Shown: in pieces, positions 1 through 64,000 of the stretch
How the letters are laid out: each line of letters begins with the position of its first letter
How positions within the stretch are numbered: position 1 is the first letter of the stretch
Made by a program: the position numbers and the translations under genes
NCBI GenBank assembly: GCA_028583605.1
Contig: CM053326.1
Coordinates: 15,726,587 to 15,790,586, forward strand
Length of the DNA: 64,000 nucleotides
Reading direction: 5' to 3'
Source of the DNA: Dastarcus helophoroides
Lineage: Eukaryota; Arthropoda; Insecta; Coleoptera; Bothrideridae
Notes under the pieces: generated by a model
Told to the model about the DNA's origin: nothing
The model's database searches: none
Seen by the model: only the letters and a program-made list of their open reading frames with translations

Positions 1-1257
1 AATTTCCCAAACTCATGGGAACCCAACTCGGGTTGTCAAATCGAGTGAAATAACTTGGTATTGAACTTGACAGCAAACTGAGCTGGAAGTACCACATTGA
101 AAATAAATTAAACAAAGCTTACAAGATCTTCTGGCAATGCCGTGGGGCCATCGGGAGGTCTTGGGGGTTATCCCCTAAGATGACCTTTTGGCTATACACG
201 GCAGTCATCAGACCAATTGTAAGCTAGGAGTTATAGTTTGGTGGCCAAAGACAAAGTGCACCACTATAAAACAAAAGCTAAATCACATCCAGAGACTAGC
301 TTGTCTGGCAGTGATAGGAGCAATGAAATCCACTCCAACAGCAGCAATGGAGGCGATCTTGTGCCTGCCACCTCTCAACATATTTCTTGAGGGGGCGGCA
401 CAGGCTTCTGCTCTCCGTTTGCAAGCAGGAGGAATGTGGAATACGGTAGGTAAAATGGTGGGTCACCGGCGCATAGTGGAGGAGGCGCTCCAAAAGGTAC
501 CTATTCTGGATGCGCCGATGGACCATCTACTGGTGAAATATAACTTCACAAAATCCTACCGTATAAAAATGAAGGAAGTACAAGCAAGGATACCAAACGT
601 AAGTATATACACGGATGGATCGAAAACAAATACGGGCACTGGAACATGAATCTTTTCGGAAGATCTGAACCTAAGTGTAAGTATTAAGCTAGATAAATAC
701 TCAACAATCTTTCAAGCGGAGATGTTGGGAATTTTATATAGCGCCGAACAAATGACGCAACTGAACATTACAGGAAAATATATCCAAATAAAAACGGACA
801 GCCAGGCAGCCCTTAAGGCCCTGAGGAATGTGAAAACAAACTCAGTGCTGGTATGGAATTACCACCTAGCTCTAGAACGCCTATCACAAGAGAATGCAAT
901 TGATCTAATATGGATCAAAGGACATTCTGGGAAAGAGGGAAACGAACGCGCTGACACACTGGCGTGGAAGGGTTCGGAGGGACAATTCGTTGGACCAGAA
1001 CCAACCCTTCCCCTGGCAAGATCAACCGTAGGATCCCTACTTAACGAAGAAACTTATTGTAAACATAAAGCCTTATGGGCATCAATAACAACATGCCGAC
1101 AAACTCACGCATTCATTAGAATGCCGTGCAGGGAAAGGGCAAAACTATGCCTACAACTCTCAAGGAATAATCTCAGGAAACTTGTAGGGATATGGACAGG
1201 TCACACCTCCACAGAATGGGAATCATAAACGACCCGAGCTGCAGAGGGTGCTTAGAA
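1..1257 (+). pseudogene. LINE relic: RT C-terminal part plus RNase H
   Basis: This is the 3' part of a non-LTR retrotransposon polyprotein, broken by frameshifts. Bases 52-225 read as the region after the RT palm (LGIELDSKLSW). After a frame change near 225 the reading continues (VIVWWPKTK ... LACLAVIGAMKSTPTAAME) as the RT thumb/connection. RNase H follows with YTDGSK at about 615-632, a stop at 647, then IFQAEMLGILYSAEQ, IKTDSQAALKAL and IWIKGHSGKEGNERAD. These supply the D, E, D and H/D positions of an LINE RNase H. A last frame change near 1200 leads to the C-terminal Cys motif (HLHRMGII, CRGC). Sequence identity stops at about 1257, where a palindromic repeat begins. RNase H points to the I/LOA group of clades, but the clade is not certain. 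The 5' end lies outside the window. Confidence 0.88.
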
Positions 1258-2208
1258 GCAACGGTTTTCAAGATATTTGCCTTCAAAGCTTGCCATAGAT
1301 TTCGAAATAAAAGTAATAAAACTAACTCTAAAATAGTTTATACCAAATATTACTCCACTGACATTATTATTACACAATTTTTTTAAATTTCTAAAGCAAA
1401 TTTAAATAAAATACCAAAACAAAATTTATTTTCAAAAATAAGTATGTGGGAAATGACCTTTTTCATGTAAAGGGATTGTAAACAATTAAAAATATGGCTG
1501 TCTTCTATTAAAATGTATCTCCAAATATCTGCTTGGAGTACCCAGACTATTAAAATTTTCTTGTGCGGACTCAGACATCATATCTCACATCTCTATGTTA
1601 GAAAATAAATTAGGTCTTAATTTTTTGGATTTTCTTTATTGAGATTTTCAAAATTTCGGTAATAATATTATTAGCAAAGTAATATTTGACATAAATTACC
1701 TTCAAAGCTGTCTTATGATTACTTTTTTTTCAAGCCTACTTCGAAAATTTAATATCCTAGTAATTTAAAACCAAGGGATGTCAAGCTTTAAAGGCAAATA
1801 TCTTGGAAACGGTTGCTCGTATCAACTTTCAGGAAGTACACCTTTTTTACATAATAAACATGAGGAAATAAAATAACCCATTTAAAATTAATATACGTGG
1901 GTGCACAAAAAAGTTATGATGATTTAGAATTATGCACGATAGCGCAGGTAGTCCACCTATCATCTATTGAAAATATGTTACCAAATTAGAGTTTGTCGAC
2001 TTAAGAAATCTCCTTGTGCCAAATTTCGTGACTATATTACAATCCGTTCCATAGTTGTACGAAAAAATCGAAATTTTTTTTTCAACTTTGACACCCTGTA
2101 CCTCTGTTAATATCAACTTTTGGTATAAGGTAAATGTAGCTAAATCACATTATTTATATTCGAAAAATCCACCATTAATCTGTGGACCATTACTTATGGT
2201 CCACCCTG
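1258..2208. mobile_element. TA-flanked palindromic element, family A, copy 1 (left end truncated)
   Basis: A segment near 1260-1290 (TCAAGATATTTGCCTTCAAA) reappears in inverted form near 1785-1816, giving inverted arms around an AT-rich centre. The right arm runs on to an end reading CCACCCTG followed by TA at 2209-2210. The same sequence occurs at 17625-18679. No coding potential is visible; the short ORF inside has no recognisable motif. TA flanks and CAGGGTG-type ends suggest a non-autonomous Tc1/mariner-type element, by inference. The left end is missing because the copy abuts the LINE relic. Confidence 0.7.
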
Positions 2209-2690
2209 TATATATAAATTTAATTCATATGCCGAGGTGATAACTTTTTAAAAATATTACTATAGGTTCCCATTTGGGGGCCACTTCGCCATACTTATCC
2301 TACTAGACCCTTTGCTAGGCAAATATGTTTTGACAGGTTTTTTTAATATGCAGCAACTCAAAATACGATTGTTTTCAAAGGAATATACTAAGTTGTTGGT
2401 GAATTTTTAGAAGTCGAGAAGATAAATTCTTACTGAAAAATATTTATGGCGCCACGAAATTAAGTTTCATAAAAATGGTCTGTTCAACAGATATTTTATT
2501 TTTGGAGTAATGTCAGCAACAAATTCATTCAATAAATTTTCAGTACAATCCGTCCCTTAACTCTTACGCTATTAGATTAAAAATTCAAGATTCGTAAGCG
2601 TTACATCTTTTAATGATAATTGAAATGGAAAATACTAGTTGATGATTTTTTTTTAAATTATAAATGAATCCTATTTAAGTGAAGTATGCA
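2209..2690. other. Unassigned AT-rich stretch
   Basis: I see no gene, clear inverted repeat or tandem repeat here. It lies between a palindromic element and a transposase scrap and is probably decayed transposon sequence. Confidence 0.3.
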
Positions 2691-2699
2691 AAAATATTT

Positions 2700-2906
2700 T
2701 GTAAAGAAGATATTGAACCTCATTTGGAAAAGAAACACACAAACGATGATGCGCACGCGTGGCCGCCGCGCTCGCAAGATATAATGCCACTAGACTTCTT
2801 TGGGAAACTATTAAGGAGCAGGTTTTTGCAATCACTTCTGCATGAAAAGACTGTTGCTAGGAACGATCGGATCTGCTTGAAAAGGTTACTCAATTCGAAA
2901 TTTTAA
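2700..2906 (+). pseudogene. Tc1/mariner-type transposase C-terminal scrap
   Basis: The reading frame from 2679 to 2906 contains WPPRSQDIMPLDFF, which resembles the WPxRSPDLxPLDFxLWG block around the third catalytic aspartate of DDE_3-type Tc1/mariner transposases. The proline of SPD is replaced (SQD), but the aspartate is kept. The text before it (HLEKKHTNDDAHA) and after it (KLLRSRFLQSLLHEK) fits poorly, so only about 50 residues of the block are recognisable. No terminal repeats could be paired with it. It is a dead fragment, and the match rests on one short motif. Confidence 0.45.
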
Positions 2907-2950
2907 AATATGCCAGAAAATTGTGCAAATTCCAAAAATGTAATATTATA

Positions 2951-3718
2951 CAAGGTGATTCTAAATGTAGTACCACAGATTTAGATTCGTAATTTAGAGC
3001 CCATAATAAGACAAAAAGTCTATATATAAGTTATGTCTCAAAACTCTTTGTTTCCGAGTTGCAGAGTGTGGAAGGTTAGTTGTTGATTATAGTTTTTAAT
3101 TATTAGTTGCGAAACGTGTACAGGTAACTGAATGAAATTTGGCACAACTCCATACTTTTTCGTGCCCTTTCCAAAAATCTATCAATTAATTTACACAATT
3201 TAACCAGTTTATCTAAGCAAGCGGTGCTTAAAATGTGCTTTATTAATTTTGTGTGCACTTTTGTCGCAAGTTCGTAGCAAAAGTGTAAACTACAAACACG
3301 TTTACATACAAAATGAACTTTTACTGTAATTCGATATTGTCAGCGGTTTTCGAGTAAAATGCATTTTTATATCGCGATGCATTATATACGCTTGCCCAAA
3401 AATATCGCATGCAACAGATAATTGACATTAAAATGAAAAAGTAAAATAAACTAAAATAGAATAAAATAAATAGCAGTGACATTTCCATGTTTTCCTGTCA
3501 CCGGTCGTCACTTTCTGTAAATAAAAGCTGATGTTTTTAAATTTGGTAATTGTTAAATATTTATGAAATATTTTTATTTAAATATTCGTTAAAGTTAAAA
3601 ATAATTTGTTTATGAAGTACATTTTAACTAATAAACGCATCAAAACTTATTTCCTTTCATTTCAAAGCCAACTATGTGTTATATCCGAGATTTTTGGGCA
3701 AACGTTTTTAATGCATTG
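2951..3718. mobile_element. Palindromic element, family B, truncated copy (left arm and centre)
   Basis: It starts after TA with CAAGGTGATTCTAAA, the same terminus as the complete copy at 8529-9695, and follows that copy through the left arm (GTCAGCGGTTTTC near 3340) and the centre up to about 3718 (TTTTTGGGC ... TTTTTAATGCAT). The right arm is absent. A reading frame at 3606-3965 crosses the break and is not considered a gene. Confidence 0.7.
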
Positions 3719-4735
3719 TCTGCTGATAACATCTATGTATAACATAAGTAAAAAAATCTTTTGTCAGACTACCACAAAAGAGATTTTTATGATTGTTAAT
3801 AGTAAGCTATTCACGTCAAAATTTTATAATTTTTATGTCAATCCTATAATTGTCAGTTACAGTAGTAGCCAACTAAGTTTTTTTTGTAAGCTTGAAAACA
3901 GCCATAATGGGACAATTGCCTTTACTGTTTCAGATGAACTTTATTCATGTAATGTACTCTTATAATATTCTGTTTGGGAAGTGGAGTCAGATATTTTTTT
4001 GCTTTCTTTATTTTGATATAAGAATAGGGTCTGATTGACGATCTCGAAAATTTGTAGCATCTCCAGGACAAATTCTAGTAAATGAAAAACCTCAGATGAC
4101 ATTGGCAGGGGTAATTCCCGACATCCGAACGTCGTTTAATAGTTTAGAACATCCTGACTTATGAAAAAAATCTCATTACCTGTGCATTAATTGTTGTTTA
4201 CGATTACCCCATTATTTTGTTTCCAATTTTTTGCCTTACTCAGTGAATTTCCAGGGGTAATTGTTAATGCTGCTAATTCACATCATCTGTGAGCATTTAT
4301 AACTTCAAATGGTCATGCAATTTGTTGACATATATTATGTAAATTAAGAGTATTTAGTAATAATTTACCTATAATTATACTTTACAGTTTTTATTAAAAT
4401 AATGCTGAAGTAGCTCTTAACTGATTTATAAAAATTTTTGCACCTTTTCACATAAAATACGATGACAATTTTATCCTACTGCTTAGAGCGCTAAAAGTTT
4501 TACTAACTAAATTAGATATTACAGTCTATAATTTTCATTAGTTTAAAGCTTCTAAAGTTGGATGTTTTAAAAATAAATAAATAAATAAATGTTTTAAATA
4601 TAAAAATAACATAAATAAATAAATATGTTTTACTACCCAATTTGATCCTATATTAACTGTAGCAGGTTTAAAAGTTACACAAGAAAGAAAGAAAAATAAA
4701 GTTTGTACTGTTAGCCTATTACATATATTCGACAT
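3719..4735. other. Unassigned stretch with (AAAT)n
   Basis: No gene is supported. An (AAAT)n simple repeat occurs at about 4571-4592, with a second run near 4611-4625. The minus-strand reading frame across it is made largely of the simple repeat. Confidence 0.3.
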
Positions 4736-4736
4736 A

Positions 4737-5300
4737 AAGGGTGTCTCAGAAAGTTTGACACTTTTATTACTATACTTGTATTGCTTTAGAGCCTATTGAT
4801 ATGAAATTGTCTGATTTTTTGCAATGAATGCAGCAAGCCTTGGCAATTTAATATCAGAACAGCTACTTGTCTCGATGAATCGATTTGATGTCCAACAGCG
4901 TGCGTTTTTGAATTAAATCATTCCTACATGGCACTTCGGATTCGGTTTCTTGCTCGTTATATTTTCCAAGACATCAATGAAGCAGTACCAATTTTAGTAA
5001 GTGCTGGATAAAGAAATTTGAAGAAAGGAGTCCTGATAATTTTAATAAGCAAGTGATGGTTTCGGAAAAGACCACTAGACATACATCAAATACTGCAATA
5101 GCAGCTGTAAGAGGACTGTTTCCGAATAAATCGATATCAAAAGTAGACGATATTAACTGACCGGAATTCCGGATTTCGCTTCAGACAATTTGTTTTTGAA
5201 TCGAAACCCCAGCAGATTTGATTCAGCTTAAGAATCTTATCCAGGAAGAAGAGACTGAAACCGTTACTCCTGAATTATGCACAAGCGTAATGGAAAATGG
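4737..5300 (+). pseudogene. Internally deleted Tc1/mariner-type transposase relic
   Basis: The segment opens with a terminus-like GGGTGTCTCAGAAAGTTTGA. Around 4890-5060 broken frames read as the N-terminal helix-turn-helix region of a DDE_3-type transposase (QRAFL, SFLHGTSDSVSCS, KWIKKFEE-like). At about 5080-5200 come the linker and second HTH (AIAAVRGLFPNKSISK, RISLQTI). From about 5205 the sequence jumps to the C-terminal tail (PADLIQLKNLIQEE, VTPELCTSVMENGLHLD), so the catalytic core is missing. Several stops are present. A matching right terminus could not be identified with certainty. It cannot encode an active transposase. Confidence 0.6.
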
Positions 5301-6660
5301 GCTACACCTCGATATTATAATTTTTCGTAGTTTTATGTTTCAAATGAGTTGGTGAATAAAGTTAAATATTGCCGAGCTAAATTACAAAGAAAAGTATAAG
5401 ACTCTCTGCGACAGGTCGCATTTACCTTTACCAATAAAATAAAACATGCATAACATATCACATATCAGATAAATTTAAATAAAATTCAGGAAATCAAGTT
5501 TCCTTTATCCATTTTAAATGCAACGTGCCAATTAAAATAGTTAAATATAATTCTGCAAATGTATCTATTTAAATTATTGTTAGCTTGATGATACTAATCA
5601 ATGACAATTGTAAAATGCATTGTACTCAGAAGAAAACATCAAAAAGTTCTTTTGCTAATAGAATTTTTTTCAATTTAAAATGTAAATAAACCTAGTGCAT
5701 ATTTTTATCATTACCCTCTGTCACGTTCAATAAAACAATATTTATTGATGTTGTAAACAAATATGAAATTAAAAATATTCACTTCAAACCATACTGATCA
5801 TTATTAACTAATGCACTACACGCAAAGGTTATTTATAAAGTTCTTTACGAAATTCGCGATAATGTAAATCGGGAGACTGATATCGGTGTAAAGCTCTCGA
5901 AGTTTTAATCAGTACTAAAAGAGCTTGTTCGCTTTAGCTTTAAACTTCCCACATGTAGTGTTGTAGTTATCCTACCTATGCAATTTCATCCATACTACTT
6001 TACGCATACAAGTGTCTCCTGTGTGTAATAACCAAGCCAATGTACTATGCAGCATGTCTTTTGTCTGATATTATTTACTAGTAAAAACGACCAGTGGGGG
6101 AATATTACCTGAGTTTATTGAATAAATATCAATTATTGCATTGGTACCACCACGGTTTCTACCTAAGAAATTATACAATCTTATATATTATCGAACAAAT
6201 GCACATGTGAATTTATGCACTGTTAACGTTGTTGGTTTGTTCTTTACATTTTCATGTGTCGAATTTAACTAATTTATATAAATTACTAAAATAACTTTTG
6301 GGTTACTTTATTTCTACTGCAACTACAATTAATTTTTGAAAAAATACACTGAGGACTGCCGACATAAATGAAAACTTAAAAGTAGGAAACAATGGTGCTT
6401 TCTTGATTTAAAAAAAAAGTGTTATTTTGGAGATGGATGGGAGCCCATTGGCGGTACATTTTGAAATAGTTTCATAACATACGCTGTGTCCGAAAAGCAT
6501 AAAATACATCAAAGTTTTATTATTTTAAATAGAACCTTATATATTTTTACATTTTCAGATGCTGTAATCACAATAAAAGCCAGTTTTTTGAGGGCTTGCC
6601 TCACCACAATTTTAAGGATTTGAAGATATTTTGTATTTTGTCAAAATGTAGTAGCAATAA
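5301..6660. other. Unassigned AT-rich stretch
   Basis: No gene, RNA or clear repeat seen. Near 6480 the text GCTGTGTCCGAAAAGCATAA resembles a TA-type transposon terminus, but no partner was found. Confidence 0.3.
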
Positions 6661-6675
6661 CTAAATATATTTTTG

Positions 6676-7500
6676 GAACACCCAAACAGTTTACATTCTT
6701 CCATTAGCTTCACCATGGAAATCGAAAACAACGGTGCTCTTCCTTTTCTTGACTTACTGGTCACCCGTTTACCAAACGGTCGCATCTCTCATTCCATTTA
6801 TTGAAAACCCACACATAATAATCGTTATTTGCTTGCAGAGTCCCATCATCACCATTTTTAAAAACGTTCTGTTATAAATTCACTGGTTTCACGAGCTGTA
6901 CCAATTTCACAGCCGATAAATCTTTCAGACGAATTGAACAAAATTCGTTTTAACTTCCGCAACAATGGTTACAAATCGCACAACATTGAAACGGTATAAA
7001 GGACATCTTCACCTACCCCTCGTCCTTCACAAAATTTAATAGTTTCGTTTAAAGCCTTTCTTCCTTATGTTCACGGAGTAACAGATCAAATCGGAAAATT
7101 ATTGAGAAAACACAACATTAAACCCATTTGTTCATCATCCTCAAAAATCCAACAGCTCCTCCCAAATCCCAAAGATATAATTTTATCCCTTCGTTCTAAT
7201 GGTGTGTACAGGGTTTGTTGTTTCTGTGGTTCAGTGTACATCGGAGAAACGGGGCGATCATTTAAGACGCGAATATTCAAGCACCAAAGATGTCTTAAGT
7301 CTGGTTTATTTTCGCAGTCGGCCATTGCATCAACATAAGACCGAAATAAGATTCTTTTTGATAATATTTCAATTATATCCAATATTCCCAATTACTATAA
7401 TAGGAAGATACGCGAGGTCATTGAAATCCAAAAATTCCCCAAAAACATCAGCAGAGATGACGGTTACATGCTTTTCTCCATCTGGAAATCAACCATCGGA
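6676..7500 (+). pseudogene. Penelope-like element polyprotein: RT C-terminus and GIY-YIG endonuclease
   Basis: Broken frames read in family order. ISFTMEIENNGALPFLD and LVTRLPNGRISHSIY (about 6700-6800) lead to KPTHNNRYLLAESHHHH (6808-6860) and LVSRAVPI (6880-6906), the end of the Penelope RT with its characteristic KPTH and SxHH blocks. A linker (FNSFK, HGVTDQIGKLLRKHNIKP) leads to the GIY-YIG core near 7200-7290 (YRVCC, CGSVYIGETGRSFKTRI, KH). A frame change then gives PNYYNRKIREVIEIQKFP and DDGYMLSSIWKS, the C-terminal part. The family's job is reverse transcription with target cutting by GIY-YIG. Stops near 6804, 6860 and 6995 plus two frame changes show that this copy is dead. The N-terminal RT is missing (5' truncation). 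Confidence 0.85.
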
Positions 7501-7855
7501 AATCTTCGGGAATGATCGCGCAAACGGATGGTATATAAAGTTTCCTCTCAGAAGAGTTTCGCCTCTGGTATGGTGGACCTACTGAGTTACCGTGCTCTTT
7601 TATCTAAACTTTCTTATCCTTTGTACCAGTTTTCAATTCAGAAGAGTTTCGTCTCTGATATGGTGGACATACTGAGTTACCGTGCTCTGAAGTTTTGAAA
7701 TTGGCCTATTTTATTTTTCATTTTTGTTTATTTCTTTGTATTTTATTTTTCATTTATTGTTTCTTTGTTCCCGAAGAAGCCCCCTACAATGGTGGGCGAA
7801 ACGTCGAACACTTTTAGTAATTCTTTGACATGGTCCAATCCCGGAAGAAGTATAT
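7501..7855 (+). mobile_element. Penelope-like element 3' untranslated end
   Basis: A unit starting GAAGAGTTTCGCCTCT at 7551 is repeated about 90 bases later at 7641, each time followed by TGGTGGACMTACTGAGTTAC. The tail runs through a hammerhead-like segment (7766-7810) and ends with CGGAAGAAGTATATC near 7852. The same arrangement recurs at 61991-62305, which shows this is the family's conserved 3' end. Confidence 0.75.
7766..7810 (+). ncRNA. Hammerhead-like motif in Penelope 3' end (core mutated)
   Basis: The order is TGTTC, CCGAAGA, A, GCCCCC-TACAAT-GG-T-GGGC, GAAAC, GTC, GAACA. TGTTC pairs with GAACA as a 5-bp helix I, and GCCCCC pairs with GGTGGGC (one bulged T) as helix II. GAAAC GTC occupies the helix III/cleavage-site position with almost no helix III. 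The conserved CTGANGA box reads CCGAAGA (T4 changed to C) and there is one extra A before helix II, so this copy is probably inactive. Hammerheads with tiny helix III are known in Penelope-like elements. Confidence 0.5.
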
Positions 7856-7981
7856 CCTGTACTAGCAATTTTAACGTTTAAATTCTCAACACTTTATTCG
7901 GCTATTAGAACCAAATTTAGGTTAAGTTGTACTAACTAAATATGTTTTGTGTAGCATGTGCAAAAAATGAATTAGGTTATA

Positions 7982-10475
7982 CAGGATCTCCGAAACTTAT
8001 AACTAAATAAGTAGAAGTTTTAGATGCTAAAAATTTGTTTATTTTAAAGAAAACATCCTGTATTTTACGTCAATGTCACTTGAAGAATTTAATTTCTTAT
8101 CGAATACTATCAGACTTCCCTACAGCTAACCGTTCACATTTTTATATAAAGCACACATTTTCAAAATGGAAACCAATTTTAACAAAAATAATTATCAAGT
8201 CAACTATGACATTTTCAAAAATCAGAACTACTTTTAATAAACTGTACATTTAAAGGAAAACACTTGATTATTATCATTTAAAATTTTAAATATTAGGGAT
8301 TCATTTGAAGAAAAATAAAATATGTTGGAAATGCAACCAACAATACTGGCCTATTAAAAGGATTTAAAATGACAACCCTTCGACTCTAGAGAAAAACACA
8401 ACCTCTTTTGAGGACCCGCAGCAATAATTTGTCAGCATTTCTGAGCATTTATTTCTTAAATCTTTTCCGATGCGCTTCTTTAAATTACCCTATATTATTG
8501 GAAGTGGGTTTAAAAAAAATCTTTTATACAAGGTGATTCTAAAAGTAGTCCTATAAATTCAGGATCGTGTTTTACAGCCCAAAATAAGACTAAAAGTTTA
8601 TATGAACATATGCCGTAAAATGCTTCGTTTTCGAGTTACAGAGAGTGAAACTTTGTAATTATAGCTTTTTATTAATAGTTGCGAAACATGTTCAGATGAT
8701 TGAATAAAATTTGTTGGCACAACTTCATATCTTTTCCTGTGCTTTCCAAAAATCTGAGAATTAGTTGACACAACTTAACCAGTGGGGGGTAGGCGGGTAT
8801 ATCGAGGGGGATGGTGATTAAAACGTGTCTTATATATTTTGTGTGCACTTTTGTCGCAATTTTTTAACATTTTTACATAGAAAAGGTACTCTTGCCAATA
8901 TTTGATATTGTCAGCGGTTTTCCAGTAAAATGCATTTTATATTTCGATGCATTAAAAGCGCGTGCCCAAAAATATGAAATGTAACATATAGTTGGCATTG
9001 AAATGAAAAAAAAATAAATAGTATTAACATTTTAATGTTTTCTTGTCACCGTGGTCACTTTTAGCAATTTCTCTAAATAAAAGGTAATGTTTTAAAATTT
9101 GTTATTTAATTAACATTTACGAAACATTTTTTTTATTTAAATATTGATTAAAAATATTTTTTTTGTAAAGTACATATTAGGTAATAAACATATCATAGCT
9201 TTTCCTTCATTTTAAAGACAACTTTGTGTTACGTCCGAGATTTTTGGGCGAGTGTTTTTAATGCATCGAAATATAAAAATGGATTTTACTCGAAAACCGC
9301 TGACTATATCGAATTTTGATTAGAGTACATTTTTTATATAAAAATGTTTGTAGTTTATATTTTTGTTAAAAAATTGCGACTTAAGTGCACAAAAAAAATA
9401 AGGCATGTTTTAAGCACCGCCCCCTCGATCTACCCGCTACTGTTTAAGTTGTGTTAATTAGTTCTTAGATTTTTAGAAAGGGCGCAAAATGGTATGGAAT
9501 TGTGCTAAATTTCATTCAATTATCTGTACACGTTTTCCAACTATTAATAAAAAACTATAATCAGGAAGTAAACTTCCACACCCTGTAACTCAGAAACGAA
9601 GCGTTTTACGACATATGTTTATATGGACTTTTAGCCTTATTTTGGGCTTTAGAATACAATCATAAATTTATGGTAATACTTTAAGAATCACCTTGTATAA
9701 CCTCATAAATAATCAATGAATTTAAATTGGGCGTTGGTGAGGGTTAATTCTGAAACATTTCTTCAGATCTAGGGTTTATAAAAAATGAACATTTGAAAAT
9801 TCTTCGACTTCACGATGGTTATGTGGTGAAGTTCCATTTATTTATAGCCACATCATTGCCCTAATCTCGAAATGTAATAAGGTTGGAAGTGATTTATCAA
9901 AACTTAAAAAGTGTTCCATTTAAAATTTCCGCAAAATAGGAATCGCTTAGTTTGAATTCGCCTTTAATTTTTTATAAAACATCTGTAAACAAAAATATGG
10001 TAATATGAAGAAACGCATCGGAAGAGTTTCATGAAATAAATGCCCAGAAATGTTGACAAATGGTGAAGGCCTCGAATAGCGGTTATGTTTTAGTCTAGAG
10101 TCAAAGAGTCGTCACTTTATAATAAACCAATTTTGTTTATTGTATTTGAAACATTCTTTTATTTTCCTCCTTTAAATTAATCCATAATACTTAAAATTTT
10201 AAATGATAATTATTAATGTTTTTCAATCCGCTGTTACAAGTAGTAGAGATTTTTTAAAATGCCACAACTAACTTGATAAATATTAAATTTGTTAAAATCG
10301 ATTTCCATTTTGAAAATATGCATTTTACATAAAGACGCGAACAGATAGCTATAAGGATCTTTTGAAATATTTTATACAGAATTAAATTCTACAACTGATG
10401 TTGTTCCTTTTAAAATAAACAAGTTATCAGCGTTTAAAAGTTGTACTTATTTGGTCATAGTTTTTGGAGACCCCG
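7982..10475. mobile_element. TA-flanked palindromic element, family C, hosting a nested element
   Basis: The left end CAGGATCTCCGAAAC (after TA at 7980-7981) pairs with the right end TTTTGGAGACCCCG (before TA at 10476). The arms continue as about 540-bp inverted repeats: near 8160 TTTTCAAAATGGAAACCAA against its inverse near 10310, and CTTCGACTCTAGA near 8378 against its inverse near 10100. The centre holds another complete palindromic element (8529-9695). No coding sequence. Likely a non-autonomous Tc1/mariner-type or foldback element; the class is inferred from TA flanks only. Confidence 0.75.
8529..9695. mobile_element. Palindromic element, family B, complete copy
   Basis: The left end CAAGGTGATTCT and right end AGAATCACCTTG are flanked by TA. 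The inverted arms extend about 450 bp: CCCAAAATAAGACTAAAAGT near 8580 against its inverse near 9620, and GTCAGCGGTTTTCCAGTAAA near 8927 against the inverse near 9280. The centre is AT-rich and non-coding. It shares its sequence with the truncated copy at 2951-3718. Confidence 0.8.
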
Positions 10476-10653
10476 TACACACCAATCAGTTTTTTAAATT
10501 TTTAATCAACTAATAAAATAACCTAAATCTGGTTTTAATACCTAAAATACATGTTGGGAATTTAAACATTAAAACTGTTACAACATTTTCACATAAATCA
10601 AAATATGTTAAAATAATTGACATTTCCAACCCTTACTTCGTGGAATTCTTTAA

Positions 10654-11129
10654 TGCCAGCTACACACTCGCGCCGAGAAAGCCCGCGAAATAGCGGAAAG
10701 TGAGTGTGGAGGCTTTCGCAGCCTTCGCGTTCGCGCTTCGCGCTGTTCCCCGTTCGAAATCGGTTTTTTGGTCCCCGTCAAAGGGCTCGCGGGACTTTGG
10801 CAAGGCGCAAGCGCGAATGCATCCACATTCGCGGAGTGAATTCAGTCACAGTTTTAGTCTTTTCTCGTGATTATTGCGTGGTTTCAGAGAGGACTATTTT
10901 CTTTTTTTCTTTATTTGGTGTTTATTTTTAATATACAGATAATTATAAAATGCTATAGCGCAAAGCGAAGCGGCAGCAGCAGTGGCTACCTGTGGGTCCA
11001 TTTCTCTTGGAAGCGCGAACTACACTGCGAAGTTTGCGAGTGTGAAGAGGTACGTTTTTCGTGCAAAAATCGCACGCGAATCGCAACGTGAATTCACGCA
11101 GCGATTCGCGCGCGAGTGTGGAGCCGGCA
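10654..11129. mobile_element. GC-rich Harbinger-like MITE with TAA target duplication
   Basis: The ends are inverted copies: TGCCAGCTACACACTCGCGC at the left, and at the right GCGCGAGTGTGGAGCCGGCA, which is the inverse with two mismatches. TAA flanks both sides (10651-10653 and 11130-11132), matching the 3-bp TWA duplication known for PIF/Harbinger. The 476-bp interior is far richer in G+C and CG than its surroundings, with many repeats of the word GCGCGAAT or its inverse. It encodes nothing recognisable; the two overlapping short reading frames inside are a by-product of the GC content. Assignment to Harbinger is inferred from the duplication and size. Confidence 0.72.
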
Positions 11130-11135
11130 TAAGAT

Positions 11136-11313
11136 TCATAGCTATTAAACTTTATTAACGATCAAAAAGCAACATATATTAAAAACTCTTCAATGTTTGG
11201 ATAAATATTTGTTAACACATGCAAAACCTGGTGCTAGCAAATATTTATCCAAACATTGTGGAATTTTTAATATCTGTTGCTTTTTGATCGTTAATAAAGT
11301 TTAATGGTTATGA
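11136..11313. repeat. Long hairpin, about 76-bp arms
   Basis: 11136-11211 and 11238-11313 are inverted copies with few differences, separated by 26 bases. For example AACGATCAAAAAGCAACA pairs with TGTTGCTTTTTGATCGTT. A relative of the right arm lies at about 35998-36080. The MITE at 10654-11129 sits directly beside it, and the bases before the MITE (ATTGACATTTCCAAC at about 10616) also match text before the 36-kb relative. So the MITE probably jumped into this repeat family. Confidence 0.75.
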
Positions 11314-11399
11314 ATATCTCAAAATATTTAAGGTTTAGCTGAAGTAAGCCATCCTGGAAAAAATTCATAAGGAGGTGCAGTTTGGGCCAGTTTCAATAA

Positions 11400-11540
11400 T
11401 ATTCCAGAGTAGCATTTCTTAACCTTTTTAGGAGCGTGACCCTCTAAAGGGGTAAAAATAGGGGTTTTTTTGTGTCGCGAGCCCCTAAAAAGTCAGAGAC
11501 GGCAATGGTATTATTTCTGGTGACTAACATATAGAACTTA
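11400..11540. repeat. Possible hAT (Charlie-like) terminus fragment
   Basis: CATTTCTTAACCTTTTTAGG followed by GTGACCC and TCGCGAGCCCC resembles the common hAT end (CAGNGxTTCTCAACC, GGTCGCGACCCC). No opposite end or 8-bp duplication was found, so this is only a resemblance. Confidence 0.3.
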
Positions 11541-11727
11541 ATTTAAAATAAATAAATAAAACGCGACCCATTTACTTGTGAAGTAGAACCGATTATTGAT
11601 ATGCATTTTTTAAATCGCCCTAACTCTAAAGCAGTCCAAAAATAGAACTAAAAAAAAATAGAGAAAATCTTAACATTCTGAAAATATGGTTGCAATGGCA
11701 TTGTTAAATAAATACAATTCCAATAAC

Positions 11728-12102
11728 TTAAACCCAAATTTCATGTTTTTATTGCAAATAATAAAAAAGATACAAAAAATCAAAATAACCCTTTTCCGTC
11801 ATTTTTTTTTTCGAAAAATTGAAATATCTTTAAAACTATCAAAGATAGCAATAAACATGAATACATAAACTCACCTTGTTTTTCTACGTAAAATCCAAAT
11901 AAAGTATAAAATTTGGGGTTGCCATTTAAAACAAGAAAGTTGATATCTACTTCCGGTATAACCGGAAGTGGGAGGAAGTTGAAAATATTTTTGAAAGGTA
12001 GTTTAGCTCCGATTAGCCCCTTCGACAAAATCAGTTTGCCTTTATAATAACTGATACTTCATATAAAGGTAACCTCCCAACTAAAAAAAAAGTCCCCGGT
12101 AT
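11728..12102. repeat. Single arm of family D palindromic element
   Basis: This matches the right arm of the element at 33141-34850: AACCCAAATTTCATGTTTTT at 11730, CTTCCGGTATAACCGGAAG near 11950, GATTAGCCCC near 12012, and the terminal GTAACCTCCCAACTAAAAA ending CCCCGGTATA at 12102. The matching left arm is absent. The minus-strand reading frames here (11780-12028, 12081-12434) follow the repeat and are not genes. Confidence 0.7.
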
Positions 12103-13616
12103 AATGCTGACTGACAATAAGACTCGAACAAACTTGTGGAGGTTGCAAAGGATTTTGAATCTAGGTGACAGGGGCTACAACGGCCCACAGAAAAGGAAAA
12201 AATAAATTGTGATCCAAGAGTAAGATAGGTTTCCATCTTTGAGATGCTAAAATCTTCTAATTTTTTTCCGTTATTTCGGAGGCGATGGAGATGAACTATC
12301 TGCTCCTGCGTTCTTGTTTTATCACCACATAGTAGTAAAATCAAAATTGTAATTCTTTTAATCGAAAGACTTATTTTTAAAATAAGGATTAACTTGACTA
12401 TTAATGATAAATAATTAGAATGATAAATTTGCATAGATGTGGCAAATAAAAAATGTCTAATTTTTCCTGATTTATTTTTTCTTGTTGGCTATTTTGCCAC
12501 CTGCGCATCAGAAAAAAAAAAGAAACATCTAAATTGAAACAGTTTTGGCTAGTTATGACATAAAATTAATTAAAACATTAGATTTGACATAACTTTAGGA
12601 TACATTTGATTGCATCCATTTCACATTTCCATTTCACACATTTTAAAATTTCCAATTATTTTCTTATCGATTAATAATAAACTTCAAAAACGTTGTAGTG
12701 TTGGATAAATAATCAAAAACCTTTTTACACGAGCACCCGCACCCTCGGTCAATTTAAAAAATCAAAAGGGTAGCTGTCACTCCCATGGAATTAAAGGAAA
12801 AGCAAAAATATTATGCTTAAAAATGTTCTTTCAAAATTAAAAATTCACCTGTTTCAGAATGTCACTCATAAATTGTAAATTACTTAGATAAAGAATTTAT
12901 GTGTTAATTTTGGACCGAACCATATATTATTAATTATTTTTTGTAAATTGAATCAAAATTATTAATAATGCTACATTATAACAAAAATTTTTTGGCGCAC
13001 ATCACACGTTTTCAACAACTTTTTGGAAGATGGCGAACATAGTGTTCAATATTTGGAGGTGTTCCCCAACTTTGTTATTTGGGGATTTCTCTGGGATGCT
13101 TTAGGGCAACATAAAGAACTTCCTTAAAAAGAAATTAGCTTTCCAATATTCCTTTCCCTCTCCAATTATCCTACCAGGGAAAGCTAGCTAATTTGGCTTT
13201 TGTTTAATATTTCGTTCGAGTGCGATATGGACAATGCGTTTAAGTTTTATAGTGTATTGGTCCTAAGACTATAAACCACTAAAAAGAAAAATAGGGTTTG
13301 CAAAATACAAAAATTAAATAATAAGAAAACAGGATTTTAAAACAATTTGTCAAAATGTGTCATGTGTCAACGACCTCGTCGTAAATTTACCATAACAAAA
13401 TTCACATTTTTAACCTTTATGTTGATATTAAAAATAAAATGTTAAATCTCTGTGCTTCACATGTATGACAGTACTAATAAGATGTTGATCATTACGTGCA
13501 ATAAATAAAAAAAAACGGTAAAGTTTCCAAGTGTATTTCATTACCAATAAGTATTAAATTCATTTCCACTTGACAAGAAGCATCCAAACCACAAATATAA
13601 AAAAAATAGTTTGACA
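12103..13616. other. Unassigned AT-rich stretch
   Basis: No gene or repeat structure supported. Confidence 0.25.
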
Positions 13617-13623
13617 GTATTTG

Positions 13624-14577
13624 CACAGTATAGATATTAGCTTACGCATACAGTAGCGACAAAGTGCTAAAATTTTGTCACGAATGTTGTGTGCTCATGC
13701 GTCAATTTGCACAATCCCGAACATGGCGTCGCAGTGTTCTATGATAACCAGAAATAAGAACTATGGTCGTTGGGTAACTGAATGTCAGTTGAGTGTTCGG
13801 TAGTGTTCGGGAAAATCAGCACTTGAGCGAATGTATTTTTTTATTTTACGTTCATTTGTTATTCATTCATGGTAAAAATGTAAGACAATTTATGTACATT
13901 TATGGATGTTCTGAAATTTGATATGGTCAGGGATTTTCATCCGAATTGTGGGATTTTTAAGGAGATTGTTCGCGAATAATGTTTATAGTCGTCTGGCAAG
14001 ACTGGATCAGTTTTATTTAAATGTCAGTCTTGTTATAATTCATTGGGCTAATAAGATGAAACCAAATAAAAGAGAAAAAGAGGAGAATTTACTATTTTTC
14101 TATTTATAAATGTAACTCTAACAGCAATAATAATTTGATAAAATCAGCTTCTTTTTAACTTCCAAAAGACGGCAACCGTAATATTCGGATACACCCAATT
14201 TGTTTTGTTAAAAAAAAAACTGTTTTATTATCCTCGCGTTTGCCAGTTTTATACAAAAAAATAAACAAGTTGTTGTAGAAATTTTTTGTACTTATCAGGT
14301 TATCAGTAATTACAAAATTCACATTATTTAAAGAATACACGAGAACAAATATTTTTGGACTATTTGTAAAGGAGTAAATTAGAATTTAAATGATAAAAAC
14401 TATTGAAATTAATAAACTTGATGGTTTTGTTTAATAAATAAATTTAAATTTTCGCGGGCGTGCACATTCCACAACATGGCTGACTCCACTGAAGGTCAAC
14501 AATTTTAGCTACTTCAAGATCAAAGGTACCGACACTTCTTGTCGCTACTGTATGCGTAAGCTAATATTTATACTGTG
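13624..14577. mobile_element. TIR element with 7-bp target duplication GTATTTG
   Basis: The left end CACAGTATAGATATTAGC and right end GCTAATATTTATACTGTG are inverted copies. The terminal repeat extends 39 bp (through TACGCATACAGTAGCGACAA) with one mismatch. GTATTTG stands on both sides (13617-13623 and 14578-14584). The 954-bp interior has no transposase; the reading frames at 13918-14109 and 14155-14340 show no family features. A 7-8 bp duplication and CA..TG ends would suit a hAT- or P-like non-autonomous element, but the superfamily is not settled. Confidence 0.78.
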
Positions 14578-14584
14578 GTATTTG

Positions 14585-17500
14585 CCTTCAATTATTTCCA
14601 GTATTCTGACTTGTGACTAGTGTGAGTTTTCACTTCTGTCGACAGTCTCTTGACATTTTTTTTGTCTTCTTCGGACACTATGGTTTCATCTTCTGAAGAG
14701 GAGCTCATATTAACATAGTCGAGACTCAGCCTTAGACGTTCATTGTAAATTAAATGTTGGAACGCATTCTGCGAATGCCCGAGGGCGAAAACTTCGCGAG
14801 TTTCTTGTTATACGTAGGATAGGTTGGCACGAGTTTATATATTACATCCAAAGGTAGATTAGCGTTGCCACGTTTCCCTTCTCTGTACCCTTCCAGTACG
14901 AGCTTTTACAGCATATTTTATATAGGCTGTTTTACGCTCATTATGCATTGTCTCAGAAACTACCTCGATTTCAATTTTGAAAATTTGGATAACTATTGGC
15001 ATTTTTAAGTGAGCTTTGTAGAGAAAATAATGTCCAATTTATAAATAACCGGAAGTGTTATAACACTTCCGGTTATTCCTGAAATTGAATCAAACTTTGT
15101 AATTTTTAATAAACCTCCTGTACAACATTTAATTTTTGAATTTGTTATGACATCAGCCCCGGATCCAATAAGTACGGGGCCCGATTAGATTTCTTTTTAC
15201 GGGACCCTCTATGTTTTAAATCTAAATGCAAATTCAATATGTTTCACAAACAACTCACTCTAATAGCTTATTTGTAACTTTGAATGGTTGATTATAGTGT
15301 ATTGGTTTTCTGTTGATTTTTTACTCTTTTTAACTCTTCCAATTTAACAAACTATGAAATTGTATGAACTGTTTGTAACTTTGGATAGTTGATTACCTAA
15401 AGTTTTATTTCTATTGCTTATTTTTTATAAATAGTATTTTAGATCGTTTTGTTTTATCATATTTTAAACGTAATATTAAGGAACATCTAACTATTGACGG
15501 ACCTAACCTTAATCTCTGGATATAGAAACCTAAACTTGATTAGTAGATTTAATTAATGACTGCACCGGGAAATGGGCAATGTCTAAGTTTTTTTTAGAAA
15601 ATCAAACATCAAGGAAGTAAAATGTTAACATGTTCTAGAAAAACAGTCACGGGTAGCATCTAATATTATAATAAACACAATAATGAAACTCATTCATTAA
15701 TGCGAATTTAAAATAAATATATATTTAAATATTTCAATAATTTATAATTTATTCTTTATCTTCAAAAGCAATTTGCTTTAAATTTCGAAAAATAACTGTT
15801 TGTTAATTTTGGCGGTGATGTGGAGCCCCTTTGCCGTATTTGTAATATCGTTAAATTTTATGAATTAAGACTCTTTTTATATAAAATATTACAACCATAC
15901 ATTTACAAAACTACAGGCATTTTTTTTAAAATGGTTGAATTTGGGGCACTTTACTACATACATTTTAAACTGTCTAATCCCTCATTTGTTCCGTCTGAAA
16001 TGATGTTCTACAGTTTTAATTGTGTAGGTAGTTAATCAGAGATGTGAATTTTTCACATTCACATTTTAGTTTATCATAAATTATGAAGTTAGGTCGTTAT
16101 TTGAAATATATTGTAAAATTATACACTTTCAAGTATGTAATCCCGTGATCAATGAGTTACCGCAACTTATTTTATACCAAATTCGGAGAGAACAGTACAT
16201 CCATCGCGATTTATAGTATTATAACTTCACGTATTACATGAATGTTTTATTTTTTTGGAATCTAAGGTTTTAAATTTATGTCCAGTTAAACATGGTTCTT
16301 ATAGTTTGAACAACTCTGCAACATGGCACATTTTAATTTTTTCATATTTCAATGCAATGCAATGCCATGATTAATCTGTAATATTTACTTAATATAAAGC
16401 CATTCGTACATATGGTGAAGAGGTTTAACATTCATGAAGCTATTGCATCGTTACCAAAGTCATTGCATTAAAAGCGCTTGGCGTATCCTTATCAAACAAG
16501 GAATAAACATCGAATTGATTGCGACTGGTACAATTAATGCTTAAACGTAAAACAGGAGACATTATTGCAAACATAAGGTCCATAAAGTTTGACATTTACG
16601 ACACCATCAAATTAAAAAGGAGAAAGCCTTAACTTGTATTTACAGCTATAAGAGTCTACCTTCCAACCATCCTTAAATATTGATTGTAAAAGTTATTCAT
16701 AAGTTTACATTTAACGCACTTTAAATCTATACGCCGTAAGAGAAATCAGTTTTAATGTTCTAGTTAATTATACAAATGTACATTAACACCCAAAAGTTTA
16801 GAGCACTATGAAAAATTGAATAAAAATATAAAAAACTACATGAAATATATATTCATTAAAAAAAACTTCTCTTTAATAATTTACAAGTAAATATTAAACT
16901 CTTTCATGATTGAAATGAGCACTTTTCCGTTTTATTACTCGCTCACAAATGTTTATGCATTCTGTTAATTAAACATGTTTAAATGTGCATGCATCAGATT
17001 TTGACATTCGTCTTGTGGGCATCTCCGCAATTTGCCTGAACTGGAAGGCAAACGATTGTTGACATTGCTATCTATAATTTACCCCATACTAACTCCATAA
17101 GAGTCATATCTGCTGATTAGAAGGGAATTTCATTATTTACAATACAGATTATATAGACCGGATGCTTCAGTCTCGTAGCATGAGACATTGAATGCAAAAT
17201 GCCTGGAATAGAGAGACTCGGTATCCACCTACTCTTGACATGGCCGGATTAAGTCAAATTCGTAAATATTAAATTTGCCGCGTAACAGTTCTAACGATTT
17301 AGATGAAACTTTCAATACACGACACGTGTGCACAATATTGTTAAGCCAATGCTACAAATATGTGATGATTGCAATGAAATGGTGACTCGCAGGCCGATAA
17401 TTGAATATTTATACATTTTATTTTTACCTAATCAAAGAATAAAACTTTTGATTTTCCCTCACTAAATGTTCACTTCTATTTCGACAGTATTCTACAGTAC

Positions 17501-17620
17501 ATGTTTCCTTATTGAATGCCTATTTGCTAAAAAAAAACCCGAGGTTATCTTCGCAAAGGTCCGGTAAGGAATAAGAGTGCGTCCCTGCAGCGTCCAGTCT
17601 ATGTGATCTGTGTTTGCAAC
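14585..17620. other. Unassigned stretch
   Basis: No gene is supported. On the minus strand at about 14590-14790 a short open run (MSSSSEDETIVSEEDKK) could be the start of a decayed transposon ORF, but it stops after about 40 codons and cannot be assigned. A 34-bp perfect palindrome lies at 15044-15077. Confidence 0.3.
15044..15077. repeat. Perfect 34-bp palindrome with two CCGGAAGT halves
   Basis: AATAACCGGAAGTGTTA is followed directly by its exact inverse. Each half contains CCGGAAGT, the ETS-type core. A looser palindrome with the same words occurs inside the family D arms near 11950 and 34705. It is therefore probably a transposon relic rather than a regulatory site. Confidence 0.7.
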
Positions 17621-17624
17621 ATTT

Positions 17625-18679
17625 TTTCAAGAATTATTCTAAAGCATCACAACTTTTTTGTGCTCCCATGTACACTTATCTTAAATAGACAATTTAATGT
17701 ATTTATATTTTTTACATAAAAATGGTATACTTTCTGAATGTTGATTCAAGCAACCGTTTTCAAGATATTTGCCTTCAAAGTTTACCATACGTTTATTTTA
17801 AGTTTCGTAAATGTGAATTTTTCGCAGTAGGTTTCAAAACAGAAGTAGTAACACTGACTCTAAAGTAGTTTATATGAAATATTACTTTACTAACATATTA
17901 TTACACATATGTTTTAAATTTCTAAAGCAAATTTAAACAAAATACCAAAACAAATTTTATTTTCAAAAATAAATATTCGAGAATCGGCCTTTGTCATGTA
18001 AAGGGATTCTAAACAATTAACCACCCAGACTATTAAAATTTTACTGTGTGGACTCAGAGATCCTATCTCACATCTCTGTTAGAAAACAAATTATGTCTTA
18101 ATTTTTTGCATTTTCTTTATTGAGATTTCCAAAATTTAGGTAATAATATTATCAGCAAAGTAATATCTGACATAAATTACTTTGGAAGCTGTCTTATTAT
18201 TATTTATTTTTTTAAGCCTACTTCGAAAATTTAATATCTTAGTAATTTAAAACGAAGGCACTTCAAACTTTAAAGGCAAATATCTTGGAAATGGTTGCTC
18301 GTATCAACTTTCAGAAAGTATGCCTTTTTAACGTAAAAATTATGGCTAAATAAAATTATACATTTAAAATTAACATACGTGGATACGCAAAAAAATATGA
18401 TGATTTAGAATCATGCAGAATAGCACAGGTAGCACCCCCTATCAGCTGTTGGGAATGTGTTAGCAAATTAAAATTCGTCGACCTCGTTATGCCAAATTTC
18501 ATGCCTATATTACAATTTATTCGATGGTTATACGAAAAAATCGAATTTATTTTCAACTTTAACACCCTGTATCTCTGTTAATATCAACCTTTTGTATAAG
18601 GTAAATGCAGCTAAATCACATTATTTTTATACGAAAAATCCACCATTGCTCTATGTACCTTTACTAATGGTCCACCCTG
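17625..18679. mobile_element. Palindromic element, family A, copy 2
   Basis: The arms around CCGTTTTCAAGATATTTGCC (about 17755) and AAATATCTTGGAAATGGTTG (about 18277) are inverted copies, and the match extends outwards (TTTTTTGTGCTCCCATGTA against its inverse near 18375-18395). The right end reads CCACCCTG before TA at 18680. Most of the sequence matches 1258-2208. The left end beyond about 17625 has lost its partner. No coding sequence. Confidence 0.7.
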
Positions 18680-20688
18680 TAAATCATCAAATGTATTTTC
18701 CGAATCAATCGGTTCAACGTCACATTGGAGAGTAATTCATTGGCTTTTGGTTAAACAACAATTAACAAAACCAGCAAATATAAGACCAACGCCAATCCAA
18801 GAAGAAGAAGAAGAATATAAATTAGATTTTGCTTCACATTTTTAATAATGGTTTTTTAGCATAGTATTTTCTTCTATATTATTACATGTTAAGAGGAAGA
18901 GTTTTTATTATTGAATTTCGAGGACTAAGAGAATGTAGGGTATTCCAGAAAAAAATTACAGGTTTACTTAAGGAAAGAGTTTTTTTTTTGATAATGATGT
19001 TATTATAATTTACATTGGTTGTTTCTTTAAAGAATAAGAAATTGAATTATACTTTTTATTATTGCTTGTTAATTATACAAAGGAAATTTTGATTCATTCA
19101 TTATCACAGTCTTCTTATTGTCTTAAATTATTTCTGTTCTGACCTCTGTGTCCATAGTTTGTATTTCTTTAATAACTTCTTTAATAATGAATTTACAAAA
19201 GGTCTTCTCTTTCAGAAAACGAACTGTTTGTCTAAATATCTTAGGAGGAATTTTTACTACTACTAGCCTGTTACTACCTACACAATCGTCAGGGGGAATT
19301 GTATCTCTTTCCACCTCAGAATATCAGTAAATTCGCCACCAAATTTTTGAGACTCTTTATTTAATTTGTTGCCGTACATTTTGCAAAGATGATTCTATCA
19401 AATTACACTGAAAAGGGCAGTACTAAATTTATCTATTATATAACAAATCATATAATAAACACAATTTTTTATTAACTTCGAAAATAATGTAGAATATTCC
19501 AAATTGAAACGTCAAAAGTCAAAAGTAAAAATAACAGCCCAGGCGCACGCTACTGAGATTATATGGATGATTTGAGATACAGATTTAAATGCATCTTCGT
19601 CTAACCCATAACTTAATAAGAGGAACGTACGTTGCAGTCATAATGGATGCTCGGAAGACACATACTATGTATTTTGGCATTCGATTCTAAAGAAAAGCAA
19701 CGCACTTGCATAGCAACTTGCACGCGTGTTGATAAGTGCAGATGCCGATGACGTTAGAACTCAACTTTCGTGCTAAGAACTATAAGCTGTTGACATATTT
19801 TTCATAAATAAACAGCCGAAAAATGTTTAATATGATTTTAAATCCAGCAGTTTGTAGATGAAAATTATTATGGGACTCCGCAGATGATGACCGTAATAAT
19901 ATGATAAACTCCATACGAAGTCAAAAACATCATTGAGTATCATGAGCATCATTTTCAAGGGCTATACCCGTAAGTTGTTGAATATATATTTTTTTGTTTC
20001 TACTTTGTAAGCCTTTCATGGTCGAAAAAAGTAGAAAGATATCCTATTACAAATGTGTAATTAAAATAGAATAAATGCATGATTATATTATTATATGCAA
20101 GGATGTTACCGCAAAATTTTAACTATGAATAATTTTGAGAAATAATAACTGGGATCATAATTTGTAGAGTATAATCGACAAATCCAGGAGGAACTATATC
20201 ATAATTTGTTTTGTTTCATGATAAGGAAATTTTATTAATAAAATCCAAGATGGAGAAATTTGATAGTCCGCAAAGGCAATTACATTCAAAAGAGTTCTGC
20301 CGAAAAATCTTTAGTTAAATGATGGTTATTTATGCCAGTGATACTCCGTCTTAGTTATCACATTATCTTCAAGCGAAAAAAAGAATGTTCAGACGTGGCG
20401 TATGATTTACATATGATCTAAATCATTCGAAGAAAATTGGAAATTCTTATTCTTAAAACTAGACAAATAACCATAAAATAAAAAAAAAACATTCATAAAG
20501 AACTGCACTTGTTCAGTGTCAACTGGTATTGTCTTTGTTGTTAACACGATGAATTTCTCAATTGCTGATGCAATTTCATGACCAACAAGACATGTAAATT
20601 CGGAAAGAGTCGTTGACGGATCGGAAAACTGACGGATTTATTTAATAGAATGAAGTAAAGAATCGGGGAGCTATATTTCACCTTTAAG
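18680..20688. other. Unassigned stretch
   Basis: A short (AAG)n run sits near 18804. A minus-strand frame at 19123-19330 (TIPPDDCVGSNRLVVVKIPP) is somewhat protein-like, but I do not recognise it and it ends quickly in both directions. Nothing else is supported. Confidence 0.25.
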
Positions 20689-20690
20689 TA

Positions 20691-21888
20691 TCAGGTGTAA
20701 AAGTATAAAATGCGGATTTAAAAAACAAACATGCTAAATTTGGAAGAATAAGAAAAAATCTTCATCTCAAATATGCTCCCACGCTTGATATACATTCTTC
20801 TCATCTTTCGGGCAATTTGCGAATACCACGCCAGTAAAAATCTTCCCCTTTTGCTGCAAACCATTAATCAAACCATTTTTACACATCATTCAAATGGACC
20901 AAAGCGCTGCTCAACAAGTGCGTGACCCATTGATGCAAAAAAAGTGGAGGTCGGAAGAAGCCAAGTCTGGTGAGTGAGCGACATGGAGTAGATCTATTCC
21001 AGTTTAGTGCTTCCAACATGTCACGAAAGGTTTTTTTGCATGTGATGGAGCATTGTCTTGAGAAAAAATGACTGTATTGTCTGTTTCGGTATTTTGGCCT
21101 TTTTTCAAGCAGCGAACAGTTCAATTAAGTCAGGTTGTTGGTAACGTTTATATTAACCGTTTCTCCTGGTTTTAACAGCTCATAACAGACAACACCCTCC
21201 TGGTCGCACCAAACACAGAGCATCGCCTTTCTATCAAAGCGATTCGGTCTTGCGGTCCATGTTTTTTTGCGCTTGAGATTTTCAAAATAAATCCACTTTT
21301 CATCCCCTGTAACTATACGATGCAAAAACGATCTTCGTTTGTACCGAGCAAGCAAAATGTCACATGTGTTTTTGCTCTTTTCCATTTGCCGTTCAACTCA
21401 GGTGGTACCCACCTACCGATTTTCTGAATCTTTCCCATTTCTCGTAGCCGATTGGAAACAGCTTGCTGACTAACGCTAAATTACTCGACGAGTTGTTTTT
21501 GTGTTTGCAAATCATCTTCGTCCAACAATACTTGCAATTCCACATCTTCGTATTTTTTTGGCGATTTTCTACGTTGCTTGTCTACAACATAAGCATCACT
21601 TTTGAAACGCCGAAACGACTGATCAGAGGTATCTTGCGATGGAGCATGTTCACCATAAAATTCTCAAAGTAATCGACATGATTGAGCAGCAGTTTTCTTC
21701 AAAAAAAAGTATAAATTTCAACATATTTAACACAGCAACATAACACTATGCGCACACTTTCCCTATTTTATCATCTGTTGATGGGACAACAAGATGCTCA
21801 GAGTCAAATCTTTATAGCCCAAACTGCATTGCTGCATCATATGAGGTCTGAAATGCGCATTATGCGCATTTCATACTTGTACACCCTG
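20691..21888 (-). mobile_element. Complete but decayed mariner element
   Basis: The ends TCAGGTGTAAAAGTATAAAA (20691) and the inverse of CATACTTGTACACCCTG (ending 21888) are imperfect terminal inverted repeats flanked by TA. The length, 1198 bp, is typical of mariner. The transposase runs on the minus strand across most of the element. Its right-hand terminal repeat includes a repeated ATGCGCAT word. Confidence 0.85.
20750..21700 (-). pseudogene. Mariner transposase pseudogene
   Basis: In order on the minus strand: an HTH region at about 21680-21440 (LLDEDDLQTQKQL, SVSQQAVSNRLREMGKI), then WVPPELN, then the catalytic core. The core starts at 21310 with HRIVTGDEKWIYFEN (first catalytic D), KRKKTW, MLCVWCDQEGVVCYELLKPG and an in-frame stop near 21124. 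NCSLLEKRPKY follows, and in another frame SQDNAPSHAKK (second D, about 21055). A run of seven A/T at about 21031-21037 shifts the frame back to LEALNW. A further shift gives HSPDLASSDLHFF (third D, about 20970). At least three frame changes and a stop make it inactive. All three aspartates are still recognisable. Confidence 0.85.
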
Positions 21889-22645
21889 TAAATGCGACAG
21901 TTGAATGTAGTAAGGTAACTAAAATGTTGTTCGGTACTTTTCGACAAGAAAATCCTAATTTTTATTATTCATTGTCTATATCTTATTAATTTATCATATT
22001 TTACCTGCTATATTGAAGACTACCTCAAAATTCACTTCTATAATAATTGAGATCGTCTACATTAAATTTTGAAACTAGAATATCTTTGATAGAATGACAT
22101 TTACATGTTTTTCAGATATAATAAACGGCCGCGATTCTTCTCGTTTTATTGGTATTTTCAAATGATAAGTGAGGATTTTTTTTGTAAATAGTGAAAGGTG
22201 TATCCGCATTAATGAAAAATTGTGTTGGCGTTGTATTCGACACCAAGAGTGAGATTAGGTCCACAGTTTTCGTCTTATAACCGAAGGTTTTTGCACTGCA
22301 TTTGAAAGATTTAGAACGCGGTACAGCACACAAAATAACCTATTTACGCCACAAAATAATTGTGTCAAAAATATTTTTTTCTTATTTTAAAATGCAAAGT
22401 ACGACACAAATTTTTATTTTAAGGAGTGATTCATTTAGAAGTACTTAACCATCCTTGACATTTATACTTTAAGGATTATTTTTTTTAAACGTTGGTGGTA
22501 ACTATGACCTGTGGCTAACATGGTTCATTCTAACTTGTCTTCTTCATGGCAATTAATAATTAGAATTTTACGGAAAATCCTGACTTTTCCGAAGATTTTC
22601 TTCGTTCGTGCCATATTAAACAAATTCAATAATAACGTTAAAAAC
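21889..22645. other. Unassigned stretch downstream of the 22.7-kb exon
   Basis: This would be intron or 3' sequence of the minus-strand gene. The minus-strand frame at 22112-22333 (starting MCAVPRSKSFKC) has no recognisable family and is not called as a gene. Confidence 0.25.
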
Positions 22646-22656
22646 TCACCTCGTTG

Positions 22657-23969
22657 TTATGATGCTGGAGGTGAATAGTCGGTTTCCTCATCCCCACTCA
22701 AAGTCGAACATGTTGAGCACACAGACAATTTTCGATATGGTTTTCTAAAGATGAAATCGGATTCCAAGCCGCTTATCGTAGACCCACAAAAATTCAAATT
22801 ACTGCAAGAACTATGTAAACTTGAATCTGGCGAGGACGAGTGATCCTTCCGCTGACTTCGAATATATTCAAGGTCTTCAAGAGTAAGACCCATGATATCA
22901 TCTGAGTAATCACTAACCACAACAGATGGAGTTCTCCAGTACCGGTACCGTGGAGTTTCGTCACCATCGTCAGTAAAGCAACTTTCCCGGCCGACTACTA
23001 GGAACATCGAAATCTGCACTATCGCTCGCGCAATCACTTAACTTACGGTCAACAGGTAGTGGAACAAACTGTGCCTCCAGCAAAGTTTTACTGGGTACAT
23101 TATCATGATCAATAGATCCGCGCGGACTATACGGGCTATAGGGACACTTATAACCAACTTCATCAATTTCAATTACTTCCTTTTTTTCACCCCAATTTGA
23201 TATCACTGGATGAATTTCTTCGTCACTTTGCACTATTGCAGAATCGGAACTACCGCATCTACGCACGGTTGCTTTTTGAGAACAAATTTTTTCACGCTCA
23301 TCATCACTTGCAGCAGAAGCTACAGAACTGCAGTAACCACTCGAAGGAGGTAAAAGTAAACTATCATCTGCTTCCTTATTAAATGTTCTTGTCAGGGGTA
23401 CAGGTGTATTCGAATTTTTTAAATATTGAGTACTTTTTTCTGTCATTAACATGTAGTTTTGTTTTAATTGGTTGACGCTCTTGAAAATAATATCTTCAGA
23501 ATGTACAGAGCTGCTCTTAAAAAGTTCATAAACTCCTGTTTTTCGTTGTCGCAACTCAATCCGTTTTTCTCCTTGTATTAAATCACTTCTGAAGTTAACA
23601 TTCTTCAGTTCCCCAGCAGCATCAGATGTAGCATTCGTAATAGGTGGCTCCACCTCTTCGCAAGGACTCGAATTAATTAAGTCGGTATTATCATTGCCCA
23701 CCAATCTTTCAAAATAGCTGCGATGTTTTTCGGCTTTTTTTCGCATGACCTCTCTCAAATCTTCCATTGTTTGCATATCCGAGGGGCAAGTTGTACTGTT
23801 TTGACTTTCACGTATTTCCACACTATTTATAAATAAATTGCACATAAAACTCGAAGTATTTGCACATTTACAACTCGAAAGTCCACTCGATCTAGGTAGG
23901 CCTTTATGAACCGAGCACTGTTCGTTTCGGTCCACTTCTGTTTTCGGTCGGGCACAAATTCCCCAAAAA
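22657..23969 (-). CDS. Unrecognised Ser/acidic-rich protein, large exon with one frameshift
   Basis: This is the only convincing host-type coding sequence in the window. It is about 430 codons on the minus strand. An acceptor (TTACAG) precedes 23969, and the frame is open from there (FWGICARPKTEVDRNEQ), so the ATG at 23935 need not be the start. Visible features are a charged stretch (MEDLREVMRKKAEKHRSYF), Ser/Asp-rich segments (SSGYCSSVASAASDDE) and repeated phospho-type acidic motifs. The frame ends at 22970, but the next frame carries on convincingly (SCFTDDGDETPRYRYW, RTPSVVVSDYSDD, LTLEDLEYIRSQR, CSTCSTLSGDEETDYSPP) to a stop at 22657. One extra base near 22985-23000 (in a GGGAAAG run) explains the switch. 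A GTGAGT donor lies at 22649-22644, eight bases past the stop, so a further exon is likely. No enzyme domain, signal peptide or membrane segment is seen. I do not know the family; it looks like an intracellular regulatory or scaffold protein, by inference only. Confidence 0.65.
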
Positions 23970-23975
23970 CTGTAA
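23970..23975 (-). promoter_or_regulatory. Splice acceptor of the 22.7-24.0 kb exon
   Basis: On the minus strand the bases TTACAG directly precede the open frame, after a T-rich stretch (CTTTTATGTTACAG). Confidence 0.55.
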
Positions 23976-24220
23976 CATAAAAGAACACGTTATTAAATTG
24001 ACGCACATCACTGTTTGCTTTCTTATCGCTACTTAGTTATCAGGCAAATTGTACGGGTTCATCATTTAGCTAGAGGATATATTTAATATAATGAATGCAG
24101 TTGTACAGTTGATGTTTTGTAAGCCGAGTAGTAACTGTTATTCGCCGTAGCTAAATGAAATTGATAATAAAGTTGCAATGACTTTATGTAGTATTGCTTA
24201 AGAGAAAAATTAATAACGGA

Positions 24221-24228
24221 TACTTACC
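24221..24228 (-). promoter_or_regulatory. Candidate splice donor of an upstream exon
   Basis: On the minus strand the text reads ATAACG|GTAAGTA with the cut after 24228. That is 250 bases upstream of the acceptor at 23970, a normal intron length. The exon before it (about 24228-24300, possibly 5' untranslated) has no long frame I can support. Confidence 0.4.
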
Positions 24229-24299
24229 GTTATAGTGCCTGGTGTAGCGTACGCTAAACGCTAACTTGGTAACTTAATTTTTATGTTTTATTTGTTTAT

Positions 24300-25202
24300 G
24301 ATAAAAAATGAGCCTATTATAATTAGAAAATATGCTTCAGTAAACAAGAGAGACATTACATTTATTTATTATACTGAGCCTACGAATGGATATAATGTGT
24401 ATGTAGGTAACGAATATTAAAACAATATCTTGTACTGTAACATAGACCACAATTAAAATAACCGTTCAAAACAGACATCCAGTATATTTTTGAGATGCTC
24501 TTTAAACATACTTTTCCGCGGCGTAAAAAATACTTATATTTCCATTTAAAAATATATTGATACTTTGTGGCACTGCGAAATGAATTACCCTTTATGTAAA
24601 CCACTATATCCAATTTATAGGCCACCAAGTGCCATTCGATAGCAACATAAAATTTTTCTTTATATAATCGACTTTATAAAACCGAAAAATAGGTGCGCAC
24701 TTTTGACAACTCGCACTGTACACGAATGTCAATTCGTCAACTTTTCGTTTTTAATTGTAAATCGATTCCCAAAAACGAAGCACAAGTATTTTGCAATGGA
24801 AAAGACTTTTACAATTAAAGTGATGTATTTCCATCTCAAGTTTTAAAGTGAGGGTTATTAATGGTTAAGGGGATGACCATATCAAGTTGGTTTGACGTCA
24901 GAAATGGTTCCCCCAAGAAGATAAATCGACAAGGTCTCGGCGAATTTTAAAATATTTACACTGTGACATCAATTTGGTACAACATTGCTGTGCCCCAATA
25001 ACGACTTGAGACATAGAAAGTTTTTTTTTCCATTGACACACAAACCTATAATGATAACAAATAAACATTTATAAATGCCATTTTACCTGCTTTTAATGCC
25101 ATTTTCGCCTATTTTATTTGCTATTTATGGATTTAGAGCGCCAAAACTATTTTACTATTACAACTTTCCAGTTCTAGTAATGATGAAAGTGCAAATGTGA
25201 AG
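24300..25202. other. Unassigned stretch upstream of the minus-strand gene
   Basis: It may hold the promoter and first exon of the minus-strand gene, but no TATA-type or initiator signal can be singled out. The (-) frame at 24380-24628 has no recognisable features. Confidence 0.25.
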
Positions 25203-25210
25203 TCCCTTGC

Positions 25211-27299
25211 CAGGCACGTAGCCAGGGGCAGGGGTCCAAGGGATCCAGACCCCCCCCCCCCCCCCCCGAAATGAATATTCGCCAAAAAATTTACGATGAT
25301 ACGAATTGAAATATCAATAGAACAATGGCTGATTGTATATTTAAGCATGTAAATAATTTCCGAAATTGCTAACTACTAAATTTATGATAAGCAAAATCGC
25401 CATGTAGGCATTTTAAGAAAAATTGGCAATGAGCTCAAGGCTTCCCAATATATGCTTCAATCGTCACGTACGTGCAGAAGCGACATTGCAGTCAAAGGAC
25501 ATATTCTTATACCTAATCTACTTTATTATATTAGCTCATATTTCATATTGCCAAATTGTCATTAAAAATACAATACAAATTATGATTATGGTACGAGTTA
25601 AGAATTAGTCGACAAGTCGACTCTTGATCGGTGATAAGTTAAATACGTGAACTTAAAGTGGATATTAGGAAATTTTTCTTCGATAAGTTTCACGTTTTTA
25701 TTTGTCAAATTTATATAATGTTAAGGTCACTAGATTTTATTCTTTATTTTTACTAATTACGAAAATGAAAAAAAAATAAAAGAGATGAATACGTAAAAAT
25801 AATTAATGTGTCTTCTTATATTTTCTGAAAAATATTTTCTAGACATTTTGATAATTTAACAAAATTTCGATTTTAAATTAAAAATTCTAAATTATTTTCT
25901 TCAATTTTACTTCTCTGTAAGCACATAATCGATTTCATTAATTTATTTTTTTTAATTCCAAGGACATATGAATAATTCTGGTGTTTTTTCTCAAAAATGT
26001 TTTACTTTTAATTCATAAATTTTCTATATATTGCAACGTTTTTCTAAATTTCGATTATTTTTAGAAATTTTCGAAATATCAACTTCTTTTGTAAAATCCT
26101 TTTACCTTTATTTTTATTTTTGATTCAAATTTAACATTTCAACTTTTTCAGAGATTTCTTTTTTTTGATAAACATATTTATACGCATTTTGACATTATTT
26201 TCAAAATATTCATTTTAGTTTAAAAATATAAACTTTTTTTTAAATTCAAATTTGGACTTTTAATTTTCCTTTTATTTAAACGAAATTTTCATTTGAAATT
26301 CCAACTTTTGATTTTTTTTAAGACTTAATTTTTATTTAACATTTTGAAATAATTTAGAAATATCAACATTTTTATTTTTCCATTTCGACTTTAAAATCGA
26401 AATTTCTAAAAAAATGATTTTATAAATTTCGTTTTTCTTAAAATTTTCAGTTTAGCTATATATTTTATATAATGTTTGCGTTTTTTTTTGTGTAAAATTT
26501 TAAATATTTCTAAACACCTTTATTTTACAATTTTAGTTTTTTTTTATTTCTTTTTTAAATTTTTCTCTTTGCACTAAATATTGGGTGCTTTAATTTTTTT
26601 AAATTTTAATTCTAGTCACGAAAATTCTACTTTAAAAAAATTTTAGATTAAACCCAAAATTTTTGCTTCATCAGAAAATTTTCGGTTTTTTCTTAATATT
26701 TAATTTTTTTCAAAATATTTGGGTAAACTCAACATTTTTAGTTTAAAAAAAATGGACTTTTCCAAGCTCCTGGATTTTCTTTGATAAAGCTCTTTTCTTT
26801 TTTCATCCTTTTAATTTTTCGTCCAAATGTCTGCTTTTCCTGAAGATTTTTAAATTCACCCTTTTCCTTTCTAAAATAAATTTAAAGTTTCGACAAAATC
26901 GAAATTGCAAATTAAAATGGAAGCTTCTATTGAAATTTTTTTATTTCATCTTTAATATCTAATATTCCTAATTTCATCTTTGATATGAAATTTGAAGCTG
27001 TTCTGAAAAGTTCAAAAATCACGTATTTTAAAAAAATACTGGATAATTCTAATTTTTTTTTTTTTCAAAATGTCGAGATAGACTAGATTTGAAAGATTTA
27101 AATATCGAGACTGAAGTCGAAGTTAAGATTGAAAATTTTAGGCAAAAGTAAATAATGAGCACTAACTGAAAGACCAAGACGTTTATTGATTTAACAACTT
27201 AACTTTTTCTTTAAATTTTGCAATATTGCTTATTTCGAAGAGCATAAAAAAAGGGGGGAGTTGGACCCTCCCCGAACGAAAATCCTGGCTACGTGCCTG
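25211..27299. mobile_element. Non-autonomous hAT element, 8-bp target duplication TCCCTTGC
   Basis: The left end CAGGCACGTAGCCAGG and right end CCTGGCTACGTGCCTG are exact 16-bp inverted repeats. TCCCTTGC lies on both sides (25203-25210 and 27300-27307), the 8-bp duplication typical of hAT. A run of 17 or so C at about 25250-25267 follows the left end, and a G-rich block precedes the right end. From about 25650 to 27110 the interior is very T-rich and made of degenerate copies of words like AAATTTCGACTTTT. No transposase remains. Confidence 0.88.
25250..25267. repeat. Poly-C tract
   Basis: An uninterrupted run of C belonging to the subterminal part of the hAT element. Its length may be unreliable in the assembly. 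Confidence 0.8.
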
Positions 27300-27428
27300 T
27301 CCCTTGCAATTTGGAAATCCCAAATAAAGGTAGTTGATAGTGCGAGTTTTAGATATTAAGGCAAGGGTTGTAAAATTCTGTCAGTTAAAAGTTGCTCACA
27401 GTTATCATTTCATTGTGTGCGTGTATAA

Positions 27429-28207
27429 AATGGAAATAATGAAGAGTGAGAAAGACCGAAGCCTTGAAATACTGCAAGGTTTTAAGTAATGATTTCATAT
27501 ATTGCTAGCTAACGAAATTGAACGGTACCAAAGTTCCTACAAATCTTTTCTTAACATGAAGAAACATGAAAAAAATTTGGAACCACCTAATGCTCACAAC
27601 CATGAAAGTTGTAAGAAAACGAAATAGGACGACAGAAACTAGGTATTAATCTTAAACGGAAAGCCGCGGATGATACTTGGTCAAGACCTGCAAAACTCAT
27701 TCATCTGGCTCTAAAGAACGGTAATTTGGATCACTTACGCGGACATACTACTAGACAAGGTGAACATGCAAAAGGCCTGTGCAGCTGAAATCTATTGATA
27801 AGACGCTTTCCACGGTAGCAAAGATGGGTATTTCAACCAACGGTAATGAAGAGTTTGTGTTCGTAACTTAGAAACCTTATGACGTATAACTAATGTTTGT
27901 GTAGATGGTACATCTAAAAGATATCCTAAATATTTCTATCAGTTATTCACAATTCACGCTTTAAATAATGATCTGTTTGTCCCTGTTACGGTTTTTCTTC
28001 TCTCGAACAAAACTGTTAAAACATATGTAAGCTGTTTTAAACATTTAGTGAATAGTTTTTTCAAAAGAGGACTGAGATATGATTGGACCAATATTTTTAT
28101 GGATTTTGAGAAAACAATAGATGTAGCTGTAAAATGGATTTTGAAAAATATAATAATAAGGGCTATATTTTTCATTTTACTACCGCAAAATTCAGTCTCT
28201 ACGCATA
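27429..28207 (+). pseudogene. Mutator-like (MULE) transposase relic, 5' part
   Basis: Broken plus-strand frames give an N-terminal zinc-finger/linker region (NLKRKAADDTWSRPAKLIH, about 27640-27710) and then the MULE transposase core. The core starts at 27902 with VDGTSKRYPKYFYQLFTIH (first catalytic D in DGT) and continues VPVTVFLLSNKTVKTYVSCF, FMDFEKTIDVAVKWIL (second D in DFE) and GYIFHF. This family often carries a FLYWCH finger at the N-terminus; here it is too decayed to confirm. The reading is cut at 28207 by a 4.76-kb insertion and appears to resume at 32975. Multiple stops are present. Confidence 0.7.
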
Positions 28208-28888
28208 TAGACCAGGGTAGATAATTTTTGAAACCAAAGAAAATTATAGTAGGACGAAACCTATTAGAAAAGGAAGATAATATAACAAAAATGAAAGGAA
28301 AAATAAATTACGGGCGATCTGAGGTCGGGAAGGGGTAGGGGGTGAGATTTTAAGGGTAAAAAAAGGTTTATCTCGATTTCTGGCAGAACTACAAATCCTA
28401 TGGAAAAAAGTTAAATGGCAAAGTTGTAGGTAATAAGAAGATCTACAACTTTTGTATCTACACTCAAACCTCAGGTTTATGGTTTTTTATTCTTTTACAA
28501 AAAAAATTTTTTTTTCACAAAATTTGGTAAAAACTAACCTTTTTATATCCCAAAGACACTGTAATTTTTTTCATTTAAAATATTTATTTTTTCACCTTAT
28601 TTTGACTCAATATCGAAAAAGCACCATAATTTTCAATCGAAAAATCTCACGTTAAAATTTTAGCTTTTTCAAAAAACTCGGTGAGCTTTTTGTTCGTTGA
28701 AATGTCTACTTTATGTATACATTACTATGGTAAATCTTCTAAAAAAATTCAAAAAAACGAAAAGTACTCCAATTTGAATTTTTTTTTATCTTTATGTACA
28801 ATTTTGAGCTATTTGTTAAAATTTATACTTTAATTACTCGAAAAACGTAAGATTCCATTTTACATTGATAAACAAAAAAATTACAAAT
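28208..28888. repeat. Left long terminal inverted repeat of the 4.76-kb element
   Basis: It matches the inverse of 32236-32971 with scattered indels, from the outer TAGACCAGGG to the inner GATAAACAAAAAA. The outer 60 bases are more diverged than the rest except for the first 13. Confidence 0.75.
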
Positions 28889-28909
28889 CCAAAAAACATA
28901 AAGATTGCA

Positions 28910-28919
28910 AAAAACATAG
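28910..28919. repeat. Target duplication (left) of the retrozyme, AAAAACATAG
   Basis: The identical 10-mer follows the insertion at 30871-30880. Removing the insertion and one copy restores continuous sequence of the host element. Confidence 0.85.
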
Positions 28920-29002
28920 TTTTGACAAATGACCAATTAAATGTTCTGTAATTAAACAGTTAAACGTGCTTAAAATTGAAAATATGTACAACCGCAACCA
29001 TA

Positions 29003-29033
29003 GACTAGTTTCGGCCTTCCTTGGCCTCGTCAG
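29003..29033 (-). ncRNA. Hammerhead ribozyme core, unit 1
   Basis: On the minus strand: CTGACGA, GGCC-AAGGAA-GGCC (helix II), GAAAC, TA, GTC. All conserved core positions are present. Helix I is formed by flanking ACCATG and TATGGT. Predicted cleavage is after the C of GTC (at 29003). Identical to the other four copies. Confidence 0.85.
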
Positions 29034-29468
29034 CATGGTACGGTGGTTGTACACACTTCCAATTTAAAGCCGTTAGTCAGTCGTATAAGTACCCAAGAGA
29101 GTAAACCTTCATCGGGTGACTTGTAACTGACTTTTAACTGTTTATCACGCAAACATTTTCGCTACATGCTAATTGAAGCATTACTCTCTGCTGAGATAAT
29201 AAGCCTTGTATATACGAATATATACAAGTTTATTACGATGCAATTGAAATCTAATTTCATTAGAATCTAATGAAAATTAGACTGCAATTGCAAAGTTCAC
29301 GAAGGTGAGGCAAAGCTTGTATCACGGGTTGCATCGCAACATCCATAGATACAAACGTCCTCGGCGTGACTTTACTTTCATCTAGTTTTGACAAATGACC
29401 AATTAAATGTTCTGTAATTAAACAGTTAAACGTGCTTAAAATTGAAAATATGTACAACCGCAACCATA

Positions 29469-29499
29469 GACTAGTTTCGGCCTTCCTTGGCCTCGTCAG
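29469..29499 (-). ncRNA. Hammerhead ribozyme core, unit 2
   Basis: Same sequence as the copy 466 bases to the left. Cleavage is predicted after the C at 29469, so RNA between this and the next site would be a 466-nt monomer. Confidence 0.85.
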
Positions 29500-29934
29500 C
29501 ATGGTACGGTGGTTGTACACACTTCCAATTTAAAGCCGTTAGTCAGTCGTATAAGTACCCAAGAGAGTAAACCTCCATCGGGTGACTTGTAACTGACTTT
29601 TAACTGTTTATCACGCAAACATTTTCGCTACATGCTAATTGAAGCATTACTCTCTGCTGAGATAATAAGCCTTGTATATACGAATATATACAAGTTTATT
29701 ACGATGCAATTGAAATCTAATTTCATTAGAATCTAATGAAAATTAGACTGCAATTGCAAAGTTCACGAAGGTGAGGCAAAGCTTGTATCACGGGTTGCAT
29801 CGCAACATCCATAGATACAAACGTCCTCGGCGTGACTTTACTTTCATCTAGTTTTGACAAATGACCAATTAAATGTTCTGTAATTAAACAGTTAAACGTG
29901 CTTAAAATTGAAAATATGTACAACCGCAACCATA

Positions 29935-29965
29935 GACTAGTTTCGGCCTTCCTTGGCCTCGTCAG
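29935..29965 (-). ncRNA. Hammerhead ribozyme core, unit 3
   Basis: The last minus-strand copy before the centre of the inversion. The core is complete (CTGACGA, GGCC/GGCC helix II, GAAA, GTC), and the long outer helix I is also intact to about 30000. Confidence 0.85.
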
Positions 29966-30094
29966 CATGGTACGGTGGTTGTACACACTTCCAATTTAAA
30001 GCCGTTAGTCAGTCGTATAAGTACCCAAGAGAGTAAACCTCCATCGACTGACTACCGGCTTTAAATTGGAAGTGTGTACAACCACCGTACCATG

Positions 30095-30125
30095 CTGACG
30101 AGGCCAAGGAAGGCCGAAACTAGTC
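30095..30125 (+). ncRNA. Hammerhead ribozyme core, unit 4
   Basis: CTGACGA at 30095-30101; helix II GGCC 30102-30105 with GGCC 30112-30115 around AAGGAA; GAAA 30116-30119; C30120 pairs with G30123 and A30119 with U30124 as a 2-bp helix III; cleavage after C30125. Helix I is ACCATG 30089-30094 with TATGGT 30126-30131 (one G-U). After a small internal loop GTACAACC pairs with GGTTGTAC (30135-30142), and the pairing continues with AAATTGGAAGTGT against its near-inverse. The type I topology (open at helix I) and very short helix III are those of Penelope/retrozyme hammerheads. Confidence 0.88.
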
Positions 30126-30560
30126 TATGGTTGCGGTTGTACATATTTTCAATTTTAAGCACGTTTAACTGTTTAATTACAGAACATTTAATTGGTCATT
30201 TGTCAAAACTAGATGAAAGTAAAGTCACGCCGAGGACGTTTGTATCTATGGATGTTGCGATGCAACCCGTGATACAAGCTTTGCCTCACCTTCGTGAACT
30301 TTGCAATTGCAGTCTAATTTTCATTAGATTCTAATGAAATTAGATTTCAATTGCATCGTAATAAACTTGTATATATTCGTATATACAAGGCTTATTATCT
30401 CAGCAGAGAGTAATGCTTCAATTAGCATGTAGCGAAAATGTTTGCGTGATAAACAGTTAAAAGTCAGTTACAAGTCACCCGATGGAGGTTTACTCTCTTG
30501 GGTACTTATACGACTGACTAACGGCTTTAAATTGGAAGTGTGTACAACCACCGTACCATG

Positions 30561-30591
30561 CTGACGAGGCCAAGGAAGGCCGAAACTAGTC
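30561..30591 (+). ncRNA. Hammerhead ribozyme core, unit 5
   Basis: An exact copy of the core 466 bases upstream. 30126-30591 therefore spans one complete self-cleaved monomer. Confidence 0.87.
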
Positions 30592-30870
30592 TATGGTTGC
30601 GGTTGTACATATTTTCAATTTTAAGCACGTTTAACTGTTTAATTACAGAACATTTAATTGGTCATTTGTCAAAACTAGATGAAAGTAAAGTCACGCCGAG
30701 GACGTTTGTATCTATGGATGTTGCGATGCAACCCGTGATACAAGCTTTGCCTCACCTTCGTGAACTTTGCAATTGCAGTCTAATTTTCATTAGATTCTAA
30801 TGAAATTAGATTTCAATTGCATCGTAATAAACTTGTATATATTCGTATATACAAGGCTTATTATCTCAGC

Positions 30871-30880
30871 AAAAACATAG
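30871..30880. repeat. Target duplication (right) of the retrozyme, AAAAACATAG
   Basis: Exact match to 28910-28919. Confidence 0.85.
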
Positions 30881-31060
30881 TTGTTTTAAATATTAAAGAT
30901 TGGATTTTAAGGGGATTTGATCTAAAAAATATGACTGTAGCTATTGTTTTCAGTAATAAAAGTTTATTTCTTAAATTCTTATTACATTTATGTCATAGAA
31001 AATTAATCTTTTTATTTATCAAAACATTGTCTTCAATTTTAATCACTTATCCATCAGTTT

Positions 31061-32218
31061 TTATCTCTTTGATGGTATTTCTTCATCGTTAGATTCAGCA
31101 CACCTTTCCGATTCTACTAGATCTTCGAAGTCTTCAAGACCATCGTCGTCTTCGTCTCCAACATCATTTCTAGTTTGTACCGGTTCTTCATCCACAATTT
31201 CATCTAGATCATTAACTTCCTCGTTTCTTCTACCACATTGGCGCATTTTTCAGAACCATGACAATTTGAACATAAATTTGTACATTTTAAACCATGTTTT
31301 CGGCAGCCACATTTTAAACTATTGCATCCAGTTTCACAGCTGCAGCAAATAGTTTTCAGCAATATGTCTGGAATTAATTCTTTTTCTGTAAATTTGGGCA
31401 TAATGCCCCGTAGATGTTGCTTCCAGCCCCAATCTGTTGTTGTCAGTTCGTTACCCAGCCAAGTTTGAAGCTGATAATATGCCCTGTAACAATGTTGTTC
31501 TGCTGCACCTTCTGTGGGAGGGAGATTTGCCAATATAAAAGACGATTTAATTTTTGCTAATTGATATTTTTGAAATCTTAATTGATTTAGTGTAATATTA
31601 TCATTTTTACATTTATAAATAGATTTCATTAATTGTAATCAATTTTTATGTCTTCTTTGTTTGCATCTTTTTTAAAAAAAATATTAGCCAAATTTGATAA
31701 ATTTTTATCGCCTATTAATGAATTCACGATACTTTTCTTTCCTTTTCCGGCAAATCCAGATGTTGTATCGCAACCAGAAAAACAATGCAGAAATGCAACG
31801 ATGTTTTTGACGGATTCATATTTGAAACTATTAGACGTGAAAAAAAGATCTTTTATATTTCCAGAACCTGGCTTCAGAATATAAATGTCATGATTATTAG
31901 AATTTAATTGATTCAAAAGGACCAAAAGATCAATATCTTGACCCACAACAATGACAATTTTATTAGTATCTCTGGCAATTTCTATCGAGGTCTTAATAAT
32001 GTCAGCATCAGCATCTTCTTTTGCTTGTTTACAGGAAAATCCTTGTGACTGTAATATTTTCATTAGCGATTTTATTATTTTGTCTTTGTTTTTCTCGTTA
32101 GATAAAAATTTTTCTTGCAAAAATGGTATTTTTGTATGGTTTTGATAATTGAACTCTGGAATATTGTCTGAGGTTTTTCTACGACTGCGTTCTCCTCTTT
32201 TAGTTAACTTATTTGGTT
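31061..32218 (-). pseudogene. PIN-like nuclease + CXC-domain protein, C-terminal half, frameshifted
   Basis: The minus-strand frame opens immediately inside the right terminal repeat (NKLTKRGERSRRKTSDN) with no ATG of its own. It runs through EKFLSNEKNKDKI, KEDADADIIKTSIEIA, IVIVVGQDIDLLVLLNQL and FLHCFSGCDTTSGFAGKGK to 31629. The spaced aspartates (DADAD, GQDID, GCDTT) look like the acidic pocket of PIN/FEN-type nucleases. A frame change at 31629 leads to LPPTEGAAEQHCYRAYYQLQ, TWLGN, DWGW, then a Cys-rich block, CCSCETGCNSLKCGCRKHGL and CSNCHG, like the tesmin/TSO1 CXC domain. Another change near 31220 gives an acidic tail (VGDEDDDGLEDFEDLVESE) ending at 31061. Proteins with this order are widespread but uncharacterised in arthropods. 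The N-terminal half is missing, cut at the terminal repeat. Function is inferred from motifs only. Confidence 0.7.
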
Positions 32219-32235
32219 GTTAATTATAGTAGTAT

Positions 32236-32971
32236 ATTTCGATTTATAATTTTTTGTTTATCAATGTAAAATGGAATCTTACGTTTTTCGAGTAATTAAG
32301 TATAAATTTTAACAAATACCTCAAAATTGGACATAAAGATAAAAAAAAATTTCGAATTGGAGTACATTTCGTTTTTTTAAATTTTCTTAGAAGATTTACC
32401 ATAGTAATGTATACTTTTTTACACCATCAGAAAGTAGACATTTTAGCGAACAAAAAGCCCACCGAGTTTGTTGAAAAAGCTAAAATTTTAACGTGAGATT
32501 TTTCGATTGAAAATTAGGGTACTTTTTCGATATTGAGTCAAAATAAGGTAAAAAAATAAATATTTTAAATCAAAAAAATTACAGTGTCTTTAAGATATAA
32601 AAAGGTAAGTCTTCACCAAATTTCATGAAGAAAAAAATTTTTTTGTAAAAGATAAAAATAAAAAACCATAAACCTGGTTTTTTGAATTTTTCACGTGAAT
32701 TTTGAGGTTATGTTAAAAAAGTGTAGATACAAAAGTTGTAGATCTTTTTATTACCTACAACTTTTCTATTTAACTTTTTTCCATAGGATTTGTAGTTTTG
32801 CCAAAAATCGAGATAAACCGTTTTTACCCTTAAAAACTCACCCCCTACCCCTTCCCAACCACAGATCGCCAGTAATTTATTTTTTCTTTCATTTTTGTTG
32901 CATTATCTTCCTTTTCTAATGATAATTTTTTTTTACTTTTTATCGTTTTTGAAGGCTACTACCCTGGTCTA
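32236..32971. repeat. Right long terminal inverted repeat of the 4.76-kb element
   Basis: Inverse of 28208-28888. It ends in CTACCCTGGTCTA before the ATA duplication. Confidence 0.75.
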
Positions 32972-32974
32972 ATA

Positions 32975-33130
32975 TCGCGAGAGTACAGGTCAAAAACATA
33001 GAAAGGAAAATTTTTGAAGTTATATTTTGATCTTCCATTTTTAAACGTTGAAGATGTATCCCAATATGTTCATTGAGGACAGGATGGTTGAAATCACTTG
33101 TGATGAAAATAATCATAAAATTTTGTGATT
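32975..33130 (+). pseudogene. MULE transposase relic, continuation after the insertion
   Basis: Directly past the right border the plus strand reads SREYRSKT, a stop, then KGKFLKLYFDLPFLNVEDVS, followed in another frame by EDRMVEI. This is the SxEYxD ... LFFGLPFLNxEEV ... EDxM region that follows the FHF block in this MULE group. It matches the point where the 5' part stops at 28207, so the two pieces were one gene before the 4.76-kb element inserted. Confidence 0.55.
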
Positions 33131-33140
33131 AATGATTATA

Positions 33141-34850
33141 CCGGGTGTTTTTTTTTTTTAGTTGGGAGGTTACCTTTATATGGAATACTTCTTATTATAA
33201 AGGCAAACTGATTTTGTCGATGGGGCTAATCGGGGTTAAACTATTTTCAACTTCCCCCCACTACCGATTATACCGAAATTAGACATCAACTTTCTTATTT
33301 TAAATAGTAACCCACAAATTTTATATTTTATTTGGATTTTGCGTAAAAAAATAAGGTAAGTTTATGTATACATGTTTATTGCTACTTTGATAGTTTTAAA
33401 TATATTTCAATTTATCGAAAAAAAATGACAGAAAAGAGGGTTATTTTGACTCTTTGTATCTTTTTTACTATTTACAGTAAAAACATGAAATTTGGGTTGA
33501 AGTCACGGAATATTATAAAGACTATAATAATGTAATTAGATTTTATATTTATTATACAGGGTGGTGGAAATTTTATAATCTTTGCTGTTTTTGTTTTACT
33601 CAAAAAAACTCTGTTTTTTTAAATAGGAACTATATGTGTATTAATCATTTTTGAATTACTCACATAAAAAGAAAAAAAAAGTTACATTACTTCTTTTTTA
33701 AAATTTTGTGCCTTTACAAAGGTACTTTATATAAATCTCAAAATAAAAAGAATCAAACATGTTCCAGTAGGAAATTAACTACAGGCAATAAAAGCTTAAA
33801 GAATTAATCATAATAAGTAATAGGAAACAAAAATAATTGACAAAAATTTACATCAAGAACAACAAGGACGATCTTCTGTTTCAATAAATTTTAAGGCATA
33901 TTTTAAGATTTCGAATTGAGTAACATTTTTAAGCACATCCGATTGTTCCTAGCAATATGCTTCTCATGCAGTTGTAAAAAAAATCACTAAAAAATTTCCA
34001 TTTCGACTTTCATTGTAAAATTTAACGCTTACAAATTCTGAGTTCTAATCTAACAGCATAACAGCTTCCTAAACATTTTTTAATAAGTATTCTAACAATT
34101 AGCCAAAAACGCATTCGTCTTATGCGGTTATCTCTTAAATGTTAATAAGCATAAAATTTTTAAGCCTTGTGGTCATGTTTTTTTTTTTGAAAAATTTGTT
34201 GTCTACTACCAAGTTGCTACTAGAAAAAAAAAGATATATTTTTCTTTTTTATTTTGAATTATTTCTCTGTAGCGGTGCAGAATTTAAAAAAAAAATAGTC
34301 ATATGCCTATTTTCTTCTTTTTACTTAAGGAATCCAAAAATGATTAATAAACACATAGTTTAAGAAAACAGAGTTTTTTGAATAAAACAAAAACAATAAA
34401 GATCATAAAATTTCCATCACCCTGTGTAATAAATGTAAAACCTGATTTCATTATTATAGTCTCCATAATATTCATGATTTCAACCCAAATTTCATGTTTT
34501 TATTGCAAATAATAAAAAGGACAGAAAGAGTCAAAGTAACCCTCTTGTCTTTCATTTTTTATCGAAAAATTGAAATATCTTTAAAACTATCAAAGATAGC
34601 AATAAACATGTATACATAAACTCACCTTATTTTTCTATGTAAAATCCAAATAAAGTATAAAATTTGGGGCTTGCCATTTAAAATAAGAAAGTTGATGTCT
34701 ACTTCCGGTATAACTGGAAGTGGGAGGAAGTTGAAAATATTTTTGAAAGGTAGTTTAGCTCCGATTAGCCCCATCGACAAAATCAGTTTGCTTTTATAAT
34801 AGGAGATACTCCATATAAAGGTAACCTCCCAACTAAAAAAAAACACCCGG
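33141..34850. mobile_element. TA-flanked palindromic element, family D, with a second TIR pair at its centre
   Basis: The outer ends CCGGGTGTTTTTTTT (33141) and AAAAAAAACACCCGG (34850) are flanked by TA. The outer arms (33141-33556 and 34430-34850) are near-perfect inverses, including GTTGGGAGGTTACC, GATTTTGTCGATGGGGCTAA and AACATGAAATTTGGGTTGAA. At the inner limit of both arms a second terminus, CAGGGTGGTGGAAATTTTAT and its inverse, begins symmetrically and gives about 105-bp inner arms. Non-coding. A single outer arm is also found at 11728-12102. Confidence 0.78.
33558..34428. mobile_element. Inner TIR element of the family D palindrome
   Basis: The left CAGGGTGGTGGAAATTTT and right AAAATTTCCATCACCCTG ends are inverses, with TA on the left and TG on the right. 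The internal sequence is AT-rich and non-coding, with low-complexity A runs. Confidence 0.6.
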
Positions 34851-35193
34851 TATATTAGACACTTATGTTGTGGAAGATTCGTCTTTTTCCACAACAAGTG
34901 TGGGAGGAATTTTCTAGTTCAACCAACAGAACGACCAATTCCTGAGAATCTTTCCATGCACGACTAAATAGGTTGTTTAATTGCCCACACCATAATAGTT
35001 TTACCTTTATTAAAGGTATTGAAAAATAACCTAACTGAGACGTACCTAAAAGCAAAGTCTTTATTTTTAAAAAGATAATTAGTTAAGAGAGGTAATGAAT
35101 ATGTTAACCAGAAAGGACGTTACTGGGCTTGAATTTGTAAAAAAAATTTCGCTTAAATTTCTCCTCATTAATTTGAAGCTAAACCATATATTA
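34851..35193. other. Unassigned gap between palindromic elements
   Basis: Contains a small inverted pair (TGTTGTGGAAGATTCGTC and GTCTTTTTCCACAACA, about 34865-34900). No gene is supported. Confidence 0.3.
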
Positions 35194-35195
35194 TA

Positions 35196-36737
35196 CAGGT
35201 TGAACCAAATTTGATTTCCACTGCAGGGATCTCGTAAACTATTATAGATACAAGGAAGCTTAAATCAGCAAGGTAGTGCAGAATTTAATGCATAATAATA
35301 TTCCGTTGAGAAAACAATTGAATTCCAACTCGTCCTGATTTTATTTAGAAAAATCTGACAATCTCCATTTTAAGAAATCAGCTGTAGGTCGTTTATTTAA
35401 AGTCCGATTAAAAAAATTCAAAAACTGTTATTACTTGTTTTTTAAGGCCGTGTGTACACTAATTTTTTTCTAAATTTAACTGTTTCCAAAAAAATTATGT
35501 CAACTTCCTTATTTCTTGTAGACGCCGTATTAAATTTTATTATTTTCAAATTTAGCATATTTTTCTGATTAATTGATGTATGATATGCCATTCTTAAAAA
35601 TGTGGCAAAGTGAGTTAAATGAAGTAATTTATTATTTTTAAACAAAAAAATTATAGTAGTCAGATGCAAATGCTATAATTTTAAATAATAAAAATACATT
35701 ATATACCTAATTACGTAACAATATCTTTTAAAAAACTAAATATATTGTAACAAACTGTGCAATATTGAAACAGTTATTAGCATAATCGTAACATGCATGC
35801 ACCCCTTTAAATGGCGTAATTCTATGAAAACGTGTAGTAGATGTTCTAAAAATGTTGTCGGCCATTTTTTCTAAAATTTCTTTAGCCTTGAATACTTCGC
35901 GTAACGTGAAATATCTAACTAACTAACATAAGAAATATCACTAATATTTAGCCACATTATTCGTCTTAGAATAATTGACATTTCCAACGTTCCAATATTT
36001 ATAGCAAATATTTATCAAAACCTTGTGGAATTTTTAAACTTTAATGCGTTTTTATCATTAATAAAATTTAATAGTTATGAACACGTCTTAGAATACTTAA
36101 CTTCTAGAGAAGTCTAGGACGCACACTTAGATATGAGTCATGGGAAAGTAGCTCCTAACAAAATTCTTAAAATGTTCTGAGAATTACGTCATTTAAAGGA
36201 ATTTTTTTTTGGGTTTTTAATAATAACTATTGCTTTTTTAGGGACTGTATTTATTATTATTGGGAACTATAGCGATTGCATTACCTACTATGATTTATTT
36301 TTTTTTAAATAATAAACTACTTCATTTAACACACTTTGCCACATTTGAAGTATGCCATGACATACAACAAATTAAGCAGAAAACTATGTTGAAGTCGAAA
36401 ATGAAAAAAATCAATATGGCTTCTACAAGAGACAACAAAGTTTGTATAATTTTCTCGAAAACAGTTTCATTTAAAAAAAATAACATACTTAAACTTATTA
36501 CAGTTTTTTTTTTAATTTTTTTCGATCGGACTTCAAATAAACAAGTTACAGCTAATTATTAAAAATGGCGATTTTCAGTTTTTTCTAAATAAAATCAAGA
36601 TGAATTGGAATTTAATTGTTTTCTCAGCGGAATATTATTAGGCATTAAATTCCCGACTACTTTGCCCACTTAAGCTTCCTTGTATCTCTAATGGTTTCAG
36701 AGTTCCCTGTAGTGGAAATGAAATTTGGTTTAACCTG
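35196..36737. mobile_element. TA-type palindromic element, family E
   Basis: The left CAGGTTGAACCAAATTTGAT and the inverse of the right CAAATTTGGTTTAACCTG ends match, and the arms go on for about 480 bp (ATACAAGGAAGCTTAA at 35250 against TTAAGCTTCCTTGTAT near 36680). The inner part holds sequence related to the 11.1-kb hairpin family (35960-36080). The two reading frames here (35442-35669 minus, 36260-36562 plus) are mirror images of the same arm sequence and are not genes. Confidence 0.75.
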
Positions 36738-37033
36738 TGTTACACATGTTTGTTATTAGTTTGTATATATGCTTCATTAAAATAAATTTTTTCAAGTTTT
36801 CATGGTTTTTTGTATTACAATTTATATCTCTACGATTTTTACTCCACAACATGAACCCTGAACAAGCAAATATATAAAACTTATGTTATATCACCCTATA
36901 CATACTGGGATTGAATTGACGTTGAAGTGTGTAACAAAAGTTACTGTGGTGACGGAATGTTCTATCGAACTAAAATATTTTCAAGGGGGCGATATTGTCA
37001 GGTGTAGGTAAACTTTCTAATGCATTTTAAATA

Positions 37034-39036
37034 CAAGGTGATTATTTAAAAACGATCCTCCCTAAATATCTAAAAAACAAAAAATTATGTGCAAAAGGCC
37101 AAAACTGGCCAATTTTGGTTATAAGGGGGACACTTAATTAGAGTAGTTATAAACCTACCCCTTTGGCCGCAGCTACAGTCCCCTCAAATATCTTAGAGGG
37201 AGCAGGGGGTTAAAAAGTTTATTACTTGAAAGGTCCATTCAACCTTTTTTTAGCTATGTAGTAGTTTTTTATTTCTAAGATTATTTTTTGAGAAAACCAA
37301 TTGTTTTGCAGCACAACCCATGTTCATGTTTTTCCTGCACAACACTGTTTTTAAGTGCCTCTTGTTAGTAAAATCAACGTTTGAAATTTCAACTATCAAA
37401 GAGTTAGATGATTTGATGAAACTAATGTTTGAACCACCGTTTGGAGTTTAACTTCAAGTAATCAGTTAAACGTCAATTAATAAGTAAGGATACACACCAT
37501 GAATACTGACAACAAAATATCAATGTCTTTAAAAGTACAGACCCTATCGTTTAAAACAGTTGAATTTTACAAGAGATGCTCGAAATGAGCATCGTTTTGT
37601 TCCAGGTAGTAGCAAATCCGGTTTTCAAATGCTAGTCTCACTTTTTAAAATGTTTTACGTGTAATTGGCCTACATCCATCAACAATTCGTTGTTGTATGT
37701 CCTCCAAATTAGCCAGTTGTGTTTTGTATTTCACTGACTTCAAGTGGCCCCAAAGAGAAAAATCTAAACTTTTCAAGTCTGGTGAGTGTGCTGGCCACTC
37801 AATCGCACCACATCTGCAAATCCAATGGTTCGGCAATCGGTTATTAAGCCAGTTACGAAAGTTTAAGACATAATGTGGTGGAACCCCATCTTGTTGAAAA
37901 AATAACTCATTTTCGTCCAACATTTGATTTCCTTCTAAATCTTTCTGATGCCCTATGCTTATTAAAGGATCTATGATGTTTTCCAACATATTTAAGTAAA
38001 TGTCACCCGTTAGGTTTTAATTATGAATATGGGCCCAATGACAGCATCCCCAAAAATCCCTTTCCAGATATTTAGTTTTTGGGGAGCTTAAGTAATGACC
38101 TTCTGTGACAAAATTGGAGTTCTCATCGCTCCTGTAACGCACGTTGTGTTTATTAACAAAGCCATGTAAAGTAAAGCTGCATTCATCAGTGAATCAGATA
38201 TTTTTTACAAAGTTTGGGTTTGGAGTGACTAAATCCAACATAGTCTCACAAAACTCTATTTGTCTGTCGTAATCATCTTCATCAAGCTCTTGGACAATTT
38301 TCATTTTATAAGAATGGAACTTTTAAATTTTTGTCACTTTACGAACTGATGAATATGAAAGCCCAGTAGCTTCAGCAGTTTGGTGCAAAGCAGTCGTGAG
38401 ATTGGCAGTAATGTCGCCTGTTACCTCAATTTGAGTCATTTCATTTACCAATCTATTACTATGTCTTTTCATCCCATATGTGTGAATTTTTGTTCAAGCT
38501 CTATGACGTATTTGTGACTCAAAACTTATCTGGATGCCTATCATTAAAAGCCCTTGCCGTGACTCTAACACATTTGTTTCAGGAGCCATAAATAAAAATA
38601 ATTTCAACTCTCTCAGCAACTTCGTACACCAATTTAACCCAAACTTGTGCAGATTTACTTTAAAAGTGTATAATTGTCAATGTCAATGCATAAGAAAGTT
38701 TTTATTTCAGAAAATACTTGATAGCAACAGAAAAAGATTTACCTTTTTACCTTGCAAGTTTTATCACAAAAGTGACTTTTTCTTAAAAACTAATTATAGA
38801 AATAAGAAACTAATACATAACCAAAAAGAGGTTCAATGGACCTTTCAAAAAATAAATTTCTGAGGCTCCTGTTCCATATAGATTTTTGAGAGGGTTAAGG
38901 GTCCACCTGCATGTCTAAAACTACATATTAATAAAGTGTCCCCCTCACAGCCAAAATTGACCGGTTTCTGCATTTTGCACATAACGTTTTTGTTTTCTAG
39001 ATATTTGGGATGGTTCGTTTTCAAAAAGTGACCCTG
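37034..39036 (-). mobile_element. Tc1/mariner-type element with long inverted repeats
   Basis: The left CAAGGTGATTATTTAAAAAC and the inverse of the right GTTTTCAAAAAGTGACCCTG ends are flanked by TA. The inverted repeats extend at least 300 bp, through GGGGGACACTT and GAAAGGTCCATTCAACCT to about 37330 and 38750. The 2-kb element contains a decayed minus-strand transposase. Confidence 0.8.
37645..38480 (-). pseudogene. DDE_3-type transposase pseudogene
   Basis: The minus-strand reading starts near 38480 (SNRLVNEMTQIEVTGDIT, ATGLSYSSVRKVTK: N-terminal HTH). It continues KMKIVQELDEDDYDRQIEFC, FTDECSFTLHG (first catalytic D, about 38180), NVRYRSDENSNF and RDFWGCCHW. After stops it enters a clean frame from 37989: MLENIIDPLISI, FFQQDGVPPHY (second D), WPAHSPDLKSLDFSLWGHLK (third D, 37 residues after the second) and a C-terminal QQRIVDGCRPI. 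Stops near 38330, 38200 and 38020 make it non-functional. The N-terminal catalytic blocks are intact in sequence. Confidence 0.82.
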
Positions 39037-40110
39037 TATAAAAGACAAACATCGTAAATTTGACGGGGTAGCCCATTCCAAAGAAAATTTGATGACTTTG
39101 AAGCTACCAGTAAGATTTTCCAAAAATACTGCTTTTGTGGTTTTTAATCTAAACTTTGGAAGGATGAAAATAAACCAGTGTGTTGAAAATATTTTTTTCC
39201 TCATTTTAATGTGACTTATAATTTAGAACAAAAGTGTATAAAACTTTTACAAATGTGTTGATTATTTATTTATGTATGTATAGATAAACATTTTTAGTAC
39301 AGTTGACCTCATTTTTTGGTGAACGCATAAATATTATGATAGGCGTTTTGTTTATGCAGTTAGACATATAAATATAATAGAACGAAATTAAATAATATCT
39401 CCAAGAAATTAAATGACCATGAGCCGTAGTATGATCAGTACGAAGAATCTTAGCGCATTGTCTTTCTTACCTACTAATAATCGAATATAACTATATAGTT
39501 AAATTTGTAATGATTTAACCGAATCATTAATAGCAGTTCTCTTTAAATTGAAAGTGGCGATGTAGTATATGTGGGGCTAATGATTTTTTTCAAGAATTAA
39601 GTTGTTAGCCTGTACAGCATACCATATATGTTGCCGGTTTCATGTATTGAGGCCAATGATAAAAGCGCAAGGTTAAACAGGCTTGGTCACAAAATCCTCT
39701 TATAGATTTAATTGCGATAGAGCCCGCAGATAAATGTTATAATTTCATTTATAGAATGACACTTTGTTAAACGTATTCAATTAATAAAGACACCTTTAAT
39801 AATTTATAAAGTACAAGTTTTCGATACGAATGTAAAGTATTATTACAGAATTTACTGCAAAATCCGGTTCTTTGCATAATTTAATTAACTTTAATGTGAA
39901 ATGAAGTGCAATTAAAATTTAGAAACTTATTACTTATTTGCATTTTAAAACAATTCTGTGTTTTTTATTAAAACTGTATATTTATTGCAAAAAAAAATTG
40001 TCCTTTCTGGTTTGTCAAAAAAATTTATTTTTATTTAAAGCCCAAAAATCTAAATAATTTACATTAAAATAATTTTTTTTAATACAACTTCTACATTTAA
40101 ACAATCTACA
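39037..40110. other. Unassigned AT-rich stretch
   Basis: No gene or repeat supported. Confidence 0.25.
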
Positions 40111-40115
40111 AAACC

Positions 40116-40460
40116 TTAAACTGATAAGTGGTACAGTTGAACATTCAGTCGTCCGAGGTAGTACCACCCCACGTGTATGGGAGCCGGTGAAATGTTTCCG
40201 TCTCTGACACGTGAGTTGGTTCCTGTTATTCTTCTTCTTCTTTTTTTTCTGCTGTCCTTCGTCTTATATTCTTTTTTTTTTCCTTTGACTTCTTTGTAAT
40301 GATTAAAGATGATGGACTCTTTTCGTGCAAAAAATTCAGGACATAAACTAACCTCCCGTTCGTGTGTCCGGCGGGAGGTGTGCAAGGGACACGAAAGTCG
40401 ACGGTAATAAATAATGAGCCCCGAGCCTAAGTTCTTTAATGTCCATTCAAAATTCATTTC
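40116..40460. other. Compositionally distinct unit of unknown nature
   Basis: The segment is richer in G+C than its surroundings (CACGTGTATGGGAGCCGG, CCGGCGGGAGGTGTGC) with a T/C-rich (TTCTTC) run in the middle. A 113-codon minus-strand frame spans it and has a basic stretch (KKRRRRI), but no start context, domain or splice signal supports a gene. It could be a retroposon end. Confidence 0.3.
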
Positions 40461-40620
40461 TGTAACATTCGAGGGCTAAACTGAAATTTAAACTCAGTTC
40501 ATCAACACCTTCAGAATGAAAGACCCCATGTGCTGTCTCTGACAGAAACCCCAGGTCTACCATCAACAATGTGCATTTGCTTTGCCCTAGTTACGACTTG
40601 CACACAAAGTTTTGACATTA

Positions 40621-40736
40621 CCCACATAGCAAACCATGGATATGGATATACTTTGGATATACCACTAATATTCATTCGTAAATAAATATTAGATGTATAT
40701 CCATAATATATCCATATTATGGCTTTGCTACGTGGG
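40621..40736. mobile_element. 116-bp TA-flanked MITE
   Basis: The left CCCACATAGCAAACCAT and the inverse of the right ATGGCTTTGCTACGTGGG ends match with few differences, and TA stands on both sides. The whole unit folds into one hairpin rich in GGATAT/ATATCC words. Confidence 0.75.
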
Positions 40737-42170
40737 TAGAAGGGAATTTAGTTCTTTCACAGGAAGCGATCTGTCTTGTCAACGAGAAGAGACATTAGAA
40801 TCTACTGATCATGATGTGAAACAATATTCATTCATCTGACCCCAAACGATGATCCCTCATACGAAAGCTCATTTCCGATCTCTCGATAATCTTATATCAC
40901 CTACAGACAAATTATCCAAACGCTAAAATTATCGTTCTGGGTACATTCAATGTATAGGGTACCGTGGGATAGTTACCCTAGGGCGATAGATACCCCAACA
41001 TTTATGGTAAACATAATATGATGGCAGTTAATGCTTCTATGAAAAGGTGGACTACTAAGCTCACTAATGTATAAGCGCCAACCGAAGGCATCGAACGTGT
41101 CATATTTAATGTCACAAAGTTTGAGAAACCGTCTCACTGAAAGCGTGAAATACGAACGGAAGATTTTTTTGGGAGCATGTAAGTTTTTATTTTATAAAGT
41201 AGGTTGACATTATTTTATTTTTAAGTTTGAGTATCAATAATAATTTGTAGTTATGAAATTTCACTAACGGTGTTTTAGTTTAAAAAGAGAGGCACCTTTC
41301 CCTACTGAAAAGGATAGACGCCTTTACTATCCCGTATTGCTTCAGTTGAACTTTGTATGGTTGTGAACCAAAGTTTAAGAATATCACGTTAGTATATAAA
41401 AAAAGGTGAAAATCCTTCACGTGCTGAATGGACGCAAGAGATCTAAATAGCAGGTTTTGATGAAATATCAAAGGGCAATCTTGGTATCAACGAAATATCT
41501 TGTACTAAGGAAAAGGTTTGCAAATAAAAATAGGGAAAAATGACATCTGAGATCTTTTTTGAGATAGTTGACAATTCATTATGCAATCAAAGTTTTACAC
41601 AAGATAACGCAATTTACTAAACTGAAGAAAGAGAACGGGAACCAGGTCCATTCAATAGATCAATAATTTCGGTAAATGATCGAAGTCTACCTTTACTTCA
41701 ATCATACAGATGCAGTTACTCAAACTAAAGATACTACACAACCAAAACCAAGTTCTTTCAATAATACGAGTATCATCAATTCTAGAAGCTGGTCGTCATG
41801 TAAGAAAATTTAAGAGGTGACTTTTTTGTCTGTTACTATTAATTAATTAATTAATTAATAATTAAAACCAAAGTACAATATGCCATTGAAAAGGATAAAA
41901 ATTGTCTTTAGTTAATCCCTAAGGGCAACTATCTTTAGAGTAATGTAATCATCGGGAAGTTTAACCTACATAGGGACATCTATTCTCATAACTTTTACTG
42001 GAAATTTCATTGCTTTTAAAAATATAAGTTATGGTCTTATTCAGTTCTAGCTCTACCAGCTAATAGCTAATAGCCATGGCTTTAATGAGAAATAGTAGTA
42101 TGTGTAATCATTGGGGTTTTTTCAAAAAACCGTAATTTTCAAAATGTGCGGCAACTATACCACTTTAATC
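40737..42170. other. Unassigned stretch with (ATTA)n
   Basis: An (ATTA)n run lies at about 41840-41866. The minus-strand frame at 41280-41471 has no recognisable features. No gene supported. Confidence 0.25.
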
Positions 42171-42179
42171 CTATACAAC

Positions 42180-44510
42180 ATCCACCGGTTAAGGTTTTCT
42201 TCCCGAACTGACGATGCAGGAAAAAAGGGCAGAGGCTTTCGCCATCACGTTTGCACTATCGCAATTAGTTCAAGAACCCATGAGAATTCCCGATTCAGAT
42301 AACCATAAACCTGACCTATTCGACTTTTTGTTTACCAATTCATCAGATTTGTATAAAATTACCAAAATATGACCACTTGAAAACTCTCATCACAAGCTTG
42401 CAGCAGCTTTTAGTTCATTTCATATACCATCTCTTTGCAGACGACCCGTAAGATTCGACACTTTAGCTCTGCAAACTAAGAAGAACTGAGAGATTTCTTT
42501 GCATCTTTCCGTTGGAAAGAAGTTTGGTTTAACTTAAACAGTCCTCCTACCTCAGTCATCGAATCCATCACTGAAACAATCGTGGTTGGTATGGAATGAT
42601 CATATCATACCCAAAAGAAATAGAACCTCCAATAAATTTTGGTTCAACAAAAAATATGCTCGGGCTGCCTCCTGCAAAAATCGCCCATACTGTCGTTAGC
42701 GAAATAATCAATCTAGACTCAGAGCATCTTTGTAAATGTACAAAATATTTTTTAAGAGGTTATTGACGAGCCAAAAGGTGATTTGGATCGTAGAATGGGC
42801 CATCGACTATCCTAACGGCTTCAGATCTATTCGGGGATTTGCAAAGTCAATCGAACTTCAGCCCTTGAAAGTTTCCAGCTTTACTCACTCAGTGAAAACA
42901 ACGGTATTGCGAGGAACTTCAAGGAAGAGGCTGACTTTTGCCTCTACTAGCCTTAATTCTTAGAACGCAGAGCATGCTATTCTTCCTTAGGTTGGCACAT
43001 AAATGTCTGAAGTTGTTTTCAAACAACGGACCATCGGAAAAATTCTTCTCGTACTCGACCTATCGGAAGCTGCTGGCTTTGATGGTATCCCCGCTATGGT
43101 TCTTAAAAAGTGTGCTCCTGAGTTAGCTACTACCGCAAGCAAATTATTTACTTTCTTTTTTTAACAACAAAAGTGTATTCTCTAACATGTAAAAATCTGC
43201 TAGGCTGCTGCTTGTCCGCAAAAAGGGAAAAAGAACCCTATATATCTCTATTGCCCATTATATCTAAGGTATCGATGAAGGTTATTAACGTCATGATCCT
43301 CAAATATCTGAAGGAGAATAGAATCATCTTGAACAAATACGGTTTAAGATAACAACGTCTAACTGATGCCTGAAACTTAGCTATGGAAAAATACAGTGAG
43401 AGACTCGGATTGTAGTATTGGTTATCTCAAAAGCAAACCTTCGACTGAGTCTGGCACTGAGGTCTTCTCGCCAAATTAACATATTATGGTCTTCCGCCAG
43501 GTCTCTGTCATTTGTTATCCTGTTTTCTCGCTGATAGCTCTCTTCAATTCCTCATTGAAAGCATTTCATCTAACACATTTGCGATTAATGCAGGGGTGCC
43601 TCAGGGATCCGTTATGTCTCCTACCCTGTTTCTGTTACACATAGACGATCTCTTAGCTTCACTTTCTAATCCGATATAGCTATGCAAATGTGTCATTCTT
43701 TATCTCCGATAAAACATTATCATCGCTGCTTCGGATAGGTTGAGAGCATACCCGATACAGATGGCTACTCGAGATCTCGAGATCATTCTGAAATGAGCAA
43801 AGAAAATATCTGATGGTTGACTTCTATGCCTCAAAAACTAAGGTTTTCTCTAAGAAAAATGAATCAATCAACAACCTCATGGACAGTAAAATTCTTTCTA
43901 TGAGATCAGATATGTTTTTCTTAAGGGTGAAATAAGTTTATACCGCCATTGCTAAGTCTGCCTCTCAGAAACTGGACCTTCTTTTTAGAACAAAAAAGTG
44001 CTTCACATCTCAGCAACTGCTCACTCTCTACAAGCTATACACACTATAATACTGTTCTCATGTTTGGAGTTCAGGCCCAAAGCACACTTTGGCTATTTTA
44101 GACCCAATTCAAAGAAGAAAGATTGATTAATGGATGACGAGAGTTTAACTGATTCTCTCGAGACACTGAAACACAGGCGACTTGTCTCTTTTTTACAAGT
44201 ACTTTTATGGGAGACGCTCCTAGGAACTGATCTTCCAACGATAACATTCTTAACAGAGTTGGAGGAGGAAAACTCGTGTGCGGTCTAACTTGGCACAGTA
44301 AGGACTTCTATCTATGGAGACGCTTTTTTGTTTAGAATTTCCAAACTGTGAAACTCGTTACCAAACAGAATTTTTCCCAACAATTACAATTTATCCTTAT
44401 TTAAAAGGGCTACACATTGCCATCTATCTTTATTTCTGCATCCTACTCACAATGCTCCAAAGGTATGATAGGTTTAATTTTTGCCGGTAAATTTAACTTA
44501 AAAAGAAAAC
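42180..44510 (+). pseudogene. Jockey/CR1-like LINE relic: endonuclease and RT
   Basis: A heavily decayed non-LTR retrotransposon on the plus strand. From about 42200: DDAGKKAEAFAI, QLVQEPMRIPDSDNHKPDL, FDFLFTNSSDLY and PLENSHHKL, the C-terminal half of an APE-type endonuclease (SDH replaced by SHH). A linker follows (FWFNKKYARAASCKN near 42640). RT appears at about 43030 (ILLVLDLSEAAGFDGIPAMV, LKKCAPELA), 43590 (AGVPQGSVMSPTLFLLHIDD) and the C-terminal ELWNSLP-like tail near 44345-44420. Stops and frame changes occur every few dozen codons. The YxDD box cannot be found. No RNase H was seen, consistent with Jockey/CR1-type elements. The clade is inferred from general resemblance. Confidence 0.72.
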
Positions 44511-45470
44511 TTTATTGAAGATCACCCTAAGTGGAGTGAAATTTTTGGGTGCCATTTCTGCAGATACGATACTATCAGATATGTCAGGGCTATCCAACGT
44601 AATACATATTATAAGTTATTACCTCTTCTACTTATTAATTTGTGTATAGGGTTACATTTCGGGCTCATTGGGTCGTATTCTTATGTGAATCTCCCTGTTT
44701 AATCAACTTTAAAGATAGTAATAGATAATACTAGTTACCACAAGTTAGAAAAATATAAAGTTCTGTTTTGTAAATTATTTATTGAATGCGATTTATATAT
44801 TAGGATAGAGCACCCTGACAATATGCAGATTTGAAATATACTTCTAAATCAGAATTTAAAAGCCGTCTGAACCAAACCTAGCCTCACTCCAGATGATTAG
44901 TTTAATAATAAAATCAATTATGTTAAGTATCAATGTATTTATTTATTTCTTTTAATACGTTTATTTATATACCATATAAAATTTGCAAAAGTACGAAGCT
45001 TGGCGTGCCTGAATGCGGTGAAACCGAGTTGTCTGCCGAAAACAGTAGGTAAGAATTTCAGGGGACGAATTTTCTCCCGAACTAGTAAAAATTGCCCCCG
45101 GAGCCTCATAATGCGTTATTAATGACCGAACAGATTAGGTTAAATGTGCACAAATTTTTCTAGATTTTTGAATCTGAATTTTAGAAACTTTCTATTTAAA
45201 ATTGTTTTTTCTCTACCTACATCTTGACATTGACCAATGAACGTGCTCATTTATTGTTTGTGCAAAAACAATAAATTCCCTCAGTGCTCTTCAGTAGTTT
45301 AAACTCTAAATTACGCTCATCGTGTTTAGTCCAGCCATAAGTTGAGTTTGTATTGTCTGAAATAAAAAGGGCAAGTGTCAGTTGGTAATTAATGGCTACA
45401 AATTTAATCAACGTTATCAAAAAAACGTTGTCCAAGAATATTAAAATCTGCGCCTGTGTTTCAACAGCAG
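44511..45470. other. Unassigned stretch
   Basis: No gene supported. The minus-strand frame at 45247-45480 is not recognisable. Confidence 0.25.
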
Positions 45471-45479
45471 AGCACTGCA

Positions 45480-46075
45480 AAGGTAGAAGGTTCTGAAAAA
45501 CCTCTAAACCGACAAAAAATCAGTAATAGTGCAAAACGTGCTGCTATTGAAGACATTTATAAGCGAGTCATCAAAATTATTCAGAAGGAAGGAAGGAACT
45601 GAAAAGACAACATTCTGAAACAGTAACCGACGATGATGTTTTTCGAGTGAGAAAAAACACAAGATGATCTAAACTACCGAGAAATCGGATGGAAGGTCAA
45701 GCAATAGTTTATGCTCAAGCAATTTCAACAGACAAAGAGGAACCAATATTGTTATATTTTCATGTGAGCCCAATTTAAAATTTTGTCAACTTTATCTGCC
45801 ACATATATAGATGGAACGTTTGAATATTGCCCCGAAGACGTAGGAGATTGCTTTGCAATAGATTTAGCTAGTCTAAAACCAAGCAATGATAAAGTTACCA
45901 AATTCTGTGACTATTTAGTCGATACATACGTCCGGGAAAATTCCGGATTTGCTTCTCCACTTTGGGCTGAACATTCTTCGTCATTAGGAAGAACCACTAA
46001 AATGCTTGAGAATCTTTTTATGCTAAGTATGTTTCCTTTTAAAGTGCTCATCGAAATATTCACCTGTTTTTAAAT
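45480..46075 (+). pseudogene. Internally deleted MULE transposase relic
   Basis: Upstream broken frames (about 45500-45780) include QAIVYAQAISTDKEEPIL. From 45783 a clean frame reads ATYIDGTFEYCP (first catalytic D block), passes directly to EDVGDCFAIDLASLKPSNDK, FCDYLVDTYVRENSGFASPL and WAEHSSSLGRTT, the C-terminal part of the same MULE group as at 27.9 kb. The middle of the catalytic domain, including the DFE block, is missing. Comparison with the 27.9-kb copy (where DGT is followed by KYF and much later by NVEDV) shows the join. It is a deletion derivative and not functional. Confidence 0.65.
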
Positions 46076-47055
46076 GTGCTTTTAGACTTTCAGCTCGATA
46101 GATATATAAATAATTTAAATTAAAAAAAAACCATTTAAATGAACACGTTTTTTTAACGGACCAAAAAAATATAAAATAATTTGTCCTAGTTCCATACAGA
46201 TTTTTAACTCCATAGAGACGGTCCTAAAATATTGTGATTATGAATTTTTAATAGCTATGAAAATACTTGTATGATTTAAAACAAATGAGTGGATAAAATA
46301 AGTAATGCTACAACAAGACTTTCTACGCCTAAAAGGTCAAAACCTCATCAAATATCAATAGAAACGGATGCAGAATTAATAAAGTTACTAGATGGTGATT
46401 ATTTTTAAGCACTATCCTCGATTTCGAAGAAGATAGTGATTTTTTATGACAGTAGTGACATACATTGCCAATAATATGTCAAAAATGACAATAGAAAGCA
46501 CCCGATAATCGTTCAAAATAACCCCCAGAACTTTGGTAAGTACCTACTGTTGATTGTTAGTTCGTTGAATATTCTACCATTTATTGCGGAGATCTGTTAA
46601 AAATTGTAGTATTATTTATAAGTTGAAGATTCGAAATTAGCTTATTTTCCTTTTTAGGCTAGGTTCGTTTTTTAGTTTATGTTTGTTTTTAGGTTATGTT
46701 CATTTTAAGTCAAGTTTGGTTCTCGAATTTTTTATTTGCACAATTATTGTCATGACCGGATTAAAATATTGCATTGTCATCCAGTTCCGAGCTATGGTTA
46801 AAGTTTCAAGTCTATAGCTCATTGGGAAGTGGGGTTAGAATCGATTGCAAAATTTGTAGAACTCTTGAGACACTTCAATGTAAAACGTTGATTGAGGCTT
46901 GAGACAACAAAGTGAGTTAATAAAAAAAAGTGTAATAATAAAATAATAATAATAAGGCCGTGAAATAAACTTAAGAGCATACTTTCATGAAAAAACAACA
47001 CTAAACAATATATACAGATGCATAGTCTTCCTCGATAGAAATATCATCCCGTTAA
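46076..47055. other. Unassigned stretch
   Basis: A short frame at about 46300-46410 (LSTPKRSKPHQISIE) is not assignable. A small (AAT)n run sits near 46945. No gene supported. Confidence 0.25.
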
Positions 47056-47437
47056 AGCTAAGGCGGCCAATCGCCCCGCATTCTACGGGGCTGTCCCGGA
47101 ATGGCGGTTACAGTCTCGCATAGAAAAAATTAATAAAATAGTCCCGCAAAACGCCTTATGCGTCCCGGATGTCCCGCATTCTTAAATATTGAATTCATTC
47201 ATAGATTTTTAAATCACTAAATACCAAATCCAACCTATGCCAATCCAGCATAAAAAACGAACGACTAAGCTATGTCACACCGATGAACCGATCGTATTTC
47301 AAAGATATGTTTGGTTTGTTTTTGTTTCCCTCTAAGTTATCAGAAAAATAGAAAGTGAAGACCTTTTTTTTGATCGACGAAAATAAATTACAAATGTTGT
47401 CCCGCATTGCCCTTTTCAATAGTTGGCTGCCTTAGCT
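47056..47437. mobile_element. Candidate 382-bp TIR element
   Basis: AGCTAAGGCGGCCAA at the left pairs with TTGGCTGCCTTAGCT at the right. The subterminal regions share GGGACA/TGTCCC and CCCCGCATT-type words (TGTCCCGCATT occurs three times). No convincing target duplication was found, so the borders are tentative. Confidence 0.45.
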
Positions 47438-47443
47438 AAAACT

Positions 47444-48062
47444 ATCCACAGAACTAAACGTCCCGACTGAACCCAACAACAAAATCGAACGATGGCTCAG
47501 CAAAGAACTAAATGGTAGATATCCAACGAGTCTGAAAGCAGAGCATATAGACGAAAAGGCGCCCCTAGAATGGTTAACCAGAGGATACCTGTTTCCAGAA
47601 ACAGAGGGATTCGCCATTGCCATTCAAGATCAAGTCATCGCCACAGCAAACTACCGCAAATACATAATGAAACAAGCAGCAGTAAACATCAACTGCAGAA
47701 TGTGTGGAAATCAAAATGAAACCATCCACCATTTCATAAGTAAATGTCGAACACTGGCGGCCACGGAGTACACGCAGAGACACAACAATGTAGGAAAAAT
47801 AGTACACCAAGCAATTCGAAGAAAATTCAAACGAGAACATCAAAAGATACCCTATTACAAATACAATCCAGATGCAGTAATAGACCAAGATGAATTTAAA
47901 CTATATTGGAATAGAGATATAATCACAGACGTCACAAAATCTAACAATAGACCAGACGTAGTACTCACAGTAAAACAAACAAGAAGAACATATTTAGTGG
48001 ACTTTTCGGTACCGGTATCTACTAATATCCAAAGAAAATATTCAGGCAAGATAAACAAGTAA
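47444..48062 (+). pseudogene. LINE C-terminus: zinc knuckle and restriction-like endonuclease
   Basis: The frame starting about 47448 reads KIERWLSKELNGRYPTSLKA, PLEWLTRGYLFPETEGF, AIAIQDQVIATANYRKYI, then a knuckle CRMCGNQNETIHHFISKC and CRTL. It continues YYKYNPDAVI, LYWNRDIITDV and NRPDVVLTVKQTRRTYLVDF, ending near 48062. The RPD ... LVDF pair resembles the catalytic aspartates of the PD-(D/E)XK-type endonuclease at the C-terminus of some LINEs. The frame is intact over about 200 codons, but the RT is missing (5' truncation). Its 3' tail ends in (AAT)n at 48367, as expected for such an insertion. I cannot name the clade. Confidence 0.6.
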
Positions 48063-48367
48063 CTCCACTGTCATACTGCCCCTTATTATTGGCTCTACGG
48101 GCGAAATACCCACTTATTACAAATTTAAAAGAACCTGGCATAAACTCTAATATCTATATAGAAATGCAGAAAATTGTCCTGTTAAAAACATGTGCTACTA
48201 CAAGAAAATTACTAAATGAATAAAACATGTAAAATTATCTGTAGGAAACCAAAACCACCATGCTAAAATACCTACCATAACCTCTGTACTCTAGTACTGG
48301 AATGGAAGATTACACCAAGGACACATCTTGTGAACAAGAAAATAATAATAATAATAATAATAATAAA
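48063..48367 (+). mobile_element. 3' tail of the LINE at 47.4 kb, ending in (AAT)n
   Basis: Non-coding tail following the stop. It ends in TTGTGAACAAGAA followed by an (AAT)n run at about 48342-48366, a typical microsatellite-type LINE 3' end. Confidence 0.55.
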
Positions 48368-50050
48368 ATTAGAAATGTTAACAAAGTCAAAAAACAATTG
48401 ATTTATTATTATTATTTATGCCTTAGAAAGAAAAGCTTTCGTTGATTTTGTATAAGCCAATTAAAACATAATGTAAAATTCAAAATAATTGATTTTGCAA
48501 GAAATATTGCATATAAGTTTAAGCCTCCTTAGTTGTACCTAATAATAGATTTAATTTTGTTTACATAAAGCAACAATTTTAGTTCAATAAAAATGTGGAG
48601 AAAAATAAAAGTTAAAGTAATTATACTGGGTTTATCATAGATTAAAGATAAGGTGCCGGGGGACAATTCTACTACCTTTTTTTGAACCAAGTAAATTTAC
48701 AGGGATGGGAGACAATATGTACCTCTGTCTCCTCAATATTTCATAAATCACAGTAGTCACGTAAATTTCAATCGGAAACGCCAGGATTGCCATTACGTTA
48801 TTAATCTGCGGTAATGCCAACGAGACTCGTGCTACTAAATTGAATTCTACGAGCGAACTTAAAAAGAGATTTCTACAAACCTTACGAAAATTACTTGTGA
48901 TGTAATGGCAATATTAGGGCACCCCGAGTGGATTTTACAATGCTCACGATCTCTGCTCACGATACACCGATTATAGGTGTATCGTGATAATACTATAATA
49001 ATATTGTCTGGAACGTATACTAAGGTTAAAACTCGTGCAAAAATTGGTTGGACAGTGACTTAAATTCATAATCACCTTCATTTACATAATTACGTTCTCG
49101 CTTGTTACCTAATATTTTAAAGCCAGACAAAAAGTTGTAAACGTTTAATGATAGACAATTTCAATAACAGCAAACGTAAAAGCTTTTACTATTTGTAACA
49201 GATAATGAGTCATGAATGAACCTATCAATTCGATCTCAAGAAGAAACGGTGCTTGTAGCAGTAAACCTCCGTCGATAGCTACACACAGGCCAAGAAGTAG
49301 GTATCTTTATTTGCAGTAGATAAACACATACAACAAATCTTATAACTTATAACATTAAAAGGTTGCAGTATATCTTGTTCATGATGAAAATCGAATATGA
49401 AAAAAAATTGCAAACCAATTCGAAAATGCTTCCGCTTATCCATAATAAAAATAACTAATCCATCATTTCATTTATGAAAATAAAAATTATTGTATGTTAC
49501 AACAAACTTAATTACAAACAGTTCGTAAGTGATACTTTAAATTAAATCAATGCAGAACAATTTAATTTAATTAAAAAAAAATAACATCAATACATTGAAG
49601 TTGTGCCAATTACAATTTCCTACTTGGAAAATATCGTAATTATCATAAAACCAAAAAAAGCCTAAGACACGTCGATTTTCTTTTCAAGGGGGACACATGA
49701 TGAATGTCTTGGAAGCTTGCCCCTACGGCGCAGGGACACCTCATTATAGAGCTTTTTCAATTCTGGTTAGAATGATATGCGACTTTAAATTTAGGTTTAG
49801 ATATGACGACAAAATTACCATTCAATATTGTACGTATTTTCAAGAGCCTACAACTTTGATGTATTGACTTTTCTCGTAGATGTAATTCTTTACGAAAAAG
49901 AAATTAAAAAGACAATTTCGAAGCAAAATTAAAAGTTCACCGCTTCCTGTGTTACACTTCGACGGGTCAACATCGTGTTCGATTGTGCTCCTAGTCGACG
50001 ATTAATTAATGATTAGCAAATTTTCTTTTGGAGGTTTAGTTTTACTGTGA
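48368..50050. other. Unassigned stretch with one small hairpin
   Basis: CACGATACACC and GGTGTATCGTG (about 48958-48986) form an 11-bp hairpin around GATTATA. Otherwise no gene, repeat or RNA could be supported. Confidence 0.3.
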
Positions 50051-50282
50051 GTAATACTTAAAAAACTTGCATCTTTGTTTTGTGCAGTTACAAACTTTAT
50101 CTAAGCAATAACTATAAAGTTTTTGTGAACAGTGATAAGAAAATCACCCTCTATCAGCCCAGGTTAGCGCCGTGTTGGACGGTCAACCGTCATATTAGTT
50201 GCGATGAACACCAGGTTGCCAATCATCAGCCTAATTAGTAACAATTAGTAACTCAAGTAGACAGATTACTGCTCTTGACTAC

Positions 50283-51104
50283 ATGGGCAGCAATAACGAA
50301 GAAGAAATCTTCATAGCAAATAAAAATATGTCACAAGATAATAGCTTCAGCTCTCCAGTAACTGCTAACAAACATTCGTACTTGTCAGAAGCCAAATCAG
50401 TTCCTAAACCTGCTTTCCCGAAACGTCACCAAGCAATTATTTTCCACGCAGAAGATAACCTTAAATTGTTCGACTATGTTAAAGCTGTCGGAGACCTAAT
50501 GGGAGCCAAAAACATCTCTTTTGCCTCTCGAATATCGAATAATAGAATCTGCCTGTACCTGATTAGTATTGAGCTTGTGGATCAATTGATCACAGGCCAT
50601 CCCACTATTGCCATAGGAAACATAAATTTAAATATACGCAGACTTGTGTCGCCTACTAAAATAATAGTTATCTCAAACATAAACCCTACAATACCGCACA
50701 ATGTTGTTGAAAACGCGCTGACCAGTCTCGGATTACATCTAGCCTCCCCGATTTCCTTCCTAAAAGCAGGAATCTCTGATGAGGAGTACAACCATATATT
50801 CAGTTACCGAAGGCAGGTTTATGTTTTCTCATCCACAGAAAATTTTGATGTATAATCTTCCCTAGTAATTCCATATGATGGAAATGAATATCGAATTTTG
50901 CTCTCTACAGATAAAATAGAATGCTTTATTTGTAAACAAACAGGGCACATTGCAAGCAATTGCACGAGGCCTCCCTCAACAACCATATCATTACCAATGC
51001 ATATCCCAACACAATCCTCGACTGCTACAGAATCGTCCCAAGCGGCCATAGAAAGCAGCCAAAATTATGATCCTCCCACAGCGTTAACTACTTCTCCAAA
51101 ATGA
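50283..51104 (+). pseudogene. I-like LINE ORF1 (gag with CCHC knuckle), one frameshift
   Basis: The frame from ATG at 50283 to 50855 (190 codons) has an N-terminal Ser/Asn-rich part. It continues with the conserved nucleic-acid-binding region (RHQAIIFHAEDNLKLFDYVK, FASRISNNRICLYLIS, KIIVISNINPTIPHNVVENA, SFLKAGISDEEYNHI, SYRRQVYV). A frame change near 50850 leads to YDGNEYRILLSTDKIECFIC and the knuckle CFICKQTGHIASNC at 50922-50963 (C-x2-C-x4-H-x4-C). A Ser/Thr/Pro-rich tail runs to a stop at 51104. The role is RNA binding and particle assembly with the LINE RNA. The frameshift makes this copy inactive. Confidence 0.82.
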
Positions 51105-51299
51105 GGTCTTTCGGAAATATTGACACCAAGTGAGCAGGGTAGTATTCCTGCCCTTAAAGAAAGGCATATTAAAAACCGTTTTACTCGATTGACTAAAAAA
51201 ATCAAAGCATACCTCACATCGGAAGAACTTGAAGCCCAAAGCACATCCGGCATATTATCTCAACACTCTAGATTTAAGCGATGAAAGACTTTAACTCTG

Positions 51300-52169
51300 A
51301 TGACTCCAAGCAGTCAACAAAATCAACATTTTAAAATTACTTACAAAATTTACTCTCCTACAATGGAATTGCGACGGATTTTATCCTCACTTGAACGTAT
51401 ACAACACCTTGTCTCAGATACCCTACCTGATATCATCTGCTTCCAGGAAACGAATTTTAAAGAAACTCATAAGACTTACCTCAAAAATTATGAGGGTTAT
51501 CACTATTTGAGGACTGAATGTTCGAGAGCTAGAACTTCTATATTTGCATCACACGATCTATTTGCTCAAAAATTTCCGATAACAACAACCTTAGAAGCAG
51601 TAGCCATCAATGTCTGGTGTCCACAGAGGATTACAGTATGTAACGCATATATATCACCGAAATATATTCTAACAGAAGCTCATATCTATGAACTTGTAGA
51701 CCAGTTACCAACCCCGTTCATCCTTGTCGGTGACTTCAATGCTCACAAAGTGATCTGGGGATCCGAATACTCATTTGGACGAGGAAAAATGATCGAAAAT
51801 ACAATAAATAACACCAATTTAAGTCTTCTAAATACTGGATGCAGCACACACTTTAATATACATACGGGACCACTCTCATCTATTGATCTTAGCTTTTGCG
51901 ATCCAAGGACATTTGCATTAATAAGATGGCGCACCTTAAACAGTCTATACGATAGTGATCACTACCCCATAATTATTTCAGATAATGCATTTAAGCCTGC
52001 AGACTCTGTTACCAAATGGAGAATAAGGCAAGCACATTGGAACGGTTTTAGTTCGTATATAGAGTCACAAACTGATATACTTCGATTTTCTGATGATATC
52101 GACCAAGTTACAAACCAATTTATCAACTGTATCGTTTCGTCAGCAGAAAAAATATATTGGAAGGCATGA
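51300..52169 (+). pseudogene. I-like LINE ORF2, APE-type endonuclease part
   Basis: The 289-codon frame reads KIYSPTMELRRILSSLERI, LPDIICFQETNFKE (catalytic E), ISPKYILTEAHIYEL, FILVGDFNAHKVIWGS (D and N; 51729-51746), LSSIDLSFCDP and YDSDHYPI (catalytic D and H). That is the complete set of APE endonuclease motifs for nicking target DNA. The natural start is unclear: the usual N-terminal QWN motif is altered (YSPTMEL precedes it) and the leading residues may not be authentic. The frame closes at 52169 and RT continues in other frames downstream. Confidence 0.82.
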
Positions 52170-52189
52170 AATAAATGTCAGATAAAAAA

Positions 52190-54085
52190 TAGTTCCATGG
52201 TGGAATCACGCTTGTTCTGTCGCAACGCGAGAGTGCAAAGGAGCTTTAAATAAATATCGCAAAACTCAGTCTACTACTTACTACTTGCAAAAAATTAAAA
52301 GCAAAATCCAAGCGAATCTTAAAAGAAAGCAAAAGGCAGCCATGGAATTCATACACGAGTGAAATAACAGGTGAGACCCCCCCCTTAGCCATTAAGAAAA
52401 TAAAGCAAATGAAAGGTCATAATACAATTTATAAGACACCTACAATAGAATTTAATGGTTAAATCATCACAAATAGTCAAGATATTGTCAACATACTCGC
52501 AGATCATTTTAAAGCAAAAACAAAAAAAATAAATATATTCCACAACCACCACATATTGCAACGCCAATAACATTTCAAGATTCTGCAACACTAAATCACG
52601 TTTTCTCACTTCAAGAACTTAAGCACGCCCTTTTCTCCTGCAAAAACTCTACAGCAGGACCAGATAATATTTCTTTCATTTTTCTTAAAAACCTTTCTAC
52701 ACTCAGTTTAAAAAAGCTCCTGCAATTATACAACCTGATTTGGCTAAGACAAAAGTTTCAATCTCAGAAAAAATGATACCACCTCAGTCGACCCTAAATG
52801 CTTTCGACCTATTGCGTTAACTTGCACGATGTGTAAACTATTAGATAAGATGATCAACAAGCGTATGATGTGGTACCTTGAGAAACAATCTGGTTTTAGG
52901 CCACATCGTAGTACCATAGATAACCTTGTAGCTGTTGAAACAGAGATTTCTGATGCTTTTAGTTGCAAACAAGACATTGTAGCAGTGATTTTTGATAATA
53001 TAGAAAGTCCGTTTGACACTACTTTAAATTAGGTCATTTACCACAAATTAAAGTAAGTTAATCTGACATGAAACATATTAGCTTTCCTAAAAAAATTTTT
53101 AACCGATAGAACATCTAAGGTGGTGGCTAATGGAAAAGTATCAAACCCGGTCACGCTGGAAAACGGAGTGCCTCAAGGCCTGGTATTAAGCACTACGTTA
53201 TTTATTTTAGCCATAAATAATATATGTTCCTCCGTAAAACAGCCAGTCAAATACTGTCTATATGCAGGCGATCTCATCCTCATCCCCTACTGTTCAAGTA
53301 AAGTTATTCCAACTACATGTAATTTGTTAAAAATGCTATAAATAATCTATCTAGCTGGTCTAAAAGGTCAGGTTTTAACTTTAATGTTCCTCAGTAGAAC
53401 AGCCACTTAAATACACTCTGTATGCAAATGATCTCATCCTCTACTGTACTACATGTAATTTGCTGCAAAACGCGGCAAATGGCTTATCTAGCTGGTCTAC
53501 AATGTCAGGTTTTAATTTTTCTGCTTCCAAGTCTAAAGTGATTAAGTTTAGCCCCAGAAGAGGAACCCATAAGCCACGTACAATATTAAATAAGCAACCT
53601 TTTCAAGTGGCAGATCGACACAAATTTCTTGGACTAACTTTTGATAGTTGTCTTACCTGGAAACAACACATTTAAGAAGTTAAAGTACACTATTCAAAAC
53701 GTCTAAACATCTTAAAAACGTTATCACACCACCACTGGGATGCAGAAGAGGATGCCCTTCCAAGAATAATAGAGCCTTAATACGTTCCAAACTAGATTAT
53801 AGCTGTTTAGTCTATATGAGCGCTAGCAAATCTAACCTAGAAAGCCTGAACACCGTACATAACACCGCACTTCGTATATTTCTAAGTGCTTTTAGACCTA
53901 GTCCTTCCGAATCCCTCTATTGTGAAGCTCGCGAGCTCCCTGTTTCGTTGCGACGCGAAAAACTTCTGCTGTCTTATGTCGCCAAAATATCTGCTAACCC
54001 TAACAATCCAATCTATAGTATATTCAACTCCTTCCAAACGCCGGCACTGAGTAGTCCAAGAAGTTTACTTTCTGTCTGTCAAATA
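52190..54085 (+). pseudogene. I-like LINE ORF2, reverse transcriptase part, many breaks
   Basis: Fragments in family order: LQELKHALFSCKNSTAGPDN (52607-52670), MCKLLDKMINKRMMWYLEKQ with SGFRPHRSTIDNL (52829-52930), NGVPQGLVLSTTLFILAINN (53160-53220), then the catalytic box reading YAGD at 53261-53272 instead of YADD. LSSWSTMSGFNFSASKSKVI and FLGLTFDSCLTWKQHI follow (53490-53675), then VHNTALRIFLSAFRPSPSES (53858-53920). A partial tandem duplication of about 140-160 bases repeats the YxDD region, with the second copy reading YAND at 53421-53432. Stops and shifts are frequent. Neither catalytic box is intact, so this copy cannot reverse transcribe. Confidence 0.82.
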
Positions 54086-54199
54086 TAGAAATCTTTGCTA
54101 GGAGACATTAATCTTTTCAAGACAACTGTAAATTCTACTTCGTCTGTACCCCCTTGGCTTGTAGCACTACCTTCCTTTCTATGTGTAAATATAGAATTA

Positions 54200-54547
54200 A
54201 TGAGAAACTTTTAATGCCCTTCTCAGGCAAGCTTTCTTGGAATTAATTAATTCAGAACAACTTTCTGCAGCAAACAGCATCCTGTATACCGATGCCTCAA
54301 AAAACGAAAATGGTGTTAGTTGTTCAGCTACTACATCCAACACTAGCATAGCAAAGTATCAGCTTCCCACCCATGCAGTGTTCACACTGGGGAATTATAT
54401 GGTATTCTTATGGCACTCAAATCGATCACAGTAGCAAATCAGAAAACAGTCGCTATATGCACAGACTCATTGGCCTCAATCCATTGCATTAAAAACCAAT
54501 ATACCCAGAATTCTCTGGCCCAAAAAATTCAAAAAAAAATGCCCACT
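54200..54547 (+). pseudogene. I-like LINE ORF2, RNase H part
   Basis: LELINSEQLSAANSILYTDA begins the domain, with SKNENG following (first D at about 54288). After a frame change come AICTDSLASI (about 54455) and AQKIQKKMPTIYTG. The GHxG...NExAD end of RNase H is absent, because the element stops at about 54547 where a TACAGGGTG terminus begins. The domain is thus truncated. Confidence 0.7.
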
Positions 54548-54639
54548 ATTTATACAGGGTGAACCACCAGTGTAGGTAAAAATAAAGGTAATTTTAATGG
54601 CAAGCTGGTCTCTGACAATCTATACTAAAATATGGAATC

Positions 54640-54896
54640 AATCAAGATTTTCGCGAAATTCCTAACTTGTGTGTTATCTCTTACTATTGCCTCCCCAAGT
54701 GCCTCTACAGAACGCAGTTTTTTCTGCTTTAAAACAAATTAACAGTTTTTGTAGAAATTCTACTGGACCAGAAAGACTTTCGTGTTTGGCGGTGATTGTT
54801 CAAAATATTTCTAGTCAACAAAAATTTCATGATAATGTAATAGATAAATTTTCAAATCGAAATAGGAGTTTGTTTATCTTGCAACTAAATGAATAG
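54640..54896 (+). pseudogene. hAT transposase C-terminal dimerisation domain fragment
   Basis: The frame at 54669-54896 reads LLLLPPQVPLQNAVFSALKQ, INSFCRNSTGPERLSCLAVI and VIDKFSNRNR. This matches the hAT C-terminal block (LLxxPxSTAxxERxFSxLKxIKxxLRSxMxxERLxxLAL). ST and E are replaced (PLQNAV), and the domain's upstream catalytic part is not found. Only about 70 residues remain. It is followed immediately by a long degenerate AT-rich tract like the interior of the hAT element at 25.2-27.3 kb. Confidence 0.7.
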
Positions 54897-54899
54897 AAG

Positions 54900-56340
54900 A
54901 AATTCGTAAAAAAAATATTAAAAAATATCTTTTGAAAATTATTGCTTTACAATATTTTGAATTTTAGTAAAGAGTGAAATATTCAAAATTTTATTCAAAT
55001 ATCGCATTTAAATTTTTAAATCCGCAAATTTTAAAACCATTCCAAGCTTTTATCGAAATTTTCTGTCGAATCTCAAAAGATCGTTTATATAAACTTGGAG
55101 TTATTCTTAAAATTTGAATTTCTTTCCAAATGCGGAGTTGCAGCTTTAAATTTTCAAACTGCAAAATTCGACATTTTTTTTATAAAACTTAAAACATATG
55201 GTCGAAGTTCGAGTAAAAAAGAAAAAGAAATTTTAAGAAAAGTTTATATTATTTTTTAAAAATTCTCAATAATTCAATCTCAACCTTGAAAATTTAGCTT
55301 TTCTCTCGAATGTTCGATTTTTAATCTGTTGACTTTTTCTATAAAATGTGAGCTTTAAACAAAATTTCAAATTTAAAATTCAAAATTTCGGATAAAAAAT
55401 CAACTATATGAATTTAAAGTAAAAATTAGAAGATTTATGGTAAAAATTCGAGAATAAATTTGAAATTTAATTTCGAAATACATATGCTTCTTCTAGATAT
55501 CCTGACTAAGTATAACTTAAAGTTTAATTTTTTGTCAAATTTTCGAGTGGAACACGGTTTCTCAAAATTTTGACCTGAATCGCAAACTTTCGACTTTTTT
55601 CACAAAATTATAAACCTAAACTTGATATTTTGGCCTTTTAATGTCAAAATGTTTTACTTTTATCTTGAAACTTTGACAAAATCTGATAATAAAAATAATT
55701 TTGAAATTGTAGGCTCTTTTGAAACGTGTTTTACTAATAATTCAGGGTTTCAACCTTTTATAATTTTCTAAAAAATTTGAAATTTAAAATTTTAGGTTTA
55801 TTCTAGGAATATTCATTTATTTTCAAATTTGAATCGGAAATGTCGTCTTTTTTATAGTGAGTTTTTTGTCGAATTTTTTTTTTCTCAAAGTGCTTAATTC
55901 AACACTTAACTTTTTTCTTAAAATTATTACTTTAAACCCTTAATTTTGATTTTATTTCGAAATGTCGATCCTAATTCAAAGATTTTGACTTTGTGTCGAA
56001 ATTTTGAGTTTAAGCAGTTATAAATTTTTCAGTTTTATTAAATAACGCTTTCTCTTCATAATTCTCTTTTTCACTTTTGTAACACATTTCGATAGTAAGG
56101 TGGAAAGTTCAGGAAAATTTGAGTTCTAATATAAACTTTTGACTTTTCCTTTCAAAATTCAGTTTTTGGTTTTTTTCATAATTGTTCACTTAAAAATTCA
56201 TTTTTTTCCTTTGGTGAAACTTTTGGTCTTGTATTATCAAAATTTCAACTTTTCAAATTTTTTTATAAATTTTGAGTTATTTCGAAATTTGGACATTTTT
56301 CACACAATTCTTTTCGATTAGATTTTGTTATCAATGTTGA
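54900..56340. repeat. Degenerate AT-rich tract
   Basis: About 1.4 kb built from diverged copies of words such as AAATTTCGACTTTT and TTTTCGAAATTT, with no open coding frame. The style matches 25650-27110 inside the 25.2-kb hAT element. Confidence 0.55.
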
Positions 56341-57490
56341 GCTTCTATGGCCCTACTTAGGTATTTAAGCAAAAAAAAATTGAGGGTGGTCAAATTCTAC
56401 TAGACATTCAGGTAGCTGAATCACTGAACATTTAGGAAAGCATCTGGCTTGTTACCAAATGATGCAATTTGGTCATTTTGCACCTTACTGTCTGTCGATG
56501 TGGAGAAAAACTTTTTAAATTACGAATATTTATTGTCGCGAAAATGCACAAATTTTACAATGAAAAATATTGAGAGACAATTAATTTGTAGTTAGGAATA
56601 AAATAATATTCAAAATGGCCCTTTTTTAGAGGAATTTCCCTTTTTAATGCCTTTTTTAGCTATTCGTTTTTGCCTAATTTGCCGTTTTGTTGATCTTCTT
56701 ACCTAATTTTATTGTACCTAATATCTGGTCTCTAGTTATAATTGTGCCTTATAAAACCAAGGGGAAGAAAATGTTTCCTTTTTTTAATTTTTTATACCAG
56801 TGTTATTAAAATATAAATTACCAGCTAAACAAAAATACTAACCAAAATGAAGCCCATCCGGGATGTAAATTAAAGAAGTCATGGTACGAAAGTAAAATAA
56901 AAACAGCAAAAACATCATACATCAAGTTCATTACACAGAGTGGTCCGCTTTCCATGGCGGAAACTGCAGGTAACAATAGAGTATCAAAAAAAATATGGCT
57001 TTGTTATATAAACCAATGCATCGTTTTTGAGGTAAAGGGTGTTAAAAAATGTCCTTTATATTTTTTTAAAGAATTTTTTCATTTTGAAAACTCTCTGCAG
57101 AGACTTTAACCCTTTATTACGCAATTTTTTTTTAGTAACTATAATTTAATATACATTTAAGACGGGATACAGAATATAGGAAAATATTTTTAAAAATCTC
57201 CCACTTACAGTTTTTGAGAAAAGCTTATTTTTTGACACTTCACACATAGTATGTAAAGCCGCGCTTATATGGTCGAATTACGTAATTAAGTTTATTTTTT
57301 AACACTTTGTACGTATGCAAATCCGTCGAACTAACTGATAAAATGAACTCAATAGCAAAGAACTGAAACATTACAAAACTATGGAATTAACAAAACCAGA
57401 GAAAAAAAAATGAAATATTTTATTTAGTCCGAATATATTTGCATGAATCCTAGTGACTTTACTTCCGCTTATTTCCTTTATTCAAGCAAA
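56341..57490. other. Unassigned AT-rich stretch
   Basis: No gene or repeat supported. Confidence 0.25.
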
Positions 57491-57495
57491 TATTG

Positions 57496-57613
57496 AAATA
57501 CAAATCTTGTCCCCTGAAACCAATAAAAATTAAAAAACACAACAGAGGTTGCTCTCTCTCTCTCTGTTGTGTTTTTTAATATTTCTTGGTTTCATGGAAC
57601 AAGATTTGTATTT
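57496..57613. repeat. Long hairpin with (CT)n loop
   Basis: 57496-57546 and 57563-57613 are inverted copies with few mismatches (AAATACAAATCTTGT against ACAAGATTTGTATTT, AAAAAACACAACAGA against TCTGTTGTGTTTTTT). They are separated by 16 bases, mostly CT repeats. No duplication of flanks was found. Confidence 0.75.
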
Positions 57614-57848
57614 CTGTTTTTCAAGATAACCATGAACCAGTCCATTCCACCAAAAAAAGTAAATATTTATTTTATTTTTTTCTAAACATAAACTGGCAGA
57701 CATTTGTGAAAATTTCGATTAATTCCGCTTTGCAAATATGAAAAGCTGCGTAGTGGAGGGTTAAAATGGATCTTATTATTAGATAAGTGATTTCTGAAAA
57801 ACAATAAGTTAACAGATTAAATGAGAACAAAAAATGATCTGCCAAATA

Positions 57849-59481
57849 GAGTGTGTCCCACCAGGAACTGCCACGATCGATATCTGTCAAAGTACTTATC
57901 TAAAAAATTTGAAAATTTAACAACTTGGCAAAATTGGCAAGGCCAACACAACCAAAATATTCTCAAAGTTGAAGTACATCCGGTTATAACGAAAGTTGAC
58001 ACAACTTCGTTATTTTAAATGAGACGCCCTATATATTTTTGCCTTTTTGGATTTTGTTTGATATTTTAACGCCACTTTGGATAACAAACATTAATCTTAA
58101 ATTTTATAGTTTTTGATATAATTCGATATTTATAAAAAATGTTGCAGGGTCCCACTAAATTCTTCGTATTTTTTCCAGGAACCAGATATTTACTTCCTAT
58201 TTGGTACGTAAGTAGCACTCATATAAAGTTATCTTGCACAACTTTCATAAGTTCAAATACATTATACCGAGTGTTGAATTCACGTCTGAAAATTTTGGTA
58301 AATTCAAATAGCGATAACTTTGTTATCTCAAAGGGAACACCCTATATTTTTTGACCTATGTTGTGGGGGTTTCTGTTACAACTTTTAGAAATACTTGCCA
58401 TTTTTACTTTTATTTTTTTATTTTACAATCGAATTCTTGTTAAGTAGTATTAGTGACAATGAGTGGAAACCTAAACTGAAATCTAAAAAAAGAAACAATC
58501 GGTATAGACAATTAAATTATTAAACAATCAGTCAAATTATTTATTTATAGTAGTTCATAGTGTGCGATGAAGCAAAAATTAAAATATGGACTAGTCGACA
58601 TAATTGGAAACGCTATTTCAACATTTTGATTATAAACAACAGATTTTCTTTGACGGAGTCAAAATTGTAACATTTTTTACCATTTGCTTGGCTGAATTTC
58701 ACGAGGGCTTTACTGGATATCGAACAGCAAATTTATCACTGTATCAGATGGTTGTCATATTAATTTGTTACATCGTCAGAAAATAATAAACAAAAGGTCA
58801 GGCAGGTTTTCATTTTAGCTTCACCCCACACTATAAAATAAACTATAATAATTGAACAAAAGTTTCCTGATAGTTTAATTGTCGATAGAGATTATTTATA
58901 GTCATAAGGTTACTGATATGCGACCATCGGGAACTCTTATCGGAATTCATTTAATGTAAAATGGGAAAATAAAAGTAAAAAATTGCATTTATTTCAAAAA
59001 GTTTTAATAGCAACCCTTAGAAAGGTAAAAGATATTTAAAATCTACACAAGGGGGGCTAAAAATATAGGGTATTCCCTTTAAAATAACAAAATTATCTCT
59101 ATTTAAATTTATCAAAATGTTCAGACGTGAAGTCAACATTCGGTATAATGTCCTTAAACTTATCAAAGTTATGCAAGCTAGCTTCGCATGTGTCCTACGT
59201 ACATACCAAATATGAAACGAATATCTTGTTTCTGGAAAAAGATACGAAGAATTTCGTGGAACCTTGCATCTGCAAAAATTCTTTTTAAATCCAATTGTCT
59301 CAAAAAACTATAAATTTTTAGAACAATGTTTGTTATCCAAAGTGGCCTTAAAATATCAAATAAAATCCAAAAATGTAAAAATATATAGGGTATCTTATTA
59401 AAAATAAGCTGTTAAATTTTTCAGATTAGTCAGTCAGATCAGTCAGATATCGATCGCGGCGATTCCCAATGGGACACACTG
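57849..59481. mobile_element. TA-flanked palindromic element, family F
   Basis: GAGTGTGTCCCACCAGGAA at the left pairs with TTCCCAATGGGACACACTG at the right, each next to TA. The inverted arms run about 600 bp: ACGATCGATATCTG near 57873 against the inverse near 59448, TGGATAACAAACATTAATC near 58077 against the inverse near 59325, and CAGGAACCAGATATT near 58180. The plus-strand frames here are inside the arms and lack family features. Confidence 0.78.
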
Positions 59482-59934
59482 TATAGATACAAGTACTAAT
59501 AATTGTGTCTCATTTGGTTGATTGTGCAATAATTAGTGTTGCACAATTGTTTTTGTCATTAGTAAACTTCGTTATTCTGAAAAACGCTTTTTAATAACGA
59601 ATTCATTTAAAACATTAATATCTTTAGGTGATATTGACTCGAAAAGGGTACATGTTACGAAAAAAATCACAGGTAAAACTTTTTGTGAAAAAAAGATCGC
59701 AAAATCCAAAAAAAAAATCATAACATTAGTATTAGAGACGTAGAAATACTGATAGAAAAAAGAATTAGTATGCTCCAGAATCTAGATCCACGCTACTGGT
59801 GATGTAAATTTTCTAATATTTTTTTAAATTCTATTAGTTTGAAGAAATAAAAAATTCTGTAAAAATTAAAGCTCCAACACCCTGCATCCCAAAAACGATA
59901 CGTCTAAGAAGCTACCAGTTAGTTCGAAAAAATG

Positions 59935-60290
59935 TTTATTATGATTTTTAGGGACATTCTCGGTATATTACTAAAAAAACAATTAAACATCAGATGTAAG
60001 CTTAAAGTATCCTAACTTTGTTTTTTAAGATTGGACATCCTGTATATTATTATATATTTCGATAGTACTTTTCATGCTGATTTTATTAATGTCTTATCCT
60101 CAAAAATTATCTAGATGAAAAGTACTATTGATATATATAAAAATATACAGGGTATCCAGTTAAAACAAAACAAAGTTAGGTTACTTTAAACTTACATATG
60201 ATATCGTATTGTTAGTAATATAACAAGAATATCCATAAAAATTCATAATAAACCATCTTTTGAACTATCTAATACGACGAAAAATAACAG
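59935..60290. repeat. Inverted repeat with nested inner pair
   Basis: The left arm (ATGTAAGCTTAAAGTATCCTAACTTTG near 59993, in pieces) and right arm (CAAAGTTAGGTTACTTTAAA near 60170) are inverses out to about 59935 and 60265. Just inside, GATAGTACTTTTCAT and ATGAAAAGTACTAT (60062-60125) form a second pair. The inner arm ends CATCCTG|TA and TA|CAGGGTATCC suggest one element inserted symmetrically in another. Confidence 0.65.
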
Positions 60291-60299
60291 TGATACGAA

Positions 60300-61490
60300 A
60301 GTTCAAAGGTGCATAGTTTTCACCTGAACACCCAGTACATAGACAAATAAGTAAAGTTTCGTCAATATCATGGAGTGAAAAAGTAAATTAGAATGCATTT
60401 TCAATCTTTATGACAAAGAAGGACGATGTGATTATTTAAATTATTTGAACAATTCAAATGCTTTTATCAAGGATTTGTAAAAATAGATTTAGTTAAATTA
60501 AACCGAGCGATAGAAAATTTATGACAAATTAATACGTGTAATTATGACAAATCGCGTGTAGAATTCTTATAGCTTTATTTTTCCAATATAATAAAAAAGG
60601 ACCAGTCTTGTTTGTCTTCAATTTGCGTCATTTCATTTATAAAATATCATGCATAAACTAAGCAAATTTACATAAAAATATCTAGGTTTAGTAACTTACC
60701 ACTCCATTTAAAGAATTCTTTTATTCTAATAATTATTCTGAAAAAGGAAAAGAGCATCATTAAAACTACTTACATTGAAAAGTCTTGCAAGAAATTGCCA
60801 CAAATTGATCTTGAAGCAAAAGCACACTTTTAATGAATGCACAACGTTTCCAACAATGTGTATTTAAACTCTATTTACTCAAATGATGATTTATAAGTGT
60901 AGATCTCTGAAAACAATGTTATCACATTTCCATGAGATTGCAAAAGAATTGTTTCAGGTGTGAATTTATAATTAAAACATTTGCCAAGAAATACAGTATG
61001 TGGTAAATGAATAAATAGGTTTTACTAAATTGTAAAGGTAGATATACAATTAAATTAAGTTTAAAATAGAAATTGGTGGGTAAAAAATATTCTTCCATTT
61101 TGCAGGACATTGGAATGGGAAGGAATTTCTTAAGAAGTAGAGCAATATTTAGACTATAACAGTGATAATTTAGTTATTTCTCAGAAAGTTGCTCTGCGGT
61201 GCCCAGGTTCGATATCTGCACACAAATTAACAGTGGTTTTAAACATATTTTTAATTATTTTTATTATTAGAGGCGTTATTATTTCATTTAAATTCGTTTC
61301 GATGTAGGAAGGTACTTGCTTTAGCGGATTTTTCAGATATCTGACAAATGTGAGTACAAGATATGCTAAAAACATGATATAAATTGAATTAAATAATCTG
61401 CCAAAATTTATAACTAATCAAGTATTTTTATTCCAAACTTCGATCAAAATTATTATTCAAGTAAGGTTGCCACTTGTCAGGTTTACATTT
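60300..61490. other. Unassigned AT-rich stretch
   Basis: No gene supported; short minus-strand frames (60922-61110, 61181-61375) have no family features. Confidence 0.25.
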
Positions 61491-61990
61491 AAAGGGTGAG
61501 TCATTAGTAAGATAGAATCCTGTAGCTTAGACATTTTTTTATAACAAATATATTTTGGTGCAAAGGCACACTAGTACATTTTGAAATTATTTTTTACTAT
61601 AAAAGAGGTAATGCACCAAAGTGTCTTTTTTTTTAAAGGATGCACGTCATATATTTTTGTGTATTTAATTTTCTACAAAATGCTGATTAAAATGACATCA
61701 AAGAATAGGTGTTTGCGGTTAATAGTTTTTGAGATATTTAGGGAAAAAAAACATGAACATTGAGCCTGTGATTTCGAACCTCATCATGAAAACGGGAAAC
61801 AGTCTAATGTTTTTTTTTTAGTGCAGATGAATTTACTGAATCTTTATTTTACTTAAATAGCATTTTTTATTTAAATAAAGACTCAATAGTAAATCCAAAA
61901 TAACATTTCGCTAAAAAAAAATTGAATGGCACAACCTGTATAGCATGTTTCATTTTTGTTCGGTTCTGTTAAGTTTTAAAAGGCGAAACC

Positions 61991-62305
61991 CGGAAGAGTT
62001 TCGCCTCTGATATGGTGGATATACTGAGTTACCGTGCTCTTCTGTATAAACTTTCTTATCCCTTGTACCAAATTTTCAATTCAGCAGAGTTTCGCCTCTG
62101 GTATGGTGGACATACTGAGTTATCGTACTCTGATGTTTTGAAATTGGCCTTTTCATTTTTATTTTTGTATATTTCCTTGTATTTTATTCCTCATTTATTG
62201 TTTCTTTGCTCCTGAAGAAGCCCCCTACGATGGTGGGACGAAACGTCGAACACTTTTAGTAGTTCTTTGACACGGTCCAATCCCGGAAGAAGTATATCGT
62301 GTCAG
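61991..62305 (+). mobile_element. Penelope-like element 3' end, second copy
   Basis: This repeats the arrangement at 7545-7855: two units starting GAAGAGTTTCGCCTCT / GCAGAGTTTCGCCTCT about 91 bases apart (61993 and 62084), a T-rich spacer, a hammerhead-like segment and the tail CGGAAGAAGTATATC. No protein-coding part remains. Confidence 0.75.
62206..62252 (+). ncRNA. Hammerhead-like motif in Penelope 3' end (core intact)
   Basis: TGCTC, CTGAAGA (62212-62218), A, GCCCCC-TACGAT-GG-T-GGGA, C, GAAAC (62240-62244), GTC, GAACA. The CTGANGA and GAAA boxes are intact here. Helix I (TGCTC with GAACA) has one mismatch and helix II has one bulge and one unpaired A on each side. Helix III would be only A-U and C-G with no loop, a form that in other Penelope hammerheads is expected to act as a dimer. 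Activity is uncertain. Confidence 0.5.
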
Positions 62306-62824
62306 TTTATAAAATAATAAATATGACATGTTTCGCCACCACTGCATTTTTTTAAACCAAGGTACAATTAGTACAAGTATTATTGTGCTTTAACTTGATA
62401 AGATCACAGTTTGGGTTTCACTCATTTTTTTTTCGGAAATAAGCGCTACAAAATTTATTTATTAATAATTTTAATTTGCGTTGTGAAAAAAGTATTTTTT
62501 TTTCTTGTTAACTAAAACAAAAAGTAAAATTGACTAAAATATACTAATTTTGTACCATTTACTAGATTTATCCTTATATATCCTTATGTTAAAAGAATGT
62601 AGAACAAAATATGTAGAAGCATAGAAATTATATATATCATGGACAATAAGCAGCATCTAAACCAATATGTTCTGTATCTATTTAGTGTGCACCTGTTTAC
62701 TCTGTATAGTGAAGAATAATTTTAAAACATGCCTCAGGCTGTTACCTTTGTACCAAAAAGATCTTTATTGTCGAACAAATTGTAGAAGCTACGAGGCTTT
62801 ACCATACTAATGACTCACCCTGTA

Positions 62825-64000
62825 TATGTATAGTAAACAATATTTTCAATTCAAAATTTAAACCCCTTGTCAGGTTGTCACTATCTCTGAGCAGCTTTGA
62901 TAACTTGTAATTGATAGAAAACATTGTTTAGATTATTCTTGAAAAATGAAAACATAGGACTCCTGGGACCCCACTAAAGGATGATTCGGTTTTTCACTTT
63001 AATCGCCCTATAGCAATAGCGAATTTGAGAAGAAAATCAATGTGAAATCGTAAACAGGAAGTGTTCTCAAGCGGTGAATACTCAAGAGATATGTTTTCGA
63101 CGGCCATTACAAATAGTTTGAGCTTTTCGGAGAACAGATAATACCACGGTAATTTTTTAAACCGAAGAATCATCTTTGTTTCTTCCTAGACGTCACAACT
63201 CTTAAATAGTTGGGAAATGGGGGCACTTGTGTATTCTTGTAAGTACCCTGTGCCTACATTGAAACATTTAATGTTTGGTTAGCACTGTCGTTAGTCATAT
63301 GTTTTATAAGCAACAATCGTCAAATGTTTAATATGCTCCAAATTTACTTTAGAGCATTGAGCATTACTTCGTGGATTCTTCGATATTCAGTTTTTTATTA
63401 TTCCTGTTTTGGTTTGTGTCAGTTTATTTTCGTACACTTTTTGCATCATTTATTTTTCCTGTTTTATTTTTCTTTAAACCAGTAGATGAATGAAACTAAA
63501 AATGCAAAATGCATGTGTAGAACATTTTCGAAACGAGAAAAAATATATACGGAGGTTGTTTAAGACATAGACAAAAATCTACACATGCTTAAACCACCTG
63601 AAGACAGATCCTCGGCCTCATCACTGGATCCAATTTTCGGTTAATGAGATCGCAAAAAAAGAGCCTCTGGATAGGCTAATGAGAAATACCACATCACTCG
63701 TAAAAAATTGAAAAACTTTAAAAAATTAGTGATTCATAGTTTCAGGAATATACAATATAGTTTTTCAAAACTTGACATAGGCCAACTTTTTTATTTGAAA
63801 TGATAGAGAAGTACTTCCAATTGCAAAGTTTTAGGAAATAGCTTGACTAAAAAAATGTACCAAAAAATCCTTCCCATGTTGCCATAAAAACAATATTTTT
63901 TTAAATAGCATCATTACATTTTTTAACATATTTTGATAGATTTTTAAATTTTAAACAAAAAGTGTTGTGTCACATTTTTTATTTGAAATTGCCGTTTTCG
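62825..64000. other. Unassigned stretch to the window end
   Basis: No gene, RNA or repeat supported. Confidence 0.25.

Follow-up and report, generated by a model that had tools for sequence, protein, structure and literature searches.

Retrozymes have been described in animals, and their circular RNA has been shown in a coral, a mussel and the axolotl (PMC7229834). That report regards Penelope-like elements (PLEs) as a strong candidate for their mobilisation and also names LINEs. According to the text of a review, retrozyme repeats are without a motif that would reveal the mobilising enzyme (PMC7761336). The PLE enzyme characterised in PMC11167929 cuts and extends both strands and starts internally at two adjacent sites; as described there, no start-site difference was seen between the strands, ribozyme activity is not needed in vitro and unprocessed RNA is used. 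In a rotifer, PLE copies were found head to head, with a tail on one end and duplications of 8-10 bp, and self-priming was proposed (PMC3846280). The 15-bp duplications of Nematostella repeats have been likened to those of LINEs (PMC4918200).

Here we analyse an element in a window of 64,000 nucleotides from the beetle Dastarcus helophoroides, together with its copies elsewhere in the genome. The DNA anatomy supports its classification as an animal retrozyme: it is dispersed, multi-copy and non-coding, and it consists of tandem hammerhead units with target duplications. The original prediction had made the same classification; what it missed was the telling feature, the two different fixed outer ends of the back-to-back copies, and their match to PLEs.

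The element and its hammerhead unit

The element lies at positions 28922-30870 and consists of two back-to-back arrays of a 466-bp unit (Table 1). The arrays are inverted, and their arms at 29189-30015 and 30045-30871 are 100% complementary across 827 nt. Inside each array the unit spacing is exactly 466, and the units are 99-100% alike. The core CTGACGAGGCCAAGGAAGGCCGAAAC occurs five times in identical form. A loose core pattern matched the window eight times compared with 0.59 expected, and none of 100 shuffles reached eight. The original prediction of five identical cores at exact 466 spacing in near-identical units is therefore borne out. Its mention of "each array" implied two arrays, but their inversion was neither stated nor used, and the flanking duplication that it gave as 10 bp is 12 bp long, with those ten bases inside it. 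Unit positions (u) are numbered from the first base past the predicted cut (u1 = 30126). In its shortest reading, the outer end of the left arm is u81 at 28922; the exact match extends to u86 at 28917, within the duplication. The G+C content of the unit is 37.6%, and the longest open frame on the circularised unit has 89 codons. An RNA reading across the junction through 28922-30870 would form a hairpin of more than 800 bp, from which small RNAs might arise.

Table 1. Features of the element, in window positions
Feature	Position	Strand	Evidence
Target site duplication, left copy, AAAAACATAGTT, 12 bp	28910..28921		sequence match
Left arm, ~2.4 laps, antisense on the + strand; outer end at putative start site A	28922..30053	-	
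Hammerhead core 1; predicted cut 29003/29002	29008..29033	-	pattern
Hammerhead core 2; predicted cut 29469/29468	29474..29499	-	pattern
Hammerhead core 3; predicted cut 29935/29934	29940..29965	-	pattern
Arm junction, 9 bases CGACTGACT compatible with either arm	30045..30053		
Right arm, ~1.8 laps, sense; outer end at putative start site B (u279-280)	30045..30870	+	
Hammerhead ribozyme region; core 30095-30120, predicted cut 30125/30126, stem III ACUAGU 30119-30124	30077..30147	+	Rfam HH9, 22.5 bits (below gathering score 52); core pattern
Predicted hairpin u71-91, loop with putative start site A (u77-84 = 30202-30209); recurs one lap on at 30662-30682	30196..30216	+	folds, copy ends
Predicted hairpin u273-284, loop AGCA with putative start site B (u277-280 = 30402-30405)	30398..30409	+	folds, copy ends
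Hammerhead core 5; predicted cut 30591/30592	30561..30586	+	pattern
Target site duplication, right copy, AAAAACATAGTT	30871..30882		sequence match

Each unit carries a type I hammerhead, recognised by pattern and by eye. In it, the core CUGACGA is accompanied by a GGCC/GGCC stem II, the GAAA and an internal loop in stem I; stem I is the open helix, i.e. the hammerhead is of type I. A full hammerhead had been predicted. Core, stem I and stem II are present as claimed, but stem III has only two pairs and a 2-nt loop, in the palindrome ACUAGU, which could pair between two units. The Rfam scan likewise gave no family at its gathering score, and its sole hammerhead match, HH9, stayed below threshold (E 0.016). 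Two further Rfam matches, mir-203 and mir-3851, span the inverted junction and are accounted for by the repeat arms. A search with the pattern CTGATGA had no match, since the actual core is CTGACGA. Among the copies read out, the core is intact in 123 of the 131 units spanning it, and it is not better conserved than the rest of the unit (10/2413 bases vs 211/47508).

The unit is predicted to be highly structured. Its circular fold has an energy of -169.1 kcal/mol, compared with -100.0 kcal/mol (sd 5.6) for 100 dinucleotide shuffles (z -12.3), and 74% of its bases are paired; the antisense circle folds at -140.8 kcal/mol. Positions u80 and u277, where the copies end, are both located in predicted hairpin loops, which make up 38 of the 466 bases. 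Closeness of the two loops in the fold was rejected as evidence, their graph distance of 27 being met by 31% of all position pairs and by 14% of equally spaced pairs.

Several other features are found in the window. LINE-type fragments at 179-1228, 47436-48062 and 51285-52169 (+) contain RNase H, zf-RVT (below cut-off) and endonuclease domains. Two frames of one protein (LHCFSGCDTTSGFAGKGKKS) at 31204-32219 (-) adjoin the element and have no Pfam match. By eye, a frame at 37645-38016 (-) resembles the end of a mariner-type transposase (WPAHSPDLKSLDFSLWGHLK), also with no Pfam match. A decayed PLE fragment at 6664-7338 (+) includes a GIY-YIG-like stretch GVYRVCCFCGSVYIGETGRSFKTRIFKH; Pfam gave no RT or GIY-YIG match for this fragment. 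Behind it, at 7773-7812, lies a stretch that looks hammerhead-like by eye and ends in GGGCGAAACGTCG. It is resembled by a hammerhead-like stretch of another type at 62212-62248 (+), CTGAAGAAGCCCCCTACGATGGTGGGACGAAACGTCG. No tRNA gene was found in the window.

Copies in the genome and their ends

The genome searched comprises 539 Mb. The core pattern occurs 589 times in it (300 + 289), and the reversed pattern, used as a control, does not occur. A DNA search, in which the best 40 of 1711 candidate places were scored, returned at least 186 matches clustered into 40 places on 11 contigs; 39 of these places and the window's own element form our first set of 40 copies. Among 100 listed pattern places, all on contig C1, 13 loci with cores on both strands were identified by eye, and all 13 run minus then plus. 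The eight of these remaining outside the first set, together with the first eight single-core places new to the sample, form a held-out set of 16 copies on the same contig. The genome thus contains dispersed copies with duplications, as expected from the original prediction, and not only long satellite arrays without them. Two arms are present in 38 of the 56 copies read out (28/40 in the first set and 10/16 in the held-out set), always antisense on the left and sense on the right.

The outer ends of the two-armed copies fall at two fixed positions. One end near u80 (A) and one near u277 (B) are found in 37 of the 38, and A+A or B+B in none. In the first set, 27 of 28 copies have A+B. Exact matching placed the ends of 26 of them at u72-86 and u275-284; the right end of L037, missed by the exact-end script, was identified as B (u277) by BLAST. 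The 28th copy, L023, combines B with an odd end at u453. All ten held-out two-armed copies have A+B, with BLAST ends at u75-89 and u277-293, the longest of which extend into the duplication. The left arm ends in B in 17 and in A in 9 of 26 two-ended elements. One-armed copies end in A in 10 of the 12 cases in the first set, the other two being one B and one copy without anchor (L032), and in all six held-out cases. No poly(A) was seen at the ends of the copies as read out. Both u80 and u277 are the A of a UCA, a motif spotted post hoc in a unit that has 11 UCA and in which 11.8% of positions lie at most 2 nt from such an A.

Target duplications of 10-17 nt (median 13) were detected by script in 25 of the 26 two-ended elements. 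For the remaining one, L041, a separate reading found 12 nt. Eight of the 18 one-armed copies have a duplication of at least 8 nt beside their ends. The overlap between duplications and RNA-derived sequence averages 2.04 nt (50 ends), compared with 0.39 nt for random flanking DNA, a difference somewhat inflated by the choice of the longest duplication. For four of the 25 elements tested within the retrieved sequence (L013, L014, L018 and L026), an insert-free site is present in another copy of the surrounding repeat, the match for L013 being weak (~75%); in the same retrieved sequence, queries for L011, L030 and L042 matched their own loci only.

The inner ends are consistent with a uniform distribution across the unit (n = 56, KS p 0.43), with no accumulation at the predicted ribozyme cut, within 5 nt of which one of them falls. 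Inner ends of paired arms are 35-232 nt apart in 25 of 28 elements; the other three, L014, L017 and L027, are turn-backs. At the 28 junctions, the arms share 0-3 nt in 13 cases and 7-54 nt in 9, and 6 junctions have inserts of 1-6 nt. Arm lengths range from 0.2 to 4.5 laps, with a maximum of 4.47 in one arm.

Sequence variants provided insights into the template. At eight diagnostic sites, agreement was 594/615 within an arm and 614/626 between the arms of an element, compared with 33976/51411 between elements. At sites with at least three copies per element, non-consensus variants were present in all copies in 52 cases, in one copy in 79, in all but one in 5 and in an intermediate number in 9. 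That a variant tends to occupy either every lap of both arms or just one unit suggests that one template was copied repeatedly from both target strands. The original prediction had explained the near-identity of the units by recent insertion or ongoing homogenisation; our data favour a further cause, the copying of all laps of both arms from one template. Eight of the nine intermediate variants belong to L041 (1374-3222). In no other two-armed copy do several linked sites switch from one haplotype to the other between laps, which looks like a change of template by the enzyme.

Penelope-like elements and the proposed route of insertion

Adjoining copy L036 is a PLE with a frame that matches both RVT_1 and GIY-YIG; the beetles Aromia moschata and Tribolium castaneum are among its named relatives. 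Within 1330-3273 of this locus, the one-armed retrozyme copy (1527-2142) is located between the end of the PLE frame (minus, down to ~2143) and the repeat of that PLE, which has its own hammerhead CTGAAGATGACAGCTTGGCTGTCGAAACGCGT. A search of the genome with the PLE protein scored 107 matches of 5949 candidates, and among these 15 places with minus-then-plus pairs were found by eye. Ten pairs were read. In nine, a short outer end at 28-33 of the reference (GUUUCAA...) is paired with a long one at 66 (CCAUCAAA), the latter being the tail. By script, duplications of 11-18 nt flank eight of the nine; in the ninth, L064/L065, a duplication of only 5 nt was found and an A run blurs the end. Both ends are long in the tenth pair, L068/L069, which lacks a duplication. 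In the tandem PLE copy L071, the start-codon A is 27 nt away from the predicted ribozyme cut; the value reported for an Anolis PLE is 26 bp. Of the two putative starts in L071, the one 63 nt past the cut, at UUUCAA, adjoins a predicted hairpin loop, and the one 101 nt past it, at AUCAAA, lies within such a loop; each placement holds in 6 of 7 fold lengths. By eye, the loop at the long PLE start, UCAAACUU, resembles retrozyme loop A, UCAAAACU. The similarity between the unit and the PLE end is at chance level, with a best score of 24 that 26 of 200 shuffles also reached.

Combining these data, we consider it likely that the element is a non-autonomous animal retrozyme inserted by an endonuclease-bearing PLE machinery, with priming from the two strands of the target on a single RNA circle. 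Transcripts of the outward-pointing arms would be cut by their hammerheads into 466-nt units, which would then be closed into circles. A PLE ribonucleoprotein would make a staggered cut in the target, which would give the observed duplications of ~12-13 bp. Both 3' ends would then serve as primers on a shared circle, where one would start reverse transcription at hairpin loop A (u~80) and the other at hairpin loop B (u~277); the end positions and the overlaps suggest priming with ~2 nt of pairing. Each polymerase would circle 0.2 to 4.5 times, as read from the arm lengths, and stop anywhere, and the two cDNA ends would be joined in the middle of the element, resulting in two outward-pointing arrays. 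When one strand alone is extended, a one-armed copy would form, nearly always from A.

We lean towards a more specific form of this route, in which one RNA circle would serve as a template with two handles. Its two dedicated hairpin loops, one per cut target strand, would each be bound by one of the two reverse transcriptases in a PLE dimer; both enzymes would run round that circle, and the cDNAs would then be joined mid-element. PLEs would apply this two-loop rule to their own RNA as well. Their tail and head-to-head copies would then be one and the same footprint, that of two-site, two-strand priming, which retrozymes would imitate with hairpins alone.

The A+B rule, with ten of its 37 copies at held-out loci, argues for the PLE route. 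So do the PLE pairs of the same genome, which are also back to back, have a short and a long end in 9 of 10 and start at UCA in or beside predicted loops, and the published PLE enzyme, with its cutting and extension of both strands and its two internal starts (PMC11167929). The evenly spread inner ends, the agreement of variants between arms, the duplications with four insert-free sites and the placement of A and B in predicted loops also favour it. As reported, however, that enzyme showed no start-site difference between the strands and no need for ribozyme activity in vitro, so strand-specific starts are not predicted by it alone, which counts against the route. Further points against it are the chance-level similarity of unit and PLE end, the post hoc choice of the UCA motif and a core conserved no better than the rest of the unit. 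Exceptions to the two-end rule are the odd end of L023 and the two long ends of the PLE pair L068/L069, and L041 departs from the single-template pattern with its two haplotypes.

The PLE machinery could also have used an uncut linear multimer from an older homogeneous array instead of a circle, which we regard as unlikely. Older arrays are homogeneous and would give uniform laps too, and the published enzyme takes unprocessed RNA in vitro (PMC11167929). If one circle was instead copied many times from either side, the observed variant pattern is what would be expected: variants present in some but not all laps are rare (9/145, eight of them in L041). In addition, single arms of up to 4.47 laps cross the cut site, and nearly all cores are intact (123/131). 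The linear multimer is therefore less well supported than one circle.

An inverted copy could also result from twin priming by LINE machinery, when the second target strand anneals inside the RNA. In twin priming, the second strand starts at variable internal places, whereas both starts are fixed in our copies; moreover, the outer ends are inside predicted hairpin loops and show no poly(A) as read out. We consider twin priming very unlikely, although LINE-type frames are present in the window, LINEs are named beside PLEs as candidates (PMC7229834) and the 15-bp Nematostella duplications were compared with LINE ones (PMC4918200). Alternatively, one target-primed cDNA could fold back by self-priming or template switching, and its copy would become the second arm, as proposed for head-to-head PLE copies (PMC3846280). 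The three true turn-backs and the 9 of 28 junctions that share 7-54 nt fit such an event, but the gap of 35-232 nt between the inner ends in 25 of 28 elements does not, and a fold-back does not explain why a second outer end should be fixed and always unlike the first. It is already contradicted for most copies, and we regard it as highly improbable. Long palindromes are hard to assemble and satellites can carry hammerheads, so an inverted satellite array or an assembly artefact was also considered. Its probability is negligible in view of 56 places with different flanks, duplications and junctions, uninterrupted sites for four elements, and outer ends that are fixed while the inner ends are evenly spread.

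If the two-start PLE route is correct, the enzyme class and the two places on the RNA circle where it starts could be read from the copies in one genome, and a joint explanation would be at hand for two traits of PLEs, their inverted copies and their optional tail. The rule of one outer end of each kind can be checked in any retrozyme-bearing genome.

Comparison with known systems

Mobilisation of retrozymes by PLEs is already a published suggestion, and the new part is the two-start anatomy, which was not found in the main texts of the open-licence literature searched. The element shares with animal (non-LTR) retrozymes, as described in PMC7229834, units in tandem that each bear a type I hammerhead, a low G+C content (below 45-50%), a strongly self-paired non-coding unit, duplications longer than 4 bp and, probably, the lack of LTR-type signals. 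Its unit of 466 nt is slightly above the range given there (RNAs of ~170-400 nt, repeats of 150-450 bp). It differs in its back-to-back arms, whose outer ends are fixed at two positions; the word "inverted" is absent from the main text of that report. The hammerhead repeats of newt and axolotl are similar in having a very short stem III with a palindromic loop, for which cleavage may need two units, and the palindrome here is ACUAGU. Those repeats are described in PMC7229834 as satellite-like tandem repeats, and two arms are unmentioned in that description.

Plant LTR retrozymes are also non-autonomous and hammerhead-flanked and have a circular RNA intermediate, which is presumed for our element. 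As described in PMC4918200, they have a type III hammerhead, LTRs, a tRNA primer site, a polypurine tract and 4-bp duplications, none of which seems to fit here, and the type I hammerhead and the 12-bp duplication rule out this identity.

Penelope/Poseidon-type PLEs resemble the element in their head-to-head copies, duplications, minimal type I hammerhead and internal starts at stem-loops (PMC11167929, PMC3846280). PLEs code for an RT and a GIY-YIG endonuclease, whereas the longest frame of the unit has 89 codons; the element is therefore non-autonomous and not itself a PLE. The two putative starts are 197 nt apart on the unit circle, compared with ~38 nt in the PLE of the same genome. The tail at one of the two outer ends, a PLE feature in the account of PMC3846280, can be likened to the two end types of our element.
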